Assembly: GCF_014645535.1 (NCBI RefSeq)
Contig: NZ_BMLX01000001.1
Location: 1,357,169-1,421,168 of the forward strand
Length of the DNA: 64,000 nucleotides
Reading direction: 5' to 3'
DNA from: Silvimonas iriomotensis
GTDB taxonomy: Bacteria > Pseudomonadota > Gammaproteobacteria > Burkholderiales > Chitinibacteraceae
Shown piece after piece: positions 1 through 64,000 of the stretch. Every line of letters begins with the position of its first letter. Position 1 is the first letter of the stretch. The position numbers were made by a program, and so were the translations under genes. Under the pieces are notes generated by a model, which searched no databases, was not told the origin of the DNA, and was given only the letters and a program-made list of their open reading frames with translations.

Positions 1-124
1 TCGGGAACACCTTGGACAGCACGGCGGTTTTCAGGCCGGCTTCAGACAATTGCAGGGCTGCGCGCAGACCGGCGCCACCGGCACCGACGATGACTGCATC
101 AAATTTGCGAACGGGAACAGACAT
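1..124 (-). CDS. sdhA: Succinate dehydrogenase flavoprotein subunit, N-terminal end only (runs off the left edge)
   Basis: Reading leftwards from the ATG at 122-124, the first 41 residues begin [20 protein letters not shown]. This contains the Rossmann FAD-binding motif [10 protein letters not shown] expected at the very start of SdhA, the catalytic subunit that oxidises succinate to fumarate on the inner face of the membrane. The start overlaps the sdhD stop by one base (TGATG), so the two are translationally coupled in an sdhCDAB operon. The rest of the gene and sdhB lie outside the window. The fumarate reductase and L-aspartate oxidase families share this fold, but the sdhC-sdhD context decides the call. 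Confidence 0.93.
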
Positions 125-471
125 CAGGCACCCCACACCACTTTAACGGAATAAATGAGGCTGCCCAGCAGCCATACCAGCGTGAGCACGTGCATGGTCA
201 AACGCACGCCGACGGGCTGGATGTAATCCATCCAGATATCGCGCACGCCAATCCAGGCATGCCACAACAGCGCAAGGACGGTGATCTGGGTCAGCACTTT
301 CACCCAGGTACAGGCGAACAAGGCTTTCCAGCCATCAAAACCCTGATTGTGGGCGGCCAGCAAAAACACGACGACAGCCAGCGTATAAACCAGCATGACC
401 ACGGCGGTGACGCGCTGGGCCAGCCAGTCACGCAGACCATAATGCGCGCCGATGACGTGACGATTTACCAT
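124..471 (-). CDS. sdhD: Succinate dehydrogenase membrane anchor subunit SdhD
   Basis: This is a 115-residue hydrophobic protein with three membrane segments (about residues 20-42, 55-75, 90-112). SdhD pairs with SdhC to hold haem b and the ubiquinone site that accepts electrons from SdhAB. The segment [16 protein letters not shown] carries the conserved histidine and the Arg-Asp-Tyr cluster of the family. It sits between sdhC (7-base overlap) and sdhA (1-base overlap), the standard order. The length is normal. Confidence 0.93.
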
Positions 472-839
472 GTCAGACCCCCGATGATGACAGTCAGCGC
501 CAGGCTCACGACCAGCACCAGTTTTGCAGTCAGGCGGGCAGTGGCCAGATCAAGACCCTTGTGCACATCCAGCAGCAAGAAGCGGACACCGGCACAGGCG
601 TGATGCAAAAAGCCCCACAGCACGACCAGCAACAGGATTTTTACGAGCGGGTTGGCAATACAGGCGCGAAACGCATCAAAGTGCTCCGCGGAAGAGAGGG
701 AACCTGCGAGGGCATACAACATGAAGGGAATCGCTACAAACATCAGCGCCCCACTGGCGCGATGCAGAATCGAGACTATCCCCGGTATCGGCAATCTGAT
801 TTGCCACAGCGCGAGGTGCTTGGGTCTTGTTTGACTCAT
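465..839 (-). CDS. sdhC: Succinate dehydrogenase cytochrome b556 subunit SdhC
   Basis: The 124-residue protein has three membrane helices. The motif SILHRASGALM carries the Ser and Arg that line the quinone pocket, and GFLHHACAGVRFLLLD carries the haem-ligand histidine region. The open frame extends further upstream, but I chose the ATG at 837-839 because AAGGAT stands about 8 bases before it and the protein then starts MSQTRPKHLALW, as in other SdhC. It is the first gene of sdhCDAB. The GntR-family gene ends 119 bases upstream in the same direction, so read-through or a separate promoter in that gap are both possible. Confidence 0.93.
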   Translation of the reverse strand: MSQTRPKHLALWQIRLPIPGIVSILHRASGALMFVAIPFMLYALAGSLSSAEHFDAFRACIANPLVKILLLVVLWGFLHHACAGVRFLLLDVHKGLDLATARLTAKLVLVVSLALTVIIGGLTW

Positions 840-958
840 ACGCACAAATCCTTCTTTTTGACTCACAAGTTTGAGAACCGTTACTGCCATCCACTGCATC
901 GTTCAGATTGTTCACATCACTTTTCAGGCAAATGAACAACCCGGATACAACCTGTGCG

Positions 959-1681
959 TCAGCCGATCATCTCGACCGACTGCAACGCATATTTCTCACT
1001 ACAGAACCATGCCGCGCTCCACACCTGCGGCACGTCCTCAAAATCTTTCGACAGGCGAATCACCTGTAGTACCGGCTCGTTGACTTCAATCTGCAACAGC
1101 CTGGCTTCCGTCTGCGCCGCCGGCACCGCGCGGTAGCGGATGTCGCTACCCTTGAGCCGGACACGATAATCACGCCAGCACATGGCGCGGATATTGCCGC
1201 CCAGCTCACGCAGCCGCCGCATATCCAGCGCCGGGAATGTCACCTCGGACAGCAAGGATTCATCCACGCCAATCACTTCACCCTCAACCCGCACCAGCCG
1301 GCGGATCTGCCACAACGGCGCACTACGGCGCAGATTCAGCACTTCTGCAAGGTATTCGCCGGCATGAATTTTCACGCAACTCAGCACTTCAACCTTGGGG
1401 GCTCTTGCCGCATGCTCATTGAGCGCCGCAAACCGCATGTTCCCCAGATCGTCCCCTGCGTCGGTGACAAACGTGCCCACACCCTGGCGCCGATACAACA
1501 CATTGCTGGCCACGAGGACATCCAGCGCTTTGCGGACGGTTCCCTGACTGACACCGAAACGCTGAGCCAGTTCTTGCTCGCTGGGCAGGGCTTCATCGCC
1601 TTGCCACATGCCGGTTTCAATATCAGTGAGAACCTCACGCATCACCTGTTGATAGAGCGATTGGGCAATGAGCTTTTTCAT
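959..1681 (-). CDS. GntR-family regulator, HutC/UTRA subfamily
   Basis: The 240-residue protein has an N-terminal winged helix-turn-helix (about residues 8-75; LPSEQELAQRFGVSQGTVRKAL is the typical GntR helix region) and a C-terminal UTRA ligand-binding domain (about 95-235), the HutC layout. It lies between the sdh operon, which it faces in the same direction, and mdh, from which it is divergent. That makes TCA-cycle genes its likely targets, by inference. A perfect 14-base palindrome stands 45 bases upstream of its start and could serve for autoregulation and control of mdh. The effector is unknown; HutC-type UTRA domains usually bind small acids or sugar phosphates. Confidence 0.85.
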   Translation of the reverse strand: MKKLIAQSLYQQVMREVLTDIETGMWQGDEALPSEQELAQRFGVSQGTVRKALDVLVASNVLYRRQGVGTFVTDAGDDLGNMRFAALNEHAARAPKVEVLSCVKIHAGEYLAEVLNLRRSAPLWQIRRLVRVEGEVIGVDESLLSEVTFPALDMRRLRELGGNIRAMCWRDYRVRLKGSDIRYRAVPAAQTEARLLQIEVNEPVLQVIRLSKDFEDVPQVWSAAWFCSEKYALQSVEMIG

Positions 1682-2012
1682 GATTTGCAGCTTTTTAACA
1701 TGTTGTCGCCATGGAGTCTACTACAGTCTTATATAAGACATAAGACAAACCACCGAATAGCGGTACAAAGCCGCCAAAACGTACCACCTGCACGGGAGTG
1801 CGTGATAGACTTTCGCCACTTTGTAATAACAGTCTGGTTCGGTACTGCCCTGCTCAACCTCAGCCAAAGCCCCAAAAAAGATGTAGCAACGGCTTTGCCA
1901 CAACATACGGGCTGACGAGAACCGGACACGCTGCTTCATGGCGCGCAAGGCCACGCCCTGCGCTGTCGTCGATGGCGGGATGCCCGCCCACTTTTACGCG
2001 GAGTAGTAATCA
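1682..2012. other. Divergent intergenic region gntR/mdh (331 bases)
   Basis: No credible gene is present. The region holds the candidate GntR operator near 1726-1749 and must contain both promoters. The mdh ribosome-binding site (GGAG) ends about 10 bases before its ATG. The part nearest gntR is AT-rich, as expected for a promoter; the remainder shows nothing I can name. Confidence 0.6.
1726..1739. promoter_or_regulatory. Perfect 14-base palindrome, candidate operator of the adjacent GntR regulator
   Basis: GTCTTATATAAGAC is its own reverse complement. It is followed after one base by another TAAGAC half-site (to 1746), so two overlapping dyads may exist. It sits in the divergent gntR/mdh promoter region. 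GntR proteins bind dyads of this size, but I know of no defined consensus to match it against, so the link to this regulator rests on position. Confidence 0.5.
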
Positions 2013-2993
2013 ATGAAAAAACCCGTACGCGTTGCCGTAACCGGCGCAGCCGGCCAGATCGGCTACAGCCTCCTGTTCCGTATTGCTTCCGGCGCGATGC
2101 TGGGCCCGGATCAACCGGTTATTCTGCAATTGCTGGATATCACCCCGTCGCTGCCCGCCCTGAACGGCGTAGTCATGGAACTGGACGACTGCGCATTCCC
2201 GCTGCTGGCTGGCATCGTGCAAACCGACGACCCGAAAGTGGCCTTCAAGGATGCTGACATCGCCCTGCTGGTAGGTGCCCGTCCGCGTGGCCCGGGCATG
2301 GAACGCAAGGACCTGCTGGAAGCCAACGGCGCCATCTTCACCGCTCAGGGCCGCGCCCTGAACGAAGTCGCCAGCCGCGACGTGAAAGTGCTGGTGGTCG
2401 GCAACCCGGCCAACACCAACGCCTACATCGCCATGAAGAACGCACCGGACCTGAACCCGGCCAACTTCACCGCCATGATGCGTCTGGACCACAACCGCGC
2501 GTTGACGCAAATTGCCCAGAAGACCGGCAATGCCGTGACCGCCGTGAAGAAGATGACCATCTGGGGCAATCACTCCTCCACCCAGTACCCGGACATCTTC
2601 CATGCTGAAGTCAACGGCAAGAACGCCGCTGAACTGATCAACGATCAAAAGTGGCTGGAAGCCGAGTTCATCCCGACCGTGCAACAACGTGGCGCCGCCA
2701 TTATCAAGGCACGCGGTCTGTCCTCTGCTGCTTCGGCCGCCAACGCCGCCATCGACCACATCCGCAACTGGGTGCTGGGCACACCGGAAGGCGACTGGGT
2801 CACCATGGGTGTTCCGGCTAATGGCGAATACGGCTACAGCGACATCATTTTCGGCTACCCGGTTACCTGCAAGGACGGCAAGTACGAAATCATCCAGGGT
2901 CTGGCGGTCAGCGAATTCAGCCGCTCGCGGATGGATGCCACGTACAAGGAACTGTCTGAAGAACGTGACGCCGTGAAGCACCTGCTGGCGTAA
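2013..2993 (+). CDS. mdh: Malate dehydrogenase (NAD)
   Basis: The 326-residue enzyme oxidises malate to oxaloacetate in the TCA cycle. The N-terminus has the NAD-binding loop [18 protein letters not shown]. The substrate loop [15 protein letters not shown] supplies the binding arginines, MMRLDHNRA a further arginine, and [12 protein letters not shown] the catalytic histidine. It belongs to the LDH-like MDH group common in betaproteobacteria (about 327 residues), not the shorter E. coli type. GGAG stands before the ATG. It is transcribed away from the GntR regulator and sdh, and ends in a strong terminator. Confidence 0.96.
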
Positions 2994-3011
2994 GCGGTTT
3001 CAGCTTCCAGC

Positions 3012-3044
3012 AAAAAGGCGAGCCATTGCGGCTCGCCTTTTTTA
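3012..3044 (+). terminator. Rho-independent terminator of mdh
   Basis: An inverted repeat (AAAAAGGCGAGCC with GGCTCGCCTTTTT around a short loop) ends in a T run, 18 bases after the mdh stop. Confidence 0.9.
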
Positions 3045-3146
3045 TTGGCCAGTATCTGTGTGCGGCAATCGTAAAACGTCGCGCAATGCCATCGCCCGAC
3101 GCCAGGCCATTGCGGGCGTACTCGGCAACACAAACAGCAGGCAAAC

Positions 3147-3180
3147 AAAAAGCGGAGGGTCGTTCGACCCTCCGCTTTTT
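3147..3180 (-). terminator. Rho-independent terminator of the PTS permease gene
   Basis: A long perfect stem (AAAAAGCGGAGGGTCG with its complement) lies about 40 bases beyond the nagE stop. Read leftwards it ends in TTTTTGTTTG. The flanking A and T runs mean it may work in both directions. Confidence 0.88.
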
Positions 3181-3221
3181 GTTTTACCCCGCACCTTGCG
3201 GCGCGGGGCTCCGTTGAACAA

Positions 3222-5195
3222 TTACTTGTTCACAACGGTGTACAGCGCAGACTTGCCAGCTTCAACCGAACCGGAAGCCAGATCAGCCAGACCAGCGAAC
3301 TGGTCAGAGTTGCTGATCACCACCGGGCTGATCAACGACTGGGCGTTGGCAGCCAGGTATTCCAGATCCAGTTCCAGCACCGGTTCACCAGCGTTCACGT
3401 GAGCGCCTTGCTCAGCCAGGCGGGTAAAGCCCTGACCGCCCAGCTTCACGGTTTCGATACCGATGTGAACGATGATTTCCGCACCGCTATCTGCCACCAG
3501 GGCAAAAGCGTGGTTGCTGTTGAAGATCTTGACCAGCGTACCGCTTGCCGGGGCAACAACAAACTTGCCTGTCGGCTGGATGGCAATACCCTCGCCTACA
3601 GCCTTGCTGGCGAATGCAGCATCCGGCACTTGATCCAGCGGCACGATGTTACCGGTCAGCGGTGCAACCAGAACCAGACCCTTGGACGATGTCGGCACAG
3701 CGACCGGAGCAACCGGTGCCGGGGCGGCAGCAGCAGGCTTCGGCGCCGGCGCCGGGGCAGCAGCGGCCGGGGCCGGAGCAGCAGCCGGAGCACCGACTTG
3801 ACGACGCATACCGTCAGCAATCATTTCAGCCTTCGGCCCGACAATGATCTGAACGTTTTGCTTGTTCAGACGGATCAGACCGGAAGCACCCAGACGCTTG
3901 GCTTCAGCTTCGTTCACGATGCTGGAGTCATTCACTTGCAGACGCAGACGGGTAATGCAAGCGTCGATACCGGTCAGGTTGCCAACACCACCTACAGCAG
4001 CAATGTAGGAAGAAGCCAGCGAACCCATGTCACCGGAAACCGGAGCCGGGGCAGCACCTTCGCCAGCAGGCGCTTCATCTTCACGACCCGGGGTCTTCAG
4101 ATTGAATGCCTTGATGAAGAAGGAGAACAGTGCGAAGTACAGTACAAACCAGACCGCGCCCATGATCAGCAGGATGCTGACGTTCTTGGCAGCCGGCAGC
4201 TTGGACATCAGCACAAAGTCGATCGCACCGGCAGAGAACGAGAAGCCTGCGTGTACATCCAGCATGGTGGCAATGTAGGCCGACACACCCGTCAACAGGG
4301 CGTGAACGAAATACAGGCCCGGGGCCAGGAACATGAACAGGAATTCAAGCGGCTCGGTCACACCGGTCAGGAACGCAGTGAAAGCCACGGAGAACATCAG
4401 GCCACCGACAGCGGCGCGACGGTTCTTCGGTGCAGCCAGGTACATGGCCAGCGCGGCGCCCGGCAGACCAAACATCATGACCGGGTAGAAACCTGCCATG
4501 AACTGGCCAGCGGTCACGTCACCAGCGAAGAAGCGGTTCAAGTCGCCGTGGGCAACGGTGGACACGCCATCCTTCATATAGGTGAAGTCGCCAATCTGGA
4601 ACCAGGCCAGGGCGTTGATCACTTGATGCAGACCGGTCGGGATCAGCAGACGGTTCACGGTGGCGAACACGGCAGCGCCCAGGGCGTGCGCGCTGACCAT
4701 CCAGTCACCGGCGTCCTTGATCACAGCCTGGATCGGTGGCCAGACATAGCCAAGAATCCCCGCCAGAATCAGCATGGTCAAACCGGTAATGATCGGCACG
4801 AAACGTTTGCCGCCAAAGAAGGCCAGCCAGTCCGGCAACTTGATTGCGTGGAAACGGTTATACATGGCCCCCGCGACCAGACCGGACAGAATACCGGCCA
4901 GCACGCCCATGTTGACGTCCTTGTTGATCACGACCATGGCTTTGGTGAGAATCAGATAGCCCACAGCACCAGCAAGCGCTGCCGCACCTGCATCATCCTT
5001 GGACCAGCCCACCGCTACACCAATTGCAAACACCAGTGCCAATTGCCCGAAGATCGCCCCACCCGCTTCAGCAATGAACGGCAGGTTGAACACGTCCGGT
5101 TGTCCCAACCGCAAAAGCAATGCAGCCACCGGCAATGTTGCAACTGGTAGCTGCAGGGAGCGGCCCAACCTCTGTAATCCGCCCAGCAAGTTCAT
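3222..5195 (-). CDS. nagE: PTS permease IICBA, N-acetylglucosamine/glucose family
   Basis: A single 657-residue chain joins three PTS units. A membrane EIIC domain (about residues 1-355, some ten hydrophobic helices) comes first. Next is an EIIB domain (about 385-465) with the phosphocysteine in GIDACITRLRLQV, then an Ala/Pro-rich linker (about 470-505). A C-terminal EIIA crr-like domain (about 505-655) has the phospho-histidine in IIVHIGIETVKL. It takes up and phosphorylates the sugar using HPr. EIIC motifs such as IPTGLHQVINALAWFQIGDF fit the GlcNAc branch (NagE) better than the PtsG glucose branch, but the substrate is inferred. AGGAGG precedes the ATG. It stands alone, so EI and HPr must be elsewhere. 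Confidence 0.88.
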   Translation of the reverse strand: MNLLGGLQRLGRSLQLPVATLPVAALLLRLGQPDVFNLPFIAEAGGAIFGQLALVFAIGVAVGWSKDDAGAAALAGAVGYLILTKAMVVINKDVNMGVLAGILSGLVAGAMYNRFHAIKLPDWLAFFGGKRFVPIITGLTMLILAGILGYVWPPIQAVIKDAGDWMVSAHALGAAVFATVNRLLIPTGLHQVINALAWFQIGDFTYMKDGVSTVAHGDLNRFFAGDVTAGQFMAGFYPVMMFGLPGAALAMYLAAPKNRRAAVGGLMFSVAFTAFLTGVTEPLEFLFMFLAPGLYFVHALLTGVSAYIATMLDVHAGFSFSAGAIDFVLMSKLPAAKNVSILLIMGAVWFVLYFALFSFFIKAFNLKTPGREDEAPAGEGAAPAPVSGDMGSLASSYIAAVGGVGNLTGIDACITRLRLQVNDSSIVNEAEAKRLGASGLIRLNKQNVQIIVGPKAEMIADGMRRQVGAPAAAPAPAAAAPAPAPKPAAAAPAPVAPVAVPTSSKGLVLVAPLTGNIVPLDQVPDAAFASKAVGEGIAIQPTGKFVVAPASGTLVKIFNSNHAFALVADSGAEIIVHIGIETVKLGGQGFTRLAEQGAHVNAGEPVLELDLEYLAANAQSLISPVVISNSDQFAGLADLASGSVEAGKSALYTVVNK

Positions 5196-5851
5196 GTTGC
5201 CTCCTGTTTATACGTAAGAAAAAAATTTTAATAAGAGTTCAGGCTGCACAAGACAGCACCTTAAGGTGTTGTAATCGCTTCCAGGGTACATGTAAACCCA
5301 CGCGAATTATTCCACCGTGCTATGTCATGTGCAATGTCAGGCGCAAAAAGCATTTGCTCCAATTGCCCAGGCAACTGAAAGACAATGCCTTTTATTACAT
5401 GAAGGGCATGCTATTGCAGCGATATGCCGCCAACAACCGGCCTTTCATTTCCATCATCTGCTTGTACCGATTTGTCGCTTTTATTTCCTTGGTCCATGTT
5501 TTGTCCAACTGCGACGCAACGTATTTGCCAAGGTGATTCTCGATTTTAAAACCCGGTAACTTACGCGCAAAATCGCTTCTGGATTTTGTTTTTACTCAAA
5601 TTTTTACGGGCCAATTCGAATCGCGGTCTTGTTACACACCACAAGTGCACCGCCAGGCTGGCCAGGCGTTAAAGCGTGGCTGATGGCCGCGCCGGGCGCG
5701 GCGCGCAACATGTAATTTCGTAGTGACAAAATCTGCCATTCACTCTTGATGCCAAGCGGGCCTGGCTTCGGTTAGAATGGCGGCTTGCACATTCGCCGGC
5801 AACGGGTATCCTGCGTCGACGAACTCCAGTGGACAATACAGGTATTTGCAC
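5196..5851. other. Divergent intergenic region nagE/dapA (656 bases)
   Basis: I see no gene. The stretch is markedly more AT-rich than its neighbours. A perfect 12-base palindrome CACCTTAAGGTG lies at 5257-5268, about 60 bases upstream of nagE, and an imperfect dyad TTGG-N12-CCAA lies at 5489-5508; either could be a sugar-regulator operator. For dapA, TAGAAT at 5773-5778 resembles a -10 box, but no good -35 stands at the right distance. Confidence 0.5.
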
Positions 5852-6727
5852 ATGCTGACAGGTAGTCTGGTTGCGCTCGTGACCCCGATGAAGGACGACG
5901 GCGCTCTTGATTTTGATCGTTTGAGGCAGTTCGTTGACTGGCACATCGCGCAGGGTACTGACGGCCTTGTCGCTGTTGGCACCACCGGTGAGTCTCCGAC
6001 CGTGGATGTAGAAGAACACGTAGAGATCATCCGTGTCGTGGTCGAACAGGCCGCCGGCCGCGTTCCGGTGATTGCCGGCACCGGCGCCAACTCCACCCGC
6101 GAAGCAATCCACCTGTCGAAAAAGGCCCGCGACGTCGGCGCGCAGTACGGCCTGTCGGTGGTGCCCTACTACAACAAGCCCACCCAGGAAGGCCTGTTCC
6201 AGCATTTCAAGGCCATTGCTGAAGAGTCCGGCCTGCCTACCCTGCTTTACAATGTGCCCGGCCGTACCGTGGCCGACATGAATAATGACACCGTGCTGCG
6301 TCTGGCCCAGTTGCCGGGCATCGTCGGCCTCAAGGATGCCACCGGCAATCTTGAGCGTGCAGCCGACCTGTTCAAGCGCGCGCCCAAAGACTTTGGCCTG
6401 TACAGCGGCGATGACGCCTCTTCACTGGCCTTCTTGCTGCTGGGTGGCCATGGCGTGATTTCGGTGACTGCCAACGTGGCGCCGCGCCAGATGCATGATC
6501 TGTGTGTTGCTGCAGCCGCTGGCCGCATTGCCGATGCCCGTGCCATCAACGATGCCCTGCAGGACCTGCATAAACATCTGTTCGTAGAAGCCAACCCGAT
6601 CCCGGTTAAATGGGCACTGGAAGAAATGGGTCTGATCGGCAGCGGTATCCGCTTGCCGCTGACGCGCCTTTCTGAAAGTGCGCAGCCCGTGGTGCGCAAG
6701 GCACTGCACGCCGCCGGCCTGCAATAA
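5852..6727 (+). CDS. dapA: 4-hydroxy-tetrahydrodipicolinate synthase
   Basis: The 291-residue TIM-barrel lyase condenses pyruvate and aspartate semialdehyde, the first committed step to diaminopimelate and lysine. It shows GTTGESPT (substrate-binding Thr pair), YNVPGRT (catalytic Tyr and Arg) and [10 protein letters not shown] with the Schiff-base lysine. The frame is open 25 codons further up, but I start at the ATG at 5852 because the protein then begins [13 protein letters not shown] as in the family. bamC follows after 36 bases. This dapA-bamC pairing is conserved (bamC was once called dapX). Confidence 0.95.
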
Positions 6728-6763
6728 ACCATATCCGATCATTACCTGACGCAGAATCCGCTC

Positions 6764-8017
6764 ATGAAAAACGTGTTTCGCCTGATGCCCCTTGTTGCCG
6801 TGCTGGCAGCAGCGGGTTGTACTTCTGTTGACCAGATGCCGTTCCAGAGCAAGGTTGATTACCGTTCCGGCAGTGACAACCTTTCGACCAACACACTGGA
6901 AGTGCCGCCCGATCTGAGCGCGCCGAACAACACCAACGCTTTCGTGGTACCGGGCAAGACCATTGCCGGCACCACAACAGCCAAGACCGCCGCCCCGGCC
7001 CCGGCCGCAGCAGCAGCGACCACCACGGCTGCTGTCGCCGCCAGCGCACCGGCCGTCGCCCCGGTGGCGAACACCGAAGAAGCCAACATCGCCAAGGCCT
7101 CCACCGTCTCTGCCAATCAGCCGGCCCGTCTGGTCCAGGCTGGCTCGCAGCGCTGGCTGGTTGTCCAGGGCGATCCGGCCAAACTGTGGCCGGAAGTGCG
7201 CCAGTTCTGGCTGGATAACGGCTTCTTGCTGACTACCGACAATCCGTCGATCGGCATCATGGAAACAGACTGGCAGGAAAACCGCGCCAATCTGCCGCAA
7301 GACATCGTGACCCGCATGCTGCGCAAGATTGCCGACGGCGTGATCTCTACCGGCCTGCTGGACCGCTTCCGCACCCGTGTAGAGCAAGGCACCGAGCCGG
7401 GCACCGTGGAAATCTTCCTGACCCATCAGGGCATGAAGGAAGTCTACAAAGACAACGGCAGCGACAGCCCGCGTAACGGTGGCAGTGCTGGCGGCGATCC
7501 GAGCGTCCAGACCGTCTGGACTCCGCGTCCGGAAGATCCGGAACTGGAAGCCCAGATGCTGGCACTGATGCTGCAGAAGTTCGGCATGCCGGCACAGCAA
7601 GCGCAACAGGTTGTGGCCGCACCGGTCAAAGTACCGGATGGTGCATCGCTGATTGAGAACAACACGGCACTGAGCGTGAACGACACGTATGACCGTGCAT
7701 GGCGCCGCGTGGGCCTGGCGCTGGACCGCACCGGTTACGTGGTGTTCGATCGCAACCGGACCGAAGGCACTTACTACGTGAAGCAGGCCGAAGCCGATAT
7801 CGGCAAGGAAGAGAAAGGCGACAGCTTCATGAACAAGCTGGCTTTCTGGAAGAAGACCGACCCGAATGCCGGCGTCGCCAAGCAATCCGAATTCCAGGTG
7901 CTGCTCAAGCAGGAAGTCAACACGATCCGTGTGAGCGTGACGGGCAAGGACGGCAAGCCGGCCGATGCCAAAGTTGTGTACGACATCCTCTCCAAGCTGC
8001 AAACCCAGCTCAAGTAA
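6764..8017 (+). CDS. bamC: Outer-membrane assembly lipoprotein BamC
   Basis: The 417-residue lipoprotein has a signal peptide MKNVFRLMPLVAVLAAAGC with lipobox LAAAGC, so it is acylated at Cys19. A disordered N-terminal region carrying the BamC signature (VDYRSGSDNLSTNTLEVPPD, which binds BamD) follows, then an Ala-rich linker (about 70-115) and two helix-grip domains (about 125-265 and 285-415). It is an accessory part of the BAM complex that inserts beta-barrel proteins. It is longer than E. coli BamC (about 344 residues) because of the linker. It lies 36 bases behind dapA, probably co-transcribed, and ahead of a strong terminator. Confidence 0.9.
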   Translation: MKNVFRLMPLVAVLAAAGCTSVDQMPFQSKVDYRSGSDNLSTNTLEVPPDLSAPNNTNAFVVPGKTIAGTTTAKTAAPAPAAAAATTTAAVAASAPAVAPVANTEEANIAKASTVSANQPARLVQAGSQRWLVVQGDPAKLWPEVRQFWLDNGFLLTTDNPSIGIMETDWQENRANLPQDIVTRMLRKIADGVISTGLLDRFRTRVEQGTEPGTVEIFLTHQGMKEVYKDNGSDSPRNGGSAGGDPSVQTVWTPRPEDPELEAQMLALMLQKFGMPAQQAQQVVAAPVKVPDGASLIENNTALSVNDTYDRAWRRVGLALDRTGYVVFDRNRTEGTYYVKQAEADIGKEEKGDSFMNKLAFWKKTDPNAGVAKQSEFQVLLKQEVNTIRVSVTGKDGKPADAKVVYDILSKLQTQLK

Positions 8018-8040
8018 GCACTGCGGTTTGCTTGCTACAA

Positions 8041-8066
8041 AAAAACGGGCCATCTGGCCCGTTTTT
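8041..8066 (+). terminator. Rho-independent terminator of dapA-bamC
   Basis: Stem AAAAACGGGCC / GGCCCGTTTTT with a four-base loop, 23 bases after the bamC stop. pgpA converges from the other side, and the symmetrical A/T flanks suggest it serves both. Confidence 0.9.
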
Positions 8067-8095
8067 TTATCTGGCTCATCGCCCGCCTGCCCGCT

Positions 8096-8599
8096 TCAAC
8101 CGCGCAACAACAGCATCTGCGCCAGCAGCAATACCACCACGGCATAAAACGCCGCCACGATATCGTCCACCATCACGCCAAGACCGCCCGGCACTTTTGC
8201 ATCAAACCAGCGAATCGGCCATGGTTTCCAGATATCAAACAGACGAAAAGCGGCAAACGCGGCGATCCACCACCAGAAATTGACCGGCACCACCAGCAAC
8301 ACCAGCCACATGGCGACGATTTCATCGATCACGATTGCGCCGTGATCATGTACCCCAAGGTCGTGCCCGGTTTTGCTGGCAGCCCACCAGCCGATCACGA
8401 AGACCAGCGCAGTCACCGACAAAATGAAAATGGGCGGCCACAGATACAACATGGCGGCGTACAAAGGGATGGCAGCCAGCGAGCCGAACGTGCCCGGCGC
8501 TTTTGGCGCTACGCCGCTACCAAAACCCAGCGCAATGAAATGCGCCGGATGGCTGAAACAGAAACGCCAGTCCGCCGGGACGGCTCCGCTCTTTCCCAT
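8096..8599 (-). CDS. pgpA: Phosphatidylglycerophosphatase A
   Basis: The 167-residue inner-membrane enzyme removes the phosphate from phosphatidylglycerophosphate to make phosphatidylglycerol. GFGSGVAPKAPGTFGSLAAIP is the PgpA signature, and IVIDEIVAMW and FDIWKPWPI supply the acidic and basic residues of the Mg-dependent site. There are about four hydrophobic segments. It is the last gene of the leftward rib-nusB-thiL operon, 35 bases beyond thiL, the usual thiL-pgpA arrangement. Confidence 0.93.
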   Translation of the reverse strand: MGKSGAVPADWRFCFSHPAHFIALGFGSGVAPKAPGTFGSLAAIPLYAAMLYLWPPIFILSVTALVFVIGWWAASKTGHDLGVHDHGAIVIDEIVAMWLVLLVVPVNFWWWIAAFAAFRLFDIWKPWPIRWFDAKVPGGLGVMVDDIVAAFYAVVVLLLAQMLLLRG

Positions 8600-8634
8600 G
8601 AATAACCTTCAGCGTGAAAATCAGGAGTCAGGCG

Positions 8635-9606
8635 CTATGCGCCAAAATGATCGAATGCGCCGTGGCTGAAAGCGAGCGCAGCGCCCTGGCCATCGACCAG
8701 TTGCACTGCTTGCGCACCCGCCAGCGGGGCGAGCATACGGCCAACCCTGGTCAAGGGCAAGTCGTGCTCCAGCGCCAGATGGAGAATCTGTTCGCGCCGC
8801 GTCGCAGGCGCACAGAAACACAGTTCGTACTCATCGCCCCCGGCCAGTGCCAGCTTTTGCTGCGTGGCCAGCGGCAATGCGCCAAGGACCGGATCAACCG
8901 GCAGCGACTCGGCAAACAACTCCGCCCGCAACCCGGAACGCTCGCAGATATGGCCCAGATCGCCCACGATGCCGTCAGAGACATCAAGGCACGCGCTGGC
9001 CAGGCCACGCAAGGCACGGCCCAGGGCCACACGGGGCGTGGGCATTTCCAGCCGGTCAAGACAGCGCGCCAGCATTTCGGGCGCCAGCTGCAGTGCATCA
9101 GTACGCTGCGCCACGGCCGCGGCTGCGGCCCCCAGCACGCCAGACACCCAGACATCGTCGCCATCACTGGCACCGCACCGTGTTAATGCGGTGCCGGTTT
9201 CGACCTCGCCGGCAATCTGGATACTGATGGTGAGCGGCCCGCGCGTGGTATCCCCACCGACCAGTTCCACCCCGTGCAATTGCGCCAGATGAAACAAGCC
9301 GCGGCTGAAGGCGTCCAGCCAGGCGGTGTCGGCCGCAGGCAGGGCCAGCGCCAGGGTAAACCAGCGTGGCACCGCCCCCATGGCCGCCAGATCAGACAGA
9401 TTGACCGCCAGCGATTTGTAACCCAGCCGCCAAGGGTCAACGTCGGCAAAGAAATGCCGGCCGCTGACCAGCATGTCGACCGAAATGGCTTGCTGGCAAC
9501 CAGCGCGGGGCGTGAGCAAGGCGGCGTCATCCCCGATCCCCAGATCCGCCACAGCGGGCTGGGTGGCCGGGTTGAAATAACGCTTGATGAGGTCGAACTC
9601 GTTCAC
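8635..9606 (-). CDS. thiL: Thiamine-monophosphate kinase
   Basis: The 323-residue enzyme phosphorylates thiamine monophosphate to the active cofactor. It has the N-terminal GDDAALL metal/ATP loop, VGGDTTRG, the LDVSDGIVGDL Mg-binding motif and GGDEYELCF near the C-terminus, all typical of ThiL in the PurM-like ATPase family. It follows nusB by 22 bases, and the nusB-thiL-pgpA order is common in proteobacteria. Confidence 0.95.
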   Translation of the reverse strand: MNEFDLIKRYFNPATQPAVADLGIGDDAALLTPRAGCQQAISVDMLVSGRHFFADVDPWRLGYKSLAVNLSDLAAMGAVPRWFTLALALPAADTAWLDAFSRGLFHLAQLHGVELVGGDTTRGPLTISIQIAGEVETGTALTRCGASDGDDVWVSGVLGAAAAAVAQRTDALQLAPEMLARCLDRLEMPTPRVALGRALRGLASACLDVSDGIVGDLGHICERSGLRAELFAESLPVDPVLGALPLATQQKLALAGGDEYELCFCAPATRREQILHLALEHDLPLTRVGRMLAPLAGAQAVQLVDGQGAALAFSHGAFDHFGA

Positions 9607-9628
9607 AACGAAACAGACACCGTGGCGA

Positions 9629-10120
9629 TCAACGTGCGCGTTTGGCGCGGATGGCTTCCACTTCGACCGGGCGCACTTCGGCGGCCAGCTTGTCCAGCAC
9701 GCCGTTCACAAAACGGTGGCCATCGGTACCGCCAAAGGTTTTGGCCAGCTCGATCGCTTCGTTGATGATGACCGGGTACGGGGTTTCCGGCATGTTGATG
9801 ATTTCCTGCGCGCCCACGTACAGAATGGCGCGCTCGACCGGGCTGACTTCTTCAAAGTCACGGTCCACGTGCGGCTTCAGGGCTTCAGTCAGCGCTGCAT
9901 TGCTCTGGATGCCACCCACCAGGATGGACTTGAACAAGCCTTCGTCGGCCTTGACGAAGTACGGGCTGCTTTCTTTCAGGAAGCGCTCGATAGCGGGGAT
10001 GGATTCACCCGTCAGTTGCCACTGGTACAAGCCTTGCATGGCAAATTCGCGGGAGCGGCGACGGGCCGACTTCGGCGGCTTCTTCGGCGCGTCCGCGCCC
10101 GGCTGGTTCACTTCGCTCAT
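9629..10120 (-). CDS. nusB: Transcription antitermination factor NusB
   Basis: The 163-residue all-helical RNA-binding protein partners NusE (S10) at boxA to suppress termination in rRNA operons. [19 protein letters not shown] is the N-terminal RNA-binding arginine helix, and [30 protein letters not shown] the conserved C-terminal signature. Its start overlaps the ribH stop by four bases (ATGA), so translation is coupled. Confidence 0.95.
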
Positions 10121-10590
10121 GCTCGCAACGCCTTTTGCAGATTGGCCATTTCCACGGCAACACGGGCAGCATCGGTGCCCTTTTCCTGCACGCGCACTTC
10201 AGCTTGCTCGTCGGTTTCGGTCGTCAGGATCGCGTTGGCAATCGGGATACCGGCATCAAGACCAATACGGGTCACGCCCGCGCCAGACTCGTTGGAAACC
10301 AGTTCAAAATGGTAGGTTTCACCGCGGATCACCGCGCCCAGCGCGATCAATGCATCGTATTGGTCCGATTCAGCCAGAGACTGCAATACCAGCGGGATTT
10401 CCAGCGCGCCAGGTACAGTGGTCAGCAGCAGGTCTTCGTCTTTGACGCCCAGTTTTTTCAGTTCAGCCAGACATGCATCACGCAGGCCTTCGCACACCGG
10501 TGTATTGAAACGCGCCATGACGATGGCAATGCGCAGCCCTTCTCCATTGAAGTCGGGTGCAATAAACGGAATCGATGGATTGATCGACAT
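10117..10590 (-). CDS. ribH: 6,7-dimethyl-8-ribityllumazine synthase
   Basis: The 157-residue enzyme makes the lumazine precursor of riboflavin from the pyrimidine and the butanone phosphate supplied by RibD and RibBX. It has [13 protein letters not shown] (substrate loop), [27 protein letters not shown] (with the catalytic His), and the phosphate-binding segment near [14 protein letters not shown]. It lies 61 bases behind ribBX and overlaps nusB. Confidence 0.96.
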
Positions 10591-10651
10591 GGTTAATCCT
10601 TGATGAGGTTATTTATAGCGGCTGTCACTGCTTGTTTTGCAGGCAACCTGT

Positions 10652-11761
10652 TTATTTCTCTGCACAACGCGGCAATTCAAAGCCGGTAATTTCCAGCCCG
10701 AAACCGGTCATGCTTGGAATCTTGCGCTCCGGGCTCAAGAGCCGCATTTTGCCGACGCCCAAAGACTTGAGCATCTGCGCGCCAATACCGTAGGTGCGCA
10801 TATCCCATTTGCGTACCTGCTCCAGCTTGAGCTCAGGCAGCGCGCGCGCCAGCAGATCATTGCCGTCTTCGGTACGGTGCAACAGGATCATCACGCCGCT
10901 CTCGGCTTTGGCGATGGCATCCAGTGATTCGCGCACATTCCAGGAATGCCCGGAATGCGAGAGATCCAGCCAGTCCATCAGCGATGCGGGTTCGTGTACC
11001 CGCACCAGCGTTTCCTTGTCGGGCTGCGGTTCGCCCTTGACCAGCGCCAGGTGCGTGGTTTCGGTCAGTTTGTCGCGGAACACGGCCAGTTCAAAATCGC
11101 CGGCAAAGGTTTCTACCGTGCGGCGGCCTTTGCATTCGATCAGCGTTTCAGTCTGGCTGCGGTAATGGATCAGGTCGGCAATGGTGCCGATCTTGATGTC
11201 ATGCTCGGCAGCGAACTCCAGCAACTCGGGCAGACGCGCCATGGTGCCGTCGTCGTTCATGATTTCGCAAATGACCGATGCCGGCGACAAACCGCCCAGC
11301 ATGGCCAGATCAGAGCCGGCCTCGGTATGGCCGGCGCGCACCAGCACGCCACCCGGTTGCGCCAGCAGCGGGAACACATGGCCTGGCGAGACCAGATCGC
11401 CCGGCTTGGCGTCAAATGCCACCGCCTTGCGGATGGTCAGCGCGCGATCATGCGCCGAGATACCGGTACTGACGCCTTCAGCCGCTTCGATCGAGACGGT
11501 AAAGTTGGTGCCGTGGCTGGAGCCGTTGTTGTTCACCATCAGCGGCAGCGCCAGTTGCTGGCAGCGCTCGGCAGACAGTGTCAGGCAGATCAGGCCGCGG
11601 CCGTATTTGGCCATGAAGTTGATGGCCTCCGGCGTGACGTAATCTGCCGCCAGCACCAGATCGCCTTCGTTTTCACGGTCTTCTTCATCGACCAGAATGA
11701 CCATCTTGCCCAGACGGATATCGGCAATGATGTCCTTGATGGGGGAAATGCTGGCCGCCAT
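10652..11761 (-). CDS. ribB: 3,4-dihydroxy-2-butanone 4-phosphate synthase with degenerate GTP cyclohydrolase II domain (RibBX type)
   Basis: The 369-residue two-domain protein has an N-terminal RibB domain (about residues 1-205) that looks active: LVDEEDRENEGDLV, SHGTNFTVSIEA and AGHTEAGSDLA are the metal, phosphate and catalytic motifs. The C-terminal half (about 210-365) follows the GTP cyclohydrolase II fold (LVRVHEPASLMDWL, TEDGNDLL, RTYGIGAQMLKSLG) but lacks the three zinc cysteines of that enzyme; the CX2GX7CXC stretch is replaced by residues without Cys. This matches the RibBX variant known in proteobacteria, so GTP cyclohydrolase activity (ribA) should be encoded elsewhere. It abuts ribE with no gap. 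Confidence 0.9.
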   Translation of the reverse strand: MAASISPIKDIIADIRLGKMVILVDEEDRENEGDLVLAADYVTPEAINFMAKYGRGLICLTLSAERCQQLALPLMVNNNGSSHGTNFTVSIEAAEGVSTGISAHDRALTIRKAVAFDAKPGDLVSPGHVFPLLAQPGGVLVRAGHTEAGSDLAMLGGLSPASVICEIMNDDGTMARLPELLEFAAEHDIKIGTIADLIHYRSQTETLIECKGRRTVETFAGDFELAVFRDKLTETTHLALVKGEPQPDKETLVRVHEPASLMDWLDLSHSGHSWNVRESLDAIAKAESGVMILLHRTEDGNDLLARALPELKLEQVRKWDMRTYGIGAQMLKSLGVGKMRLLSPERKIPSMTGFGLEITGFELPRCAEK

Positions 11762-12373
11762 TTACGCTTGCTCCAGCGACATCATGCGCTCTACATAACG
11801 GGCGATCAGGTCGATCTCCAGGTTGACCTTGTCACCAGCCTGAATAGTGCCCAGCGTGGTCACGGCCAGCGTATGCGGGATCAGGTTGATGGAGAAACGG
11901 CAGCCGCCCTCGACATCTGTGACCTTGTTGGTGGTCAGCGAAACACCATTCACCACCACCGAGCCTTTGGCGGCCAGGTATTTTGCCAGCGCCTTTGGCG
12001 CTTCAACCACCAGTTCGCGGTTATCGCCCACCGGATCGAAACTCACCACGCGACCCACGCCATCCACATGGCCGGACACAAGGTGACCACCGACGCGGTC
12101 AGACAGGCGCATGGCCTTTTCCAGATTGACCTTGCCGCCCTCGGCAGCCAGACCCACCGTGACGCTCAGCGATTCATTGGAGACATCAATCCGGTAGCGA
12201 TGCCCTTCAGACAGTTCAATCACCGTCATGCACGCACCGTTGTGCGAGATGCTGTCGCCCAGCGCCACGTCAGACATATCCAGTTCTGGCGCGGCCACGG
12301 TCAGCGTCAGACCGCCTTCAAACGGGGTGATTTTTTCAATCGTGCCAACGGCTTGAACAATACCGGTAAACAT
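11762..12373 (-). CDS. ribE: Riboflavin synthase alpha chain
   Basis: The 203-residue protein consists of two tandem lumazine-binding domains (about 1-97 and 98-195). It dismutates two lumazines to riboflavin and the pyrimidine. The start MFTGIVQAVGTIEKI is diagnostic. DSISHNGACMTVIEL and KGSVVVNGVSLTTNKV are the paired substrate loops of the two repeats, and HLVSGHVDGVG links them. It ends directly at the ribBX start and follows the small zinc-ribbon gene, so it is translated as part of the rib operon. Confidence 0.95.
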   Translation of the reverse strand: MFTGIVQAVGTIEKITPFEGGLTLTVAAPELDMSDVALGDSISHNGACMTVIELSEGHRYRIDVSNESLSVTVGLAAEGGKVNLEKAMRLSDRVGGHLVSGHVDGVGRVVSFDPVGDNRELVVEAPKALAKYLAAKGSVVVNGVSLTTNKVTDVEGGCRFSINLIPHTLAVTTLGTIQAGDKVNLEIDLIARYVERMMSLEQA

Positions 12374-12553
12374 TCAGTGGTTTTCCTTGCTTTGGGCAGC
12401 CAGCAACGCGGCATTGGTTTCACGCACGCGCGTTTTGGACTTGAGTTCGTTGCAGCTATTGCAGAAATAGTCGCGAGCGCCGCAAGCCACCAGTTCTTCC
12501 AGTGGTTTGCCACAATCCGGGCACAGCATCGCGGGGGTTTGGGTGTCAGACAT
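12374..12553 (-). CDS. Short zinc-ribbon protein, YfgJ family
   Basis: The 59-residue protein starts MSDTQTPAMLCPDCGKPLEEL and contains two Cys pairs (CPDC and CNSC) around VACGARDYFC. The spacing and the segment CPDCGKPLEELVACGARDYF closely resemble the C-terminal half of E. coli YfgJ, a zinc-ribbon protein of unknown role. The upstream open frame overlaps ribD, so I use the ATG at 12553, five bases after the ribD stop. It stops directly before ribE, an unusual insert in the rib operon; a link to flavin synthesis is not shown by the sequence. Confidence 0.75.
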   Translation of the reverse strand: MSDTQTPAMLCPDCGKPLEELVACGARDYFCNSCNELKSKTRVRETNAALLAAQSKENH

Positions 12554-12557
12554 CTCG

Positions 12558-13670
12558 CTACTCCTGCGTGACAAATAGAGCCGAATCAGTGAATCGCAAG
12601 TCCCAGCGCAGGTCATCACCCACCATGCGCCGTTCCTTCACCACGGGTGCGTGCTTGTTGGCCAGGTCATCCAGCTCAAGCCAGGCGGTACCGCGGGCGG
12701 AATCCCCAATCAGAATCGGCGCCTGATACAGCACCAGTTCGTCAACCAGCCCTGCCCGCAAGAGCGCGCCATTGAGGCTGGCGCCAGCTTCTACGGTGAC
12801 CTCGTTGCAGCCACGCTGACCCAGTTCATGCACAAGGCGGGTTACATCCACCTGCCCTGCGGCATCCGGGCACACCAGCACCTCGGCGCCCGCATCAACC
12901 AGCTTTTGCGCCCGGCCTTCCTCAGCATATGCCGTGGCGATCAATACGCCCGGCGTTTGCAACATTCTGGCGGTAGGCGGCATGCGCAGGCGGCTATCAA
13001 CCACCACCCGCAGCAAGGGCCGGCCGATGTCGATATCGCGCGCGGTCAGCTGGGCATCGTCGGCCAGCACGGTGCCAATGCCGGTCAGCATGGCACTGGA
13101 ACGCGCCCGCAGACGCTGCACATCCGCCCGCGCCTGCGGGCCGGTAATCCATTGCGACTGGCCGTTTTGCAAGGCGGTGCGGCCATCCAGCGAGGTGGCC
13201 ACCTTGAGCCGCAACCAGGGGCGTTGCCGGAGCATGCGGCTGAGAAAGCCGCGGTGATGATCCGCCGCTTCTGCCGCCAGCAAACCGTGCGCAACCGCCA
13301 CACCGGCTGCCCGCAAGCGCGCCAGGCCCTGCCCGGCTACCAGCGGGTTCGGGTCACGCAGGGCTGCGACAACGCGTGCCACACCGGCCTTGACCAGCGC
13401 ATCGGCGCACGGCGGGGTGCGGCCGTGATGGCTGCATGGCTCCAGCGTCACATACGCCGTCGCCCCCAGCGCGCGTTCACCGGCCATGCGCAACGCCATG
13501 ATCTCGGCATGGGCATGCCCGGCAGGCTGGCTATGACCTTCACCGACCACTTCGCCATCGCGCACCAGAACACAGCCCACGCTGGGGTTGGGCGGCGCGT
13601 AATACTGCCCGCGCGCGGCCTGGACCAGCGCGCGTTGCATGTAGCGAAGATCGTCGGCAGACCAGATCAC
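12558..13670 (-). CDS. ribD: Bifunctional pyrimidine deaminase/reductase
   Basis: The 370-residue enzyme carries out the second and third steps of riboflavin synthesis. The N-terminal zinc deaminase domain (about 1-145) shows AHAEIMAL and [15 protein letters not shown], the His/Glu and Cys zinc ligands. The C-terminal NADPH reductase domain (about 150-365) shows [35 protein letters not shown] and the glycine-rich [12 protein letters not shown]. It overlaps nrdR by four bases and is followed at once by the zinc-ribbon gene and ribE. Confidence 0.95.
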
Positions 13671-14134
13671 GGCTGCGCCTTGCTGTCGGTACTGACTTCA
13701 CGGATCACGTCGCGGAAGTCGTCAATATCAGAGAAGGAACGGTACACAGAGGCAAAACGGATGTACGCCACCTTGTCCAGCCGCGCCAGCTCGTTCATCA
13801 CCATCTCGCCAATCTGGCGCGACATGATTTCCCGCTCACCCACCGTCAGCACTTTCTGGATGATGCGGCTGATGGCTTCGTCGACAAGATGCGTCGGCAC
13901 CGGCCGCTTGTGCAGCGCCCGATGAAAACTGGTGCGGATTTTTTCGCGATCGAATTCGGCGCGCTGGCCGTTCTGCTTGACCACCTGCGGCATGCGCACT
14001 TCGGCGGTTTCAAAGGTCGTGAAGCGTTTGTCACACACGGCGCAACGGCGGCGGCGGCGTACGACATCACCTTCATCGGACACCCGGCTATCGACAACCT
14101 GGGTATCGGGGGAACCACAAAATGGACACTTCAC
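13667..14134 (-). CDS. nrdR: Transcriptional repressor NrdR
   Basis: The 155-residue ribonucleotide reductase repressor senses ATP/dATP. An N-terminal zinc ribbon ([15 protein letters not shown] ... [13 protein letters not shown]) is followed by an ATP-cone (about 46-140; [20 protein letters not shown]). I start at the GTG at 14132-14134 because GGAGG stands 7 bases before it and NrdR proteins begin with (M)KCPFC; the longer open frame adds a non-conserved 15-residue leader. It heads the leftward rib operon, and nrdR-ribD is a widespread pairing. Confidence 0.93.
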
Positions 14135-14265
14135 GCGAAGCCTCCGGCAAAGATCAGGCCCGGAACGGGCGAAAAACAACCAGTCAGATGGTGATACATG
14201 CAGCCGGTTGAGCGGATGTGCAATGCATCATTGTGACTGATTTATCAAAGATCATGAAACAGCAA

Positions 14266-14288
14266 AGGGTGGAGCCACGCCCCACCCT
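14266..14288 (-). terminator. Probable terminator of glyA
   Basis: Inverted repeat AGGGTGG / CCACCCT, 60 to 80 bases beyond the glyA stop. Read leftwards it is followed by TTTGCTGTTTC, a broken T run, so efficiency is uncertain. Confidence 0.5.
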
Positions 14289-14348
14289 GTCTGCCTTGTC
14301 AGCCAGCGCGCCATGACAGCGCGATCTGGCTGACCGGTAACGCCTTGA

Positions 14349-15596
<1,248 letters not shown>

Positions 15597-15760
15597 CGTG
15601 ACAAGTCCAGGTGGGTCAGAAGAATTCCCGATTTTATCATGGTTTACGTGTTTATTACCGCACCATGAACCCGAATTCCGCCCGCGATGCCTGATGAATC
15701 TACATGGAAAGATGAGCGGAATTCATAAGGACTGCCAACCCAATAGCCACCGCCACGGGA

Positions 15761-15826
15761 GTTGCGGTTGCGGTTGCGGTTGCGGTTGCGGTTGCGGTTG
15801 CGGTTGCAGTTGCAGTTGCAGTTGGG
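15761..15826. repeat. Hexanucleotide tandem array: seven GTTGCG, three GTTGCA, one GTTGGG
   Basis: Eleven 6-base units run without interruption, the first seven identical, then three with one change, then a degenerate one (a twelfth, GTTGTT, is barely recognisable). A graded decay from one end suggests expansion by slippage. It lies about 165 bases upstream of the glyA start, outside any believable gene. Confidence 0.92.
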
Positions 15827-15945
15827 GTTGTTTTTGACTTTCCTCCCCCATTAAAGCCAAGCGCCGATGGAGTGGAGGGAGACCCAGGCTCCCGACCGAC
15901 TGAGGGCAGCCCGGAGGGCCGCAGGGCTGGGGTCGCCTTTCTTTG

Positions 15946-15977
15946 CCTACTTTCTTTGGCGAAGCAAAGAAAGTAGG
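15946..15977. repeat. Long hairpin repeat, 13-base perfect stem
   Basis: CCTACTTTCTTTG and CAAAGAAAGTAGG flank a GCGAAG loop. From my knowledge of proteobacterial genomes, similar hairpins are dispersed in many copies and give rise to short spurious ORFs. A second composite dyad (CCTTTAA...TTAAAGG with inner GCGCC/GGCGC) follows near 16008-16047. Confidence 0.75.
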
Positions 15978-16079
15978 GTGCTCCGGCCACCGCCGGTATC
16001 AAAATGCCTTTAAACCCGCGCCGCAAGGCGCTAACAGGGGTTAAAGGTTTTGCAGCAATGCCCAACCCAGCATTGCAAC

Positions 16080-16319
16080 TGGATTCCTGCCTTCGCAGGA
16101 ATGACGATTCAGGGGCAATAGGAAGCGCCGCAGTACCTGCCCACACCACGACTGGACACCTGCCTCCGCAGGAATGACGAGTCAGGGCAAATGGAAGCGC
16201 CGCAGCATCCACCCGCACCACGACTGGACACCTGCCTTCGCAGGAATGACGAGTCAGCAGCAAAAGGAAGCCCGCAGGAACGACGAGTCAGCAGCAAAAG
16301 AAAGCGCCGCAGCATCTGC
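16080..16319. repeat. Tandem 72-base repeat, about 3.3 copies, each with a palindromic core
   Basis: Units start near 16080, 16153 and 16225, with a partial fourth inserted near 16271. Each begins TGGA(T/C)(T/A)CCTGCC, then TTCGCAGGAATGACGA, then a GGAAGCGCCGCAG tail. The core TTCCTGC-CTTC-GCAGGAA forms a hairpin and resembles the dRS3-like or REP-like ATTCCTGC...GCAGGAAT elements dispersed in Neisseria and other proteobacteria. No spacer variation of the CRISPR kind is present. Confidence 0.85.
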
Positions 16320-16347
16320 CCACACCACCTCCCTCACCCCACCCCCC

Positions 16348-16380
16348 AAAAAAAACAAAACCCGGTTAAAAAACCGGGTT
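16348..16380 (-). terminator. Rho-independent terminator of the purine-salvage operon
   Basis: Stem AACCCGGTT / AACCGGGTT, 46 bases beyond the hpt stop, followed leftwards by TTGTTTTTTTT. Confidence 0.9.
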
Positions 16381-16425
16381 CCGCCCAAATGCCCCAAGGC
16401 ATTCCACAAAAAGCACCAAGGCCGC

Positions 16426-16998
16426 TTACAGCCCCTTCACCGCATAAATGCACAAGGTATTGCGCCAATACCCCTGGTAATCCATCCCGCAACCAAACAG
16501 GAAACGGTCTTCCACCTCCAGACCCACAAAGTCCGCCTTCACACCCGGCGCCTTGCGGTCGTGCAGTTTGTCGACCAGCACCGCCACCTTCACCTCCTTG
16601 GCACCACGCTTCAGACAATCTTCAATCACGGCAGCCAGCGTGTGGCCTTCGTCCAGAATGTCGTCGATGATCAGGATGGTACGGCCCTTCATGTCGTCAC
16701 GCGGCGGCACCAGCCAGTTGATCTGGCCGCCGCTGGTTTCGTGGCGATAACGGCTGGCATGCAGGTAAGAGCACTCCAGCGGGAAACGCAGCCTGGGCAG
16801 CAGATGGCCAGAGACAATCAGGCCACCATTCATGATCGTGTACACGATCGGGTTGCTGCTGGACATGGCGTCCGTAATGCGCGCAGCCATATGGTCGATC
16901 GCAGCAAGGACCTCCTGTTCTGTATGCAGGCAGTCTGCGTTGTCGATAATGGTGTTGGCTGCAGGTAGTTCAAGCGTCACGGTCGATACCCCGATCAA
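16426..16998 (-). CDS. hpt: Hypoxanthine-guanine phosphoribosyltransferase
   Basis: The 190-residue enzyme salvages hypoxanthine and guanine to IMP and GMP using PRPP. The PRPP-binding signature [14 protein letters not shown] is clear, with [10 protein letters not shown] as the pyrophosphate loop and [20 protein letters not shown] as the purine-contact region carrying the conserved Lys. It is the last gene of the NCS2 permease-apt-hpt operon; its ATG overlaps the apt stop by four bases. Xanthine or guanine preference cannot be decided from the sequence. Confidence 0.92.
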
Positions 16999-17543
16999 TG
17001 TCCGGCAAAATCACAAATGGTAAACAGCGGCAAACCCTGATCACGGATCAGTCTGGAGCCGCCCAGTTCTGGCAGATCAACAATCGCTGCACCTTCTACC
17101 ACCGTCGCACCAAGGCGATGCAGCAGATTGTACGCTGCGAGCATGGTGCCGCCGGTGGCCACCAGGTCGTCAATCAGCAGAACCCGATCGCCCGCCTTGC
17201 AGGCGTCGGTGTGGATTTCGACCGTGGCCGAACCGTATTCCAGTTCGTATTCCTCTGCCACGGTCAGATAGGGAAGCTTGCCTTTCTTGCGGATCGGCAC
17301 GAAACCCAGGTTCAGTTCATAGGCCACCACGGCGCCCAGGATGAAACCACGCGCATCTACGCCAGCGACGACATCCAGTTTGGCGTCCATATAGCGGTGG
17401 ACAAACGTATCAACCAGCACCCGGAAGAGTTTCGGGTCTTGCAGCAGCGGCGTGATGTCGCGAAACATCACACCCGGTTGCGGCCAGTCTGGCACGGTAC
17501 GGATATGCGACTGGATATAGTCGGCGTAGAGCGGTTCTTTCAT
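16995..17543 (-). CDS. apt: Adenine phosphoribosyltransferase
   Basis: The 182-residue enzyme converts adenine and PRPP to AMP. The PRPP motif [14 protein letters not shown] is present, as are [14 protein letters not shown] near the N-terminus and [16 protein letters not shown], all standard for bacterial Apt. It follows the purine permease by 21 bases and is coupled to hpt, forming a purine uptake and salvage unit. Confidence 0.95.
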
Positions 17544-17564
17544 CCTGGAAAACCTTGAAGTGGA

Positions 17565-18857
17565 TCAGCCAAAGAAGGCAAATTTCACCAGCCACAAGAG
17601 CGCAATCACCACCACGGCGGGCGAAAGGTCACGCATGCGGCCAGCCAGCAATTTGATGGCCACGTAGCTGATGAAGCCGATCGCGATACCGTCTGCGATC
17701 GAGTAAGTAAACGGAATCGCCAGTGCGGTCATCACGGCCGGGGCGGATTCGGTCAGATCGTTCCATTCGATCTCGGCCAGACCACGCGCCATCAGCACAG
17801 CCACATAGCACAGGGCCGGGGCAGTTGCGAAAGCCGGGACCGAGTTGGCCAGCGGTGCGAACACCAGCGAGATCAGGAACAGGATCGCGACCACAACTGC
17901 GGTCAGACCGGTACGGCCGCCCACAGCAGTGCCAGCCGCAGATTCAATATAAGCGGTGGTGGACGAGGTACCCAGTACGGAACCGACAACAATGGCAGAA
18001 CTGTCGGCCATCAGCGCGCGCTTCAGGCGCGGCAGCTTGCCGTCTTTGTCCAGCAGGCCAGCGCGGTGCGACACGCCGATCAGCGTACCAGTGGTATCGA
18101 ACAGATCAACAAAGAAGAACACGAAGATCACGCCCAGCAGACCGGCGTTCAGCGCGCCGTGCAGATCCATTTGCATGAATGTCGGGGCGATCGACGGCGG
18201 TGCGGACATGACACCAAGGAACTTGGACAGACCCATCAGGACCGAGATCACGGTCACGGCCAGAATGGAAATGATGATGGAGCCCGGAATACGACGGTAT
18301 TCCAGCGCCACGATCAGGAAAAAGCCCAGCACGGCCAGCAGCGTGGTCGGTGCGTGGATGTTACCCAGCGTCACCAGGGTTGCGGGCGAGCCCACAACAA
18401 CGCCTGCGCTCTTGAGCGCGATCAGCGCCAGGAAAATACCGACACCGGCAGAAATGGCCAGCTTGAGCGAGTGCGGGATCGCGTTCACGATCGCTTCACG
18501 CACCTTGAACAGGCTCACCACCAGGAAAATGATGCCGGAGATGAACACCGCACCCAGCGCCACTTGCCAGGGCACACCCATGCCCTTGCACACGGTGAAG
18601 GTGAAGTAGGCGTTCAGGCCCATGCCCGGCGCCAGCGCGATCGGGTAATTGGCCACAAGGCCCATCACCAGCGAACCGGTTGCCGCAGCAATACACGTCG
18701 CCACGAACACGGCGTTGAAGTCCATGCCCGTGATGGACAGGATGGAAGGATTGACGAAGATGATGTACGCCATCGTCAAAAAGGTGGTGAAACCTGCCAG
18801 AACTTCGGTACGGACGTCGGTACCATGTTCCTTGAGCTTGAAGAACGCTTCGAGCAT
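17565..18857 (-). CDS. NCS2-family purine permease (AzgA/PbuG branch)
   Basis: The 430-residue membrane protein has about 12-14 hydrophobic segments. The start (FFKLKEHGTDVRTEVLAGFTTFLTMAYI) and LAPGMGLNAYFTFTV are typical of the AzgA-like branch of the nucleobase-cation symporter-2 group, which includes E. coli AdeP, GhxP and B. subtilis PbuG. These import adenine, hypoxanthine or guanine by proton symport. Position ahead of apt and hpt supports purine uptake; the exact base is not determined. Confidence 0.9.
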   Translation of the reverse strand: MLEAFFKLKEHGTDVRTEVLAGFTTFLTMAYIIFVNPSILSITGMDFNAVFVATCIAAATGSLVMGLVANYPIALAPGMGLNAYFTFTVCKGMGVPWQVALGAVFISGIIFLVVSLFKVREAIVNAIPHSLKLAISAGVGIFLALIALKSAGVVVGSPATLVTLGNIHAPTTLLAVLGFFLIVALEYRRIPGSIIISILAVTVISVLMGLSKFLGVMSAPPSIAPTFMQMDLHGALNAGLLGVIFVFFFVDLFDTTGTLIGVSHRAGLLDKDGKLPRLKRALMADSSAIVVGSVLGTSSTTAYIESAAGTAVGGRTGLTAVVVAILFLISLVFAPLANSVPAFATAPALCYVAVLMARGLAEIEWNDLTESAPAVMTALAIPFTYSIADGIAIGFISYVAIKLLAGRMRDLSPAVVVIALLWLVKFAFFG

Positions 18858-19082
18858 CTCTTTTTCCCCGGTTTGAAATTATCCTGACTACATGTTTGTT
18901 GCGTTAAAAACGCTGATTGAATAATGGTTTATAGCGCTTGCCCGATGGTGTTTGCCAGTTGGGCACAACATCTGGTGCGCCATCCCATTTTTTTGCTTTC
19001 GGTTTCTCCGATGCGTACGTCAGTGCAAGATCAACAACATGTCCAGCGCATGCGTTGTGCGCCAGATCAAAAACCGGTGTGA

Positions 19083-19652
19083 TTAACCACCCACCCCGGA
19101 CAGAGCCAGTGCGCCCATCAGGGCAAAAATCGCCGCAGCGACAAAACGGACATATCGCAATACGTGCATGCGCTCGCTGATCCAGTTGCCCACAAACACC
19201 GCAGGCACATCGGCCAGCAACATGCCCAGCGTGGTGCCGGCAATCACTTGCCACAAGGGCTGGTATTTAACCGCGAGCGCAATCGTTGCAATTTGCGTTT
19301 TGTCGCCCATTTCGGCAAGAAAAAACGTCAACGCTGTAGCAATAAACGCGCCATGCGCCTTGACCGGGCTCTCACCCTCTTCGTACTGGTCAGGAATCAG
19401 TGCCCAGGCGGCAATGGCCAGAAAGCCAAAACCGACCACCCAGCGCAGGACTTCGTGCGAGATAAAACCGGCCAGCAGCACGCCGATCCAGCCTGCTGCG
19501 AAGTGGTTGAAAATGGTGGCCGCAAAAATGCCCGCGACGATAGGCAGCGGTTTGCGAAAGCGCGCGGCAAGAACCAGCGCCAGGAGTTGGGTTTTGTCGC
19601 CCATCTCAGCGATGGCAACCACGCCGGTGGAGACGAGAAATGCGTCGATCAT
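19083..19652 (-). CDS. GDT1/TMEM165 (UPF0016) family cation transporter, probable Mn2+ exporter
   Basis: The 189-residue inner-membrane protein has six to seven helices built as two inverted halves, each with the family motif: VAIAEMGDKTQLLAL (about residues 12-26) and FFLAEMGDKTQIATI (about 108-122). The acidic and polar residues of E-x-G-D-(K/R)-T form the cation path. Family members in Vibrio, cyanobacteria and eukaryotes export Mn2+ or Ca2+. The 5-prime region holds a possible Mn-riboswitch-like leader. It is a single-gene unit, 225 bases from the NCS2 permease; nothing else is visible in that gap. Confidence 0.9.
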   Translation of the reverse strand: MIDAFLVSTGVVAIAEMGDKTQLLALVLAARFRKPLPIVAGIFAATIFNHFAAGWIGVLLAGFISHEVLRWVVGFGFLAIAAWALIPDQYEEGESPVKAHGAFIATALTFFLAEMGDKTQIATIALAVKYQPLWQVIAGTTLGMLLADVPAVFVGNWISERMHVLRYVRFVAAAIFALMGALALSGVGG

Positions 19653-19743
19653 CTGCTTGTGTGTTCAGAAAAATGCACCAGGGAAGGGCATTTCTGATTT
19701 ACCGGCCGCAACAGCAACAAAGCCGCTGGCAAAACAGGCTGAC

Positions 19744-19850
19744 GGCCATCTCGGCACAATCAATCCATTTTGCGAGCGACTTCCGGGTGCTGCCACGATC
19801 AACGGAAAATGCTTTCCTGAAGACCAAAAGGTGCGCAGTTTACTCCGGCC
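19744..19850 (-). ncRNA. Candidate yybP-ykoY-like (Mn2+) riboswitch leader
   Basis: On the minus strand the layout is GGCC, then GGAGTA, then GCGCA as the start of a second helix, about 70 bases of further structure, then TGTGC, CGAGAT, GGCC. The outer helix pairs GGCC/GGCC and the second pairs GCGCA/TGTGC. The unpaired GGAGTA and (G)CGAGA(T) flanks recall the (G)GGAGUA and GCGAGACC elements of the yybP-ykoY family. The downstream gene is a manganese-exporter family often under this riboswitch. The inner loops do not match well by eye, so this is tentative. Confidence 0.35.
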
Positions 19851-19939
19851 AAGCTTTCAGTTCAACCTTACAACCGGACGCCGGGACTTAGGGATTGCCG
19901 CAGTCGTCCGCCCGGGCAACCCGTGCATGCGGCACCAAA

Positions 19940-19970
19940 AACAAAGCGGCACATGGCGCGCCGCTTTGTT
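19940..19970 (-). terminator. Rho-independent terminator of the LMW phosphatase gene
   Basis: Perfect 11-base stem AACAAAGCGGC / GCCGCTTTGTT with T-rich ends on both strands, about 60 bases beyond the stop. Confidence 0.85.
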
Positions 19971-20027
19971 TTCAAGCCCATCAGCCCTGCCCGCCCGGAC
20001 TTTGCCGGGGCCGGTGCGGCGTTACCG

Positions 20028-20528
20028 TCAATCCTGCGGTGCCGCCAGGACATCTTCAATATGTTTGACGAGACCGGTACAACCGGCCTCGACCAGATCA
20101 AGCACATGCTCAAAGCCATCCGGGCCGCCGTAATACGGATCAGGCACATCCTGGCCCGCCTGGCCGGTGGCAAAATCCAGAAACATCTTCAGCCGGTCGC
20201 GGTACTCCGCCGGGCACTGGCGCTCCAGCCGGGCCAGGTGGCCTTTATCCATGGCCAGGATCAGATCGAACTGGGAGAAATCCGGCTTGTGTACCTGGCG
20301 GGCGCGCAGAAACGACAAGTCATACCCACGTTTGCGCGCATGCTGTTGCGCGCGGCGGTCCGGCGCTTCGCTGACGTGGTAATCATCCGTCCCTGCTGAA
20401 TCGATATCCACGCGTTCTTGCAGGCCGGCCTTGCGCACCAGCTGACGCATGACGCCATCGGCGGTGGGGCTACGGCAGATGTTGCCGGTGCAAACGAAAA
20501 GAACGCGGAATTTTTTCTTGGTGTTCAT
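20028..20528 (-). CDS. Low-molecular-weight protein-tyrosine phosphatase
   Basis: The 166-residue cytosolic phosphatase has the P-loop VCTGNICRSP (CX5R, nucleophile Cys13, Arg19) close to the N-terminus and the general-acid motif VPDPYYGG near residue 125. The open frame runs 18 codons further up, but the ATG at 20528 gives the family start (FRVLFVCTGNICRS). Such enzymes act on exopolysaccharide tyrosine kinases or general phosphoproteins; no kinase or polysaccharide genes are adjacent, so the substrate is open. It is a single-gene unit. Confidence 0.92.
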   Translation of the reverse strand: MNTKKKFRVLFVCTGNICRSPTADGVMRQLVRKAGLQERVDIDSAGTDDYHVSEAPDRRAQQHARKRGYDLSFLRARQVHKPDFSQFDLILAMDKGHLARLERQCPAEYRDRLKMFLDFATGQAGQDVPDPYYGGPDGFEHVLDLVEAGCTGLVKHIEDVLAAPQD

Positions 20529-20673
20529 GCAATCAGGCGTTGTACAAGAATTGGACCAACGCGCCAGCCCGGGCCAGCGCACAGCGGAACCGTTATCTTA
20601 ACACCTGAAATGCAACATTCGTTTCAAACAGGGCCATACGGCAGCACCCTGATGCGGTTATCCCACACATGAC

Positions 20674-21579
20674 TCAAGTCAAAGGGGGCGCTTTGGCCAC
20701 CGGGGACTCGGGCTCTTGCCAGCTGACGAGGAAAATCGCCGCCAGCACACACACCAGCGCCACGGCATGCGCCAGCATGGGTTGTTCATGCAGGAACACG
20801 ATGGCATACGTCACCGCGGCCACCGGCAGCGCGGCAGTAAACACCCCGGCTTTTTGCGCCGGAACGTGGCGGATGCCCTTCATCCACAACCAGAACGACA
20901 ACACGCTGGCGGCCAGCCCGTACCAGAACACCAGCAACCATGTGCCGGTATCCACGCTGGCCAGATCAAAGTGCAGCAACGCGGGCAGGCCCAGCGGCAA
21001 CATCAGCATCAGGCCGATCAAGTGCGTGTAGGCGCAGATATCAATGGCCGGCAAAGACTGGGTCAGCCGGCGCGAGAGAATCACGTAGATCGACTCACAC
21101 ACCACCGCCCCCGCCACCATCAGGTTGCCGGTCAGCGAGCCACTGCCGCCCGTGCGCGACCGGGTGACGTTGATGATGACCATGCCCAGCACCGCCAGCC
21201 CCACGGCAATGATGGCGCGGCGCCCCAGATGTTCGCGCAAGAACAACCAGGACAAGATCAGGACCACCGCCGGAATGGTACTGGTGATCACGCCCGCGGC
21301 CAGCGCCGTGGTGCGCTGCACGCCATTGAGCATCAGCAGGGTAAACAGGAAAGTGCCAAACAGCGCCTGCAAAAACAGCCCGACCCATTGTTTGCCGGTG
21401 ACCTGGCGCATGCGGCTGAGGCGATAACGCGGCAGCAAAATGCCCACGCCGACCACAAAGCGCAGCAAGGCAAACAGCGTGACCGGCACGATCATGACAA
21501 TGGATTTGCCAATCCCGACATTGCTGCCGACCAGCGCCATGGAGACGATCAGGAACAAGGTATAACGGTTGAACTTCAT
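20674..21579 (-). CDS. EamA/DMT-superfamily transporter
   Basis: The 301-residue membrane protein has ten hydrophobic helices arranged as two EamA repeats (about residues 5-140 and 150-285). Motifs such as TTALAAGVITSTIPAVVLILSWLFLREHLG and FLHEQPMLAHAVALVCVLAAIFLV are typical of the loop and last helices of each repeat. Family members export amino acids or metabolites, and the substrate cannot be predicted. It lies between the phosphatase gene and livF, all leftwards, with an 82-base gap to livF that contains a hairpin. Confidence 0.85.
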   Translation of the reverse strand: MKFNRYTLFLIVSMALVGSNVGIGKSIVMIVPVTLFALLRFVVGVGILLPRYRLSRMRQVTGKQWVGLFLQALFGTFLFTLLMLNGVQRTTALAAGVITSTIPAVVLILSWLFLREHLGRRAIIAVGLAVLGMVIINVTRSRTGGSGSLTGNLMVAGAVVCESIYVILSRRLTQSLPAIDICAYTHLIGLMLMLPLGLPALLHFDLASVDTGTWLLVFWYGLAASVLSFWLWMKGIRHVPAQKAGVFTAALPVAAVTYAIVFLHEQPMLAHAVALVCVLAAIFLVSWQEPESPVAKAPPLT

Positions 21580-21616
21580 GAAGGCAGCGTCGGCTTTATG
21601 CGGGAGTTGGTTGTAA

Positions 21617-21650
21617 GCCGGTGACGCGGCGTTACGGCCACGTCACCGGC
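21617..21650 (-). terminator. Hairpin between the DMT gene and livF, possible terminator
   Basis: GCCGGTGACG and CGTCACCGGC form a ten-base stem. There is no T run after it in either direction, so it may instead be a dispersed repeat or an RNA-stability element. Because the genes run leftwards, it lies between the DMT gene start and livF stop. Confidence 0.4.
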
Positions 21651-21661
21651 TGGCTGGCCGC

Positions 21662-22387
21662 TTATTCGGCGTGGGCGCCGCTTTCCAGATAGGCTGCGCG
21701 CACCTGCGGGTTTTCCAGCAGTTCCTTGCCGCTGCCCGCCAGCACAATCGCGCCATGCTGCAGCACGTAGCCCCGATGCGCAACCCGCAAGGCGTGGTGG
21801 GCGTTTTGCTCGACCAGCAAAATGGTCATGCCCCAGGCCTCGTTCAGTTCCTTGATGATGCGGAACACCTGACGGATATAGATCGGCGCCAGGCCCAGCG
21901 AAGGTTCATCCAGCAGCAACAATTGCGGGCGACTCATCAAGGCACGGGCAATGGCCAGCATTTGCTGTTCACCGCCTGATAACGTACCAGCGCGCTGGTT
22001 CAGCCGTTGTTCCAGAATCGGGAACATCTGATACATGCGCTTGAGGTCTTCCTCATAATGCGCGCCATCCGCAAACGTGCTGCCCATCTGCAGGTTTTCC
22101 AGCACGGTCATGCGCTGGAAAATGCGCCGCCCTTCCGGCACCAGCGCAATGCCTTTGCGGGCAATCTGGTGCGTGGCGGTTTTCAGCAAGTCCAGATCCT
22201 GGAACTGGATACTGCCCTCAGATGCACGCGGCTGGCCAAAGAGCGTCATCATCAGCGTGGATTTACCCGCGCCGTTGGCACCGATCAGCGTGACGATCTC
22301 GCCCTTCTCTACCGTCAGATCAACCCCGCGCAAGGCGTGAATGGCGCCGTAATGCGCATGCACGCCGCTCATTTTCAACATGCTCAT
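21662..22387 (-). CDS. livF: Branched-chain amino acid ABC transporter ATP-binding protein LivF
   Basis: The 241-residue ATPase has Walker A GANGAGKST, signature LSGGEQQMLAIARAL and Walker B LLLLDEPSLGLAP. The tail (VEQNAHHALRVAHRGYVLQHG) is typical of LivF, the partner of LivG. It is the last gene of livKHMGF and overlaps livG by four bases. Confidence 0.93.
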   Translation of the reverse strand: MSMLKMSGVHAHYGAIHALRGVDLTVEKGEIVTLIGANGAGKSTLMMTLFGQPRASEGSIQFQDLDLLKTATHQIARKGIALVPEGRRIFQRMTVLENLQMGSTFADGAHYEEDLKRMYQMFPILEQRLNQRAGTLSGGEQQMLAIARALMSRPQLLLLDEPSLGLAPIYIRQVFRIIKELNEAWGMTILLVEQNAHHALRVAHRGYVLQHGAIVLAGSGKELLENPQVRAAYLESGAHAE

Positions 22388-23211
22388 GCGCTGGCCTCTT
22401 CGGTTTCTTCTTCGCCCAGATAGGCCTTGATCACGTTCGGGTCATGCTGGATTTGCATCGGCGTGCCTTCGGCAATCTTGTGACCAAAGTTGAGTACGCA
22501 GATCTGGTCTGACACGCGCATCACCACGCTCATGTCGTGCTCGATCAGCAAAATGCCCTTGTCGTGCTCCCGCGAGAGATACAACAGCAGCTCGTTGAGT
22601 TCTGCCGATTCACGCGGGTTCAGGCCGGCGGCCGGTTCATCCAGACACAGCAGCAGCGGGTCAACGCACAAGGCACGGGCGATTTCGATACGGCGTTGCG
22701 TGCCATAAGACAGATTGCCGGCCGCCACATTGGCACGATCCAGCAAACCCAGCCGCTCCAGCCAGGTCGTGGCCTTGGCCAGGGCTTCTGCTTTGGCGTC
22801 GCGATAGCCCGCCAGCCCGAACAACCCGGCCAGCGAGAAACGCGACGCGTGTTGCAGCGTGTTGTACTGCGCCACCATCAGGTTTTCCAGCACCGTCATG
22901 CTGGGAAACAGCCGGATATTCTGGAACGTGCGCACCACCCCGGCATGCCGCGCAACGCGATGCGTGGCCAGCTGGTTAAGGATCAGTTTGCCGTGCTGCG
23001 GATGATGCATGACCACATCGCCCACGGTGGGTTTGTAGAACCCGGTCAGGCAATTGAAGAAAGTGGTCTTGCCGGCGCCATTGGGGCCAATGATGGAGGT
23101 CACCTTGCCCGCCGGCACCGCCAGCGAAAGGTCATCCAGCGCGGTCAGCCCGCCAAAGCGCATGGTCAGGTGATTGACTTCCAGCAAGGTATTTTGCGGC
23201 GTGTCGGTCAT
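22384..23211 (-). CDS. livG: Branched-chain amino acid ABC transporter ATP-binding protein LivG
   Basis: The 275-residue ATPase has Walker A GPNGAGKTT, a signature region LSYGTQRRIEIARAL, Walker B LLCLDEPAAGLNP, and LLIEHDMSVVMRVSDQICVLNFG as in LivG. It overlaps livM and livF by four bases each, so all four are translationally coupled. It energises import of Leu/Ile/Val or related compounds through LivHM. Confidence 0.93.
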   Translation of the reverse strand: MTDTPQNTLLEVNHLTMRFGGLTALDDLSLAVPAGKVTSIIGPNGAGKTTFFNCLTGFYKPTVGDVVMHHPQHGKLILNQLATHRVARHAGVVRTFQNIRLFPSMTVLENLMVAQYNTLQHASRFSLAGLFGLAGYRDAKAEALAKATTWLERLGLLDRANVAAGNLSYGTQRRIEIARALCVDPLLLCLDEPAAGLNPRESAELNELLLYLSREHDKGILLIEHDMSVVMRVSDQICVLNFGHKIAEGTPMQIQHDPNVIKAYLGEEETEEASA

Positions 23212-24500
23212 GGCGTCGCTCCTTGCGCTGCGGGGGTGTCGATCTGGATGGTGGGTTCACGCCGCGCCACAAGGCCACCCGGGCGCCACACCATGATCAG
23301 CACCATGGCCGCGCCGAACAGCAGCATGCGGTAGTCAGAGAAATCGCGCCCCAGTTCCGGCAGCACCACCAGCAAGAGCGCGGCAAACACCACGCCCAGC
23401 TGACTGCCCCGCCCGCCCAGCACCACAATCGCCAGGATGGTGGCAGACTCTGAAAACACAAAGCTTTCCGGCGAGATAAACCCCTGGCGCGCGGCAAAGA
23501 ACACGCCGGCAAAACCGCCCAGCATGGCGCCAATGGCATAGGCAGACAATTTGACGCCGGTGACATTGATGCCCAGCGCCTTGCAGGCCAGTTCATCTTC
23601 ACGCACGGCTTCCCACGCCATGCCCACTGGCAGCCGGCGCAGGCGCGAGACAAACACGTTGGTCAGCAGCGCCAATACCAGAATCAGGTAGTACAGAAAC
23701 GTGACGCGGTGATCGGCCGAGTATTCCAGATGGAAAAACGCGGCAAAGGTCGGTGTATCGCCCGGCGGTTTGAATTCCAGCCCGAAAAAGCTCGGGCGCG
23801 GGATCGAGTTGATGCCGTTGGGGCCGCCCGAGAAATCGGTCCAGTTCACAAGGATAATGCGAATGATCTCGCCAAAGCCCAGCGTGACAATGGCCAGGTA
23901 ATCACCACGCAAACGCAGCGTCGGCCAGCCCAGCAAGACGCCGAACAAGGCCGCCATGCCGCCGGCCACCGGCAGGGTTTCCCAGAAACCCCAGCCAAAC
24001 AGCGTGGACAGCAAGCCATAGCTGTAGGCGCCCACGGCGTAGAACGCCACGTAGCCCAGATCCAGCAAACCGGCCAGCCCCACCACCACGTTCAGGCCCC
24101 AGCCCAGCATCACGTAAATGAGTACGGTGGTGGCGGTATCGATCACGTAGCGGTTACCGGAAAACGCCATCGGCAGGACAATGGCAAACGCCAGCGCCAC
24201 CCGTCCCAGCCATTTAAGCCAGGGCCGTTGCTGCACTACAGCCGTTTTGGCGGCCACGCGTTGCCGTTGCAGTTTGCGCAACTGGAAATGCGAGACCAGC
24301 CATTGCAAGATCAAGCGGCCAAAAAACACCACGCCCACAAACTGGGCCAGCAAGGGCCAGCGTGTCAGCACCTGCAAGCCGCCACCCTGATCCGCCGTGG
24401 TCAGGCCCAGCATGGGAATCCCCAGCAGCAAGGCGACAATGCCGATGCGCACTGCATCTTTGAGACGATCTGCCAGCGGCAGAGAATGTGCCGCGCTCAT
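23208..24500 (-). CDS. livM: Branched-chain amino acid ABC transporter permease LivM
   Basis: The 430-residue inner-membrane permease has an extended N-terminal part (about residues 1-125 with extra helices, as in E. coli LivM) and the conserved core (GLAGLLDLGYVAFYAVGAYSYG, LRLRGDYLAIVTLGFGEIIRIIL, AGVFFAARQGFISPESF). It starts on the base that ends livH (ATGA-type overlap) and overlaps livG. It forms the channel with LivH. Confidence 0.93.
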   Translation of the reverse strand: MSAAHSLPLADRLKDAVRIGIVALLLGIPMLGLTTADQGGGLQVLTRWPLLAQFVGVVFFGRLILQWLVSHFQLRKLQRQRVAAKTAVVQQRPWLKWLGRVALAFAIVLPMAFSGNRYVIDTATTVLIYVMLGWGLNVVVGLAGLLDLGYVAFYAVGAYSYGLLSTLFGWGFWETLPVAGGMAALFGVLLGWPTLRLRGDYLAIVTLGFGEIIRIILVNWTDFSGGPNGINSIPRPSFFGLEFKPPGDTPTFAAFFHLEYSADHRVTFLYYLILVLALLTNVFVSRLRRLPVGMAWEAVREDELACKALGINVTGVKLSAYAIGAMLGGFAGVFFAARQGFISPESFVFSESATILAIVVLGGRGSQLGVVFAALLLVVLPELGRDFSDYRMLLFGAAMVLIMVWRPGGLVARREPTIQIDTPAAQGATP

Positions 24501-25414
24501 CAGACTTTCTCCACTTCAGGACGCCCCAGCAAACCACTCGGGCGGAACATGAGAACCAGGATCAGGATGGCAAACGTGGCGACATCCTTGTATTCCGGCG
24601 AGAGATACGCGCTCCAGTAAGACTCGATCAGCCCGATCAGCACACCGCCCAGCATGGCACCCGGCAACGAGCCGACGCCCCCGAGCACGGCAGCAGTAAA
24701 CGCCTTGATGCCGGCCACAAAACCAATCGAGAAATCCACCACGCCGTAGTACACCGTAACCATGACGCCGGCGACCGCGGCCAGCGCCGCCCCCAGCATG
24801 AAGGTGTAAGAGATGGTCTTGTCGACATCAATACCCAGCAAGGACGCCATGGTGCGGTCTTGCTCGCACGCGCGCTGCTGGCGGCCAAATGAGGTGCGGG
24901 TAATCAGCCCGGTAAACGCCACCATCAGCACCACCGTCACCACGCAGATCATGATTTGCGTGTACGCCAGGTGTACCGAAAAGCCGTTGTGGGTGAAGAG
25001 TTCCAGCCCGCCTGGAATCAGCGTCGGCACCGGCTTGACGCGGGCGCCCTGGCTGACTTGCACCATGTTCTGCAAAAAGATGGACATCCCGATGGCGGAA
25101 ATCAGCGGCGCCAGGCGCGAGGCGTTGCGCAGCGGCCGGTACGCGGTACGCTCCACCGCCCAGCCGTAAACCGAGGTAAAGCCAATGGCAATGATAAGCA
25201 CCAGTGCCAGCACCAGCGGCACGGAACTGATCCCGAATGCGCTCATCAGCGTCAGCGCAGTGACGGAAATGATGGCGCTGACCATATAGATATCGCCGTG
25301 GGCGAAATTGATCATGCCGATGATGCCGTACACCATCGTATAACCCAGTGCGATCAACCCGTAGACCGCACCTAGCGTGAGGCCGTTGATCAACTGTTGA
25401 ATGAATTGCCCCAT
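24500..25414 (-). CDS. livH: Branched-chain amino acid ABC transporter permease LivH
   Basis: The 304-residue permease has about eight helices. IQQLINGLTLGAVYGLIALG at the start and GMINFAHGDIYMVSAI and AFTAAVLGGVGSLPGAMLGG inside are LivH hallmarks. I chose the ATG at 25414 over the longer open frame because GGAG stands upstream and the protein then starts as in relatives. A gap of 172 bases separates it from livK, where RNA processing or a second promoter may adjust the high livK level; no clear terminator-like hairpin is seen there. Confidence 0.93.
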   Translation of the reverse strand: MGQFIQQLINGLTLGAVYGLIALGYTMVYGIIGMINFAHGDIYMVSAIISVTALTLMSAFGISSVPLVLALVLIIAIGFTSVYGWAVERTAYRPLRNASRLAPLISAIGMSIFLQNMVQVSQGARVKPVPTLIPGGLELFTHNGFSVHLAYTQIMICVVTVVLMVAFTGLITRTSFGRQQRACEQDRTMASLLGIDVDKTISYTFMLGAALAAVAGVMVTVYYGVVDFSIGFVAGIKAFTAAVLGGVGSLPGAMLGGVLIGLIESYWSAYLSPEYKDVATFAILILVLMFRPSGLLGRPEVEKV

Positions 25415-25586
25415 GGGAGCATTACTCCATAATGTGCGAGGAGCGAGGATGGGCGTGAGAAGGACAACCGGCATGCCAGCGCCCGCTCACGCACCACCCT
25501 TCACTTCAGCCTGACTCTCTGGTGAGGCAGCGGCCACGTCTTGCCCCTGGCAAGCCGCCCACCGCACCTCACCCCTTACGCCTCAC

Positions 25587-26696
25587 TCACTTGAAGTACT
25601 CATACTTGCCGCCCTTCCACTGATACACGCGGAAGGCCGGGACTTTCAGGTCGCCCTTGGCATCAAACGAGAGCGTACCGACCACGGTGTTGAACGAGCC
25701 ATTGGCAATGGCCTTGTCCAGATCGGCGTACTTCACGCTCTTGGCTTTTTCTGCGGCTTGCTGGAACAGTTGCATGGCGGCGTAGGCGTACAGCACGTAG
25801 CCATCCGGCTCCACCTTCTTGTCGCGGAAGCGCTTGACCACGTCGGCAGCGGCCGGTTCCAGGCGGGAATCCGGGGCGAAGGTGAACAGCACGTTGTTGG
25901 CGTTGTCGCCACCGGCCGCCGTCACGATTTCATTGTTGCTCATGGTATCGCCGCCCATGATGGTCAGCTTCAGGCCGGCTTGCTGGGCCTGGCGCAAGAT
26001 CAGCGCGACTTCGGTGTGGTAACCGCCGTAGGCCACCACTTCAACGCCGGCGGCCTTGAGCTTGGTGATCAGGCCGGAGTAATCCTTCTCGCCCGCGGTA
26101 ATGGATTCACGCAGCACCGGCTTCACGCCCTTGGCCTGCATGCCCTTGGCCATTTCATCAGCCAGACCCTTGCCGTAGGCGCTCTTGTCATCCACCACGG
26201 CAATTTTCTTGCTGCCGAAGTGTTCAGCCAGGAAACCGCCACCCACGCCGCCTTGCTGGTCGTCACGACCCATGATGCGGAAAATGTTCTTCAGGCCGCG
26301 CTCGGTCACCTTGGGATTGGTCGAGACCGTGGCCATGGGGATTTGCGCATCGTTGTAGATATCCGATGCCGGAATGGTAGAACTGGAACACCAGTGACCA
26401 TGCATGAACACAATATGTTTGTTCACCATGGCATTGGCAACGGAAACGGCTTGTTTTGGATCACAAGCATCATCACCGATTTCCAGTTTGATTTTCTGGC
26501 CCAATACGCCGCCTTTGGCATTGATATCGGCCACAGCCATTTCTGCACCAGCGCGGATTTGCGCACCGGCCGAGGCATATTCGCCCGTCATTGGGCCGGC
26601 AATACCGACCGAATAATCAGCCCATGCCGGAACAGCCAGCACACTCAGCAGGCCAATGCCGGCTGCCACAATGCTTTTCTTCATTGCCACTTTCAT
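25587..26696 (-). CDS. livK: Periplasmic branched-chain amino acid binding protein LivK/LivJ
   Basis: The 369-residue secreted receptor has the signal peptide MKVAMKKSIVAAGIGLLSVL cleaved after AVPAWA. The mature chain starts DYSVGIAGPMTGEYASAGAQ with the Leu-binding fold: GDDACDPKQAVSVANAMVNK and HGHWCSSSTIPASDIYND include the loop disulfide and ligand-binding residues of LIV-binding proteins. GAGGA precedes the chosen ATG; the open frame extends upstream without a signal. It is the first gene of the liv operon, behind an Lrp-type regulator. Confidence 0.93.
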   Translation of the reverse strand: MKVAMKKSIVAAGIGLLSVLAVPAWADYSVGIAGPMTGEYASAGAQIRAGAEMAVADINAKGGVLGQKIKLEIGDDACDPKQAVSVANAMVNKHIVFMHGHWCSSSTIPASDIYNDAQIPMATVSTNPKVTERGLKNIFRIMGRDDQQGGVGGGFLAEHFGSKKIAVVDDKSAYGKGLADEMAKGMQAKGVKPVLRESITAGEKDYSGLITKLKAAGVEVVAYGGYHTEVALILRQAQQAGLKLTIMGGDTMSNNEIVTAAGGDNANNVLFTFAPDSRLEPAAADVVKRFRDKKVEPDGYVLYAYAAMQLFQQAAEKAKSVKYADLDKAIANGSFNTVVGTLSFDAKGDLKVPAFRVYQWKGGKYEYFK

Positions 26697-27051
26697 GATT
26701 CCTCGTCTCCAATTAGAAAACCACACAGAAAGAGTCAGCGAAAAGACATGCGCAGAGCCGGCCGCAACCCTGACGAGTACGGACACGAGCATGGCTTTGT
26801 CGCCGGAAAACAGCAGGCGTGCGGATCTTTGTCCGCTGGCACGCGCCTGCTTGTGACCTTGCCGCTAAATACACAAGGCAAAGCATTACACTTTTGATTT
26901 CCGGTCCACTTTACTGATTTGTATCCAGTCCGGTACAAACCAGTATTTCAATGATTATTTTTGATTGTTCCGACTGTTTTTATTGAATCAGTTACATCCG
27001 ATATCAATTATCAAATAATGATTATCTGAAATTGCATATTGCCTGGCCAAT
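26697..27051. other. Upstream region of livK (355 bases)
   Basis: No gene. The part from about 26930 to 27040 is very AT-rich and contains the 9-base word AATGATTAT twice in direct orientation (26950-26958 and 27017-27025), plus several A/T tracts. AT-rich phased sites are what Lrp/AsnC proteins bind, and such a gene lies immediately upstream. Confidence 0.5.
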
Positions 27052-27540
27052 TCAATCGCCATTGCGATGCGCCAGATGCCCCAAAGAAACCGAGGTGGTT
27101 TCTTTGACTTCTTCCATCACCGTATAACTGTGAGTTACGCGAATACCAGGCACGCTGCTTAATACCTTGCCCAGAAACGAACGATAAGAACCCATATCCG
27201 GCACGCGGATTTTCAACAGGTAGTCAAACCCGCCGGCAATCATGAAGCATTCCAGAATTTCCGGAATATCCAGCACGGCCTTGCGGAACTCGTCAAACGC
27301 AGCTTCCGAGGTTTTCTCCATAGACACCTCGACAAACACCATCAAGCCCAGCCCCAGCTTCTCTGTCGACAACTGGGCGGCGTAGCCCTTGATCACGCCG
27401 GATTCTTCCAGCGAACGTACCCGCTCCAGACAGGGCGTGGTCGAGAGGCCGACCTGCCGGGCCAGCGCCACGTTGGTCATCCGCCCTTCCCGCTGCAGGT
27501 TTTCCAGAATCTCCAGGTCTATCTGATCCAGCTTGGCCAT
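27052..27540 (-). CDS. lrp: Lrp/AsnC-family transcriptional regulator
   Basis: The 162-residue protein starts MAKLDQIDLEILENLQREGR, the DNA-binding helix-turn-helix (about residues 5-62; MTNVALARQVGLSTTPCLERVRSLEESG). A RAM effector domain follows (about 70-150; GGFDYLLKIRVPDMGSY and the final beta strand SYTVMEEVKETT). It resembles global Lrp more than AsnC. GGGGAT precedes the ATG. It lies upstream of the liv operon in the same direction, so control of branched-chain amino acid uptake is the natural inference. Confidence 0.88.
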   Translation of the reverse strand: MAKLDQIDLEILENLQREGRMTNVALARQVGLSTTPCLERVRSLEESGVIKGYAAQLSTEKLGLGLMVFVEVSMEKTSEAAFDEFRKAVLDIPEILECFMIAGGFDYLLKIRVPDMGSYRSFLGKVLSSVPGIRVTHSYTVMEEVKETTSVSLGHLAHRNGD

Positions 27541-27743
27541 GCGATCCCCGTCGTACTTGTGCCTTAGACCGCGTGAAAAAAACCCACTATTCACGCCTCA
27601 ATGAGCAGGACGATAAACCAATCTTTTGACAAGGAACAATTTGTTATTTCTAAGTTGCAAAAATACAGCAGTAGATTGTGCTGTGTAGTTGGGGATTTCC
27701 AGCACAAGCGTCGCTAGATGACCGGTCGCTTGCCAGGCGGCGC

Positions 27744-28688
27744 TTAACCCGGGTGCTCCGGCGCATGACGCACCGCATGCGCCCACGACGATCCGACCAC
27801 CCCGCCCAGCAACAGGAAAATGGCCGCCAGCTCCAGCGGACGCGGCCAGCGGGCGTCATAACAAAAGCCGTAAAGCAACGCAAAGACCGTCTCGAAGATG
27901 ATCATCTGCCCGCCCAGCGTGAGGGGCAGGCGCCGCGTGGCGGCATTCCACAAACCGGTGCCGATCATGGAAGCGCCAATGGCAATGGCGAACATGGCCA
28001 GGGTAAACCAGCCCCAAGGCCGCACCACATCATGCGGGGTGGCCGACGGGCCCAGCACCGCCAACCCGGTCAAGAGCGCCAATCCACCCGTGGTTACGCC
28101 CATCAGCAAAGACCAGTCATGGCTGGACAGATCGCTGCGGCGTATCAGAAAACGTGCATTGCCAATGGCATAGGCACTCCAGCTCAGCAAGGCGGCCACC
28201 GCCGCACCCAGCCCGATCAACCTGGCACCCGTGCTCTGGGCGTAGTCGGCCGGCAACCGCGCCGTGAGCACGTCGGCCCCGTTACACAACACGCCCAGCA
28301 CAATGGCGGTCAGCGGCAGAATCAACCGGCGCAGCGGCACCGCGTTGTGATCAGTACTGCCCGCCAGGGTGACCAGCACCGGCAGCATGCCAATCACCAG
28401 CGAGGTCGCCGCCACGCCCACGCGCTGCACGGCAATGGCCAGCATGAAGTAATAAACAAGATTCCCGGCGACACTCAGCCACAACAGGGTGAACCAGTCA
28501 CGCCGCCCCAGCCGGGGCAATACGCTGCGCGCCACGGGCAGCAAGAACAGCAGAGAGACAATACCGTAGGCCACGTAGCGGCCCACCATCAGTTCAGTGG
28601 CACTGAACATGGACAACACGCGCGGCACCAGAAAAATCACGCCCCACAACGCGCCAGCCATCACGCCATACAAAATGCCCGCAAACAC
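27744..28688 (-). CDS. EamA/DMT-superfamily transporter
   Basis: The 314-residue membrane protein has ten hydrophobic helices in two halves (YGVMAGALWGVIFLVPRVL at the start and GGQMIIFETVFALLYGF near the end). It is related only in family to the DMT gene at 20674-21579. The LysR gene is divergent, 151 bases away, and may control it. The substrate is unknown. Confidence 0.82.
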   Translation of the reverse strand: MFAGILYGVMAGALWGVIFLVPRVLSMFSATELMVGRYVAYGIVSLLFLLPVARSVLPRLGRRDWFTLLWLSVAGNLVYYFMLAIAVQRVGVAATSLVIGMLPVLVTLAGSTDHNAVPLRRLILPLTAIVLGVLCNGADVLTARLPADYAQSTGARLIGLGAAVAALLSWSAYAIGNARFLIRRSDLSSHDWSLLMGVTTGGLALLTGLAVLGPSATPHDVVRPWGWFTLAMFAIAIGASMIGTGLWNAATRRLPLTLGGQMIIFETVFALLYGFCYDARWPRPLELAAIFLLLGGVVGSSWAHAVRHAPEHPG

Positions 28689-28839
28689 CGGCCTCTCCAG
28701 TTTGCCAATGGCATCAGCATAACGTACAAGGCCCGCCCTTTACGCTGCGGGTTTACCGCAATGGCGCGATACCTTAAGCCGGAACTGTACGCAGCATCAT
28801 TCTGAGAATTCCGGACTTATCCGATGGAATCAGGGGCTT

Positions 28840-29841
28840 GTGACCAGGAAAATACGATTCGTCTTGATTGAATCTGCGGCCCTGCCGCGTGGCCTTACCA
28901 TGAACATGCCTGTCCTGCCCGCCCTGCTTGGGGCACAAGCCTTTGTCCCGCCCGTTGCGGCAGACAAGGTCAACCTGTTGTTGCTGCACGCTTTTCACGC
29001 GGTAGCCACTGAACGTAATTTCGCGCGGGCGGCCGTGCAGTTGCGCATGTCGCAACCGCCGTTGATGCGCCAGGTGCGCGAACTGGAAGAGCTGATCGGC
29101 ACCACATTGATCATCCGCCGCCATAACGCCGTACTGCTGACCCCGGCCGGCGAAAAGCTGGCCCGTGAGCTAGCGCAGTTGTTTGCGCAGGCGCGGCAAT
29201 CCATCGCGCAGGTGTGCGAGGTTGATCAACTGGACCAGGGCGAGATCACGCTGGGTTTAAGCGCCTCCACGCTCGTCAGCAACCTGACCGGCCGTCTGGC
29301 CAGTGCGCGTGCCAGCAAGCCTGGTCTTGAGTTCCAGTACCGGGAACTCACCCCAGAGCAGCAAATTGAAGCCTTGAACAACCGCAAGCTGGATGCGGGT
29401 TTCTGGTATCTGAGTGGCGATGAGGCGCCGGGCAAATTGTCACACCGGCTGATCCAGCGCGAGGCCATGATGCTGTTCCTGCCGCAGAACCATGCCCTGG
29501 CCGCCCTGCCCGGCGTGTCGCTACGGCAACTGGCGCAGCAAGACCTGATCCGCTGCCAGACGGGCGAGGCCTGGCACAGCGGGTTTCTGAATACGCTCTG
29601 CCTGGCCCATGGTTTCACGTCACGCATTGCCAATACAGTCGGCAGCCCGTTGAGCGCGCTGGCGCTGATCGGTCAGGGAATGGGCGTGGCGCTGCTGCCC
29701 CAAGGGTATAGCCGGATGACGTTCCCCGGCGTGGTTGTCCGCCCCTTGCAAGAGACCGTGAACCTGCAACTGCATATGGTCTGGGACCCTCACCCCGCCG
29801 GCACCGCTGCGGCACGCTGGCTGAGTGAGGCACTGGGCTAG
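28840..29841 (+). CDS. LysR-family transcriptional regulator
   Basis: The 333-residue regulator has a helix-turn-helix at about residues 45-105 (LLHAFHAVATERNFARAAVQLRMSQPPLMRQVRELEELIG) and a C-terminal inducer domain (about 130-330). The 40-residue lead before the DNA-binding domain is longer than usual. I use the GTG at 28840 because AGGGG stands four bases before it; an ATG at 28900 would give a more typical length. It is divergent from the DMT transporter, its likely target. The ligand is unknown. Confidence 0.85.
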   Translation: MTRKIRFVLIESAALPRGLTMNMPVLPALLGAQAFVPPVAADKVNLLLLHAFHAVATERNFARAAVQLRMSQPPLMRQVRELEELIGTTLIIRRHNAVLLTPAGEKLARELAQLFAQARQSIAQVCEVDQLDQGEITLGLSASTLVSNLTGRLASARASKPGLEFQYRELTPEQQIEALNNRKLDAGFWYLSGDEAPGKLSHRLIQREAMMLFLPQNHALAALPGVSLRQLAQQDLIRCQTGEAWHSGFLNTLCLAHGFTSRIANTVGSPLSALALIGQGMGVALLPQGYSRMTFPGVVVRPLQETVNLQLHMVWDPHPAGTAAARWLSEALG

Positions 29842-29844
29842 GGT

Positions 29845-30255
29845 TTACTGCGCGGGCTGCAGCATGTCGGGCGGCGCCCAGGCACCCTTGGCAAAATAGC
29901 TGTCCCTGCCGCGGACCTGGACATAATCCCGATCCTGCGCGATGACCAGGAGGTTCTGGTCACGCGGTAGCTCCCGGCATTCCCGGCTTTCAAACAACGC
30001 CTGGAACTTGTCCCGCTGCCCGGTTTGCACATATCTCACGCTGTTGCGTGCGGTATCGATAAAGGCGCAGGCATAGGCGCCAGGCCGCGTGGGGCCGACT
30101 TCCATACCCGTTTGCAGCCTGAATGCCGGCGCACTCGCGTTGTCGCTACCCACGCCGGCTACATCGATCAACATGCTGGCCGCGCCAACCAGAAACACGC
30201 CCAGCAGCAACCACATCTGCCACTTCTGTGATTTGCTGGTTCCCACTGCATTCAT
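29845..30255 (-). CDS. Membrane-anchored protein of unknown function
   Basis: The 136-residue protein is not recognised. One N-terminal membrane segment (about residues 13-32, WQMWLLLGVFLVGAASMLID) is followed by an outside-facing domain with two cysteines (in YACAFID and SRECRELP). GGAG stands 8 bases before the chosen ATG; the longer open frame overlaps the aminotransferase. It converges with the LysR gene (3 bases between stops) and starts 40 bases behind the aminotransferase stop, so it may be co-transcribed with it. Codon use looks like its neighbours. Confidence 0.65.
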   Translation of the reverse strand: MNAVGTSKSQKWQMWLLLGVFLVGAASMLIDVAGVGSDNASAPAFRLQTGMEVGPTRPGAYACAFIDTARNSVRYVQTGQRDKFQALFESRECRELPRDQNLLVIAQDRDYVQVRGRDSYFAKGAWAPPDMLQPAQ

Positions 30256-30295
30256 GCTGTCGACTCCGCGTGATTGGCCACCGCGGCATTGTAAA

Positions 30296-31429
30296 TCAGC
30301 GCAGCAGGCTGGCAAGCCGGGCCATGCCCTCGTCAATGTCTTGCGGCGTGGAATGACTGAAATTCAGACGCAAACAACTAAAGCCAGGTGGCGCGGTGTA
30401 GAACGCATCGCCCGGCATGATGGCCACACCGGCCTCCAGCGCGCGCTGCATCAGGGCATGGGTGTCCAGCGGTTGCTTGAAACGCACCCAGAAGAACAAG
30501 CCGCCCACCGGTTTTTGCCAGGTCACCAGATCGCCCAGATGGCGTTCCAGTGCGGCGGCCATGGCGTCACGGCGCTCGCGGTAGATCGGCAGGATCTGCG
30601 CCACATGTTCATGCAAGCCGCCTTGCAGGGCCTGCAGGATCAAATGCTGGCTAAGGCGGTTGCTATGCAGGTCAGCCGCTTGTTTCAGGCGGGTCAGATG
30701 CGGCACCAGGTCAGGGTGTGCAATCAGAAAGCCCAAGCGCAAGCCCGGCGCCAGGGTTTTGGAGAAAGACCCCTGGTAGACCCACGGTGCGCGCTGCAAA
30801 CGGCCCACGATAGGCTGCGGCGCGGCGCCATCAAAAGCCAGTTCGCGGTAGGGATCATCTTCAAACAGCGGCACGCCCGCCGCATCCAGCGCTGCAGCGA
30901 TGCGATCGCGCTGGGCATCGGGGTAGCAATAGCCAGACGGATTCTGGAAAGTGGGCGTGAGATACGCCAGTTGTGCTTGCTCCAGCGCGGTGTTGAAGTC
31001 ACCGGCATCCGGGCCGGCCACCGGGTCTACCGTCACCGGCAGGAAATCCGCACCAAACAGCCGGAACGATTGCACGGCCGCCAGGTAGGCCGGGGCCTCG
31101 ACCAGCACGCGCGTGCCTTCTTCGATAAACAGCTTGGAGACCAGATCAATGCCCTGTTGCGAGCCAGACAGCACCAGCACCTGACTCGCGTCACAGGCGA
31201 TCCCCAGGGCGCGCGCTTCTGCGGCAATGGCCTCGCGCAGTTGGGGCTCACCCTCGGTCTGGCCGTATTGCCAGCAGTTCAGATCCTGAATGCGTGCCGG
31301 GTCTGGCCGGTACAGCGCTTCTTCTGCCGGCAGGCCGCCAGCAAAAGAGATCACGCCAGGGCGACTGGCCGCGGCAAGAATGTCGCGCACCAGCGACGAG
31401 GTGAGGCGTTCGATACGCTTGGCGAACAT
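30296..31429 (-). CDS. PLP-dependent aminotransferase, class I/II (2-aminoadipate/LysN-like)
   Basis: The 377-residue cytosolic aminotransferase has the fold-type I layout: ISFAGGLPAEEALY near the start, LTPTFQNPSGYCYPDAQR (contact to PLP), FEDDPYRELAF, and YQGSFSKTLAPGLRLGF with the PLP lysine. FWVRFKQPLDTHALMQRAL and SCLRLNFSHSTPQDIDEG close the active site. It resembles the 2-aminoadipate transaminase/ARO8 group, which acts on aromatic or branched amino acids; the real substrate is open. Divergent from the MarR gene with twin operators between them. Confidence 0.87.
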   Translation of the reverse strand: MFAKRIERLTSSLVRDILAAASRPGVISFAGGLPAEEALYRPDPARIQDLNCWQYGQTEGEPQLREAIAAEARALGIACDASQVLVLSGSQQGIDLVSKLFIEEGTRVLVEAPAYLAAVQSFRLFGADFLPVTVDPVAGPDAGDFNTALEQAQLAYLTPTFQNPSGYCYPDAQRDRIAAALDAAGVPLFEDDPYRELAFDGAAPQPIVGRLQRAPWVYQGSFSKTLAPGLRLGFLIAHPDLVPHLTRLKQAADLHSNRLSQHLILQALQGGLHEHVAQILPIYRERRDAMAAALERHLGDLVTWQKPVGGLFFWVRFKQPLDTHALMQRALEAGVAIMPGDAFYTAPPGFSCLRLNFSHSTPQDIDEGMARLASLLR

Positions 31430-31504
31430 GGCAGAGTCTCCAGCATCTATTTATGGCTTGCAGTCGGCAAAGTGGCGAAGAAAACAACAGAAACAGATAG
31501 TTAG

Positions 31505-31561
31505 GTCAATATATTTGACCATATATTGTTTCCCTGCGGGCAGATTGTCAATATCATTGAC
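31505..31561. promoter_or_regulatory. Two GTCAA-N5-TTGAC operator-like palindromes between the aminotransferase and marR
   Basis: Sites at 31505-31519 (GTCAATATATTTGAC) and 31547-31561 (GTCAATATCATTGAC) share the same half-sites. Their centres are 42 bases apart, four helical turns. The right-hand site contains TTGACA (31546-31551, read leftwards), which could be the -35 box of the aminotransferase promoter, with AT-rich sequence 17 bases on. MarR dimers bind dyads of this size, so autoregulation and control of the aminotransferase are likely. Confidence 0.65.
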
Positions 31562-31596
31562 CCACCATATCAACCATAACAGTTGCCAACTCCTTC

Positions 31597-32025
31597 ATGA
31601 CCACCAAACGTGCTCTGAGCGAAGCCCAGGAACTGCTGTTTTACGCCTACCGTGCTTTCACCGCCGCGCCTGATGCGCTGCTGGATCAACGCGGCTGGAA
31701 TCGGGTCCATCACCGGCTGCTGCATTTTATCGGGCGCGATCCTGGTATTGCCGTGAATGAACTGCTGGAAAAGCTGGGCGTGAGCAAACAGGCGGTGCAT
31801 GGCCCGCTCAAGGCGCTGGTTGAAGCCGGGCTGGTCGAGACCGCGCCCGATGCAGAAGATCGGCGCGTGAAATGCCTGAGCCTGACCGAAGCTGGCGCGC
31901 AACTGGAATCGGCGCTCTCCTCGCCCCAGTTTGCAATGCTGGGCGAAGTCTTTGCCCAATGCGGCCCTCAGGCAGTTCAAGGCTGGGAAGCTGTCATGAA
32001 AGCCATGGCGAAGCGGATCAGCTAA
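31597..32025 (+). CDS. MarR-family transcriptional regulator
   Basis: The 142-residue dimeric winged-helix repressor has a DNA-recognition region at about residues 45-95 (AVNELLEKLGVSKQAVHGPLKALVEAGLVE, then the wing DAEDRRVKCLSLTEAG). It is divergent from the aminotransferase, with a 167-base intergenic region that holds two matching palindromes. The ligand is unknown. Confidence 0.85.
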   Translation: MTTKRALSEAQELLFYAYRAFTAAPDALLDQRGWNRVHHRLLHFIGRDPGIAVNELLEKLGVSKQAVHGPLKALVEAGLVETAPDAEDRRVKCLSLTEAGAQLESALSSPQFAMLGEVFAQCGPQAVQGWEAVMKAMAKRIS

Positions 32026-32058
32026 ACCGGCGGGCGGGCCCTGCCCGCCTGGGCCGGA

Positions 32059-32691
32059 CTAGTACTCGATCGGCGTGGCTTCCAGGCTACGCCACAGATA
32101 CCACGTCGCCACGCTGCGCCATGGCTGCCAGCGCTCCGCCAGCTCGCGCATGGCTTTGGGCGGCATGCGTTCGCCCTGGTTGTACAAGCGGGCGATGGCG
32201 TTGACCACGCCGATATCATCCAGCGGCAGGATATTGGGCCGCAGCATGGAGAACATCAGGAACATCTCTGCCGTCCAGCGCCCGATGCCACGGATGGCGA
32301 TCAGCTCCTTGATCACGGCCTCGTCGTCCCAGTCCTGCCACACCGTCATATCCAGCCGCCCTGCGATGTGATGCCGGGACAGATCCTGCAGGTATTCCAC
32401 CTTGCGGCCGGAAAGACCGCATTCGCGCAACTGGGTGGTTTGCAGGGCCAGCACGGCAGCGCTGGATAACTCGCCGCCCAGCGCCCCCAGAAACCGGTTC
32501 CAGACGGACTCTGCCGCTTTCACCGAAATCTGTTGCCCGACAATGGAGCGCGCCAGCGTCTGCCAGGCATCACCACGCCCGCGCAGGCTGATATTGGGGA
32601 ACTGCGCAATCAGCGCCGCCAGCACCGGGTCCGCCGCCGCCAGCGCGGCGGTGGCTTCATCCCAGTATGGCGGGCGCGGCGTGCCGGTCAT
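32059..32691 (-). CDS. DNA-3-methyladenine glycosylase II, AlkA-like
   Basis: The 210-residue base-excision repair enzyme is of the HhH-GPD family. The helix-hairpin-helix IKELIAIRGIGRWTAEMFLM is followed by the catalytic aspartate in LPLDDIGVVNAI. TLARSIVGQQISVKAAESVW is the conserved N-terminal part. It lacks the extra N-terminal domain of E. coli AlkA (282 residues), as in many shorter homologues. It overlaps the pmbA stop by four bases. Confidence 0.9.
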   Translation of the reverse strand: MTGTPRPPYWDEATAALAAADPVLAALIAQFPNISLRGRGDAWQTLARSIVGQQISVKAAESVWNRFLGALGGELSSAAVLALQTTQLRECGLSGRKVEYLQDLSRHHIAGRLDMTVWQDWDDEAVIKELIAIRGIGRWTAEMFLMFSMLRPNILPLDDIGVVNAIARLYNQGERMPPKAMRELAERWQPWRSVATWYLWRSLEATPIEY

Positions 32692-34019
32692 TCGCCCGCC
32701 ACGGTCATGCCACTGATCAACAAGGAGCCGATACGGCGGCTGGACGACAACTGAATGTCACTGCCCACGCCAACCACATTCAGGAACATGTTCTTGAGGT
32801 TGCCCGCGACCGTGATTTCTTCCACCGGATACTGGATCTGGCCGTTTTCCACCCAGAAACCTGCGGCGCCACGCGAGTAATCGCCAGTAACCATATTGGT
32901 GCCGTGCCCCAGCAACTCGGTCACCAGCAGGCCGGTGCCCAGTTCTGCCAGCAACTCGTCAAACGAGGCGGTCGGCGTCACGATCAGGTTATGCGCGCCA
33001 CCGGCGTTACCGGTGCTTTGCATGCCCAGCTTGCGTGCGCTGTAGCTGGACAGGAAATAGCCTTGTTGCACGCCGGCATCAATCACCGTGCGGCGCTGCG
33101 TAGCTACGCCCTCGGCATCGAATGCGCCGCTGCCCAGGCCTTTTTTCAGGAACGGGTCGTCCACAATGGTCACGCACGGGGAAAACACCGGCTTGCCCAG
33201 GCTGTCGAGCAAGAACGACGACTTGCGATACAGGCTGCTGCCACTGACCGCGTTGACCCAGTTGCCCAGCAAGGACGAGGCCAGTGAAGCTTCGAACAGC
33301 ACCGGGTATTCGCCCGTTTTGACGCGGCGCGCGCCCAGGCGACGCAATGCGCGTTCGCCCGCCTTGCGCCCGACGATCACGGCGGGTTCCAGGTCTTTGG
33401 GATCGCGCATGCTGGTGTACCAGTAGTCGCGCTGCATACCGCTTTCGTCTTCTGCAATCACGGCTGCCGAAACGCCATAGCGCGAGCCGGTACCCGCGCC
33501 GACAAAGCCCAGCGAATTGCCGTAGGCCCAGCGCGAGGCATGGGTCGAGGCTGAGCCGCCTTCCGAATTGGTGATGCGCGGGTCCACCCCGCGCGCGGCG
33601 TCTTCACACTCGGTGGCGATGCGGATGGCGTCTTCCACCGGCAAATCCCACGGGTGGTAAAGATCCAGATCCGGAAAATGCGTCGCCAGCAGGTTTTTGT
33701 CCGGCAGGCCGGCGTATTCATCTGCGGCGGTATAGCGGGCAATGGCCAGCGCCGCTTTCACGGTATCGGCCAGCGCCTGCGCAGAGAAGTCAGACGTGCT
33801 GGCGTGGCCCTTTTGCTTGCCCAGGAACACGGTCACACCCATGCCCTTGTCACGGTTGTATTCAATGGTTTCCACATCACCCAGGCGCACGTTGACGTTC
33901 TGGCCAAACGATTCGGAAATATCCACTTCGCAATCGCTGGCGCCTTGTTTCCTGGCTTCATCCAGAACCTGACCGACCAGCGAGGTCAGTTGCTGTTCGC
34001 TAAAACTGAATCCGGACAC
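32688..34019 (-). CDS. pmbA: Metalloprotease PmbA (TldE)
   Basis: The 443-residue subunit pairs with TldD in a heterodimeric zinc protease that removes microcin leaders and degrades unfolded peptides. Features are VEISESFGQ-like N-terminal strand (VDISESFGQNVNVRLGDVET), SRWAYGNSLGFVG, FSPCVTIVDDPFLKKGLGS, and the C-terminal GFWVENGQIQYPVEEITVAGN. The TldE half has no HEXXH, and none is seen. The start is a GTG at 34017-34019 with AAGGAAA six bases before it; the open frame upstream would overlap the darP gene. tldD is not in this window. Confidence 0.93.
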   Translation of the reverse strand: MSGFSFSEQQLTSLVGQVLDEARKQGASDCEVDISESFGQNVNVRLGDVETIEYNRDKGMGVTVFLGKQKGHASTSDFSAQALADTVKAALAIARYTAADEYAGLPDKNLLATHFPDLDLYHPWDLPVEDAIRIATECEDAARGVDPRITNSEGGSASTHASRWAYGNSLGFVGAGTGSRYGVSAAVIAEDESGMQRDYWYTSMRDPKDLEPAVIVGRKAGERALRRLGARRVKTGEYPVLFEASLASSLLGNWVNAVSGSSLYRKSSFLLDSLGKPVFSPCVTIVDDPFLKKGLGSGAFDAEGVATQRRTVIDAGVQQGYFLSSYSARKLGMQSTGNAGGAHNLIVTPTASFDELLAELGTGLLVTELLGHGTNMVTGDYSRGAAGFWVENGQIQYPVEEITVAGNLKNMFLNVVGVGSDIQLSSSRRIGSLLISGMTVAGE

Positions 34020-34099
34020 GATTTTCCTTTTAGATGATTGGCGAGCACGCCCGCGGCGTGGTCCATGTCGTAGTTTGTTATGATAGCGGTTTTGCAGTA

Positions 34100-34675
34100 A
34101 TGGCCCCAAACATGGCACATAACGACTCTTACGACCAGCACGACGATGACGTCGAACTGGTAAGCAAATCCCAGATGAAGCGCGAAATGACCGCGCTGCA
34201 GGATCTGGGGGCGGAACTCATCCCGCTGGATATCAAACTGATTGAAAATCTGGGCCTGCCTGAACGCCTCGTCATGGCGATCCGCGAATGCAAGCGACTC
34301 AGGGCACATGGTGCCATTGCCCGCCAGAAACAATACATCGGCAAGCTGATGCGTGATGTAGACCCGGAGCCGATCCGCGCCATGCTGGCCCGTATTGCCG
34401 GCCAGTCTGACGAGCACAACGCATGGCTGCACAAACTGGAACGCCTGCGCGAGAAAATGCTGGTTGAGCCCAAAGCGGTGGAAGCGTTTGTGGCCGAGCA
34501 TCCGGACGTGGACGTGCAACACCTGCGCCAGTTGATCCGCAATGCCATCAAGGAACGTGAACAGCAAAAACCGCCCAAGGCGTTTCGCGAGTTGTTCCAG
34601 CTCTTGAAAGAACAGTTTGCCCAGCCGGTTCAGCCCAATCCGGATGGCACGCTGCCCGAAACCGACGAGGAATAA
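34100..34675 (+). CDS. darP: Ribosome-associated protein DarP (YjgA, DUF615)
   Basis: The 191-residue acidic helical protein shows the DUF615 core (SKSQMKREMTALQDLGAELI, then LPERLVMAIRECKRLRAHGA and ARQKQYIGKLMRD). In E. coli it binds late pre-50S particles and helps large-subunit assembly. An alternative ATG at 34112 is equally possible; neither has a good ribosome-binding site. It is divergent from pmbA with only 80 bases between, a pairing frequent in betaproteobacteria. It leads a rightward run with the HAD, mog and esterase genes. Confidence 0.9.
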   Translation: MAPNMAHNDSYDQHDDDVELVSKSQMKREMTALQDLGAELIPLDIKLIENLGLPERLVMAIRECKRLRAHGAIARQKQYIGKLMRDVDPEPIRAMLARIAGQSDEHNAWLHKLERLREKMLVEPKAVEAFVAEHPDVDVQHLRQLIRNAIKEREQQKPPKAFRELFQLLKEQFAQPVQPNPDGTLPETDEE

Positions 34676-34681
34676 GCCCTG

Positions 34682-35338
34682 ATGAGCTGGCAAATGCAGT
34701 GCGAAGGTTTTCTGTTTGATATGGATGGCACGCTGGTGGATTCCACCGTGCTGATCGAACGCATCTGGCACGGCTGGGCGCTCAAGAACGGCATCGATTT
34801 TGATTTCCTGATGCAGCACGTGCACGGCCGCCGCGGTGTGGAAACCATCGAGATCGTCGCCCCGCACATGGATGCCAAAGCCGAAGTTGTCGCTTTGCTG
34901 GCGCAAGAGATGGAGATGATGGAAGACATCCCCGCCATCCCGGGGGCAGCGGCCTTTCTGGCCAGCCTGCCTGCCGGCCGCTGGGCGGTGGTGACCTCGG
35001 CCTCCCGCGCGATCGCCCAGGCCAAACTGCGCGCCGCCGGCCTGCCGGTGCCAGACCTGCTTGTCAGCTCGGACGACGTCGAGAACGGCAAGCCGCATCC
35101 GGAGCCCTATCTGAAAGGCGCGGCCTTGCTCGGCTTGCCGCCGTCGCGTTGTGTGGTGTTTGAAGACGCCGAAGCCGGCATCCGCTCCGGCCATGCTGCC
35201 GGCATGAACGTGGTCGCCATCCTGCATGCCAGCGGCCACGAACCCACCGGTCTGGCTGGCGCCAAAGTGGCGCACTACGACGAACTGACCCTGCGCCCCG
35301 GTGAGGGTGCTGCGCTGATTCTGGAACAACGCTCATGA
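34682..35338 (+). CDS. HAD-superfamily phosphatase (sugar phosphatase-like, HAD-IA)
   Basis: The 218-residue hydrolase shows FDMDGTLVDST (nucleophile Asp13, acid Asp15), VVTSASRAIAQAKL (motif 2 Ser/Thr), a lysine in ENGKPHPEPYLKGA (motif 3), and VFEDAEAGIRSGHAAGM (motif 4 Asp pair). A small helical cap (about 20-85) fits subfamily IA. The closest well-studied relatives are sugar phosphatases such as YfbT and GPP/DOG1, but the substrate is not determined. Starts 6 bases after darP and overlaps mog by four. Confidence 0.85.
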   Translation: MSWQMQCEGFLFDMDGTLVDSTVLIERIWHGWALKNGIDFDFLMQHVHGRRGVETIEIVAPHMDAKAEVVALLAQEMEMMEDIPAIPGAAAFLASLPAGRWAVVTSASRAIAQAKLRAAGLPVPDLLVSSDDVENGKPHPEPYLKGAALLGLPPSRCVVFEDAEAGIRSGHAAGMNVVAILHASGHEPTGLAGAKVAHYDELTLRPGEGAALILEQRS

Positions 35339-35916
35339 CATTCAGGATTGGTCTTGTCTCCGTCTCTGACCGGGCCTCGCAAGGCGTGTATGAAGACAAG
35401 GGGATTCCCGCGCTGGAAGCCTGGTTGCGCAATGCCCTGATCACGCCATTTGAAACCGTCACCCGGCTGATTGCTGACGAACAGCCGGTGATCGAGGCCA
35501 CGCTGATCGAACTCGTCGACGAACTGGCGTGTGACCTGATCCTGACCACAGGCGGCACCGGCCCGGCCCTGCGTGATGTCACCCCGGATGCCACGCTGGC
35601 CGTCGCTGACCGCGAAATGCCCGGTTTTGGCGAGCAAATGCGGCAGATCAGCCTGAAATTTGTGCCCACGGCGATCCTGTCGCGCCAGGTGGGCGTCATC
35701 CGCAAGCGCTGCCTGATCCTGAATTTGCCCGGTCAACCCAAGTCCATCCGTGAAACCCTGGAAGGACTCAAGGATGGGCTGGATCATGTGATCGTGCCGG
35801 GTATTTTTGCCGCCGTGCCGTATTGCATCCAGTTGCTGGAAGGCCCGTATATCGAAACGCGCACCGACGTGGTCGCCGCTTTCCGCCCCAAATCCGCCAT
35901 CAAACCGCAGGAATGA
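35335..35916 (+). CDS. mog: Molybdopterin adenylyltransferase
   Basis: The 193-residue enzyme activates molybdopterin by adenylation before molybdenum insertion. RIGLVSVSDRASQGVYEDKG is the family start, LTTGGTGPALRDVTPDAT the substrate loop, and LILNLPGQPKSIRETL the conserved C-terminal segment. It is coupled by a four-base overlap to the HAD gene and is followed 4 bases later by the esterase. No other moa/moe genes are here. Confidence 0.93.
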   Translation: MTFRIGLVSVSDRASQGVYEDKGIPALEAWLRNALITPFETVTRLIADEQPVIEATLIELVDELACDLILTTGGTGPALRDVTPDATLAVADREMPGFGEQMRQISLKFVPTAILSRQVGVIRKRCLILNLPGQPKSIRETLEGLKDGLDHVIVPGIFAAVPYCIQLLEGPYIETRTDVVAAFRPKSAIKPQE

Positions 35917-35919
35917 ACC

Positions 35920-36600
35920 GTGAGCACCACCCCGTCTTTGCTGGACACCATTGAAGTCGAAACTGGCGACAACCCGACTGCCGCCGTGATCTGGATGCAT
36001 GGTCTGGGCGCCGACGGCAACGACTTTGCCGGTATCGTGCCGGAGCTGGGGCTGCCTGATGACATGGCCGTCCGCTTTGTTTTCCCGCATGCGCGTTTCA
36101 TGCCGATCACCTGCAACAATGGCTACACCATGCGGGCGTGGTACGACATTCTCTATTTTGAGGATATTGACCGGCATGCGGATGAAAACGGTATCCGCCA
36201 GTCATTGGCCGATGTCGAGGCCCTGATCAAGGACCAGAACGCCCGCGGCATTCCGACGCAGCGCATTGTGCTGGCCGGTTTCTCGCAAGGCGGCGCCATT
36301 GCCTACACAGCCGGGCTGACCTACCCGGAACAACTGGCCGGCATCGTCGCGCTCTCCACCTATTGGCCCTCGCCTGCCTTGATTGAACAAAACCGGAGTG
36401 CTGCCAACGCAGCAACGCCGGTTCTGGCCGCTCATGGCACTGCAGACCCGGTCGTGCCCGTTGCACTGGGGCGCCGCGCCCGCGCTGCTACAGAAGCACT
36501 GGGCAACCCGGTGGAGTGGCATGACTGGCCGATGCAGCACTCGGTCTGCCTGCCGGAAATCCACGCGATCGGCCGGTTTCTGACCAAAGCGCTGGGTTGA
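35920..36600 (+). CDS. Carboxylesterase / acyl-protein thioesterase-like alpha/beta hydrolase
   Basis: The 226-residue hydrolase shows the oxyanion loop WMHGLGADGNDF, the nucleophile elbow GFSQGGA (Ser about 122), Asp in HGTADPVVP, and His in PMQHSVC, together the full catalytic triad. It matches the phospholipase/carboxylesterase family represented by Pseudomonas EstB. It starts with GTG three bases after the mog stop and ends at a terminator. Confidence 0.9.
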   Translation: MSTTPSLLDTIEVETGDNPTAAVIWMHGLGADGNDFAGIVPELGLPDDMAVRFVFPHARFMPITCNNGYTMRAWYDILYFEDIDRHADENGIRQSLADVEALIKDQNARGIPTQRIVLAGFSQGGAIAYTAGLTYPEQLAGIVALSTYWPSPALIEQNRSAANAATPVLAAHGTADPVVPVALGRRARAATEALGNPVEWHDWPMQHSVCLPEIHAIGRFLTKALG

Positions 36601-36620
36601 TTGCACGCTGCACCAGATGA

Positions 36621-36655
36621 AAAAAGGCTTTGTCGTTCACCGACAAAGCCTTTTT
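36621..36655. terminator. Bidirectional rho-independent terminator
   Basis: Perfect stem AAAAAGGCTTTGTCG with its complement, T runs on both strands, between the convergent esterase and PilZ-like genes. Confidence 0.92.
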
Positions 36656-36676
36656 GTTTTTTGGCGCCGCTGCAGG

Positions 36677-38395
36677 TCAGTGCTTCTGGCCCATCACCTG
36701 CACAGTGACCCAGGTCCAGTCCACGCCCTTGTCCAGCGACCGGGTCAGACTCACCGTAAAGTGACGGTCCCGCGCCTGAACTTCATAGGTGCGATCCGCA
36801 TCATAATTGGCCGAATGCATCAGCAAGGTATTGCTGGTCACGCCATCAACTTCGTAGGGCAAGTACAACGCTGAGTTTGCGGTGTGCAAGGCAGAGCTAT
36901 CAAACTCGGCAAAATCAGTCACTTCCAGCGCGCGCGGCGGTGCTGCGGCTGCAGCGGTAGTCTGGATATTCACCGCGACCGGCGTCGCGCTCAGCAATTG
37001 CAGGCCGGCGTAAATCTGGAACTCGTTCATGCGCGAGATACGGCGCACCACACAGACCTTCCAGCTATCTTCTGCGCCAAAGCGCATGCCGATCATTACG
37101 CCCGGACGCACCCAATCGGCACCAGCGGCTTCCAGCGTCGCGCCGTAACCGCCTTCAGATTCATTTTCCACACGCCAGGACTGCCAGTCAGGCTGCTCGG
37201 CGCGCTGCACGATCTGCGGGGCCTGCGCCTGACGTGAACGGGTGCGCGCAGAGACAAACCCGTACAGACGCATGTCCATGACTTCATCGTAATCGACGCC
37301 GGTTTTGGCTTCGTCCGGCTGACGGGAGAACTTCTCGTTGTCAGCGCGAATCTTGCGGTGCAAGCGATCAAGGCCGAACACCACATCGGCCTCTTTGTGC
37401 ACGTCACGGCGATCACTGCGGGCAAACTGGGCATTGCGCACTGCCATGCCCCAGAACACGTCCAGATGCTTGAGGAGTTCCAGGCAGGCCGGGCCGCGCA
37501 CATCATTGCCCAACCCCAGACTGGCCGGCGAGGCACCAGCTTCCAGCCGCGCAATCAGGCTTTGCACTTCGTTCAAGAGTTCGTAAATGCCCCAGTAACG
37601 ATACGGGTCACCCTGACTGTCATCGCCAATTTTCTCCGGCCCTTGCTTGCCGCTCAGATTGACACAGTAATGGTGATGATCGGGCTGGTAACGGCGGGCA
37701 ATCAGGACATTGCGCGACCATTTATCCAGCCACTGATCCACCCAGTCAAGCTGACGCACAGCCAGGTTGTTGGACGACACCGTGTTCAGCATCAACAACT
37801 GGATGTATTCATCCGCGCAGGAACTGACTTCCGCGCCGTGATGCGGATACAGCGGAAACGGATTGCAGTCGAAGCCGTCAATCTCGGAGAGCCGGTACAG
37901 GCTGTGCGCCTGCGACCAGAGCTGCCCCGGCACGCGATCAAAGCGGAAATAGTGCCATTTGGCCAGCACGCCCACGTAATGCAGGCAACGTGCCAGCACC
38001 AGCGGCATCATGCCATCGTAAGCCTGCTTTTCTTCGCCATCGACTTCCACCTTGGCAAAGCGCAGATACGCCTTGACCATAGAGTCGGCCAGCCCCGTGA
38101 TGTCCAGCCACAGGCTTTGCTCGATCTCCTTGGGCATGCGCGGGTTAGAGACGTACTGATAGCGGATGCGCTCGTAGCCCATCTGCACGCTTTCATCGAT
38201 CTTGATCAACGCCTGCAACACCTCAGGCGACAGCTTGTCATCCGCAGACAAAAACGCGTTGACGACCGAGGCCACTTTCGCCCGCTGGGCTTGCGGGTCT
38301 GCCAGCTCAAGCTTCTTGCACCATGCATTGACCTGACGCGGGTTCTCAAGCGGGGATGCATCTCTTGAGAACAGATTATTGAGAAACGATCTCAT
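36677..38395 (-). CDS. Large conserved cytoplasmic protein with a PilZ-like segment, function unknown
   Basis: The 572-residue soluble protein has no signal peptide or membrane segment. Most of it (about 1-390) is helical and not recognised. From about residue 407, WRVENESEGGYGATL followed by VRPGVMIGMRFG resembles the second half of a PilZ domain (the N-x-S-x-x-G motif and the hydrophobic strand after it); an upstream arginine for c-di-GMP contact is not obvious. AGGAAAACC precedes the chosen ATG. It is downstream of the SpoIIAA-like gene in the same direction, 22 bases apart. A c-di-GMP link is inference. Confidence 0.6.
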   Translation of the reverse strand: MRSFLNNLFSRDASPLENPRQVNAWCKKLELADPQAQRAKVASVVNAFLSADDKLSPEVLQALIKIDESVQMGYERIRYQYVSNPRMPKEIEQSLWLDITGLADSMVKAYLRFAKVEVDGEEKQAYDGMMPLVLARCLHYVGVLAKWHYFRFDRVPGQLWSQAHSLYRLSEIDGFDCNPFPLYPHHGAEVSSCADEYIQLLMLNTVSSNNLAVRQLDWVDQWLDKWSRNVLIARRYQPDHHHYCVNLSGKQGPEKIGDDSQGDPYRYWGIYELLNEVQSLIARLEAGASPASLGLGNDVRGPACLELLKHLDVFWGMAVRNAQFARSDRRDVHKEADVVFGLDRLHRKIRADNEKFSRQPDEAKTGVDYDEVMDMRLYGFVSARTRSRQAQAPQIVQRAEQPDWQSWRVENESEGGYGATLEAAGADWVRPGVMIGMRFGAEDSWKVCVVRRISRMNEFQIYAGLQLLSATPVAVNIQTTAAAAAPPRALEVTDFAEFDSSALHTANSALYLPYEVDGVTSNTLLMHSANYDADRTYEVQARDRHFTVSLTRSLDKGVDWTWVTVQVMGQKH

Positions 38396-38417
38396 GGTTT
38401 TCCTGTGCTTTGCCGTC

Positions 38418-38786
38418 TTACGCGGCTGCGCCTTGTGTCCCGTCCTGGCGTACCCAGTTAACGGCTTCTTCCAGGTTATCAAAGATTTCGATCCGGGCCT
38501 CGGAGAACAGCGTGTTGACCCACGCGGACCAGGCAACCCACTGGTCTGTTGTCACCACGGCGACCCGACCAAAATCATTGCGGTGTGTCTTGGCAAACTT
38601 GTACTCCTCCACCGCCATGTCCAGCGTGTAGCGGACCATGCCGGTCATGTCGAACAAGAGGTTGGGTTTGCCTTCAAAATTGATCTTGTAGCGCACGTCA
38701 TCTTCAAACTGACGAAAATCATGCACCGTGAATTCGTTGAAAACAGCGACCGACACATAACCTGGCTCATGGGTAACGCTGATCAT
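38418..38786 (-). CDS. SpoIIAA-like (STAS-fold) small protein
   Basis: The 122-residue protein is of the SpoIIAA-like family once called DUF3478. Alternating strands and helices (YVSVAVFNEFTVHDFRQFED, NLLFDMTGMVRYTLDMAVEE, VAVVTTDQWVAWSAW, IEIFDNLEEAVNWV) fit the fold. The phosphorylatable serine of true anti-sigma antagonists is not evident. It probably forms a two-gene unit with the PilZ-like gene. Confidence 0.75.
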   Translation of the reverse strand: MISVTHEPGYVSVAVFNEFTVHDFRQFEDDVRYKINFEGKPNLLFDMTGMVRYTLDMAVEEYKFAKTHRNDFGRVAVVTTDQWVAWSAWVNTLFSEARIEIFDNLEEAVNWVRQDGTQGAAA

Positions 38787-38906
38787 GGCACCCCCGACAC
38801 TGGCTGGCTTGTTCAGTAATCAAAGCCTGATAACAGGCACTCTGTTTACATCATTTACATTGTTCAATCCGCTGCGACCCTGACCGGGCCACTGAAGTTC
38901 ATTACT

Positions 38907-39677
38907 TCAGTTTTCGTCGTCTTCCGCCAGGTCACGCCGGTTGGTCAACCGGGCGCGAATCATCAGCATTTTCATTTCACGCACCGCCGTTGGCAACCCG
39001 ACAATCAATGCTTGCGCAATGATAGCGTGACCAATGTTCAGCTCGGAAACCTGGGCAATGGCGGCAATGGGTTCTGCATTGTGATAGTTCAAACCGTGCC
39101 CGGCGGAAACCACCAGCCCCAGATTGGCCGCATATTCTGCCGCCACTTTGACCCGCGCATATTCCGTCTCTCTGGCCCGCCGATCAAGTGCGCCTGCGTA
39201 CCTGCCTGTATCAAGCTCGATGGCTTGCGCACCCAGCGCCTGCGCCAGGCGGATCTGTTCGAAATCCGGCGCCAGCAAGACGCTGGTTCTGACGCCTGCG
39301 GCATTGAGCTTTTTGATGTATTCGCCAACCTCGGCCTTGTTACCGCGCACATCCAGCCCGTGCGAGGTGCTTTGCTGATCGCCGTCGGCCGGCACCAGGC
39401 AGACATCTTGTGGCGCAATCCCCAGCACGAAGTCCAGCAAGGACGGGTTCAGTGCCATTTGCAGGTTCATGCGGGTCTGCAACAGGGCCTTGATCAGCCT
39501 GACATCCTCATCGCCTACATGGCGGCGGTCTTCGCGCAGGTGCACGGTAATGTGATCCGCGCCGGCTTGCTCTGCCACCTGGGCAGCAAAGACCGGACTG
39601 GGATAACGGGCATCACGCGCGTTGCGCAGGGTCGCAACGTGATCGATATTTACGCCAAGCGAAAGGTCACCAACCAT
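38907..39677 (-). CDS. pdxJ: Pyridoxine 5-phosphate synthase, with catalytic Glu replaced by Gln
   Basis: The 256-residue TIM-barrel enzyme is the last step of the DXP-dependent vitamin B6 route. LGVNIDHVATLRNARDARYP, the catalytic histidine in ITVHLREDRRH, ELDTGRYAGA and VSAGHGLNYHN (second catalytic His) are all intact. However, the motif RMNLEMA of PdxJ reads RMNLQMA here, so the residue equivalent to E. coli Glu72 is Gln73 (codon CAA). The usual CLVPEKRQE loop is CLVPADGDQ. It occupies the standard place behind recO with a 161-base gap. Whether it is fully active, or altered, needs a test. Confidence 0.88.
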   Translation of the reverse strand: MVGDLSLGVNIDHVATLRNARDARYPSPVFAAQVAEQAGADHITVHLREDRRHVGDEDVRLIKALLQTRMNLQMALNPSLLDFVLGIAPQDVCLVPADGDQQSTSHGLDVRGNKAEVGEYIKKLNAAGVRTSVLLAPDFEQIRLAQALGAQAIELDTGRYAGALDRRARETEYARVKVAAEYAANLGLVVSAGHGLNYHNAEPIAAIAQVSELNIGHAIIAQALIVGLPTAVREMKMLMIRARLTNRRDLAEDDEN

Positions 39678-39838
39678 ATAGCAGTCTCTCCGCAGCTATG
39701 CTGTTCAGCCGGAAGAAGCGGCGCAACCCGGGTTGCACCCACCCTCGCCCGGACAAACTGACACTTCAATCATAAGCCACCCGCGCCCGGCACCCAAGCC
39801 AGAATCAGATATCCGCCTGATTTACCACCCTCGGCGGA

Positions 39839-40615
39839 TCAGATGCGCTGCAGGTCCAGCAAAAGCTGGCGGGTATGCAAGGGCGCGTCGCCCAGCGCTA
39901 CGGTCAGCGCTTGTCGCATCAAGAGTTTGCCTTGCGCCAGAACGCGCTCGTCAGCAAGCCGGCCTGCTGCCAGTTCCTGCAATACAGCGCCATCAAAGCG
40001 CCCGCGGCCGCTGTCAGCAAGCAGCAAACCTTGACCGGCAACAAAGTCATATTGCTGATCAGCTTCGATATTGCGCCCCGCAATATCGTGCGCAAGATCC
40101 ACGCCATACCCAAGTTCGGTCAGCAATTTAAGCTCAAACCCGCGCAAGATGGGTTCGACTGCACTGCCCGCCTCTACTGGCAAGCTTGTCAGGTCACGGA
40201 TCGCTTCGAAATAGGCCGCAAACAGGGCCGGCTGCGGTTCTTCCCGCGGCATCAAGCGCACCAGCAACTCGTTCAGGTAAAAGCCGCACAGCAAGGACAG
40301 ACCGGCCGGCTGCGTCATGCCGCCCTGCCACTCTGCCGCGTGCAGGGTTTTGACGTCAGCGCCGCCAAACCAGGACATCAGCAAGGGCTGGAAAGCCAGC
40401 AAGGTCCCCCGCAGCTGGGAGCCCGGCCGTTGTACGCCGCGCGCGGCAATGGAAACGCGACCGTAATCGCGGGAGAACACTTCAATCAGCCGGCTGGTTT
40501 CGCGCCAGGCGTATTGATGCAGGATAAAAACCGGTTGCGTGTCCACGCGCGGCTGGCCTTTGCCGCCGCGGGTACGGGACACTTTAGGAGGAGAACCTGC
40601 CGGGCGTCGCGCCAA
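39839..40615 (-). CDS. recO: DNA repair protein RecO
   Basis: The 258-residue protein loads RecA with RecF and RecR. The N-terminal OB fold (about 25-100; FILHQYAWRETSRLIEVFSRDYGRVSIAARG) is followed by a helical domain (GFYLNELLVRLMPREEPQPALF, then ILRGFELKLLTELGYGVDL). Position between era and pdxJ is canonical. Its N-terminal 20 residues are Arg/Gly-rich and may be longer than usual. Confidence 0.93.
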   Translation of the reverse strand: MARRPAGSPPKVSRTRGGKGQPRVDTQPVFILHQYAWRETSRLIEVFSRDYGRVSIAARGVQRPGSQLRGTLLAFQPLLMSWFGGADVKTLHAAEWQGGMTQPAGLSLLCGFYLNELLVRLMPREEPQPALFAAYFEAIRDLTSLPVEAGSAVEPILRGFELKLLTELGYGVDLAHDIAGRNIEADQQYDFVAGQGLLLADSGRGRFDGAVLQELAAGRLADERVLAQGKLLMRQALTVALGDAPLHTRQLLLDLQRI

Positions 40616-40639
40616 ATCAAGGCTCCACGCGCGGCCGGT

Positions 40640-41575
40640 TTATTCGAAACCTTGCTGGCGCAGTACGCGGGTATCGTCTGCCCAGCCGCTTTTGACCTTG
40701 ACCCAGACTTCCAGATACACCTTGGCGTCAAAGAGCTTTTCCATATCCTGGCGCGATTCTGTAGCGATGCGCTTGAGCTTTTCGCCATTCTTGCCGATCA
40801 GGATTGCCTTCTGGCCATCCCGATCCACCAGCACCGCCGCGTAAATACGGTACAGCGGCCGGCCATCACGCATGGTTTCTTCATCGAATTTCTCGATTTC
40901 CACCGTCATGGCATAAGGCAGCTCGTCGCCCAGCGTGCGAAAGAGCTTCTCGCGCACAATCTCCGCCGCGAGGAAGCGCGAATTGCGGTCGGTGATGTGG
41001 TCTTCCGGGTACATCGGTACGGATTCAGGCAGCAGCGGTTGAACCGTCTGCAGCAGAACATCAAGCTGCTGGGCGCGCAGCGCCGACACCGGGACAATCG
41101 CGTGGAACTCGAAGCGCTCGGCAATTTTTTCAATGAACGGCAGCAAGGCTTCTTTCTGCGCCAGCTGGTCGATCTTGGTGATAACCAGCAGCACCGGGCG
41201 GTGTTTGGGCAGCAACTTGAGCACCGCTTCATCGGCCGCGCCAAACTGGCCAGCTTCAACCAGGAACAGCACGGCATCCACGTCGGCCAGCGTCGTGGTC
41301 ACATTGCGGTTCATGGCATCGTTCAATGCGTTTTTGTATTTGGTCTGGAAACCAGGCGTATCAACAAAAACGAACTGCGCTTCATCAGTGGTATACACGC
41401 CGGTGATGCGATGGCGCGTCGTCTGCGCCTTGCGTGAAGTAATACTGATCTTCTGCCCGATGAGATGGTTCATCAGCGTGGACTTGCCCACATTGGGACG
41501 CCCCACGATGGCGACAAAACCACAACGGAACCCTGCGGCGCTCTCCGGGCCGGCAATAATTTCGGAATCAGCCAT
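40640..41575 (-). CDS. era: GTPase Era
   Basis: The 311-residue GTPase binds the 3-prime end of 16S rRNA and aids 30S maturation. G1 is [10 protein letters not shown]3 FVDTPGFQ, G4 VITKIDQL, and a C-terminal KH RNA-binding domain (about 220-305) includes [20 protein letters not shown]. It sits between rnc and recO as usual, 66 bases behind rnc. Confidence 0.96.
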
Positions 41576-41641
41576 GACAGGCTCCAGACTTGAATTGAAT
41601 TGGGGAATGGGTCAGGGCCGGCCGTGTGGCCGGGCTAACCC

Positions 41642-42352
41642 TCAAGCGCGCTTGGGCGCTTTGCCTGGGTATTTCTCTTTCAGCATACCCAGTGCTTCAC
41701 CCGCGGCAAGTTGTTCTGCTGAACGCCGGCTTGGGCCTTGCGCCAGTGTAGTGACTTTCAGCGCGGGAATGCTGCACGACATCTCAAAGACGAGGTTAGG
41801 CGATTCGCCTTCCTGGCGCACCACCTCGTAGACCGGCAAGGCATGGTGACGTGCCTGCAACCATTCTTGCAGCGCAGTTTTCGGGTCTTTGAGCGCGCGG
41901 GCCGGATCAATGGATTCGATACGGCTCACAAACAGCCGTTCGATGATGGCTTGCGCCGCTTCAAACCCGCCATCCAGCCAGGCCGCGCCAAAAATGGCTT
42001 CCAGCGCGTCGGCCAGAATCGATGGCCGGCGATGACCGCCACTTTTAAGCTCGCCCTCGCCCAGCCACAGATAATCACCCAGGTTAAGTTCACTGGCGAC
42101 GCTGGCCAGCGACTCTTGCCGCACCAGGCTGGCGCGCAAACGCGACAACTCGCCTTCGTTCAGCTTGGGAAAATGAATAAACAATGACCGACCGACGACG
42201 GCGTTCAACACCGCATCGCCGACAAACTCAAGGCGTTCGTTGTGGGTGGAAGCAAAGCTGCGGTGTGTCAACGCCTGCTTGATCAGGCGTTGATCAGAAA
42301 AGGAATAACCGAGCACCTTTTGCAGGTGCTCGGGTGGGAGAACAATGGACAC
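41642..42352 (-). CDS. rnc: Ribonuclease III
   Basis: The 236-residue double-strand RNA endonuclease cuts rRNA precursors and many mRNAs. The catalytic signature NERLEFVGDAVLNAVV is intact, with the acidic residues of ILADALEAIFGAAWLDGG, and a C-terminal dsRNA-binding domain (about 155-225) ends in SRRSAEQLAAGEALGML. It begins 3 bases after the DUF4845 gene stop. Confidence 0.96.
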   Translation of the reverse strand: MSIVLPPEHLQKVLGYSFSDQRLIKQALTHRSFASTHNERLEFVGDAVLNAVVGRSLFIHFPKLNEGELSRLRASLVRQESLASVASELNLGDYLWLGEGELKSGGHRRPSILADALEAIFGAAWLDGGFEAAQAIIERLFVSRIESIDPARALKDPKTALQEWLQARHHALPVYEVVRQEGESPNLVFEMSCSIPALKVTTLAQGPSRRSAEQLAAGEALGMLKEKYPGKAPKRA

Positions 42353-42355
42353 TGT

Positions 42356-42724
42356 TTACTGACCCGCCGAAGCGCCGCTTGTTTTGTACACATCAAAGGC
42401 AAACAGCAAGCTGCAGTTACCTATCAGCGGGACCACGCGCTCGTAGCTCACGCTGATCGTGGTAATGCCACCAGCCTGGCTGATCTTGAGATCTTCCGGC
42501 TTGACCGAATCCATATCATTGATCTGCGCATGCTTGCTGAACGAAGACCGGATATCTGCCGGGCTTGCACCCGCCTCTTCCTTGGCCAATGTGGTAATCG
42601 TCTTCTCAATGTTGAAATACTCGACCCACGCCGGCACCACCTTGAAAAAGGTGACCGCAGCGGCAGCCACAACAATGGCTACCAGAATAAAACCGAAAAA
42701 CGACAAACCCGCTTGCTTGCGCAT
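42356..42724 (-). CDS. DUF4845 small membrane protein
   Basis: The 122-residue protein starts MRKQAGLSFFGFILVAIVVA, a short basic lead followed by one N-terminal membrane helix that resembles a type IV pilin leader without a clear processing motif. The rest (about 35-115) is periplasmic. This domain is found between lepB and rnc in many beta- and gammaproteobacteria; its function is unknown. The position here is the canonical one. Confidence 0.85.
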   Translation of the reverse strand: MRKQAGLSFFGFILVAIVVAAAAVTFFKVVPAWVEYFNIEKTITTLAKEEAGASPADIRSSFSKHAQINDMDSVKPEDLKISQAGGITTISVSYERVVPLIGNCSLLFAFDVYKTSGASAGQ

Positions 42725-42795
42725 TTTTTATATCCCCTTCTATGCCCCCGGATCATCCTGCCCGGTTGGCAAACAGCCCTGTGCGGCTATGCAGT

Positions 42796-43758
42796 TTAGT
42801 GAATGACGGTGCCGATGCGACTCAGTTGCTTGGGATTGAACCACACCAGGAACGCCTTGCCGACCACGTATTTGTCCGGCACAAAACCCCAGTAGCGGCT
42901 ATCCGCAGAGTGATCGCGGTTATCGCCCATCATGAAGTAATACCCGTCCGGAACCTTGCAGCTAAAACCCTCGTCATCATAGCGGCAGTTTTCGCGGTAC
43001 GGAAAGTCACGCACCTCCGAAAGCATCACGTACGGCGGATTCTCGATGGCTTCGAGCGTGTTGTAGACATGCTCGCCCTGCTTTTCCAGGAACTGCTTGT
43101 TGCGCACCAGCTGCACACCGTCTTCAACATAATCAAGCGTACCGGCATCTTGCGTGGGTACCGGCTGGCCGTTGATGGTCAGTTTCTTGTTGCGGTATTC
43201 CACCGTATCGCCCGGCACACCGATGGTGCGCTTGATGTAGTTCACCGACGGATTTTCCGGATAGTTGAACACCATCACGTCGCCATGTTGCGGCTTGCCC
43301 ACCGGAACGAACACGTTGTTGAGCACCGGTACACGCAGACCGTAGGCAAACTTGTTGACCACAATGAAGTCACCCACAACAAGGCCCGGGCGCATGGAGG
43401 ACGAAGGAATCTGGTAAGGCTCGATCAGGAACGAGCGCAGCAGGAACACCACCAGGATGACCGGAAAAAAGCCGCGGCCGTATTCAACCCAGTCCGGCAC
43501 CCGTGTCGTACCGCGCTTTTTGCCCAGTACGAACTTGTCCAGCGTCCACACAATACCGGTCAGAATGACAAACACCAGCATGGCTGCGGCGATCGACATG
43601 AACTGCACCAGCAGGATGAACACACCCACAATGGCGAAAAGGTAACCGTACTGCACCAGTTGCGGCGCTTCCGGGCCGTTACGTTCCTGCTTGTTGCCCA
43701 GCGCGATCATGACCGGGCCGAGCAAAGTCACCACGATGCCGATAAAAAGCCAGTTCAT
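42796..43758 (-). CDS. lepB: Signal peptidase I
   Basis: The 320-residue inner-membrane serine protease removes Sec and Tat signal peptides. Two or three N-terminal helices (about 1-65 and 80-100) anchor it. PSSSMRPGLVVGDFIVVNK holds the catalytic Ser, and NYIKRTIGVPGDTVEY the general-base Lys; MMGDNRDHSADSRYWGFVP is the family C-terminal motif. It follows lepA by 84 bases, with a hairpin in the gap. Confidence 0.95.
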   Translation of the reverse strand: MNWLFIGIVVTLLGPVMIALGNKQERNGPEAPQLVQYGYLFAIVGVFILLVQFMSIAAAMLVFVILTGIVWTLDKFVLGKKRGTTRVPDWVEYGRGFFPVILVVFLLRSFLIEPYQIPSSSMRPGLVVGDFIVVNKFAYGLRVPVLNNVFVPVGKPQHGDVMVFNYPENPSVNYIKRTIGVPGDTVEYRNKKLTINGQPVPTQDAGTLDYVEDGVQLVRNKQFLEKQGEHVYNTLEAIENPPYVMLSEVRDFPYRENCRYDDEGFSCKVPDGYYFMMGDNRDHSADSRYWGFVPDKYVVGKAFLVWFNPKQLSRIGTVIH

Positions 43759-43789
43759 CAGAAACCTTGTTATGGATTGGATTGAAACA

Positions 43790-43811
43790 GGCGGGGCCAG
43801 ATGACCCCGCC
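43790..43811 (-). other. Hairpin in the lepA-lepB gap
   Basis: GGCGGGG and CCCCGCC form a seven-base GC stem, 30 bases before the lepB start. There is no T run, so I read it as an RNA-stability or processing element and not as a terminator. Confidence 0.5.
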
Positions 43812-43842
43812 GGCACGTGTAGTTGACGGTGTATGCAGCAGT

Positions 43843-45636
43843 TTATTTGTCGCTGACTTGCAGGATGGCCAGGAACGCCTCTTGCGGGATTTCCACGTTG
43901 CCCACCTGTTTCATGCGCTTTTTACCTGCTTTCTGTTTCTCAAGCAGCTTTTTCTTGCGGGTAATATCCCCGCCGTAACATTTTGCCAGCACGTCCTTGC
44001 GCATGGCCTTGACGGTTTCACGGGCGATGATGTGGGCGCCAATGGCCGCCTGGATGGCAATATCGAACATCTGGCGCGGAATGAGTTCCCGCATTTTGGA
44101 AACAAGTTCGCGACCACGATAGACCGAGCTGGCACGGTGCACGATCAGGCTCAGCGCATCAACGCGCTCGCCATTGACCAGCACATCCAGCTTGACGAGG
44201 TCATCCGCGCGAAATTCCTTGAAGTCATAGTCAAGCGAGGCATATCCGCGGGAGACCGACTTGAGCTTGTCAAAGAAATCCATCACCACTTCGGCCATGG
44301 GCAGATCGTAAGTCAGCATGACCTGACGACCCATGTACTGCATGTTGCGCTGGGCGCCCCGTTTCTGGTTACACAGCGTCATGACGGCGCCGACATAATC
44401 CTGCGGCACCAGAATGGTAGAGGTAATGATCGGCTCGCGGATTTCCTCGACCTTGCCCGGGTCCGGCAGCTTGGATGGGTTTTCCACTTCCACCACGGTG
44501 CCGTCTTTCATGAGCACTTCGTACACCACGGTCGGCGCCGTGGTGATGAGGTCCATATCGAACTCGCGCTCAAGGCGTTCCTGCACGATTTCCAGGTGCA
44601 ACAGGCCAAGGAAACCGCAACGGAAACCAAAACCCAGCGCTTGCGAGACTTCAGGCTCGAAATGCAGCGACGCGTCGTTCAGCTGCAGCTTTTCCAGCGA
44701 TTCACGCAGGGCTTCGAAGTCATGGCTTTCAACCGGGTACAAACCGGCAAACACCTGCGATTTGACTTCCTTGAAACCAGGCAGCGGTTCTTCCGCGGCC
44801 GGTTTCACCAGGGTCACGGTGTCACCCACCTTGGCGCTGGCCAGCTCTTTGATGCCGGCGATCACAAAGCCCACCTCGCCGGCGCGCAACACATCGCGCT
44901 GGATCGATTTGGGGGTAAACACGCCGACCTGTTCGCACAGATGCTGTGCTTTGGTCGACATGAACAGAATCTTGTCCTTGGGGCGCAGCTCACCATCCAC
45001 CACGCGCACCAGCATGATCACGCCGACGTAGTTGTCGAACCAGGAATCGATGATCAGCGCCTTGAGCGGGCCATCCGGATTACCGACCGGGGCCGGCACG
45101 CGACGCACGACTTCTTCCAGGATGTCTTCGATACCGATGCCGTTCTTGGCAGAGGCACGCACGGCATCCGTGGCTTCAATGCCTACGATATCTTCGATTT
45201 CCTGAATCACGCGCTCAGGCTCGGCTGCGGGCAGGTCAATCTTGTTGAGCACGGCTACCACTTCCACGCCTTGTTCAATGGCGGTGTAGCAGTTGGCAAC
45301 GGTCTGGGCTTCCACACCTTGCGAAGCGTCGACCACCAGCAGCGCGCCTTCACACGCGGCCAGCGAGCGGCTGACTTCATAGCTGAAGTCCACATGCCCC
45401 GGGGTGTCGATCAGGTTCAGGTTGTAGACCTGACCATCACGTGCCTTGTAGGTCAGTGCGGCAGTCTGCGCCTTGATGGTAATGCCGCGCTCTTTTTCGA
45501 TGTCCATCGAGTCGAGCACTTGCTCGGACATCTCGCGCGCTTCAAGGCCGCCACAAAACTGGATAAAACGGTCTGCCAGCGTCGACTTGCCATGGTCAAT
45601 GTGGGCAATGATGGAGAAATTGCGAATGTGCTTCAT
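43843..45636 (-). CDS. lepA: Elongation factor 4 (LepA)
   Basis: The 597-residue translational GTPase shows G1 AHIDHGKST, switch [10 protein letters not shown], and NKIDLPAA, then the EF-G-like domains and the LepA-specific C-terminal domain (about 485-597) ending [20 protein letters not shown]. It acts on stalled or translating ribosomes. It is the head of the lepA-lepB-DUF4845-rnc-era-recO-pdxJ series. The glutaredoxin gene ends 165 bases upstream, with a terminator between. Confidence 0.96.
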
Positions 45637-45687
45637 CGAGTAAGTTCAATAACCTAAGGGCAGTGGGCCGATACGCCGCGCAACTGC

Positions 45688-45713
45688 AAAAAGGGGCACG
45701 CCCTGCGTGCCCC
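45688..45713 (-). terminator. Rho-independent terminator behind the rpoE-degQ-grx series
   Basis: GGGGCACG and CGTGCCCC stem; read leftwards it ends in TTTTTGCAG. It separates the glutaredoxin gene from lepA. Confidence 0.88.
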
Positions 45714-45800
45714 TCGGTTGATAGCCGGATAACTGGAACGGATTTTACCGGAAATCGGGCCTGTGAACAAAAACATCAGCCCGGCGCCCTGCCCGCCTGC

Positions 45801-46049
45801 TCAATGCGCCTTGACCAGCCAGGCGTCCAGCGCTTCCAGATCCAGGTGGTAATGGCAGATCTCGGCATCAAGGCTGTCGGCCAGCACCGGCACGAGTTCC
45901 CCGTAACGCTCTTCCAGATCGTCATTGTCATCAATGTCGATCCAGGTCACATGGAACCCGCGCTGCCGGGATAACGCATCCAGCTGCTCGCGCATGTTCA
46001 CGCACAGACTGCAATACTCCCGGCCGTAAAGACGCAGTTGCATGGTCAT
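45801..46049 (-). CDS. Glutaredoxin-family protein
   Basis: The 82-residue thioredoxin-fold protein has the redox motif YCSLC at about residues 12-16, the C-x-x-C of glutaredoxin-like proteins of the DUF836 type. It lies 5 bases behind the degQ stop, in the rse-degQ-grx-lepA order known in Neisseriales and related groups. Its partner is unknown; thiol redox of envelope or stress factors is a guess. Confidence 0.82.
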   Translation of the reverse strand: MTMQLRLYGREYCSLCVNMREQLDALSRQRGFHVTWIDIDDNDDLEERYGELVPVLADSLDAEICHYHLDLEALDAWLVKAH

Positions 46050-46054
46050 GAGGC

Positions 46055-47491
46055 TTATTTGTCCTTGTCGGTTTTTTCCGGTGCCTTGATGGTCAGGAAC
46101 AGCGAGCCATCCTGGCGCATGACGCGCAATGCCAGGGTTTCGCCCGGCTTGAGCGCATCCAGCGCTTGCTTGAGCTGGGCGAAGCTGGTCAGTTCAGCAC
46201 CAGCAATGCCGATCAGCACATCACCTTGCTGCAGCCCGGCGCGCATGGCAGGGCCGCTGGCGCCCTGCACGCCCACGCCGTACTTGATGCCCAGTTGCTT
46301 GAGCTGACGCGGGCTGAGTTCAACCAGCGACAAACCGAAACGGCGTGACGAGGCCGCATCGTCATTTTTCTTGCTGCCAGGCTTGCCGGGTTTACCCGGC
46401 GCGGCTTCATCCTGTTCATCCAGCGTCGCCACAGTCAGCGTGATATCCCGCGTGGCTTTGTCGCGCCAGATTTGCATGGTCGCGGTGGAACCCGGCTTGC
46501 TGCTGGTGACAAGGCGCGGCAGATCGCCGCTGTCTTCCACTGGCTGGCCATTGAACTTGAGCACGATATCGCCCGGCTTCACGCCCGCCTTGCCCGCCGG
46601 GCCGTCTTTGTCGACCGCAGACACCAGCGCGCCTTGCGCCTTGGTCAAGCCAAAGCTCCTGGCAAGGTCGTCGTTCACCGATTGCACGGCCACGCCGATA
46701 CGGCCACGCGTCACCTTGCCGTGCGCTTTGAGTTCTGCCACGACCTTCATGGCTTCATTGATCGGAATGGAAAACGACAGGCCCATGAAGCCGCCGGAAC
46801 GGCTATAGATCTGGGAATTGATCCCGACAACCTGACCATCCATGTTAAACAGCGGACCACCCGAATTGCCCGGATTGATGGCCACATCAGTCTGGATGAA
46901 CGGGGTCTGGTTTTCGTCGAGCAACCTGCGGCCCGTGGCCGAAACAATGCCGGCGGTGACCGTGTTCTCAAACCCGAACGGTGAGCCGATGGCGACAACC
47001 CACTGTCCTGGCTTGAGCACATCCGAATTGCCCAAGTCTACCTTGGGCAAGTTGGTCGCTTCAATCTTCAACAGTGCGATATCGGTCCGCGTATCAGACC
47101 CCACAACGGTCGCCTTGTACTCCTTCTTGTCGGTCAACGTGACCTTGATGGAGTCCGCCTGCGCCACGACGTGGGCATTGGTCAGCACATAACCGTTGGC
47201 ATCAATGACAAAACCGGAGCCCAGCGATTGCGCGGTACGTTCACGCGGTTGTTGCTGGCCGGCAGAGGGAGGAACGGGGAAACCAAAACGACGCAGCAGG
47301 TTGAGCGTGTCTTCATCCAGACCGGATTCATCGCCCGAATCACGCAGCGTGGCGGTGGTAGAGACGTTGACGACGGCTTTGCCTTCTTTTTCAACCAGTT
47401 GGGTGAAATCCGGCAAACCGGTTACCGCAGCCGACGCGGCGACACTGCTCAGCGCAAACAAGCCGCTGACAAACAAGGTTTTTATTTGCAT
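46055..47491 (-). CDS. mucD: Do-family periplasmic serine protease (DegQ/MucD)
   Basis: The 478-residue exported protease/chaperone has the signal peptide MQIKTLFVSGLFALSSVAAS cut after ASA. The catalytic triad is His in LTNAHVVAQAD, Asp in DTRTDIALLKI and Ser in INPGNSGGPLFNM. Two PDZ domains follow (about 280-375 and 395-475). It degrades misfolded envelope proteins. Membership in the sigma-E operon (MucD position) supports that role. The frame is open 43 codons further up, but those residues are not a signal peptide. Confidence 0.93.
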   Translation of the reverse strand: MQIKTLFVSGLFALSSVAASAAVTGLPDFTQLVEKEGKAVVNVSTTATLRDSGDESGLDEDTLNLLRRFGFPVPPSAGQQQPRERTAQSLGSGFVIDANGYVLTNAHVVAQADSIKVTLTDKKEYKATVVGSDTRTDIALLKIEATNLPKVDLGNSDVLKPGQWVVAIGSPFGFENTVTAGIVSATGRRLLDENQTPFIQTDVAINPGNSGGPLFNMDGQVVGINSQIYSRSGGFMGLSFSIPINEAMKVVAELKAHGKVTRGRIGVAVQSVNDDLARSFGLTKAQGALVSAVDKDGPAGKAGVKPGDIVLKFNGQPVEDSGDLPRLVTSSKPGSTATMQIWRDKATRDITLTVATLDEQDEAAPGKPGKPGSKKNDDAASSRRFGLSLVELSPRQLKQLGIKYGVGVQGASGPAMRAGLQQGDVLIGIAGAELTSFAQLKQALDALKPGETLALRVMRQDGSLFLTIKAPEKTDKDK

Positions 47492-47582
47492 GGTCTGGTC
47501 ACTGTTCTGGAACGGGACAAAAACAGACAAATACGCCCTGCGCAAGTTCAAAGCCGCGTGTAGCCCGATTGTATCTGTGCGG

Positions 47583-48074
47583 TCAGTGCGCCCCACCCGG
47601 GCTGGGCGTATTGCGATCACAAAACTTGATGGGTTGCGCGCCAGGCACCAGACGCTCCAGCGTAGCAGGTTCAGCCTGGCTTGCCAGATTGCGCCGGCTG
47701 CGCAAAATCAGAAAGCCCGCAACAAAGCCCGTCGCCGCACCCAGCACGGCGCCCAGATCAGGCAGACCGAACGGCGCAATGGTGCGACCGAGCACAGCGC
47801 CAGCCATCAGGGCAATCAGCGGCACACCATATGCGGCAAACGCGGTGCGCAGCAACATGCCATCGGCCACGCCAATGCGCACAAAGTCGCCCGGCTGCGC
47901 GTCAACGGTGTTGCGCACCCGGAATGCTTCTTTGGCATTGCCGAACATGCGGGTAATGGCTACCGACTTGCAGCCGGTTTCCGGATCACAGTTGCCACAC
48001 GGTGCGTGCGGACGAATCCGGACCCAGACATGTTCGCCTTCGCGGCGCACCACTTGTGCTTCGCTTTCGATCAT
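47583..48074 (-). CDS. rseC: SoxR-reducing/sigma-E regulatory protein RseC
   Basis: The 163-residue inner-membrane protein shows the N-terminal Cys-rich loop CGNCDPETGCKSV typical of RseC, a cytoplasmic SH3-like part (about 1-85), and two membrane helices (about 90-130). It is a positive modulator of sigma-E in some hosts and part of a SoxR-reducing system in others. Upstream codons of the open frame are not conserved. The gap to mucD is 91 bases. Confidence 0.87.
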   Translation of the reverse strand: MIESEAQVVRREGEHVWVRIRPHAPCGNCDPETGCKSVAITRMFGNAKEAFRVRNTVDAQPGDFVRIGVADGMLLRTAFAAYGVPLIALMAGAVLGRTIAPFGLPDLGAVLGAATGFVAGFLILRSRRNLASQAEPATLERLVPGAQPIKFCDRNTPSPGGAH

Positions 48075-48120
48075 TTTGCAGTTTGTTCCTTGAGCCAATC
48101 CGCAATTATGCGGCGTTCGC

Positions 48121-49122
48121 TCATTGCGCGCCGGACTTTTCGCCCTTCGGCGTATAGGCGTAGCTGAATGCCTGAACCGTTTCTGCCGGCACTTCACCCA
48201 ATACCGTCAACAGATACGGGCCAGCCTGGCGGGCAAACACGGTAATACCGGCTTGCTGCGCAATACCCAGCGGCGCGGCCGGATCAAACGGTTCGATAAA
48301 GACCGAGATGGTGACGAGACCATCACCATACAAGTGATGCACCACCGGTCTGGGCTTGCCCACCATGGCGCGCTGGCTCACTTTCAGCAGACGGAACCCG
48401 CCCGGCAGATTGTGAATGTCCCAGGCCGGGTCTTTGGGCAGGGTCATGGAGCCAGGAGAGTCATCCACCGGCGCCGGCTTGACCGGGTAAACCGGCTTGA
48501 GCTGACGCTTGTCGATGGCGCCGCCAATCTGCACCTGCGAAAAGGCGAAGACTTCCACCGGTTCGTGCCGCACACCCAGCATCACCGACTTGAGCATCAG
48601 GCCGGTATCGGCGTGTACCCAGTAACGATGCGGGTAACGCAGTTTGTCCTTGGGCTCGAAATCGTAAATATTGGCGTCCTGCCCGGCCACGCGCTCCTGG
48701 CCGACATAGCGCACCTGGTAATTGACGAGGACGTGCTCCGGGTCATCCGGAAACTGCCGTGGAAACAGTTTGGAGGACTGGCGCCGGTCAATCGGGAACA
48801 CCTGCCCGCCTGGCAGATACAGGCTGATCTGGTTGCCTTGACGGTAAAATTCACGCGGGGGGCCATCCAGCGACTCGCGGCGTTCGATATCGTTTCCGGA
48901 CGTGGCTTCATGAATCACGCGGAACGCTTCCATATTGTCGCCGTGCTGGTGCACGTAGACCCCCTGGAACGTCACCGTGCGGGCGGCATTGGCCACACGC
49001 GCAACCAGCTGGGTTGCGTCCTGAGTGCTCAGAAGCTCATTGGGAACGGGAGTGGCAGCCAGCAAACGGTGGCCAGCCAGAAACAAACTGCCGGCAAGGA
49101 TCCAGCCCTTGGTTTTCATCAT
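48121..49122 (-). CDS. rseB: Sigma-E regulatory protein RseB/MucB
   Basis: The 333-residue periplasmic protein binds RseA and protects it from DegS, and senses mislocalised lipoproteins and lipopolysaccharide. It has a signal peptide MMKTKGWILAGSLFLAGHRL, a MucB/RseB N-terminal LolA-like domain (VTFQGVYVHQHGDNMEAFRV) and a smaller C-terminal domain (about 235-325). It overlaps rseA by one base. Confidence 0.92.
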   Translation of the reverse strand: MMKTKGWILAGSLFLAGHRLLAATPVPNELLSTQDATQLVARVANAARTVTFQGVYVHQHGDNMEAFRVIHEATSGNDIERRESLDGPPREFYRQGNQISLYLPGGQVFPIDRRQSSKLFPRQFPDDPEHVLVNYQVRYVGQERVAGQDANIYDFEPKDKLRYPHRYWVHADTGLMLKSVMLGVRHEPVEVFAFSQVQIGGAIDKRQLKPVYPVKPAPVDDSPGSMTLPKDPAWDIHNLPGGFRLLKVSQRAMVGKPRPVVHHLYGDGLVTISVFIEPFDPAAPLGIAQQAGITVFARQAGPYLLTVLGEVPAETVQAFSYAYTPKGEKSGAQ

Positions 49123-49634
49123 TATTTGGTCGGTTGGGTCTCAAACGAGGCGTAAACAATATCGCGGCCATCAATCGGGTTGCCCGAATCTTCGTGGTGC
49201 GCAGCCAGGTAAGCACGGAAACGGTTGTCAGTGCCGGTAGACGCCACGCGCACGGCCTGTTGCTTGACGGCCGCCATTTGCGGCGCAGCCAGCGGCGAAC
49301 CGGTATAAGCGCCATGGAATGCTTGCCAGCCCACCACGCTCAGGAACGCGACCGACGCGGCGGCAGACAGCGGCGCCAGGGCGCGGCGCATGAAACGGCG
49401 ACGACGGGAAGCAGCGGCCGGCACCAGCACGACGGGCTCGGTAGCCAGACGATCAGAGAAGTTTTTCATGAAACCGGGCGACAGGATCGGATGCTGCTGC
49501 ATCACGTCACCGACCAGATGCCAGTCTTGCCAATCGTCGCGCAGCGCCGGATCGGCATTGAGTTGCGCCAGAACGTGGTCGAATTCGGCTGGTTCCAGCT
49601 CTCCATCGATCAGTGCGGACAAATGTTCTTTCAT
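49122..49634 (-). CDS. rseA: Anti-sigma-E factor RseA/MucA
   Basis: The 170-residue single-pass protein binds RpoE through its cytoplasmic N-terminal domain (about 1-75; KEHLSALIDGELEPAEFDHV, WHLVGDVMQQHP). It crosses the membrane once (about 88-108) and exposes a periplasmic tail for RseB and proteolysis. The gene order rpoE-rseA-rseB-rseC is standard. Low sequence identity is usual for this family, so position matters for the call. Confidence 0.92.
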   Translation of the reverse strand: MKEHLSALIDGELEPAEFDHVLAQLNADPALRDDWQDWHLVGDVMQQHPILSPGFMKNFSDRLATEPVVLVPAAASRRRRFMRRALAPLSAAASVAFLSVVGWQAFHGAYTGSPLAAPQMAAVKQQAVRVASTGTDNRFRAYLAAHHEDSGNPIDGRDIVYASFETQPTK

Positions 49635-49692
49635 GATTCGTTACCCTCTTGTTGCCCGCCGCCAGCGGGCTTTGTGTGCTGCGTACTTCCTG

Positions 49693-50304
49693 TTACCAGC
49701 GCCTGTCTTTACCTACTGTCTCAAGCAAGGGCCGCAATTTGCCGGCGATGGCTTCGCGAGCCCGAAAGATACGCGATCGGACGGTACCTATGGGACAGTT
49801 CATCACGGCGGCGATATCTTCGTACGACAAACCGTCCATTTCACGCAACGTAATTGCGGTTTTCAGCTCATCGGGAAGGGTATCGACCACCTCATTGACA
49901 GTTCTGACAATTTCCCTGTTGGAGAGTTCAGCATCGGGCGTATGGTAATCCGGAATCTGCGCGGCAGCATCCAGGGTTTCGCCTTCATCGTCTTCATAAT
50001 CGGCGGCCAGCTGGGGGCGACGGCCCATGGCCGCAAGGTAATTCTTGGCGGTATTGATGGCAATACGGTAAAGCCATGTATAAAACGCGCTCTCCCCCCG
50101 AAAGGAAGGCAAGGCGCGATAGGCCTTGATGAACGCTTCTTGCGTTACATCTTCGATTTCGTGCGGGTCACGGATGAGCCTTGAAAGCAAGCGCGCGATT
50201 CTGCGCTGGTATTTGGCGACCAGGAGCTCGAAGGCTTTCTTGTCGCCGCCTTGCGCGCGCACGACAAGAGCCTGATCGACATCCCGTTCGGTGAGGTTTT
50301 CCAA
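49693..50304 (-). CDS. rpoE: RNA polymerase sigma factor RpoE (sigma-E/AlgU)
   Basis: The 203-residue ECF sigma factor has region 2 (about 20-95; FELLVAKYQRRIARLLSRLI, EAFIKAYRALPSFRGESAFY) and region 4 (about 135-195; ELKTAITLREMDGLSYEDIA). It drives the envelope-stress response and is usually autoregulated. It heads the leftward rpoE-rseA-rseB-rseC-mucD-grx series and is divergent from nadB, the same arrangement as in E. coli and Pseudomonas. Confidence 0.95.
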   Translation of the reverse strand: MENLTERDVDQALVVRAQGGDKKAFELLVAKYQRRIARLLSRLIRDPHEIEDVTQEAFIKAYRALPSFRGESAFYTWLYRIAINTAKNYLAAMGRRPQLAADYEDDEGETLDAAAQIPDYHTPDAELSNREIVRTVNEVVDTLPDELKTAITLREMDGLSYEDIAAVMNCPIGTVRSRIFRAREAIAGKLRPLLETVGKDRRW

Positions 50305-50676
50305 TGCGGGCTCCGTAAGGACCGGCCTGCTGAATATTCAAATGACAACAATACGCCCCGGCGAGTACCAGCATGACGCCGGGCCAATGCCACGCGAGGG
50401 TGGTTCCCCCGGAAAAACCCGCGCGGGCGGACTGGCAGCATGCCATGCCATTGCATGACATCCAGATTGCTGTCAGGTGCAGACCTTCTTGATTGATTCT
50501 TTGTTATGTGGGGCTGACAAGCCCGTTTTACAAGACGGGTGACATGCACCCATCCTCGCATTCCCGCCTTAAAACCGGCTTAAAACCGGTCTGGCTGCCC
50601 TGGAGCAGGCCGCCAGCGCATCCGGACTGTTATAGTTACACATTTGCGACAACGTCTGACGGAGTAACGATTAGCC
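50305..50676. other. Divergent intergenic region rpoE/nadB (372 bases)
   Basis: No gene. It must hold promoters of rpoE and nadB. I searched for a sigma-E promoter (GGAAC, 16-17 bases, TCTGA-like) on the rpoE side; the word GGAACC occurs near 50400 but no suitable -10 stands at the right distance. An imperfect hairpin CCCGT...ACGGG lies near 50522-50540. Confidence 0.5.
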
Positions 50677-52257
50677 ATGCGCCAGTTCGATGTGTTGATC
50701 ATGGGAAGCGGCCTTGCCGGCATGACCATTGCCCTCAAGCTTGCCGACAAGCTCAAGGTTGGTCTTGTTACCAAACGCGCCTTGCGTGATGGCGGCAGCG
50801 GTTGGGCCCAGGGCGGCATTGCGGCCGTACTGGACGATGCCGACAGCATAGAACTGCATATCCGTGACACGTTTGTAGCGGGAGCCGGATTATGCGACGC
50901 GAAAGCCACTCGTTTCATTATTGAAAATTCACGTGATGCCATCGACTGGTTGATCGAAATGGGTGTGCCCTTTACCCGCGACGATTCCGGCGATACCAAT
51001 TACCACGGCTACCATCTGACACGTGAAGGCGGTCACAGTCATCGTCGCATCATTCATGCAGCCGACGCCACGGGCGCGGCGGTGATTGATACCCTGGCCA
51101 AAAAGGTGGCGGCGCATCCCGGCATTACGGTGCTGGAAGATCACATCGCACTTGATCTCATCACCGGCAGGAAACTGGGGCTGGACGATGATCGTTGCTG
51201 GGGCGCGTATGTCTATGACAAAACCAATGATCGCGTCGAGACGTTTGTTGCAGGTCATACCGTGCTGGCCACGGGCGGCGCCGGCAAGGTCTATCTATAT
51301 ACAACCAATCCGGATGTCGCCACTGGCGATGGCATTGCCATGGGCTGGCGGGCCGGTTGCAGTGTGTCGAACATGGAGTTCATCCAGTTCCACCCGACGT
51401 GCCTTTACCACCCGCATGCCAAGTCTTTCCTGATTACCGAAGCCGTGCGCGGTGAAGGCGGCATTCTGAAATTGCCGGATGGCACGCGCTTCATGCCGCA
51501 GCACGATGAACGGGCCGAACTGGCCCCGCGTGATGTGGTGGCGCGCGCGATCGACTTTGAAATGAAAAAAGGCGGCTACGACTGCGTGTACCTGGATATC
51601 TCGTACAAGCCGGCCAGCTTTATCAAGGAACACTTCCCCAATATTTACCAGCGCTGCCTGGAACTGGGCATCGACATCACCCGTGAGCCCATCCCGGTGG
51701 TGCCGGCCGCGCATTACACCTGCGGCGGGCTGGTGGTTGATCTGTCTGGCCGTACCGATGTCGCCGGCCTTTACGCCGTGGGTGAAGCGGCCTGCACCGG
51801 CCTGCACGGCGCCAACCGGCTGGCCTCCAACTCTTTGCTGGAATGCATGGTGATCGGCAAGGCCACCGCAGAAGACATTCTGGCCACCCCGCCCGATACC
51901 ATCCCGAACGTGCCGGAGTGGGACGAAAGCCAGGTGACGGACCCGGACGAAGAAGTGGTCATTGCCCACAACTGGGATGAACTGCGCCGCTTCATGTGGG
52001 ATTACGTTGGCATTGTACGCACCAACAAGCGGCTGGAACGCGCGCTGCACCGCATTGAACTGTTGCAGCACGAGATCAACGATTACTACACCAATTTTCG
52101 CGTAGGTAACGATCTGATCGAGTTGCGCAACCTGGTCACCACCGCGCAGCTGATTGTGCAATCGGCCATGGCGCGCAAGGAAAGCCGCGGCCTGCATTAC
52201 AGCCGTGATTATCCGGGCATGCTGCCCGAAGCCACGCCGACCGTACTCAAGCCCTGA
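50677..52257 (+). CDS. nadB: L-aspartate oxidase
   Basis: The 526-residue FAD enzyme oxidises aspartate to iminoaspartate for NAD synthesis with NadA. N-terminal FAD motif [29 protein letters not shown], the active-site segment [20 protein letters not shown], then [25 protein letters not shown] and [20 protein letters not shown]. The divergent rpoE context is typical for nadB. nadA and nadC are not in this window. Confidence 0.95.
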
Positions 52258-52378
52258 CCGCCCCTGCCCCGCGCGCATCTGTATTCAGGCATCTATATAT
52301 AGTTGAGACAGACACGGGCAGGCCGGGTGGCCTGCCCGCTTTATGGGCGCTGGATACGCGATACCGCGGGGGTGGGTC

Positions 52379-52960
52379 ATGGTCTTTCTCAATACTTGTC
52401 GTGCCGGTTTGCTCACACTGGCCGCGCTGGTGTTCTGCCAGCACGCCCTGGCCGAAGAATCGGCCGACGATCAGCGCGCCGCCGTGCGCAGCGCCTCCCA
52501 GTCCGCGCTGGAGCGGCTTTACCAGACCCAACCCGAACTCAAACCCATCATTGCCAAATCAGCCGGTTATGCCACGTTCAGCAACTTTGGCATGAAGATT
52601 CTGGTGGCCGGCGGGGGCAGCGGCAACGGTCTGGCGCACGAGAACAAAACCCACAAAGATACCTTCATGAAAATGGTCGAGGTCCAGGCTGGCCTTGGCT
52701 TTGGTATCAAGAAAACCACGCGCATTTTTGTGTTCCAGAATACGGCGGCCCTGACGCACTTTATCAATCAGGGCTGGGAGTTCAGCGGCCAGGCTACCGC
52801 TTCGGCCTCTGTCAACAACACCGGGATCAGCAACTATGGCGGGGTGCAGGTCATGCCCGGCGTGTATATGTTTGAGCTGACCGATACCGGCCTGTCGGCC
52901 GAGCTGACCGGCAAGGGCACCCGGTTTTACAAAGACGATAAACTCAATCTGATCAAGTAA
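52379..52960 (+). CDS. Secreted YSC84-family (DUF500) protein
   Basis: The 193-residue protein has a signal peptide MVFLNTCRAGLLTLAALVFC likely cut after ALA, and one YSC84 domain (about 35-190). SALERLYQTQPELKPIIAKS and GYATFSNFGMKILVAGGGSG, then GIKKTTRIFVFQNTAALTHF and GVQVMPGVYMFELTDTGL fit the family, which binds lipids in eukaryotes and is unknown in bacteria. GGGGGTGGGTC precedes the ATG. It stands alone 121 bases behind nadB. Confidence 0.82.
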   Translation: MVFLNTCRAGLLTLAALVFCQHALAEESADDQRAAVRSASQSALERLYQTQPELKPIIAKSAGYATFSNFGMKILVAGGGSGNGLAHENKTHKDTFMKMVEVQAGLGFGIKKTTRIFVFQNTAALTHFINQGWEFSGQATASASVNNTGISNYGGVQVMPGVYMFELTDTGLSAELTGKGTRFYKDDKLNLIK

Positions 52961-52974
52961 TCCGGTTGAGGCGG

Positions 52975-53014
52975 CCGGATTTTGTACTTGTGGGACAACA
53001 GCTACAAAATCCGG
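52975..53014. repeat. Hairpin with 12-base perfect stem behind the YSC84 gene
   Basis: CCGGATTTTGTA and TACAAAATCCGG flank a 16-base loop, starting 15 bases after the stop. No T run follows, but it is well placed to end the mRNA; AATCCGGTTGA is also repeated directly at each end. Confidence 0.7.
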
Positions 53015-53190
53015 TTGATTGCGGGTAGCGAGCCAGTTTAAGGTGTCCATGCACCTTTCATGGGCACCCCGCACCGGGCCAGCGTATGCCGGTATGACTA
53101 CCGGTAGCCGGTCAGACCCTGTGCGACAACCATATCCAGGCTATAAAAAAAACAGCCAGACCCCTACCCGCAACCCGGAGTCGAAATTTG

Positions 53191-54018
53191 ATGAGTGAAG
53201 AAACCCTCAAACCCCTGGTGATCGGGAACTGGAAGACGTACGTCTCACGCGAGGCCAGCGCCGGTGTCCTGACCGAGCTGGCCGAAGTACCACACCCCAA
53301 GGATGTGGAAACGGTCGTTTGCCCCTCGCACACATTGCTGGCAGAAACCGCCGCGCCCCTGCTGGCCAATGGCTATGTGCTGGGCGGCCAGAGCTGCAGC
53401 GTTGACCCGGACCTGCCCGATGCCGTTGATGTCCCGGCCAGCGCGCTGGTGGACGCCGGCTGTAAATACGTGGTGGTCGGCCATGCCGAGCGCCGCCGCA
53501 TGTTTGCCGAAGCCGATCATCAGATTGCCCACAAGGTTCAGCAAGCCATCCAGGCCGGTCTGACGCCTGTGCTGTGTCTGGGCGAAGACGCGGACCAGCG
53601 CCGCAGCAACCAGACCACCAAAGCCTTGCAGCAACAATTGCAGCAGGCCATTGCGCTGTTCGGCGCCAACTGGTCGCGCATGATTGTGGTGTACCAGCCG
53701 CAATGGGCGCTGGATGACACCACGGTGATCTCGGTGATTCAACTGGCCGGTACCATCCGCACGCTGCGCCAGTTGTTGCTGGAACTGCATGAAGACAACG
53801 GCGTCGGGTTCCCGCAGCGCATTCTTTACGGCGGTAGCGTGGATGAACACAACGCCGCCGGTTTGATGATCGGGGCCGAGATCGACGGCGTCCTGGTGGG
53901 GCGCGCGTCTTATCCGGCCGAGCGCTTTTTGCAGATTTGCCTGGAAGTCTCTCTGGCTGCCCGTATTGGTGCTTATGCCGGCCCGCGCTCCCCGCTGACC
54001 AACGGCGCTGCTGCCTGA
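53191..54018 (+). CDS. tpiA: Triosephosphate isomerase-like protein with catalytic Glu replaced by Gln
   Basis: The 275-residue TIM barrel has the N-terminal GNWKTYVSR (Lys15), the His motif in VVVGHAERRRMFAE (His98) and the phosphate loop ILYGGSVDEHNAAGLM. The catalytic glutamate of TIM (YEPVWAIGTG) is missing: the sequence reads VYQPQWALDDT, so the residue is Gln169 (codon CAG), and flexible loop 6 is altered. The GAFTGE segment is also not seen. This is a divergent relative, possibly with another activity or none. ATG at 53191 has CGGAG upstream. It is a single gene, not next to secG or nuo, where tpiA often lies. Confidence 0.75.
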   Translation: MSEETLKPLVIGNWKTYVSREASAGVLTELAEVPHPKDVETVVCPSHTLLAETAAPLLANGYVLGGQSCSVDPDLPDAVDVPASALVDAGCKYVVVGHAERRRMFAEADHQIAHKVQQAIQAGLTPVLCLGEDADQRRSNQTTKALQQQLQQAIALFGANWSRMIVVYQPQWALDDTTVISVIQLAGTIRTLRQLLLELHEDNGVGFPQRILYGGSVDEHNAAGLMIGAEIDGVLVGRASYPAERFLQICLEVSLAARIGAYAGPRSPLTNGAAA

Positions 54019-54045
54019 GCTACACCTCAGACGCGTTTTCCATAA

Positions 54046-54075
54046 AAAAAGCCGCATCACACGATGCGGCTTTTT
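54046..54075. terminator. Bidirectional rho-independent terminator
   Basis: GCCGCATC / GATGCGGC stem with A and T runs on both sides, between the TIM-like gene and the RND pump gene, which converge. Confidence 0.9.
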
Positions 54076-54085
54076 GTTTGCCTGC

Positions 54086-57000
54086 TTATTCGCCCGCCCC
54101 TTGCAAGACCGCGGCTTCCTTGCGCGCCTGTTTTTTGGCGGCGCGGCGGGTCTGGACCCAATGGCTGAAGCGGTCCAGATACAAATACACCACCGGCGTG
54201 GTAAACAGCGTCAACGCTTGCGACAACACGAGGCCCCCCACCATGGCGTAACCCAGCGGTCGGCGCAATTCAGAACCGGCGCCATGGCCCAGCATCAGCG
54301 GCAGACCGGCCAGCAAGGCGCACATGGTGGTCATCATGATCGGGCGGAACCGCAAGATACACGCTTGATAGATTGATTCCTGCGGGCTCATGCCGTGATC
54401 GCGCTCTGCGGTCAGCGCAAAGTCGATCATCATGATGCCGTTCTTCTTGACGATACCGATCAGCAAGATAATCCCGATCAAGGCGATGACCGACAGATCG
54501 AACCCCGCCGCCATCAGGATCAGCAGCGCCCCCACCCCGGCCGACGGCAGCGTCGACAGGATAGTCAGCGGGTGGATATAGCTCTCGTACAGCAGACCCA
54601 GCACGATATACACGGCAATCAGCGCTGCGGCGATCAGGTACGGTTGCGAAGCCAGCGAGTCACCAAACGCCTTGGCCGTGCCCTGGAAGGCGCCGGTCAG
54701 CGTTTGCGGCACGCCCATTTCCGTCTGCGCCTTGTTGATGGCGTCCACCGCCTCGCCCAGCGATACACCACGCGCCAGGTTGAACGAGATCGTCACCGCC
54801 GGGAACTGGCTCTGGTGGCTGATCGACAAATACGCCGTCTTGTTGGTGTCGATATGCACAAAGGTCGACAGCGGCACTTGCTGGTTGGTCAGCGGCGAGG
54901 TGAGGTAGAGCTTGTCGAACAGCGCCGGATCAAGCTGCAGCTGCGGGTTGACCTCCATCACCACGTGATAGGTATTCACCTGCGTGTAGTACTGCGCAAC
55001 CTGGCGCTGGCCAATGGCGTCGTACAAGGTGGCGTCGATCAGCGAGGGCGAAATGCCGAAACTGGAGGCCCGGGCGCGGTCGATCGTCAGCACGGCCGTT
55101 GCGGCGGCGTTCTGCTGGTCAGACGCCAGATCGGTCAGCTCTGGCAGTTTGCGAAAGCGCTCCAGCAACTTCGGCGCCCAGTTGTTCAGTTCATCCAGGT
55201 TCGAGTCGGTCAGCGTGTATTGATACTGCGTCCGCGACAGGCGCCCGCCGACGTTGATGTCCTGACCGGCCTGCAGGAACAGGTTCACCCCTTCCACCTT
55301 GGCCAGTTTGGGGCGCAGGCGGGCAATGACTTCATCCGCACTCAAGGTCCGGCCTTCATCCTTGGGCTTGAGGTTGATGTAGAAATTGCCGGTATTGAAG
55401 GTGCTCTGCCCGCCCACCATGGCAAAGCTGGCTACGTCCGGATCTTGCCGGATGACATCGGCCAGCGCGCGCATGCGCTCGTTCATGGCTTTGAACGAAG
55501 AGTCTTGCGCGGTTTCCGCAAAGCCGAAGACAAAGCCGGTGTCTTGCTGCGGGAAGAACCCTTTGGGAATGAAAATGAACAGCACGACCGACAGCGCCAC
55601 GGTGCACAGGAATACGCAAAGCGTGATGAACTGGTGCTTCATCACCAGATCCAGCCCGCGGCGATAGCCCGACAACATGGCATCAAAACCACGCTCGAAC
55701 ATCTGGTAAAGCTTGCCGTGCTTGTCGCCGTGATGGTCTTTCAGAAAGCGCGAGCACAACATGGGTGTGAGCGTCAGCGAAATCACTACCGACACCGCAA
55801 TGGTCAGCGTAACGGTAATAGAGAACTCGCGGAACAGGCGCCCGACGATGCCGCCCATCAACAACAGCGGAATAAACACCGCCACCAGCGAAACCGAGAT
55901 CGAAATGATGGTGAAGCCGATCTCGCCCGCGCCTTTGTAGGCCGCATCCATCGGCGACATGCCGTCTTCCACATGCCGGTAGATGTTCTCCAGCATCACG
56001 ATGGCATCATCCACCACAAAGCCGACCGCGATGGTCAGCGCCATCAGCGACAGGTTGTCCAGGCTGAAGCCGACAAGGTACATCACCGCTGCCGTGCCCA
56101 TCAGCGCTAGCGGCACGGTCACGCTGGGGATCAGCGTGGCGGCGACGTTGCGCAGGAACACAAAGATGATGCCCACCACCAGCAAGATGGTCAGGACCAG
56201 CGTGAACTCCACATCCCGCACCGAGGCACGGATGGTCTGAGTGCGGTCAGTCAGAATGTTGACATGCACCGTGGGCGGAATCGCCGCTTGCAGGCGTGGC
56301 AGCGCCGCCTTGACGCGCTCGACGGTCTCGATCACGTTGGCGCCTGGCTGCTTGGTAATCGCCAGCACAATGGCCCGCTGGCCATTGAGAATGGTGGCGC
56401 TGGGCTCTACGGCCTGGCCGGCATAAGCCCAGCCGGCCAGCTTGGTGTTTTCCGGGCCGTCAATCGCGGTGCCGATGTCCTTGATCCGGACCGGCGCCCC
56501 GTTCTTGTAGGCAATGACCATGTCGTTCCACGGGCCGGCCTTCAGAATCTGGTCATTGGTATACACCGTGAAGCTTTGCCGATCACCGTCCACCGTGCCC
56601 TTGGGCGCATTGACCGTGGTGGTGGCGATGACCGCGCGCACGTCTTCCAGGCTCATGCCCATGGCCGACAGTTTGGCCGGGTCAAGCTGGATACGCACCG
56701 CCGGCTTTTGCTGGCCGCCAATGTTCACCAGACCCACACCCTGAATCTGCGAGATCTGCTGCGCCAGGATGTTATCGGCGTAGTCGTTGACCTCGGTCAG
56801 CGGCAAGGTGTCAGACTGCACCGCCATCACGATGATGGGCGAGTCGGCCGGGTTGATCTTGCGCCAGGTCGGCGGGTTGGGCAGGTTGTTGGGCAACTGG
56901 CCGGTCGCAGCATTGATGGCAGCCTGGACATCCACTGCCGCGGCGTCAATATTGCGGTTCAGATCAAACTGCAGCGTAATCTGGGTGGTGCCCAGCGCGC

Positions 57001-57250
57001 TGGATGACGTCATTTGCGACAGCCCCGCAATCAGCGAGAACTGCCGTTCCAGCGGCTGCGCCACGTTGGACGCCATGGTTTCCGGGCTGGCGCCAGGCAA
57101 ACTGGCAGAGACCTGGATGGTCGGGAAATCCACCTGCGGCAGCGGTGCCACCGGCAACAGGCTCCACACCGCGATACCGACCAGCAAAATGGCCGCGGCC
57201 AGCAACGACGTCCCGATGGGACGTTTGATAAAAGCAGCAGAAATACTCAC
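54086..57250 (-). CDS. RND-type multidrug efflux pump inner-membrane subunit (MdtC-like)
   Basis: The 1054-residue HAE1 family proton antiporter has the typical two-fold layout: membrane helix 1 (about 10-30), periplasmic loop, helices 2-6, then the same again. GFVVDDAIVMLENIYRHVEDG contains the proton-relay Asp pair, and both halves show the family boxes. Closest in appearance to E. coli MdtC and MuxC-type pumps. It lies 14 bases behind its adaptor gene. No outer-membrane channel gene is nearby, so TolC-like partners must be elsewhere. Substrate unknown. Confidence 0.92.
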   Translation of the reverse strand: MSISAAFIKRPIGTSLLAAAILLVGIAVWSLLPVAPLPQVDFPTIQVSASLPGASPETMASNVAQPLERQFSLIAGLSQMTSSSALGTTQITLQFDLNRNIDAAAVDVQAAINAATGQLPNNLPNPPTWRKINPADSPIIVMAVQSDTLPLTEVNDYADNILAQQISQIQGVGLVNIGGQQKPAVRIQLDPAKLSAMGMSLEDVRAVIATTTVNAPKGTVDGDRQSFTVYTNDQILKAGPWNDMVIAYKNGAPVRIKDIGTAIDGPENTKLAGWAYAGQAVEPSATILNGQRAIVLAITKQPGANVIETVERVKAALPRLQAAIPPTVHVNILTDRTQTIRASVRDVEFTLVLTILLVVGIIFVFLRNVAATLIPSVTVPLALMGTAAVMYLVGFSLDNLSLMALTIAVGFVVDDAIVMLENIYRHVEDGMSPMDAAYKGAGEIGFTIISISVSLVAVFIPLLLMGGIVGRLFREFSITVTLTIAVSVVISLTLTPMLCSRFLKDHHGDKHGKLYQMFERGFDAMLSGYRRGLDLVMKHQFITLCVFLCTVALSVVLFIFIPKGFFPQQDTGFVFGFAETAQDSSFKAMNERMRALADVIRQDPDVASFAMVGGQSTFNTGNFYINLKPKDEGRTLSADEVIARLRPKLAKVEGVNLFLQAGQDINVGGRLSRTQYQYTLTDSNLDELNNWAPKLLERFRKLPELTDLASDQQNAAATAVLTIDRARASSFGISPSLIDATLYDAIGQRQVAQYYTQVNTYHVVMEVNPQLQLDPALFDKLYLTSPLTNQQVPLSTFVHIDTNKTAYLSISHQSQFPAVTISFNLARGVSLGEAVDAINKAQTEMGVPQTLTGAFQGTAKAFGDSLASQPYLIAAALIAVYIVLGLLYESYIHPLTILSTLPSAGVGALLILMAAGFDLSVIALIGIILLIGIVKKNGIMMIDFALTAERDHGMSPQESIYQACILRFRPIMMTTMCALLAGLPLMLGHGAGSELRRPLGYAMVGGLVLSQALTLFTTPVVYLYLDRFSHWVQTRRAAKKQARKEAAVLQGAGE

Positions 57251-57264
57251 GGTGATGTCTCTAC

Positions 57265-58431
57265 TTAGTGGCTAGCCGCAGCCTGTTTCTCGGTTTCGGC
57301 CACAACCGCACCGGGCTTGAGCTTGTACTGGCCATCGATCACCACGCGATCCCCGGCATGCACACCGTCATCAATGATGGCTTTGCCGTCCTGGATCAGC
57401 GCCACTTTCACCGGCTGTGTCTGGGCCGCATTGCTGCCGTTCACGGTATAGACATAAGTACCATTCACGCCGCGCTGCACAGCGGCGGCCGGCAGCGTCA
57501 CCGCGTGATCCCGGTTACCCAGCACCAGATTCACGTTGATGTACTGCCCCGGCCACAAGGCATGTTGCGGGTTGGGGAACGTCCCCTTGAGCGAGACCGT
57601 GCCAGTGGTGGTATCGATCTGGTTATTCACCAGCGACAGCGTGCCCTGGGCCAGCGCCTCGCCGCCGGTGCGGGCATAAGCCACGACCTTGAGCGATTTG
57701 CCGCCTTGCAACGCCTTGTTCACTTGTTGCAAGGCGTCTTCCGGCAAGGTGAACGTGGCGGCAATCGGATCAATCTGGTTGATCACGACCAGACCGGTCG
57801 TATCCGTGGCGTGCACAATGTTGCCCGGATCAACCAGACGCGCCCCGGTCCGGCCAGACAACGGCGAAACAATGGTGGTGTAGCCCAGTTGAACCTGGGC
57901 GTACTGGATTTGCGCGTCGTCATTCTTGACTGCGGCTTCCAGCTGCGCGACCAGGGCCTTCTGGGTGTCCAGCGTTTGCTGGGTGGTGGCGTCCTGCTTG
58001 ATCAGGTCGCTGTAACGGGCCAGATCGCGACGGGCGTTATCCAGCTGGGCCTGATCTTTGGCTTTGGCGGCCTGCACCTGGCCTAACTGCGCCTGAAACG
58101 GGCTGGGGTCGATCTGCGCCAGCATCTGGCCGGCCTTCACGTCCTGCCCTTCCTGGAAGCCGACTTTCTGCAACTGGCCATCGACACGCACTTTCACCGT
58201 GACCGAGGCGTTGGCTTGAACCGTGCCCACGCCGGTGAGGTACACCGGCACGGATTCGTCGCCGGCCTTGACCGTGGTCACCCGGATGGCAGGAGCGGCC
58301 GCGGGTGGCTGGGTAGATGCATCGGCCTTGCGCGTGCTGGTCCATACAACCACGCCGCCCACCACCACAAGGGCAGAGGCAATGGCGATGGCGGACTGGG
58401 TTTTTCTTTGCCGGGTCATGACTTTCTTCAC
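57265..58431 (-). CDS. RND efflux periplasmic adaptor (MdtA-like, HlyD family)
   Basis: The 388-residue membrane fusion protein has an N-terminal anchor (about 12-32), a lipoyl-like segment (VGTVQANASVTVKVRVDGQL), an alpha-helical hairpin (about 115-185) and beta domains. ASVTVKVRVDGQLQKVGFQ is typical of MdtA/AcrA. It bridges the pump and the outer-membrane channel. First gene of the two-gene operon. Confidence 0.92.
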   Translation of the reverse strand: MKKVMTRQRKTQSAIAIASALVVVGGVVVWTSTRKADASTQPPAAAPAIRVTTVKAGDESVPVYLTGVGTVQANASVTVKVRVDGQLQKVGFQEGQDVKAGQMLAQIDPSPFQAQLGQVQAAKAKDQAQLDNARRDLARYSDLIKQDATTQQTLDTQKALVAQLEAAVKNDDAQIQYAQVQLGYTTIVSPLSGRTGARLVDPGNIVHATDTTGLVVINQIDPIAATFTLPEDALQQVNKALQGGKSLKVVAYARTGGEALAQGTLSLVNNQIDTTTGTVSLKGTFPNPQHALWPGQYINVNLVLGNRDHAVTLPAAAVQRGVNGTYVYTVNGSNAAQTQPVKVALIQDGKAIIDDGVHAGDRVVIDGQYKLKPGAVVAETEKQAAASH

Positions 58432-59006
58432 ACCTTGTGCTGGGCCAGGCTAACACTGGCGCCTGTTTTATATCCGGACAGCGCAGGACGGTCAGACCGC
58501 TCGCGCCATCGATGCGATTGAAACCGTTGTTATTGCGCGAGCCGCCTGTCCGGCTGACCCGCTTCTCCCTGCCGCAGCCCCTTCAAATTACGCCTGTCCG
58601 GCGCTGCGGGAATAACCATTGGGCGGCCTGCCGGTGGCAAAACCGGCGCGCCCGGCGTCTTTTGCAGTGCGTCAAAACACCTTCCAGTCTGCAAAACGCA
58701 ATCAGTTACATAGCGTTGACTGTCTTTACAAAGGCTTTACATGCCACCGATACAAGGCAAAAACACCGGCAGAACCTGGCCAGAAACCAGGCAAAACCGG
58801 CCCTGGGCGCGGCCTGGTTCATGGCTGGCCGCAAAACATGAGTACATCGTCATTTAGCGATGAAAGATAATCGGGAATCCTTGAAAGTTGCAATCTCTGC
58901 AAGTGCAAAGAAAACGTAAAAACCCTCCGGCACACACGGTGCGGGAGGGTTCGGGATACGCCAAGCCGCGTATGGCATGGCGTAACGGTCTGATCAAGCC
59001 GGCGGC
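58432..59006. other. Intergenic region between the efflux adaptor gene and the Cys-repeat protein gene (575 bases)
   Basis: No credible gene; the open frames are short and lack conserved features. It includes the promoter side of the efflux operon and the terminator of the gene to the right. A-rich stretches such as GGCAAAAACACCGG near 58757 give a repetitive look, but no exact repeat array. Confidence 0.5.
58918..58951 (-). terminator. Rho-independent terminator of the Cys-repeat protein gene
   Basis: AACCCTCC / GGAGGGTT stem; read leftwards it ends in TTTTTACG. It lies 56 bases beyond the stop. Confidence 0.88.
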
Positions 59007-59549
59007 TTACTTGCCGTACTGAGCCTTGGCCTGGGCTACGCAGCTGTCCTTGCGATCACCACTGTAGGCGTCACATTTTTGCGCGGCCACTTTGTAGTCG
59101 GCATCGCGACGGGCCTGATCGGCTTCGTTGTCGGCCTTGTAGCGCGCCTTGTTGGCATCAATGTCGGCCAGCATCTTGTCGCGGTCCGCCTTGGCCGTCT
59201 GCTTGCAGACATCCTTGTCGTTACCGGCCAGACGGCCACACTTCTCTACCGAGACGTCATAGCCCGATTTGGCGCGCTCTTTGGCGGCGTCAATGCGGGC
59301 GGCGTCGGTATCTTTGTCCTGGGCCGTCAGATCAGCCATGGCGATGCTTTTATCGGCATCAGCCTGTGCTTCACAGACGTCCTTGCCGTTACCGGCCAGG
59401 GATTTACATTCTGATTTGGCGGCATCGTAACGCTGGCTGATCGCATCTTTGCGAGCGTTGTACTGATCGGTTGCCAGCTTGGCAAAACTCAAGGCCGGGG
59501 TCGCTACCAGCGCGGCAGCAATCAGGGAACGAAGAGCAAGTTGACGCAT
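59007..59549 (-). CDS. Secreted protein with three Cys-pair repeats, function unknown
   Basis: The 180-residue exported protein has a signal peptide MRQLALRSLIAAALVATPAL cut after SFA. The mature part is highly charged and helical. It contains a repeated unit C-x(7-8)-(K)D-x-C: CKSLAGNGKDVCEAQA, CGRLAGNDKDVCKQTA and CDAYSGDRKDSCVAQA at about residues 48, 103 and 161, separated by Asp/Lys/Ala-rich helix. The two cysteines in each could form a disulfide hairpin. Similar unnamed proteins occur in betaproteobacteria. It is a single-gene unit. Confidence 0.7.
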   Translation of the reverse strand: MRQLALRSLIAAALVATPALSFAKLATDQYNARKDAISQRYDAAKSECKSLAGNGKDVCEAQADADKSIAMADLTAQDKDTDAARIDAAKERAKSGYDVSVEKCGRLAGNDKDVCKQTAKADRDKMLADIDANKARYKADNEADQARRDADYKVAAQKCDAYSGDRKDSCVAQAKAQYGK

Positions 59550-59717
59550 GTCGGCACCTTTTTATCTGTATGAGAAAAAGGGCAAACGCAGCGACTACGC
59601 CGGCACGAACCGTGGCAGGGAAGATGACCGGCAGCACTGCGCTTGCCACAGCTCTACCCTACCCGGCGTCGCGCTGGCGGCCAGTCATCCACTCTTTCAG
59701 CTTTATGCAAGACAAAA

Positions 59718-59751
59718 GGCACAGGTCTGTAGGCGCTACCTGACCTGTGCC
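59718..59751 (-). terminator. Rho-independent terminator of luxI
   Basis: GGCACAGGTC / GACCTGTGCC stem with an inner GTAG/CTAC; read leftwards it ends in TTTTGTCTTG. It lies 27 bases beyond the luxI stop. Confidence 0.75.
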
Positions 59752-59778
59752 CAGGTGCTTACTGTTTTGGCAAACGGT

Positions 59779-60342
59779 TCAGTCCGGTTCCGGCACCTCA
59801 ATCAGGCAGGCAAACAAGGGATAGCCATCAATCACCATGGGCGGTGCGGCGCGGCGGGCGGTATAACCCAGTTTTCTCAGCAAGCGCTCTACGCCCAGTG
59901 GCGACACCGTAATCACCATTCTGGCGCCCAGTTGCCCGGCACACCGAATTGATTCATGCAGCAATTGGGCCGTGACGGGCGAACTGAACTGGCCTGCAGC
60001 TACCGGCGTCTGGCCGCTAAAGTCGACAGCGGCAAAACGCGATAACTCCCAGATATCAGGCGATGCAGGCGGGGCAAGCCCATTGAGTAATTGCGGAAAT
60101 ACGTCCCCGAGCAAATAGGGGCGCGTGGTAGGCAAGAGGCGCGCACAGCCGTTGATCTGGCCTCTTTCATCATGAGATACGATATAAACCGTATCCGTGC
60201 GGTCGAATTGGTCTTGTTCGATTCCCGGCGGGGTATCCAATTGCCACCCCAGCATTTCCACGAAAACTTTGTGGCGGTAAACCGACAATGCATTGGCGAC
60301 ACCGTCAGGAAGGTGTGCCGACTGTCCGGACAATATATGCAT
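59779..60342 (-). CDS. LuxI-family acyl-homoserine lactone synthase
   Basis: The 187-residue autoinducer synthase carries the family residues: Arg and Phe in VYRHKVF (Arg23, Phe27), Trp33 in LGWQL, the aspartates in EQDQFDRTDTVYIV, GCARLLPTTRPYLLGDVFP with the conserved Arg and Phe, and the Glu/Arg pair in WELSRFA. It uses S-adenosylmethionine and an acyl carrier protein; acyl length cannot be read. GGGGTGAT stands before the ATG at 60342; the open frame adds four residues. A lux-box-like palindrome lies 69 bases upstream. Confidence 0.9.
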   Translation of the reverse strand: MHILSGQSAHLPDGVANALSVYRHKVFVEMLGWQLDTPPGIEQDQFDRTDTVYIVSHDERGQINGCARLLPTTRPYLLGDVFPQLLNGLAPPASPDIWELSRFAAVDFSGQTPVAAGQFSSPVTAQLLHESIRCAGQLGARMVITVSPLGVERLLRKLGYTARRAAPPMVIDGYPLFACLIEVPEPD

Positions 60343-60410
60343 ATCACCCCGCAATAGAATATGTTGCTAAAGCAGGGGAAATAATTTGCCAGGCCCGGGG
60401 AAAGGAAAAG

Positions 60411-60426
60411 CTGTCAACGGCGACAG
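60411..60426. promoter_or_regulatory. Lux-box-like palindrome in front of luxI
   Basis: CTGTCAACGGCGACAG is an inverted repeat of form CTG-N10-CAG, and the dyad extends outward with AA/TT. It is immediately downstream of the rsaM-like stop (60430-60432) and about 69 bases before the luxI ATG, so it could sit near -42 of a luxI promoter, the usual place for LuxR-AHL activation. Confidence 0.65.
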
Positions 60427-60429
60427 TTT

Positions 60430-60861
60430 CTAAGCGTATCGGGAAGTGATAGCGGCATTGGTGGCGTCTTGCCAGATTAATCGTTCGAGTCGGGCAATCA
60501 GCAAATCCGCCGTCGCCTCGAATCCAAGATCACGGCATTGATCATCCACCAGCATGATGTTGCTTCGGGGTTTTCCACTCATCACGTAATGCGCCCGGCC
60601 ATCACGCGAACCAATTACCCAGTCCCAGCCTACAGACAATATGGGGCGTGCAGTACTGATCCACTCGGTAAAGCCACTGATGGCCGCCACGCCGGTGCCG
60701 CATTTCAAACCGCCGGTGGGCGCGTCGTCAAGCCCGGACACGAGATGTATCAGCTCTGTATCCAGAAGTGCCTTGCAATCAAGCCGGATATAACCGTCTT
60801 CGCACAGGCCCAAAGAGCCGGTTAAAACCGGGCCGGTTTTCAAAACAATGGGGGAAGACAT
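60430..60861 (-). CDS. RsaM-like (DUF4902) regulator of quorum sensing
   Basis: The 143-residue cytoplasmic protein has no known catalytic motif. It has the features I recall for the DUF4902/RsaM family of Burkholderia and Ralstonia: CEDGYIRLDCKALLD, SGFTEWISTARPILSVGWDW, and PRSNIMLVDDQCRDLGFEAT. RsaM proteins lie between luxI and luxR genes and dampen AHL synthesis. Here it is between luxR (divergent) and luxI (downstream, same strand), the same position. The assignment rests on the pattern and neighbours. Confidence 0.8.
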   Translation of the reverse strand: MSSPIVLKTGPVLTGSLGLCEDGYIRLDCKALLDTELIHLVSGLDDAPTGGLKCGTGVAAISGFTEWISTARPILSVGWDWVIGSRDGRAHYVMSGKPRSNIMLVDDQCRDLGFEATADLLIARLERLIWQDATNAAITSRYA

Positions 60862-60925
60862 TTCCGGCAGCCTTTACTGCATTCAGGGTTGACCAGTTTA
60901 TAAAAGAAGCCAAAAGCGTTGCCAG

Positions 60926-60948
60926 TGTCAGAGTTGTCAGATTGTCAG
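60926..60948. repeat. Three TGTCAG direct repeats in the rsaM-like/luxR promoter region
   Basis: TGTCAG occurs at 60926-60931, 60935-60940 and 60943-60948, spaced 9 and 8 bases. They sit 53 to 75 bases before the luxR ATG and on the divergent side of the rsaM-like gene. The lux box in front of luxI carries the related half-sites CTGTC and GACAG, but these repeats do not form an inverted lux box. Confidence 0.55.
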
Positions 60949-61000
60949 GCCTCTGGCGCCACACCATGACGGGGCGAGACGGGCAAAACGGGGGAATACA

Positions 61001-61711
61001 ATGTCACCTTTTATTGAAGAAAATCTTCACTCTTTGCTGACTATTCACGACCAGAACCTGTATTTCAGCAAAGTTACACAACTGGCGCAGGCCATTGGTT
61101 TCGAGTTCTGCGCCTACGGCGCGCGCATGCCTTTTCCGCTGAGCGCACCCCGCACCGAGATGGTCAACAACTACCCGGCCGCATGGCAGAACTGCTACGC
61201 CGAACATCACTACATCATGCAGGACCCCACCGTGGCCCACGGTGCGCGTTCCATGGTCCCGCTGGTATGGAGCGACGAGTTGTTCGCGGACTCAAGGGAT
61301 CTGTGGGAGGACGCCCGCTCCTACGGCCTGCGCAATGGCTGGGCGCAAGGTTGCCGCGATGGCAATGGTGTCGTGGGCATGTTGACCGTGGCCCGCTCTG
61401 GCGAGTCCATCACCGCAACGGAGCTTGGCGAAAAAGAGCCGCTGCTGGCCTACCTGACCCAGGTCACACATGTCGGATTGTCACGGTTTTTCCTTGAACA
61501 TTCCTCCTACGGGCATGAAGTCAAACTGACCCCGCGTGAAACAGAGATCCTGCGCTGGACAGCCGAAGGCAAAACATCGGCCGAAATTGGCGATATCCTG
61601 AATATTGCTGAACGCACGGTTAATTTTCATGTGAACAGCACGCTGGCCAAACTGAATGCGGCCAACAAAACTTCCGCTGTTGTCCAGGCTGCTTTGCGCG
61701 GCCTGCTCTGA
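61001..61711 (+). CDS. LuxR-family AHL-responsive transcriptional regulator
   Basis: The 236-residue protein has an autoinducer-binding domain (about 20-160) with the family residues in YPAAWQNCYAEHHYIMQDP (Trp, Tyr, Asp, Pro), LVWSDEL (Trp) and YGLRNGWAQG (Gly), and a C-terminal LuxR helix-turn-helix (about 172-232; LTPRETEILRWTAEGKTSAEIGDILNIAERTVNFHVNSTLAKLNA). It binds AHL made by the neighbouring synthase, as inferred from adjacency. Divergent from the rsaM-like gene; ends at a terminator. Confidence 0.92.
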   Translation: MSPFIEENLHSLLTIHDQNLYFSKVTQLAQAIGFEFCAYGARMPFPLSAPRTEMVNNYPAAWQNCYAEHHYIMQDPTVAHGARSMVPLVWSDELFADSRDLWEDARSYGLRNGWAQGCRDGNGVVGMLTVARSGESITATELGEKEPLLAYLTQVTHVGLSRFFLEHSSYGHEVKLTPRETEILRWTAEGKTSAEIGDILNIAERTVNFHVNSTLAKLNAANKTSAVVQAALRGLL

Positions 61712-61751
61712 TCCGGTTTGATCTGAAAACCGGATATCCGGGCTGACCATC

Positions 61752-61776
61752 AACGCCGGCATTAGCCGGCGTTTCC
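61752..61776 (+). terminator. Rho-independent terminator of luxR
   Basis: AACGCCGGC / GCCGGCGTT stem with ATTA loop and a short TTT end, 41 bases after the stop. Confidence 0.75.
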
Positions 61777-62396
61777 CCTTGATGAGCTGCCCCTGCACTA
61801 CCCTCTCATTGATATTGCTGATGCCATATGGCATTCATCACCGGGCAGATTGTGCAGCAAATGACGGCAGAAATCTGCCTGTCACTTATGGCAGTCACGG
61901 CCCGCAATGAAATCTCAAACCAGATTCATCATTTTTGCCAATGCAATTGATTAAAAACCGTGTTTTATGGCAACCGGTTTATCCACCTTTTTTAATCAAA
62001 GATCAAGCAACAACTAATCTATCAGAAATATCTGCACATGAATCCTTCAAATACATCAATCCAGAAAATCAATCACGGCCCACTGATCACACCAGCGATT
62101 GGGTCCATATCCGCGCTTCCCCTGTTTGCTGATAATCCGGGCATTAAACGCCCGTATCAATGATTAACGGTCGCTAATATGGCCTGGGAACGCTGTGTCG
62201 CCAGCGCCGCGCACCGGATGAACTGTGGTAAATCTGCTGCAGATTGGGCCCCCAAAACAGGCAAGTCCATGCCACCGTTAGTCGGGAATTCTTTCTAGCC
62301 TGGAAATAATGTGCGTGGCCAACCGGTTAAAGGGTTGCAGCGCTTGAATTGAGAACCGTTCTCGACAACCCGCTGTTACAACGGCACAATCGCCCC
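61777..62396. other. Gene-free region between luxR and the copper cluster (620 bases)
   Basis: No gene I can support. About 61890-62060 is clearly AT-richer than the rest of the window; the one ORF there (61935-62132) lacks a ribosome-binding site and any recognisable motif. A small hairpin CGGGC / GCCCG lies near 62137-62154. Confidence 0.5.
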
Positions 62397-62807
62397 ATGT
62401 ACTGGTCCCTGCGTCATTTCCGCCTTGCCCTGATTGCCGCCTTGCTGGCAATGCTGGCGGCCGCGCTGGTGCCACCGGTCATGCAGATGCTCAACCCGGT
62501 GCCGCTGGCGCCGCTGGCCGCGCCCGCCCCGATGAGTGATTGCGGCATGCCGGGCATGACGTCGTCCCCGTCGCCAGACAACCACGCAGACGGCAACCCT
62601 TCAGGCTCGGCGCAAAGCTGCCCGTTGTGCTCGCTGTTTTGTCATATTCCTGCGCTGCCAGGCCCGCCCCAACTGGCTTTGCTGGCGCCTTTCAATGTCT
62701 GGCTGGTGCTGTTGCCACAGCGCTTGCCGGACTGGCCTTTACCGCTTTTTGTTACCCCACCTGCCCGCGCCCCGCCTGCAAACCGGTTCTGGATCACGCA
62801 TTCGTAA
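62397..62807 (+). CDS. DUF2946 protein of the copper cluster
   Basis: The 136-residue protein has an N-terminal membrane segment (about 8-28), a Met/His/Cys-rich middle part (about 45-90) with MSDCGMPGM, and CPLCSLFCH, and a C-terminal hydrophobic stretch. This combination fits DUF2946, a family often next to copC/copD and TonB receptors for copper. The Met and Cys motifs suggest metal binding. Start at MYWSLRHF; the preceding open frame has no conserved residues. Confidence 0.75.
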   Translation: MYWSLRHFRLALIAALLAMLAAALVPPVMQMLNPVPLAPLAAPAPMSDCGMPGMTSSPSPDNHADGNPSGSAQSCPLCSLFCHIPALPGPPQLALLAPFNVWLVLLPQRLPDWPLPLFVTPPARAPPANRFWITHS

Positions 62808-62835
62808 TGAACCGGCGTCACGACCGCATGGTGCG

Positions 62836-62869
62836 GCGTGATGCATCACGCGTTGCGCAGCGCAACGCG
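62836..62869. promoter_or_regulatory. Two adjacent palindromes upstream of copC
   Basis: GCGTGATGCATCACGC (62836-62851) is a perfect 16-base palindrome. It is followed at once by a ten-base dyad (62849-62869; GCGTTGCGC / GCGCAACGC). They lie 25 to 58 bases before the copC ATG. They may be an operator for a copper-responsive regulator, or a transcript hairpin. Confidence 0.5.
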
Positions 62870-62893
62870 CTCACCCCTTTGCAGGAAACCATC

Positions 62894-63253
62894 ATGAAAT
62901 CCATTCGCGCCACCCTGGCCCTTGCTGCGGCCACCTTGATGCTGGCCGCTGGCCTGGCCCAGGCTCACGCTCACCCGCACGAACAAAACCCGGCGCCAGA
63001 TAGCACCGTCAGCGCGCCGCAGGAAGTGCGCATCGCGTATACCGAGGCGCTGGAGGCGTCGCTGTCCAGCATCAAAGTGAGCGATAGCTCGGGCAAGACG
63101 CTGGCGGATAAATCGGTGATCGACGCGCAGGACCACAAGGTGCTGCATCTGCCGCTGCCGCAACTGGCAGCAGGTCAGTACACGGTGCAGTGGGTGGCCG
63201 TGGCCGAAGATGGTCACCGCACCACAGGCAAATACAGCTTTACCGTCAAATAA
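62894..63253 (+). CDS. copC: Periplasmic copper-binding protein CopC
   Basis: The 119-residue exported protein has a signal peptide MKSIRATLALAAATLMLAAG cut after AQA. The mature chain starts HAHPHEQNPAPDSTV; the N-terminal His, an Asp, and a His near the C-terminus (AEDGHRTTGKYSF) form the Cu(II) site of CopC proteins. It lacks the methionine-rich Cu(I) loop, so it is the Cu(II)-only type. AGGAAACC precedes the ATG. copD follows 4 bases later. Confidence 0.93.
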   Translation: MKSIRATLALAAATLMLAAGLAQAHAHPHEQNPAPDSTVSAPQEVRIAYTEALEASLSSIKVSDSSGKTLADKSVIDAQDHKVLHLPLPQLAAGQYTVQWVAVAEDGHRTTGKYSFTVK

Positions 63254-63257
63254 AGTG

Positions 63258-64000
63258 ATGAACATGGAATGGGCCGGCCCTGGCCCGTTTGCGCTGGCGG
63301 CGGCGCTTGATGCGCTGACCGCCTTGCTGATAGGCCAGTGGCTGCTGGATCGCGGCCGGCTGGGTTGGCGTCTGGCGGCCCTGGCCGGTTTGCTGTTTTT
63401 GCTGCTGCTGCCCGTGAATGGCGCCGGCATGGCAGGGATCGAGATCACCGCAGTCATACCCGCCCTGCCCGCCATTTTAAGTACGCACTTCGGGTTTACC
63501 TGGCTGGCTGGCATCGTGGTGATGGCGTGCCTGATCAGCGTGGCGCTGCGCCAGCAGCCTGATGCACGGCTAAGCGGCATGGCGTTGCTGGCCCTGGCCT
63601 ATCTGCGCGCCTGTACCGGGCATGTGGCTGATGCCGGCATGCTGAGCCTGGCAGCGCTGGTGCACACCTTGCACCTGCTGGCGGCAGGCGCCTGGGCGGG
63701 CAGCGTACTGGTCTTTGTGGCGCGTTACGGCTTTGGCCAGCGCACGTTTGATGCCCATGCGGCCCGGCGTTTGTCACAAATCGCGGCGTGGGCCTTGCTG
63801 TTGATTGCGCTTAGCGGCGCGGCCAATGTCTGGCGCATGCTGAACATGGCCGGCCCGATGGTGAGCGGGTTCTGGCAGCAACCCTGGGGCCTGATACTGA
63901 AGGTGAAATTGCTGTTTGTCGGCATTGCGGTGTTTCTGGGCGCAAGCAACCGCTGGAGTGTGCTGCCCGCGCTGGATTTGCAGCAAAGCGGTGCCCGGCA
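63258..64000 (+). CDS. copD: Copper resistance membrane protein CopD, partial (right edge)
   Basis: The open frame begins at the ATG at 63258 (GTG three bases earlier is also possible) and runs off the end; 247 codons are visible. It has many membrane helices (about eight in this part), with HTLHLLAAGAWAGSVLVF carrying the conserved His pair of the CopD core and LSQIAAWALLLIALSGAANVW after it. CopD works with CopC in copper uptake into the cytoplasm. Confidence 0.9.
   Translation, partial: MNMEWAGPGPFALAAALDALTALLIGQWLLDRGRLGWRLAALAGLLFLLLLPVNGAGMAGIEITAVIPALPAILSTHFGFTWLAGIVVMACLISVALRQQPDARLSGMALLALAYLRACTGHVADAGMLSLAALVHTLHLLAAGAWAGSVLVFVARYGFGQRTFDAHAARRLSQIAAWALLLIALSGAANVWRMLNMAGPMVSGFWQQPWGLILKVKLLFVGIAVFLGASNRWSVLPALDLQQSGAR

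Follow-up and report, generated by a model that had tools for sequence, protein, structure and literature searches.

The luxI-rsaM-luxR locus of Silvimonas iriomotensis, located in a stretch of 64,000 nucleotides (the window) of the 4.59-Mb genome, is best explained as the complete and single AHL quorum-sensing circuit of this Silvimonas species in the type-1 layout of rsaM loci. As the full explanation we consider it probable that this single circuit combines an autoinduced luxI with a signal-induced, AHL-lowering RsaM; on the best reading of the sequence, the signal would induce both the synthase and the damper. In its composition the locus is an ordinary, well-formed example of a known three-gene quorum-sensing arrangement, the features of which are collected in Table 1.

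Table 1. Features of the quorum-sensing locus and of its downstream flank, in positions of the window.
Feature	Position	Strand	Basis
luxI, AHL synthase, 186 aa from ATG	59779-60339	-	Pfam PF00765 (Autoind_synth), 84.9 bits, cut-off 24
rsaM-type gene, DUF4902, 143 aa	60430-60861	-	Pfam PF16245, 108.3 bits, cut-off 25, residues 21-135
luxR, AHL receptor/activator, 236 aa	61001-61711	+	PF03472 (Autoind_bind), 124 bits; PF00196 (GerE), 71 bits
Predicted lux box 1, 16 bp, 71 bp upstream of luxI ATG	60411-60426	-	Matrix, place, conservation
Predicted lux box 2, 16 bp, in the rsaM-luxR intergenic stretch, 63 bp upstream of rsaM ATG	60925-60940		Matrix
Probable intrinsic terminator downstream of luxI, a hairpin followed by a T-rich run	59719-59755	-	Folding of 59705-59785

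The rsaM gene is flanked on one side by luxI, with which it is in tandem on the same strand, and on the other by the divergent luxR, and the proteins exceed the curated Pfam cut-offs, LuxR with both its Autoind_bind and its GerE domain and the 143-residue protein as a member of DUF4902. The initial annotation had described luxI and a DUF4902/RsaM gene running leftwards beside a divergent luxR in a Neisseriales-like genome, and had named a missing DUF4902 match as a result that would speak against it; the Pfam matches and a phmmer match of the RsaM-like protein to the solved structure 4o2h, that of BCAM1869 (E 1.5e-17, residues 8-137 of 142), bear this description out, and Silvimonas does belong to the Neisseriales (family Chitinibacteraceae). 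NCBIfam offered no family for the 143-aa protein, and among the matches listed for LuxI and LuxR no model exceeded its cut-off. The luxI frame stays open upstream to a TTG at 60354. Both length and position of the RsaM protein agree with the published definition of rsaM, a gene for 140-170 aa adjoining luxI and/or luxR (PMC10710839), and the tryptophan quartet, which is named as a feature of the family (PMC8088503; PMC10710839), is present as W67, W79, W81 and W130, the respective columns holding tryptophan in 42, 43, 43 and 43 of 43 aligned RsaM rows, A. baumannii included. The RsaM fold, a five-stranded sheet around two helices forming a dimer, may be shared by the Silvimonas protein, which matches 4o2h in sequence; an AlphaFold2 model of the Silvimonas protein, built with three aligned sequences, reached a mean pLDDT of 31.3. 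That the circuit is the single one of the genome is indicated by one luxI that exceeds the Pfam cut-off, the other luxI-like match being sub-threshold and an acetyltransferase by Pfam, and by a single LuxR with Autoind_bind over cut-off. The arrangement corresponds to type 1, the commonest rsaM topology, described from many genera with rsaM between luxI and luxR (PMC10710839), and to the M1 layout, in which rsaM, equally placed, is in tandem with luxI and luxR is divergent (PMC3742214).

Two lux boxes are predicted in the intergenic stretches. The 16-bp matrix was derived from four CepR boxes (PMC1766932, Table 2) and the abaI box (PMC8088503), none from the Silvimonas genome; as it contains the cepI and abaI boxes, there is some circularity in the luxI-box scores of Burkholderia and Acinetobacter, and none in those of the Silvimonas boxes and of rsaM-side boxes. 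In the scan of the 64 kb, box 2 ranks first (13.5) and box 1 second (11.3, a value that a third site at 14287 equals to one decimal). Shuffles of the two intergenic stretches attained their top scores in 4/2000 and 13/2000 cases; these shuffles, like those of the box and hexamer tests below, preserve base composition and not dinucleotides. The two places rank first and second in 19 kb of genomes G040 and G042, first and third in G041, and first and second in reversed order in a genome of another genus of the family (G025). Box 1 is found in all four genus genomes with its distance to luxI constant within 5 bp, and is followed 24 bp further on by a -10-like AATTAT; a -10-like TATAAA lies 22 bp from box 2 on the rsaM side. 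The visible candidate lux box of the initial annotation, given there with no place, is most likely box 1; that annotation knew of one box, and the higher-scoring box 2 was overlooked.

The plain pattern CTGT-N8-ACAG, with one match in 64 kb against 0.61 expected, is alone no evidence, and box 1 is credible because of place, conservation and matrix rather than the plain pattern. For CTGTC-N6-GACAG the four genus genomes have 3, 5, 3 and 3 places, and comparison of the matched sequences shows the luxI site as the sole one common to all; two other places (L096, L100), inspected for a wider regulon, showed no link to the locus. A pattern derived from box 2 is found once per genus genome (4/4), at this place; given this derivation, the informative part is its absence elsewhere. 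A simple promoter scan of 59600-61900 gave no sigma-70-like site. Box 1 lies just past the rsaM stop and could form a weak, terminator-like hairpin before a T-rich run, the folding of which is no better than that of shuffles. A third lux-box-like site lies at 61879-61894, about 170 bp beyond the luxR stop and with no clear gene start near; its core recurs in the four genus genomes within poorly aligned surrounding DNA, and it scores 15.8 (rank 2 of 19 kb) in G041 and 6.9 (rank 24 of 64 kb) in the window.

From the genes, their families and conservation, the two boxes and the promoter geometry, we infer that LuxR would bind and activate both promoters and that RsaM would damp the output. In the proposed circuit LuxI would provide AHL, LuxR with AHL would bind box 1 and raise luxI (autoinduction) as well as bind box 2 and raise rsaM, and RsaM would lower AHL output and bound the response, a net design of positive feedback plus a signal-induced brake that would constitute an incoherent feed-forward circuit. 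The lux boxes which such a circuit requires at the promoters of both synthase and damper are predicted here from sequence and spacing. A feed-forward reading has been proposed generally (PMC3658600; PMC3386692), and the incoherent feed-forward circuit for abaR/abaM/abaI, with promoter fusions in which AHL raises abaM, AHL also being higher without abaM (PMC8088503).

Which of the two divergent genes box 2 serves was addressed with 22 type-1 representatives with RsaM proteins less than 60% identical, none of which was left out (L022, L023, L025 and L028 included). Against coding-sequence controls (p<0.05) the luxI-side box was significant in 19/22 and the rsaM-luxR box in 17/22; against shuffles of the same stretch these numbers were 19/22 and 12/22. 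Three loci (L022, L025, L028) have neither box, and L023 has the luxI box only. A -10-like hexamer, taken as four or more of six matches at a gap of 21-24 bp from the box, stands on the rsaM side of 15 of the 22 loci and equally at 15 of the 22 luxI boxes, each count being reached in 0/500 shuffles, while none of eleven other gap ranges gave more than 7 on the rsaM side or more than 8 at the luxI box. Facing luxR, the hexamer occurs in 3/22, as in shuffles, and behind the luxI box in 6/22. Class-II lux boxes are centred near -42.5, which is where the gap of 21-24 bp places the box centre; for rsaM of Silvimonas, transcription would be predicted to start some 42 bp past the centre of box 2. As this spacing is much commoner on the rsaM side than on the luxR side, box 2 is most simply read as an activator site of rsaM itself.

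Box 2 could instead mediate autoregulation of the receptor gene luxR, with rsaM independent of the signal and RsaM a constant damper. The position between the divergent pair, with luxR about 60 bp and rsaM 63 bp away, is compatible with this, one box can act on both sides and autorepression is described for the gene of CepR (PMC1766932), yet the far rarer hexamer at activating distance on the luxR side and the induction of abaM by AHL in fusions (PMC8088503) argue against it, and we regard luxR as an unlikely sole target. Repression of luxR would not need an activating spacing, and both roles of box 2 may hold.

With box 2 taken as an activator site of rsaM, its generality can be considered. 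That rsaM has its own class-II LuxR box in the majority of the type-1 loci sampled, which range from Neisseriales and Burkholderiales to Acinetobacter, which would make the damper a direct target of the signal, is a proposition to which the predicted boxes lend even chances. Ten further rsaM copies from a search of the G319 family weigh on it: four carry box 2 with the hexamer and are Burkholderia-family loci like ones already counted, while the six without clear ones, among them second copies and copies without an adjoining luxR, weigh against generality. The two-box design, as predicted from the sequences, is common among rsaM loci and not universal. Second divergent rsaM copies of Burkholderia-family genomes (L120, L121, L122) show type-1 order with both clear boxes absent. 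Four luxI loci without rsaM in the same family or related genomes have a high-scoring luxI box in one case (L045), a middling one in another (L039) and none in two.

Among known systems, the abaR/abaM/abaI locus of A. baumannii (PMC8088503) resembles the Silvimonas locus in gene order and directions, in being a single quorum-sensing locus, in the four tryptophans and in predicted lux boxes upstream of both abaM and abaI, both of which were also found here in the A. baumannii copy L111; in Silvimonas box 2 lies 63 bp before the rsaM ATG, as compared with 68 bp for abaM (PMC8088503). The proteins of the two organisms are 35% (RsaM), 56% (LuxI) and 44% (LuxR) identical, luxR and rsaM are separated between matched parts by 819 bp in A. 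baumannii versus 226 in Silvimonas, and function has been tested experimentally for the aba locus (PMC8088503). The Burkholderia cepR/rsaM/cepI locus (BCAM1869, 4o2h) shares gene order, DUF4902 and a 16-bp cep-type box before luxI, at 72 bp from the cepI ORF (PMC1766932, Table 2) and at 71 bp in Silvimonas. The Burkholderia cep type, with which the layout had been matched initially, is right with respect to gene order alone; that order is the commonest rsaM topology and is shared by many genera (PMC10710839), and the proteins lie outside the Burkholderia cepIR-rsaM clade.

This follows from trees of 43/65 RsaM, 43/65 LuxI and 41/63 LuxR rows, the 22 rows left out being Burkholderia-family loci (L066-L089 except L078 and L084), and the tryptophan counts above use the same RsaM rows. 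In all three trees, including the RsaM tree suggested as a check at the outset, the Silvimonas proteins fall outside the Burkholderia clade, and the four Silvimonas rows group together (RsaM 100/98, LuxI 96/77, LuxR 100/99). A recent horizontal acquisition from a Burkholderia cep locus, to which the matching gene order and box type and the patchy presence of rsaM in the family (7/43 genomes) could point, is disfavoured by these trees, by identities to a B. cenocepacia copy of 38% (RsaM), 49% (LuxI) and 42% (LuxR), and by flanks common to the genus genomes, and we hold it to be highly improbable. Since flanking genes are common to the four genus genomes, the quorum-sensing locus most likely predates the genus Silvimonas. 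LuxR pairs with that of G255, a genome of another family (96/94), and the deep branches of the RsaM and LuxI trees are poorly supported and would be compatible with an older transfer from elsewhere. Compared with the three sister genomes, identities are 87, 74 and 58% for RsaM, 94, 93 and 73% for LuxI and 98, 92 and 80% for LuxR, RsaM being the fastest-changing of the three proteins.

Order and direction of the three genes are identical in the four Silvimonas genomes, and a scan of named genomes returned two Silvimonas loci, those of S. amylolytica (RsaM 88%) and S. terrae (RsaM 71%). Within the family, DUF4902 was found in 7/43 genomes, including 4/4 of the genus, and luxI over cut-off in 11/43; in an order-level sample DUF4902 was detected in 25/399 genomes with an E-value limit of 0.001, of which 24 exceeded the cut-off, in a class-level sample 2/369, one being the window's own, and in the family of G319, with Burkholderia-like loci included, 36/200. 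Further family searches for rsaM gave no new loci. A total of 69 loci was read, 65 picked for rsaM and four for luxI without rsaM; all three genes lie within the fetched stretch in 56 of these, 54 of which have the order and directions of the window. Chitiniphilus, of the same family Chitinibacteraceae, is already in print with an rsaM of type 7b, and in type 7 the likely cognate luxR is 3-33 kb away (PMC10710839), whereas in Silvimonas it adjoins. In two same-family genomes (L053 in G015, L054 in G013) no luxR was found beside rsaM-luxI within 19 kb, a layout that resembles type 7. Eleven plasmid records and two phage-labelled records encode a relative, all below 60% identity, and no pointer to mobility of the Silvimonas locus was found. 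One 3,672-bp record titled B. glumae plasmid pBGA40 (L109; NC_025024.1, 1-3499) holds only luxR, rsaM, luxI and argC and is perhaps a cloned or misassigned fragment.

RsaM has been described as exerting dominant control over AHL signalling by a mode of action that has yet to be found, and is reported to have affinity for neither DNA nor AHL (PMC10710839), on which account a protein target is likely; RsaM would more probably act by contact with LuxR, LuxI or the transcription/translation machinery than by binding DNA or AHL. A complex with LuxR would agree with the existence of proteins in which RsaM and LuxR are fused (PMC10710839). Most of the relatives described in print regulate AHL output negatively (PMC10710839). 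BcRsaM reportedly lowers C8-HSL although it raises the transcription of cepI and cepR (PMC5717390), and TofM acts positively on toxoflavin production (PMC10710839; PMC3527420), so that sign and level of RsaM action vary. Like TofM, the Silvimonas protein might be mainly a positive or global regulator that does not damp AHL output, given that RsaM and AbaM control many genes, partly outside quorum sensing (PMC10710839), and that RsaM changes fastest of the three proteins; against this stand the AHL overproduction seen in P. fuscovaginae, A. baumannii and B. thailandensis when the rsaM-type gene is mutated (PMC10710839; PMC8088503; PMC5717390) and the family residues retained in Silvimonas, and such a role seems quite unlikely here. 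VioS of Chromobacterium violaceum, a negative regulator of quorum-sensing-controlled genes in the Neisseriales, leaves AHL levels and cviI/cviR expression unchanged and is set apart from RsaM by its authors (PMC5339254); an identity of the two was rejected on that ground.

Downstream, luxI probably ends in a strong terminator, the folding energy of 59705-59785 being -32.4 kcal/mol (z -3.47; 0/200 shuffles as good), and the RND pump genes at 54086-58431 are therefore probably a separate unit; one operon of luxI and pump is disfavoured. These genes, on the minus strand, encode an RND efflux pump and a membrane-fusion protein (ACR_tran 1034 bits, HlyD_D23 46 bits) and lie near the quorum-sensing locus in all four genus genomes. 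Next after luxI, 59007-59549 (minus strand) encodes an Ala/Lys/Asp/Cys-rich protein of 180 aa kept in 4/4 genus genomes, with a signal peptide as judged by eye and no Pfam family over cut-off. On the other flank, the palindrome GAGAACCGTTCTC at 62351-62363, upstream of DUF2946, CopC and CopD genes, is retained in 3/4 genus genomes according to the alignment.

In the literature covered, no paper on quorum sensing in Silvimonas was found, nor one that pairs RsaM with Neisseriales by name, Chitiniphilus being listed without that word in PMC10710839. For a lux box of an rsaM gene, only PMC8088503 was found among the passages covered. The two-box pattern may already be partly known; the addition here is that the damper seems wired to the signal in Silvimonas and, as the predicted boxes suggest, in many relatives.

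Being a soil genus in which luxI, an AHL-binding luxR and rsaM each occur once, Silvimonas offers a clean place to study how RsaM acts. The boxes predict rsaM to be a direct quorum-sensing target, for which support from promoter fusions was found, in the passages covered, for A. baumannii only (PMC8088503), and box 2 provides a sequence mark by which rsaM loci can be divided into wired and unwired sets. If the wiring holds for most type-1 loci, the brake would be an old element that these circuits have in common, and the box-less rsaM branches would show where the wiring has disappeared or has never existed.
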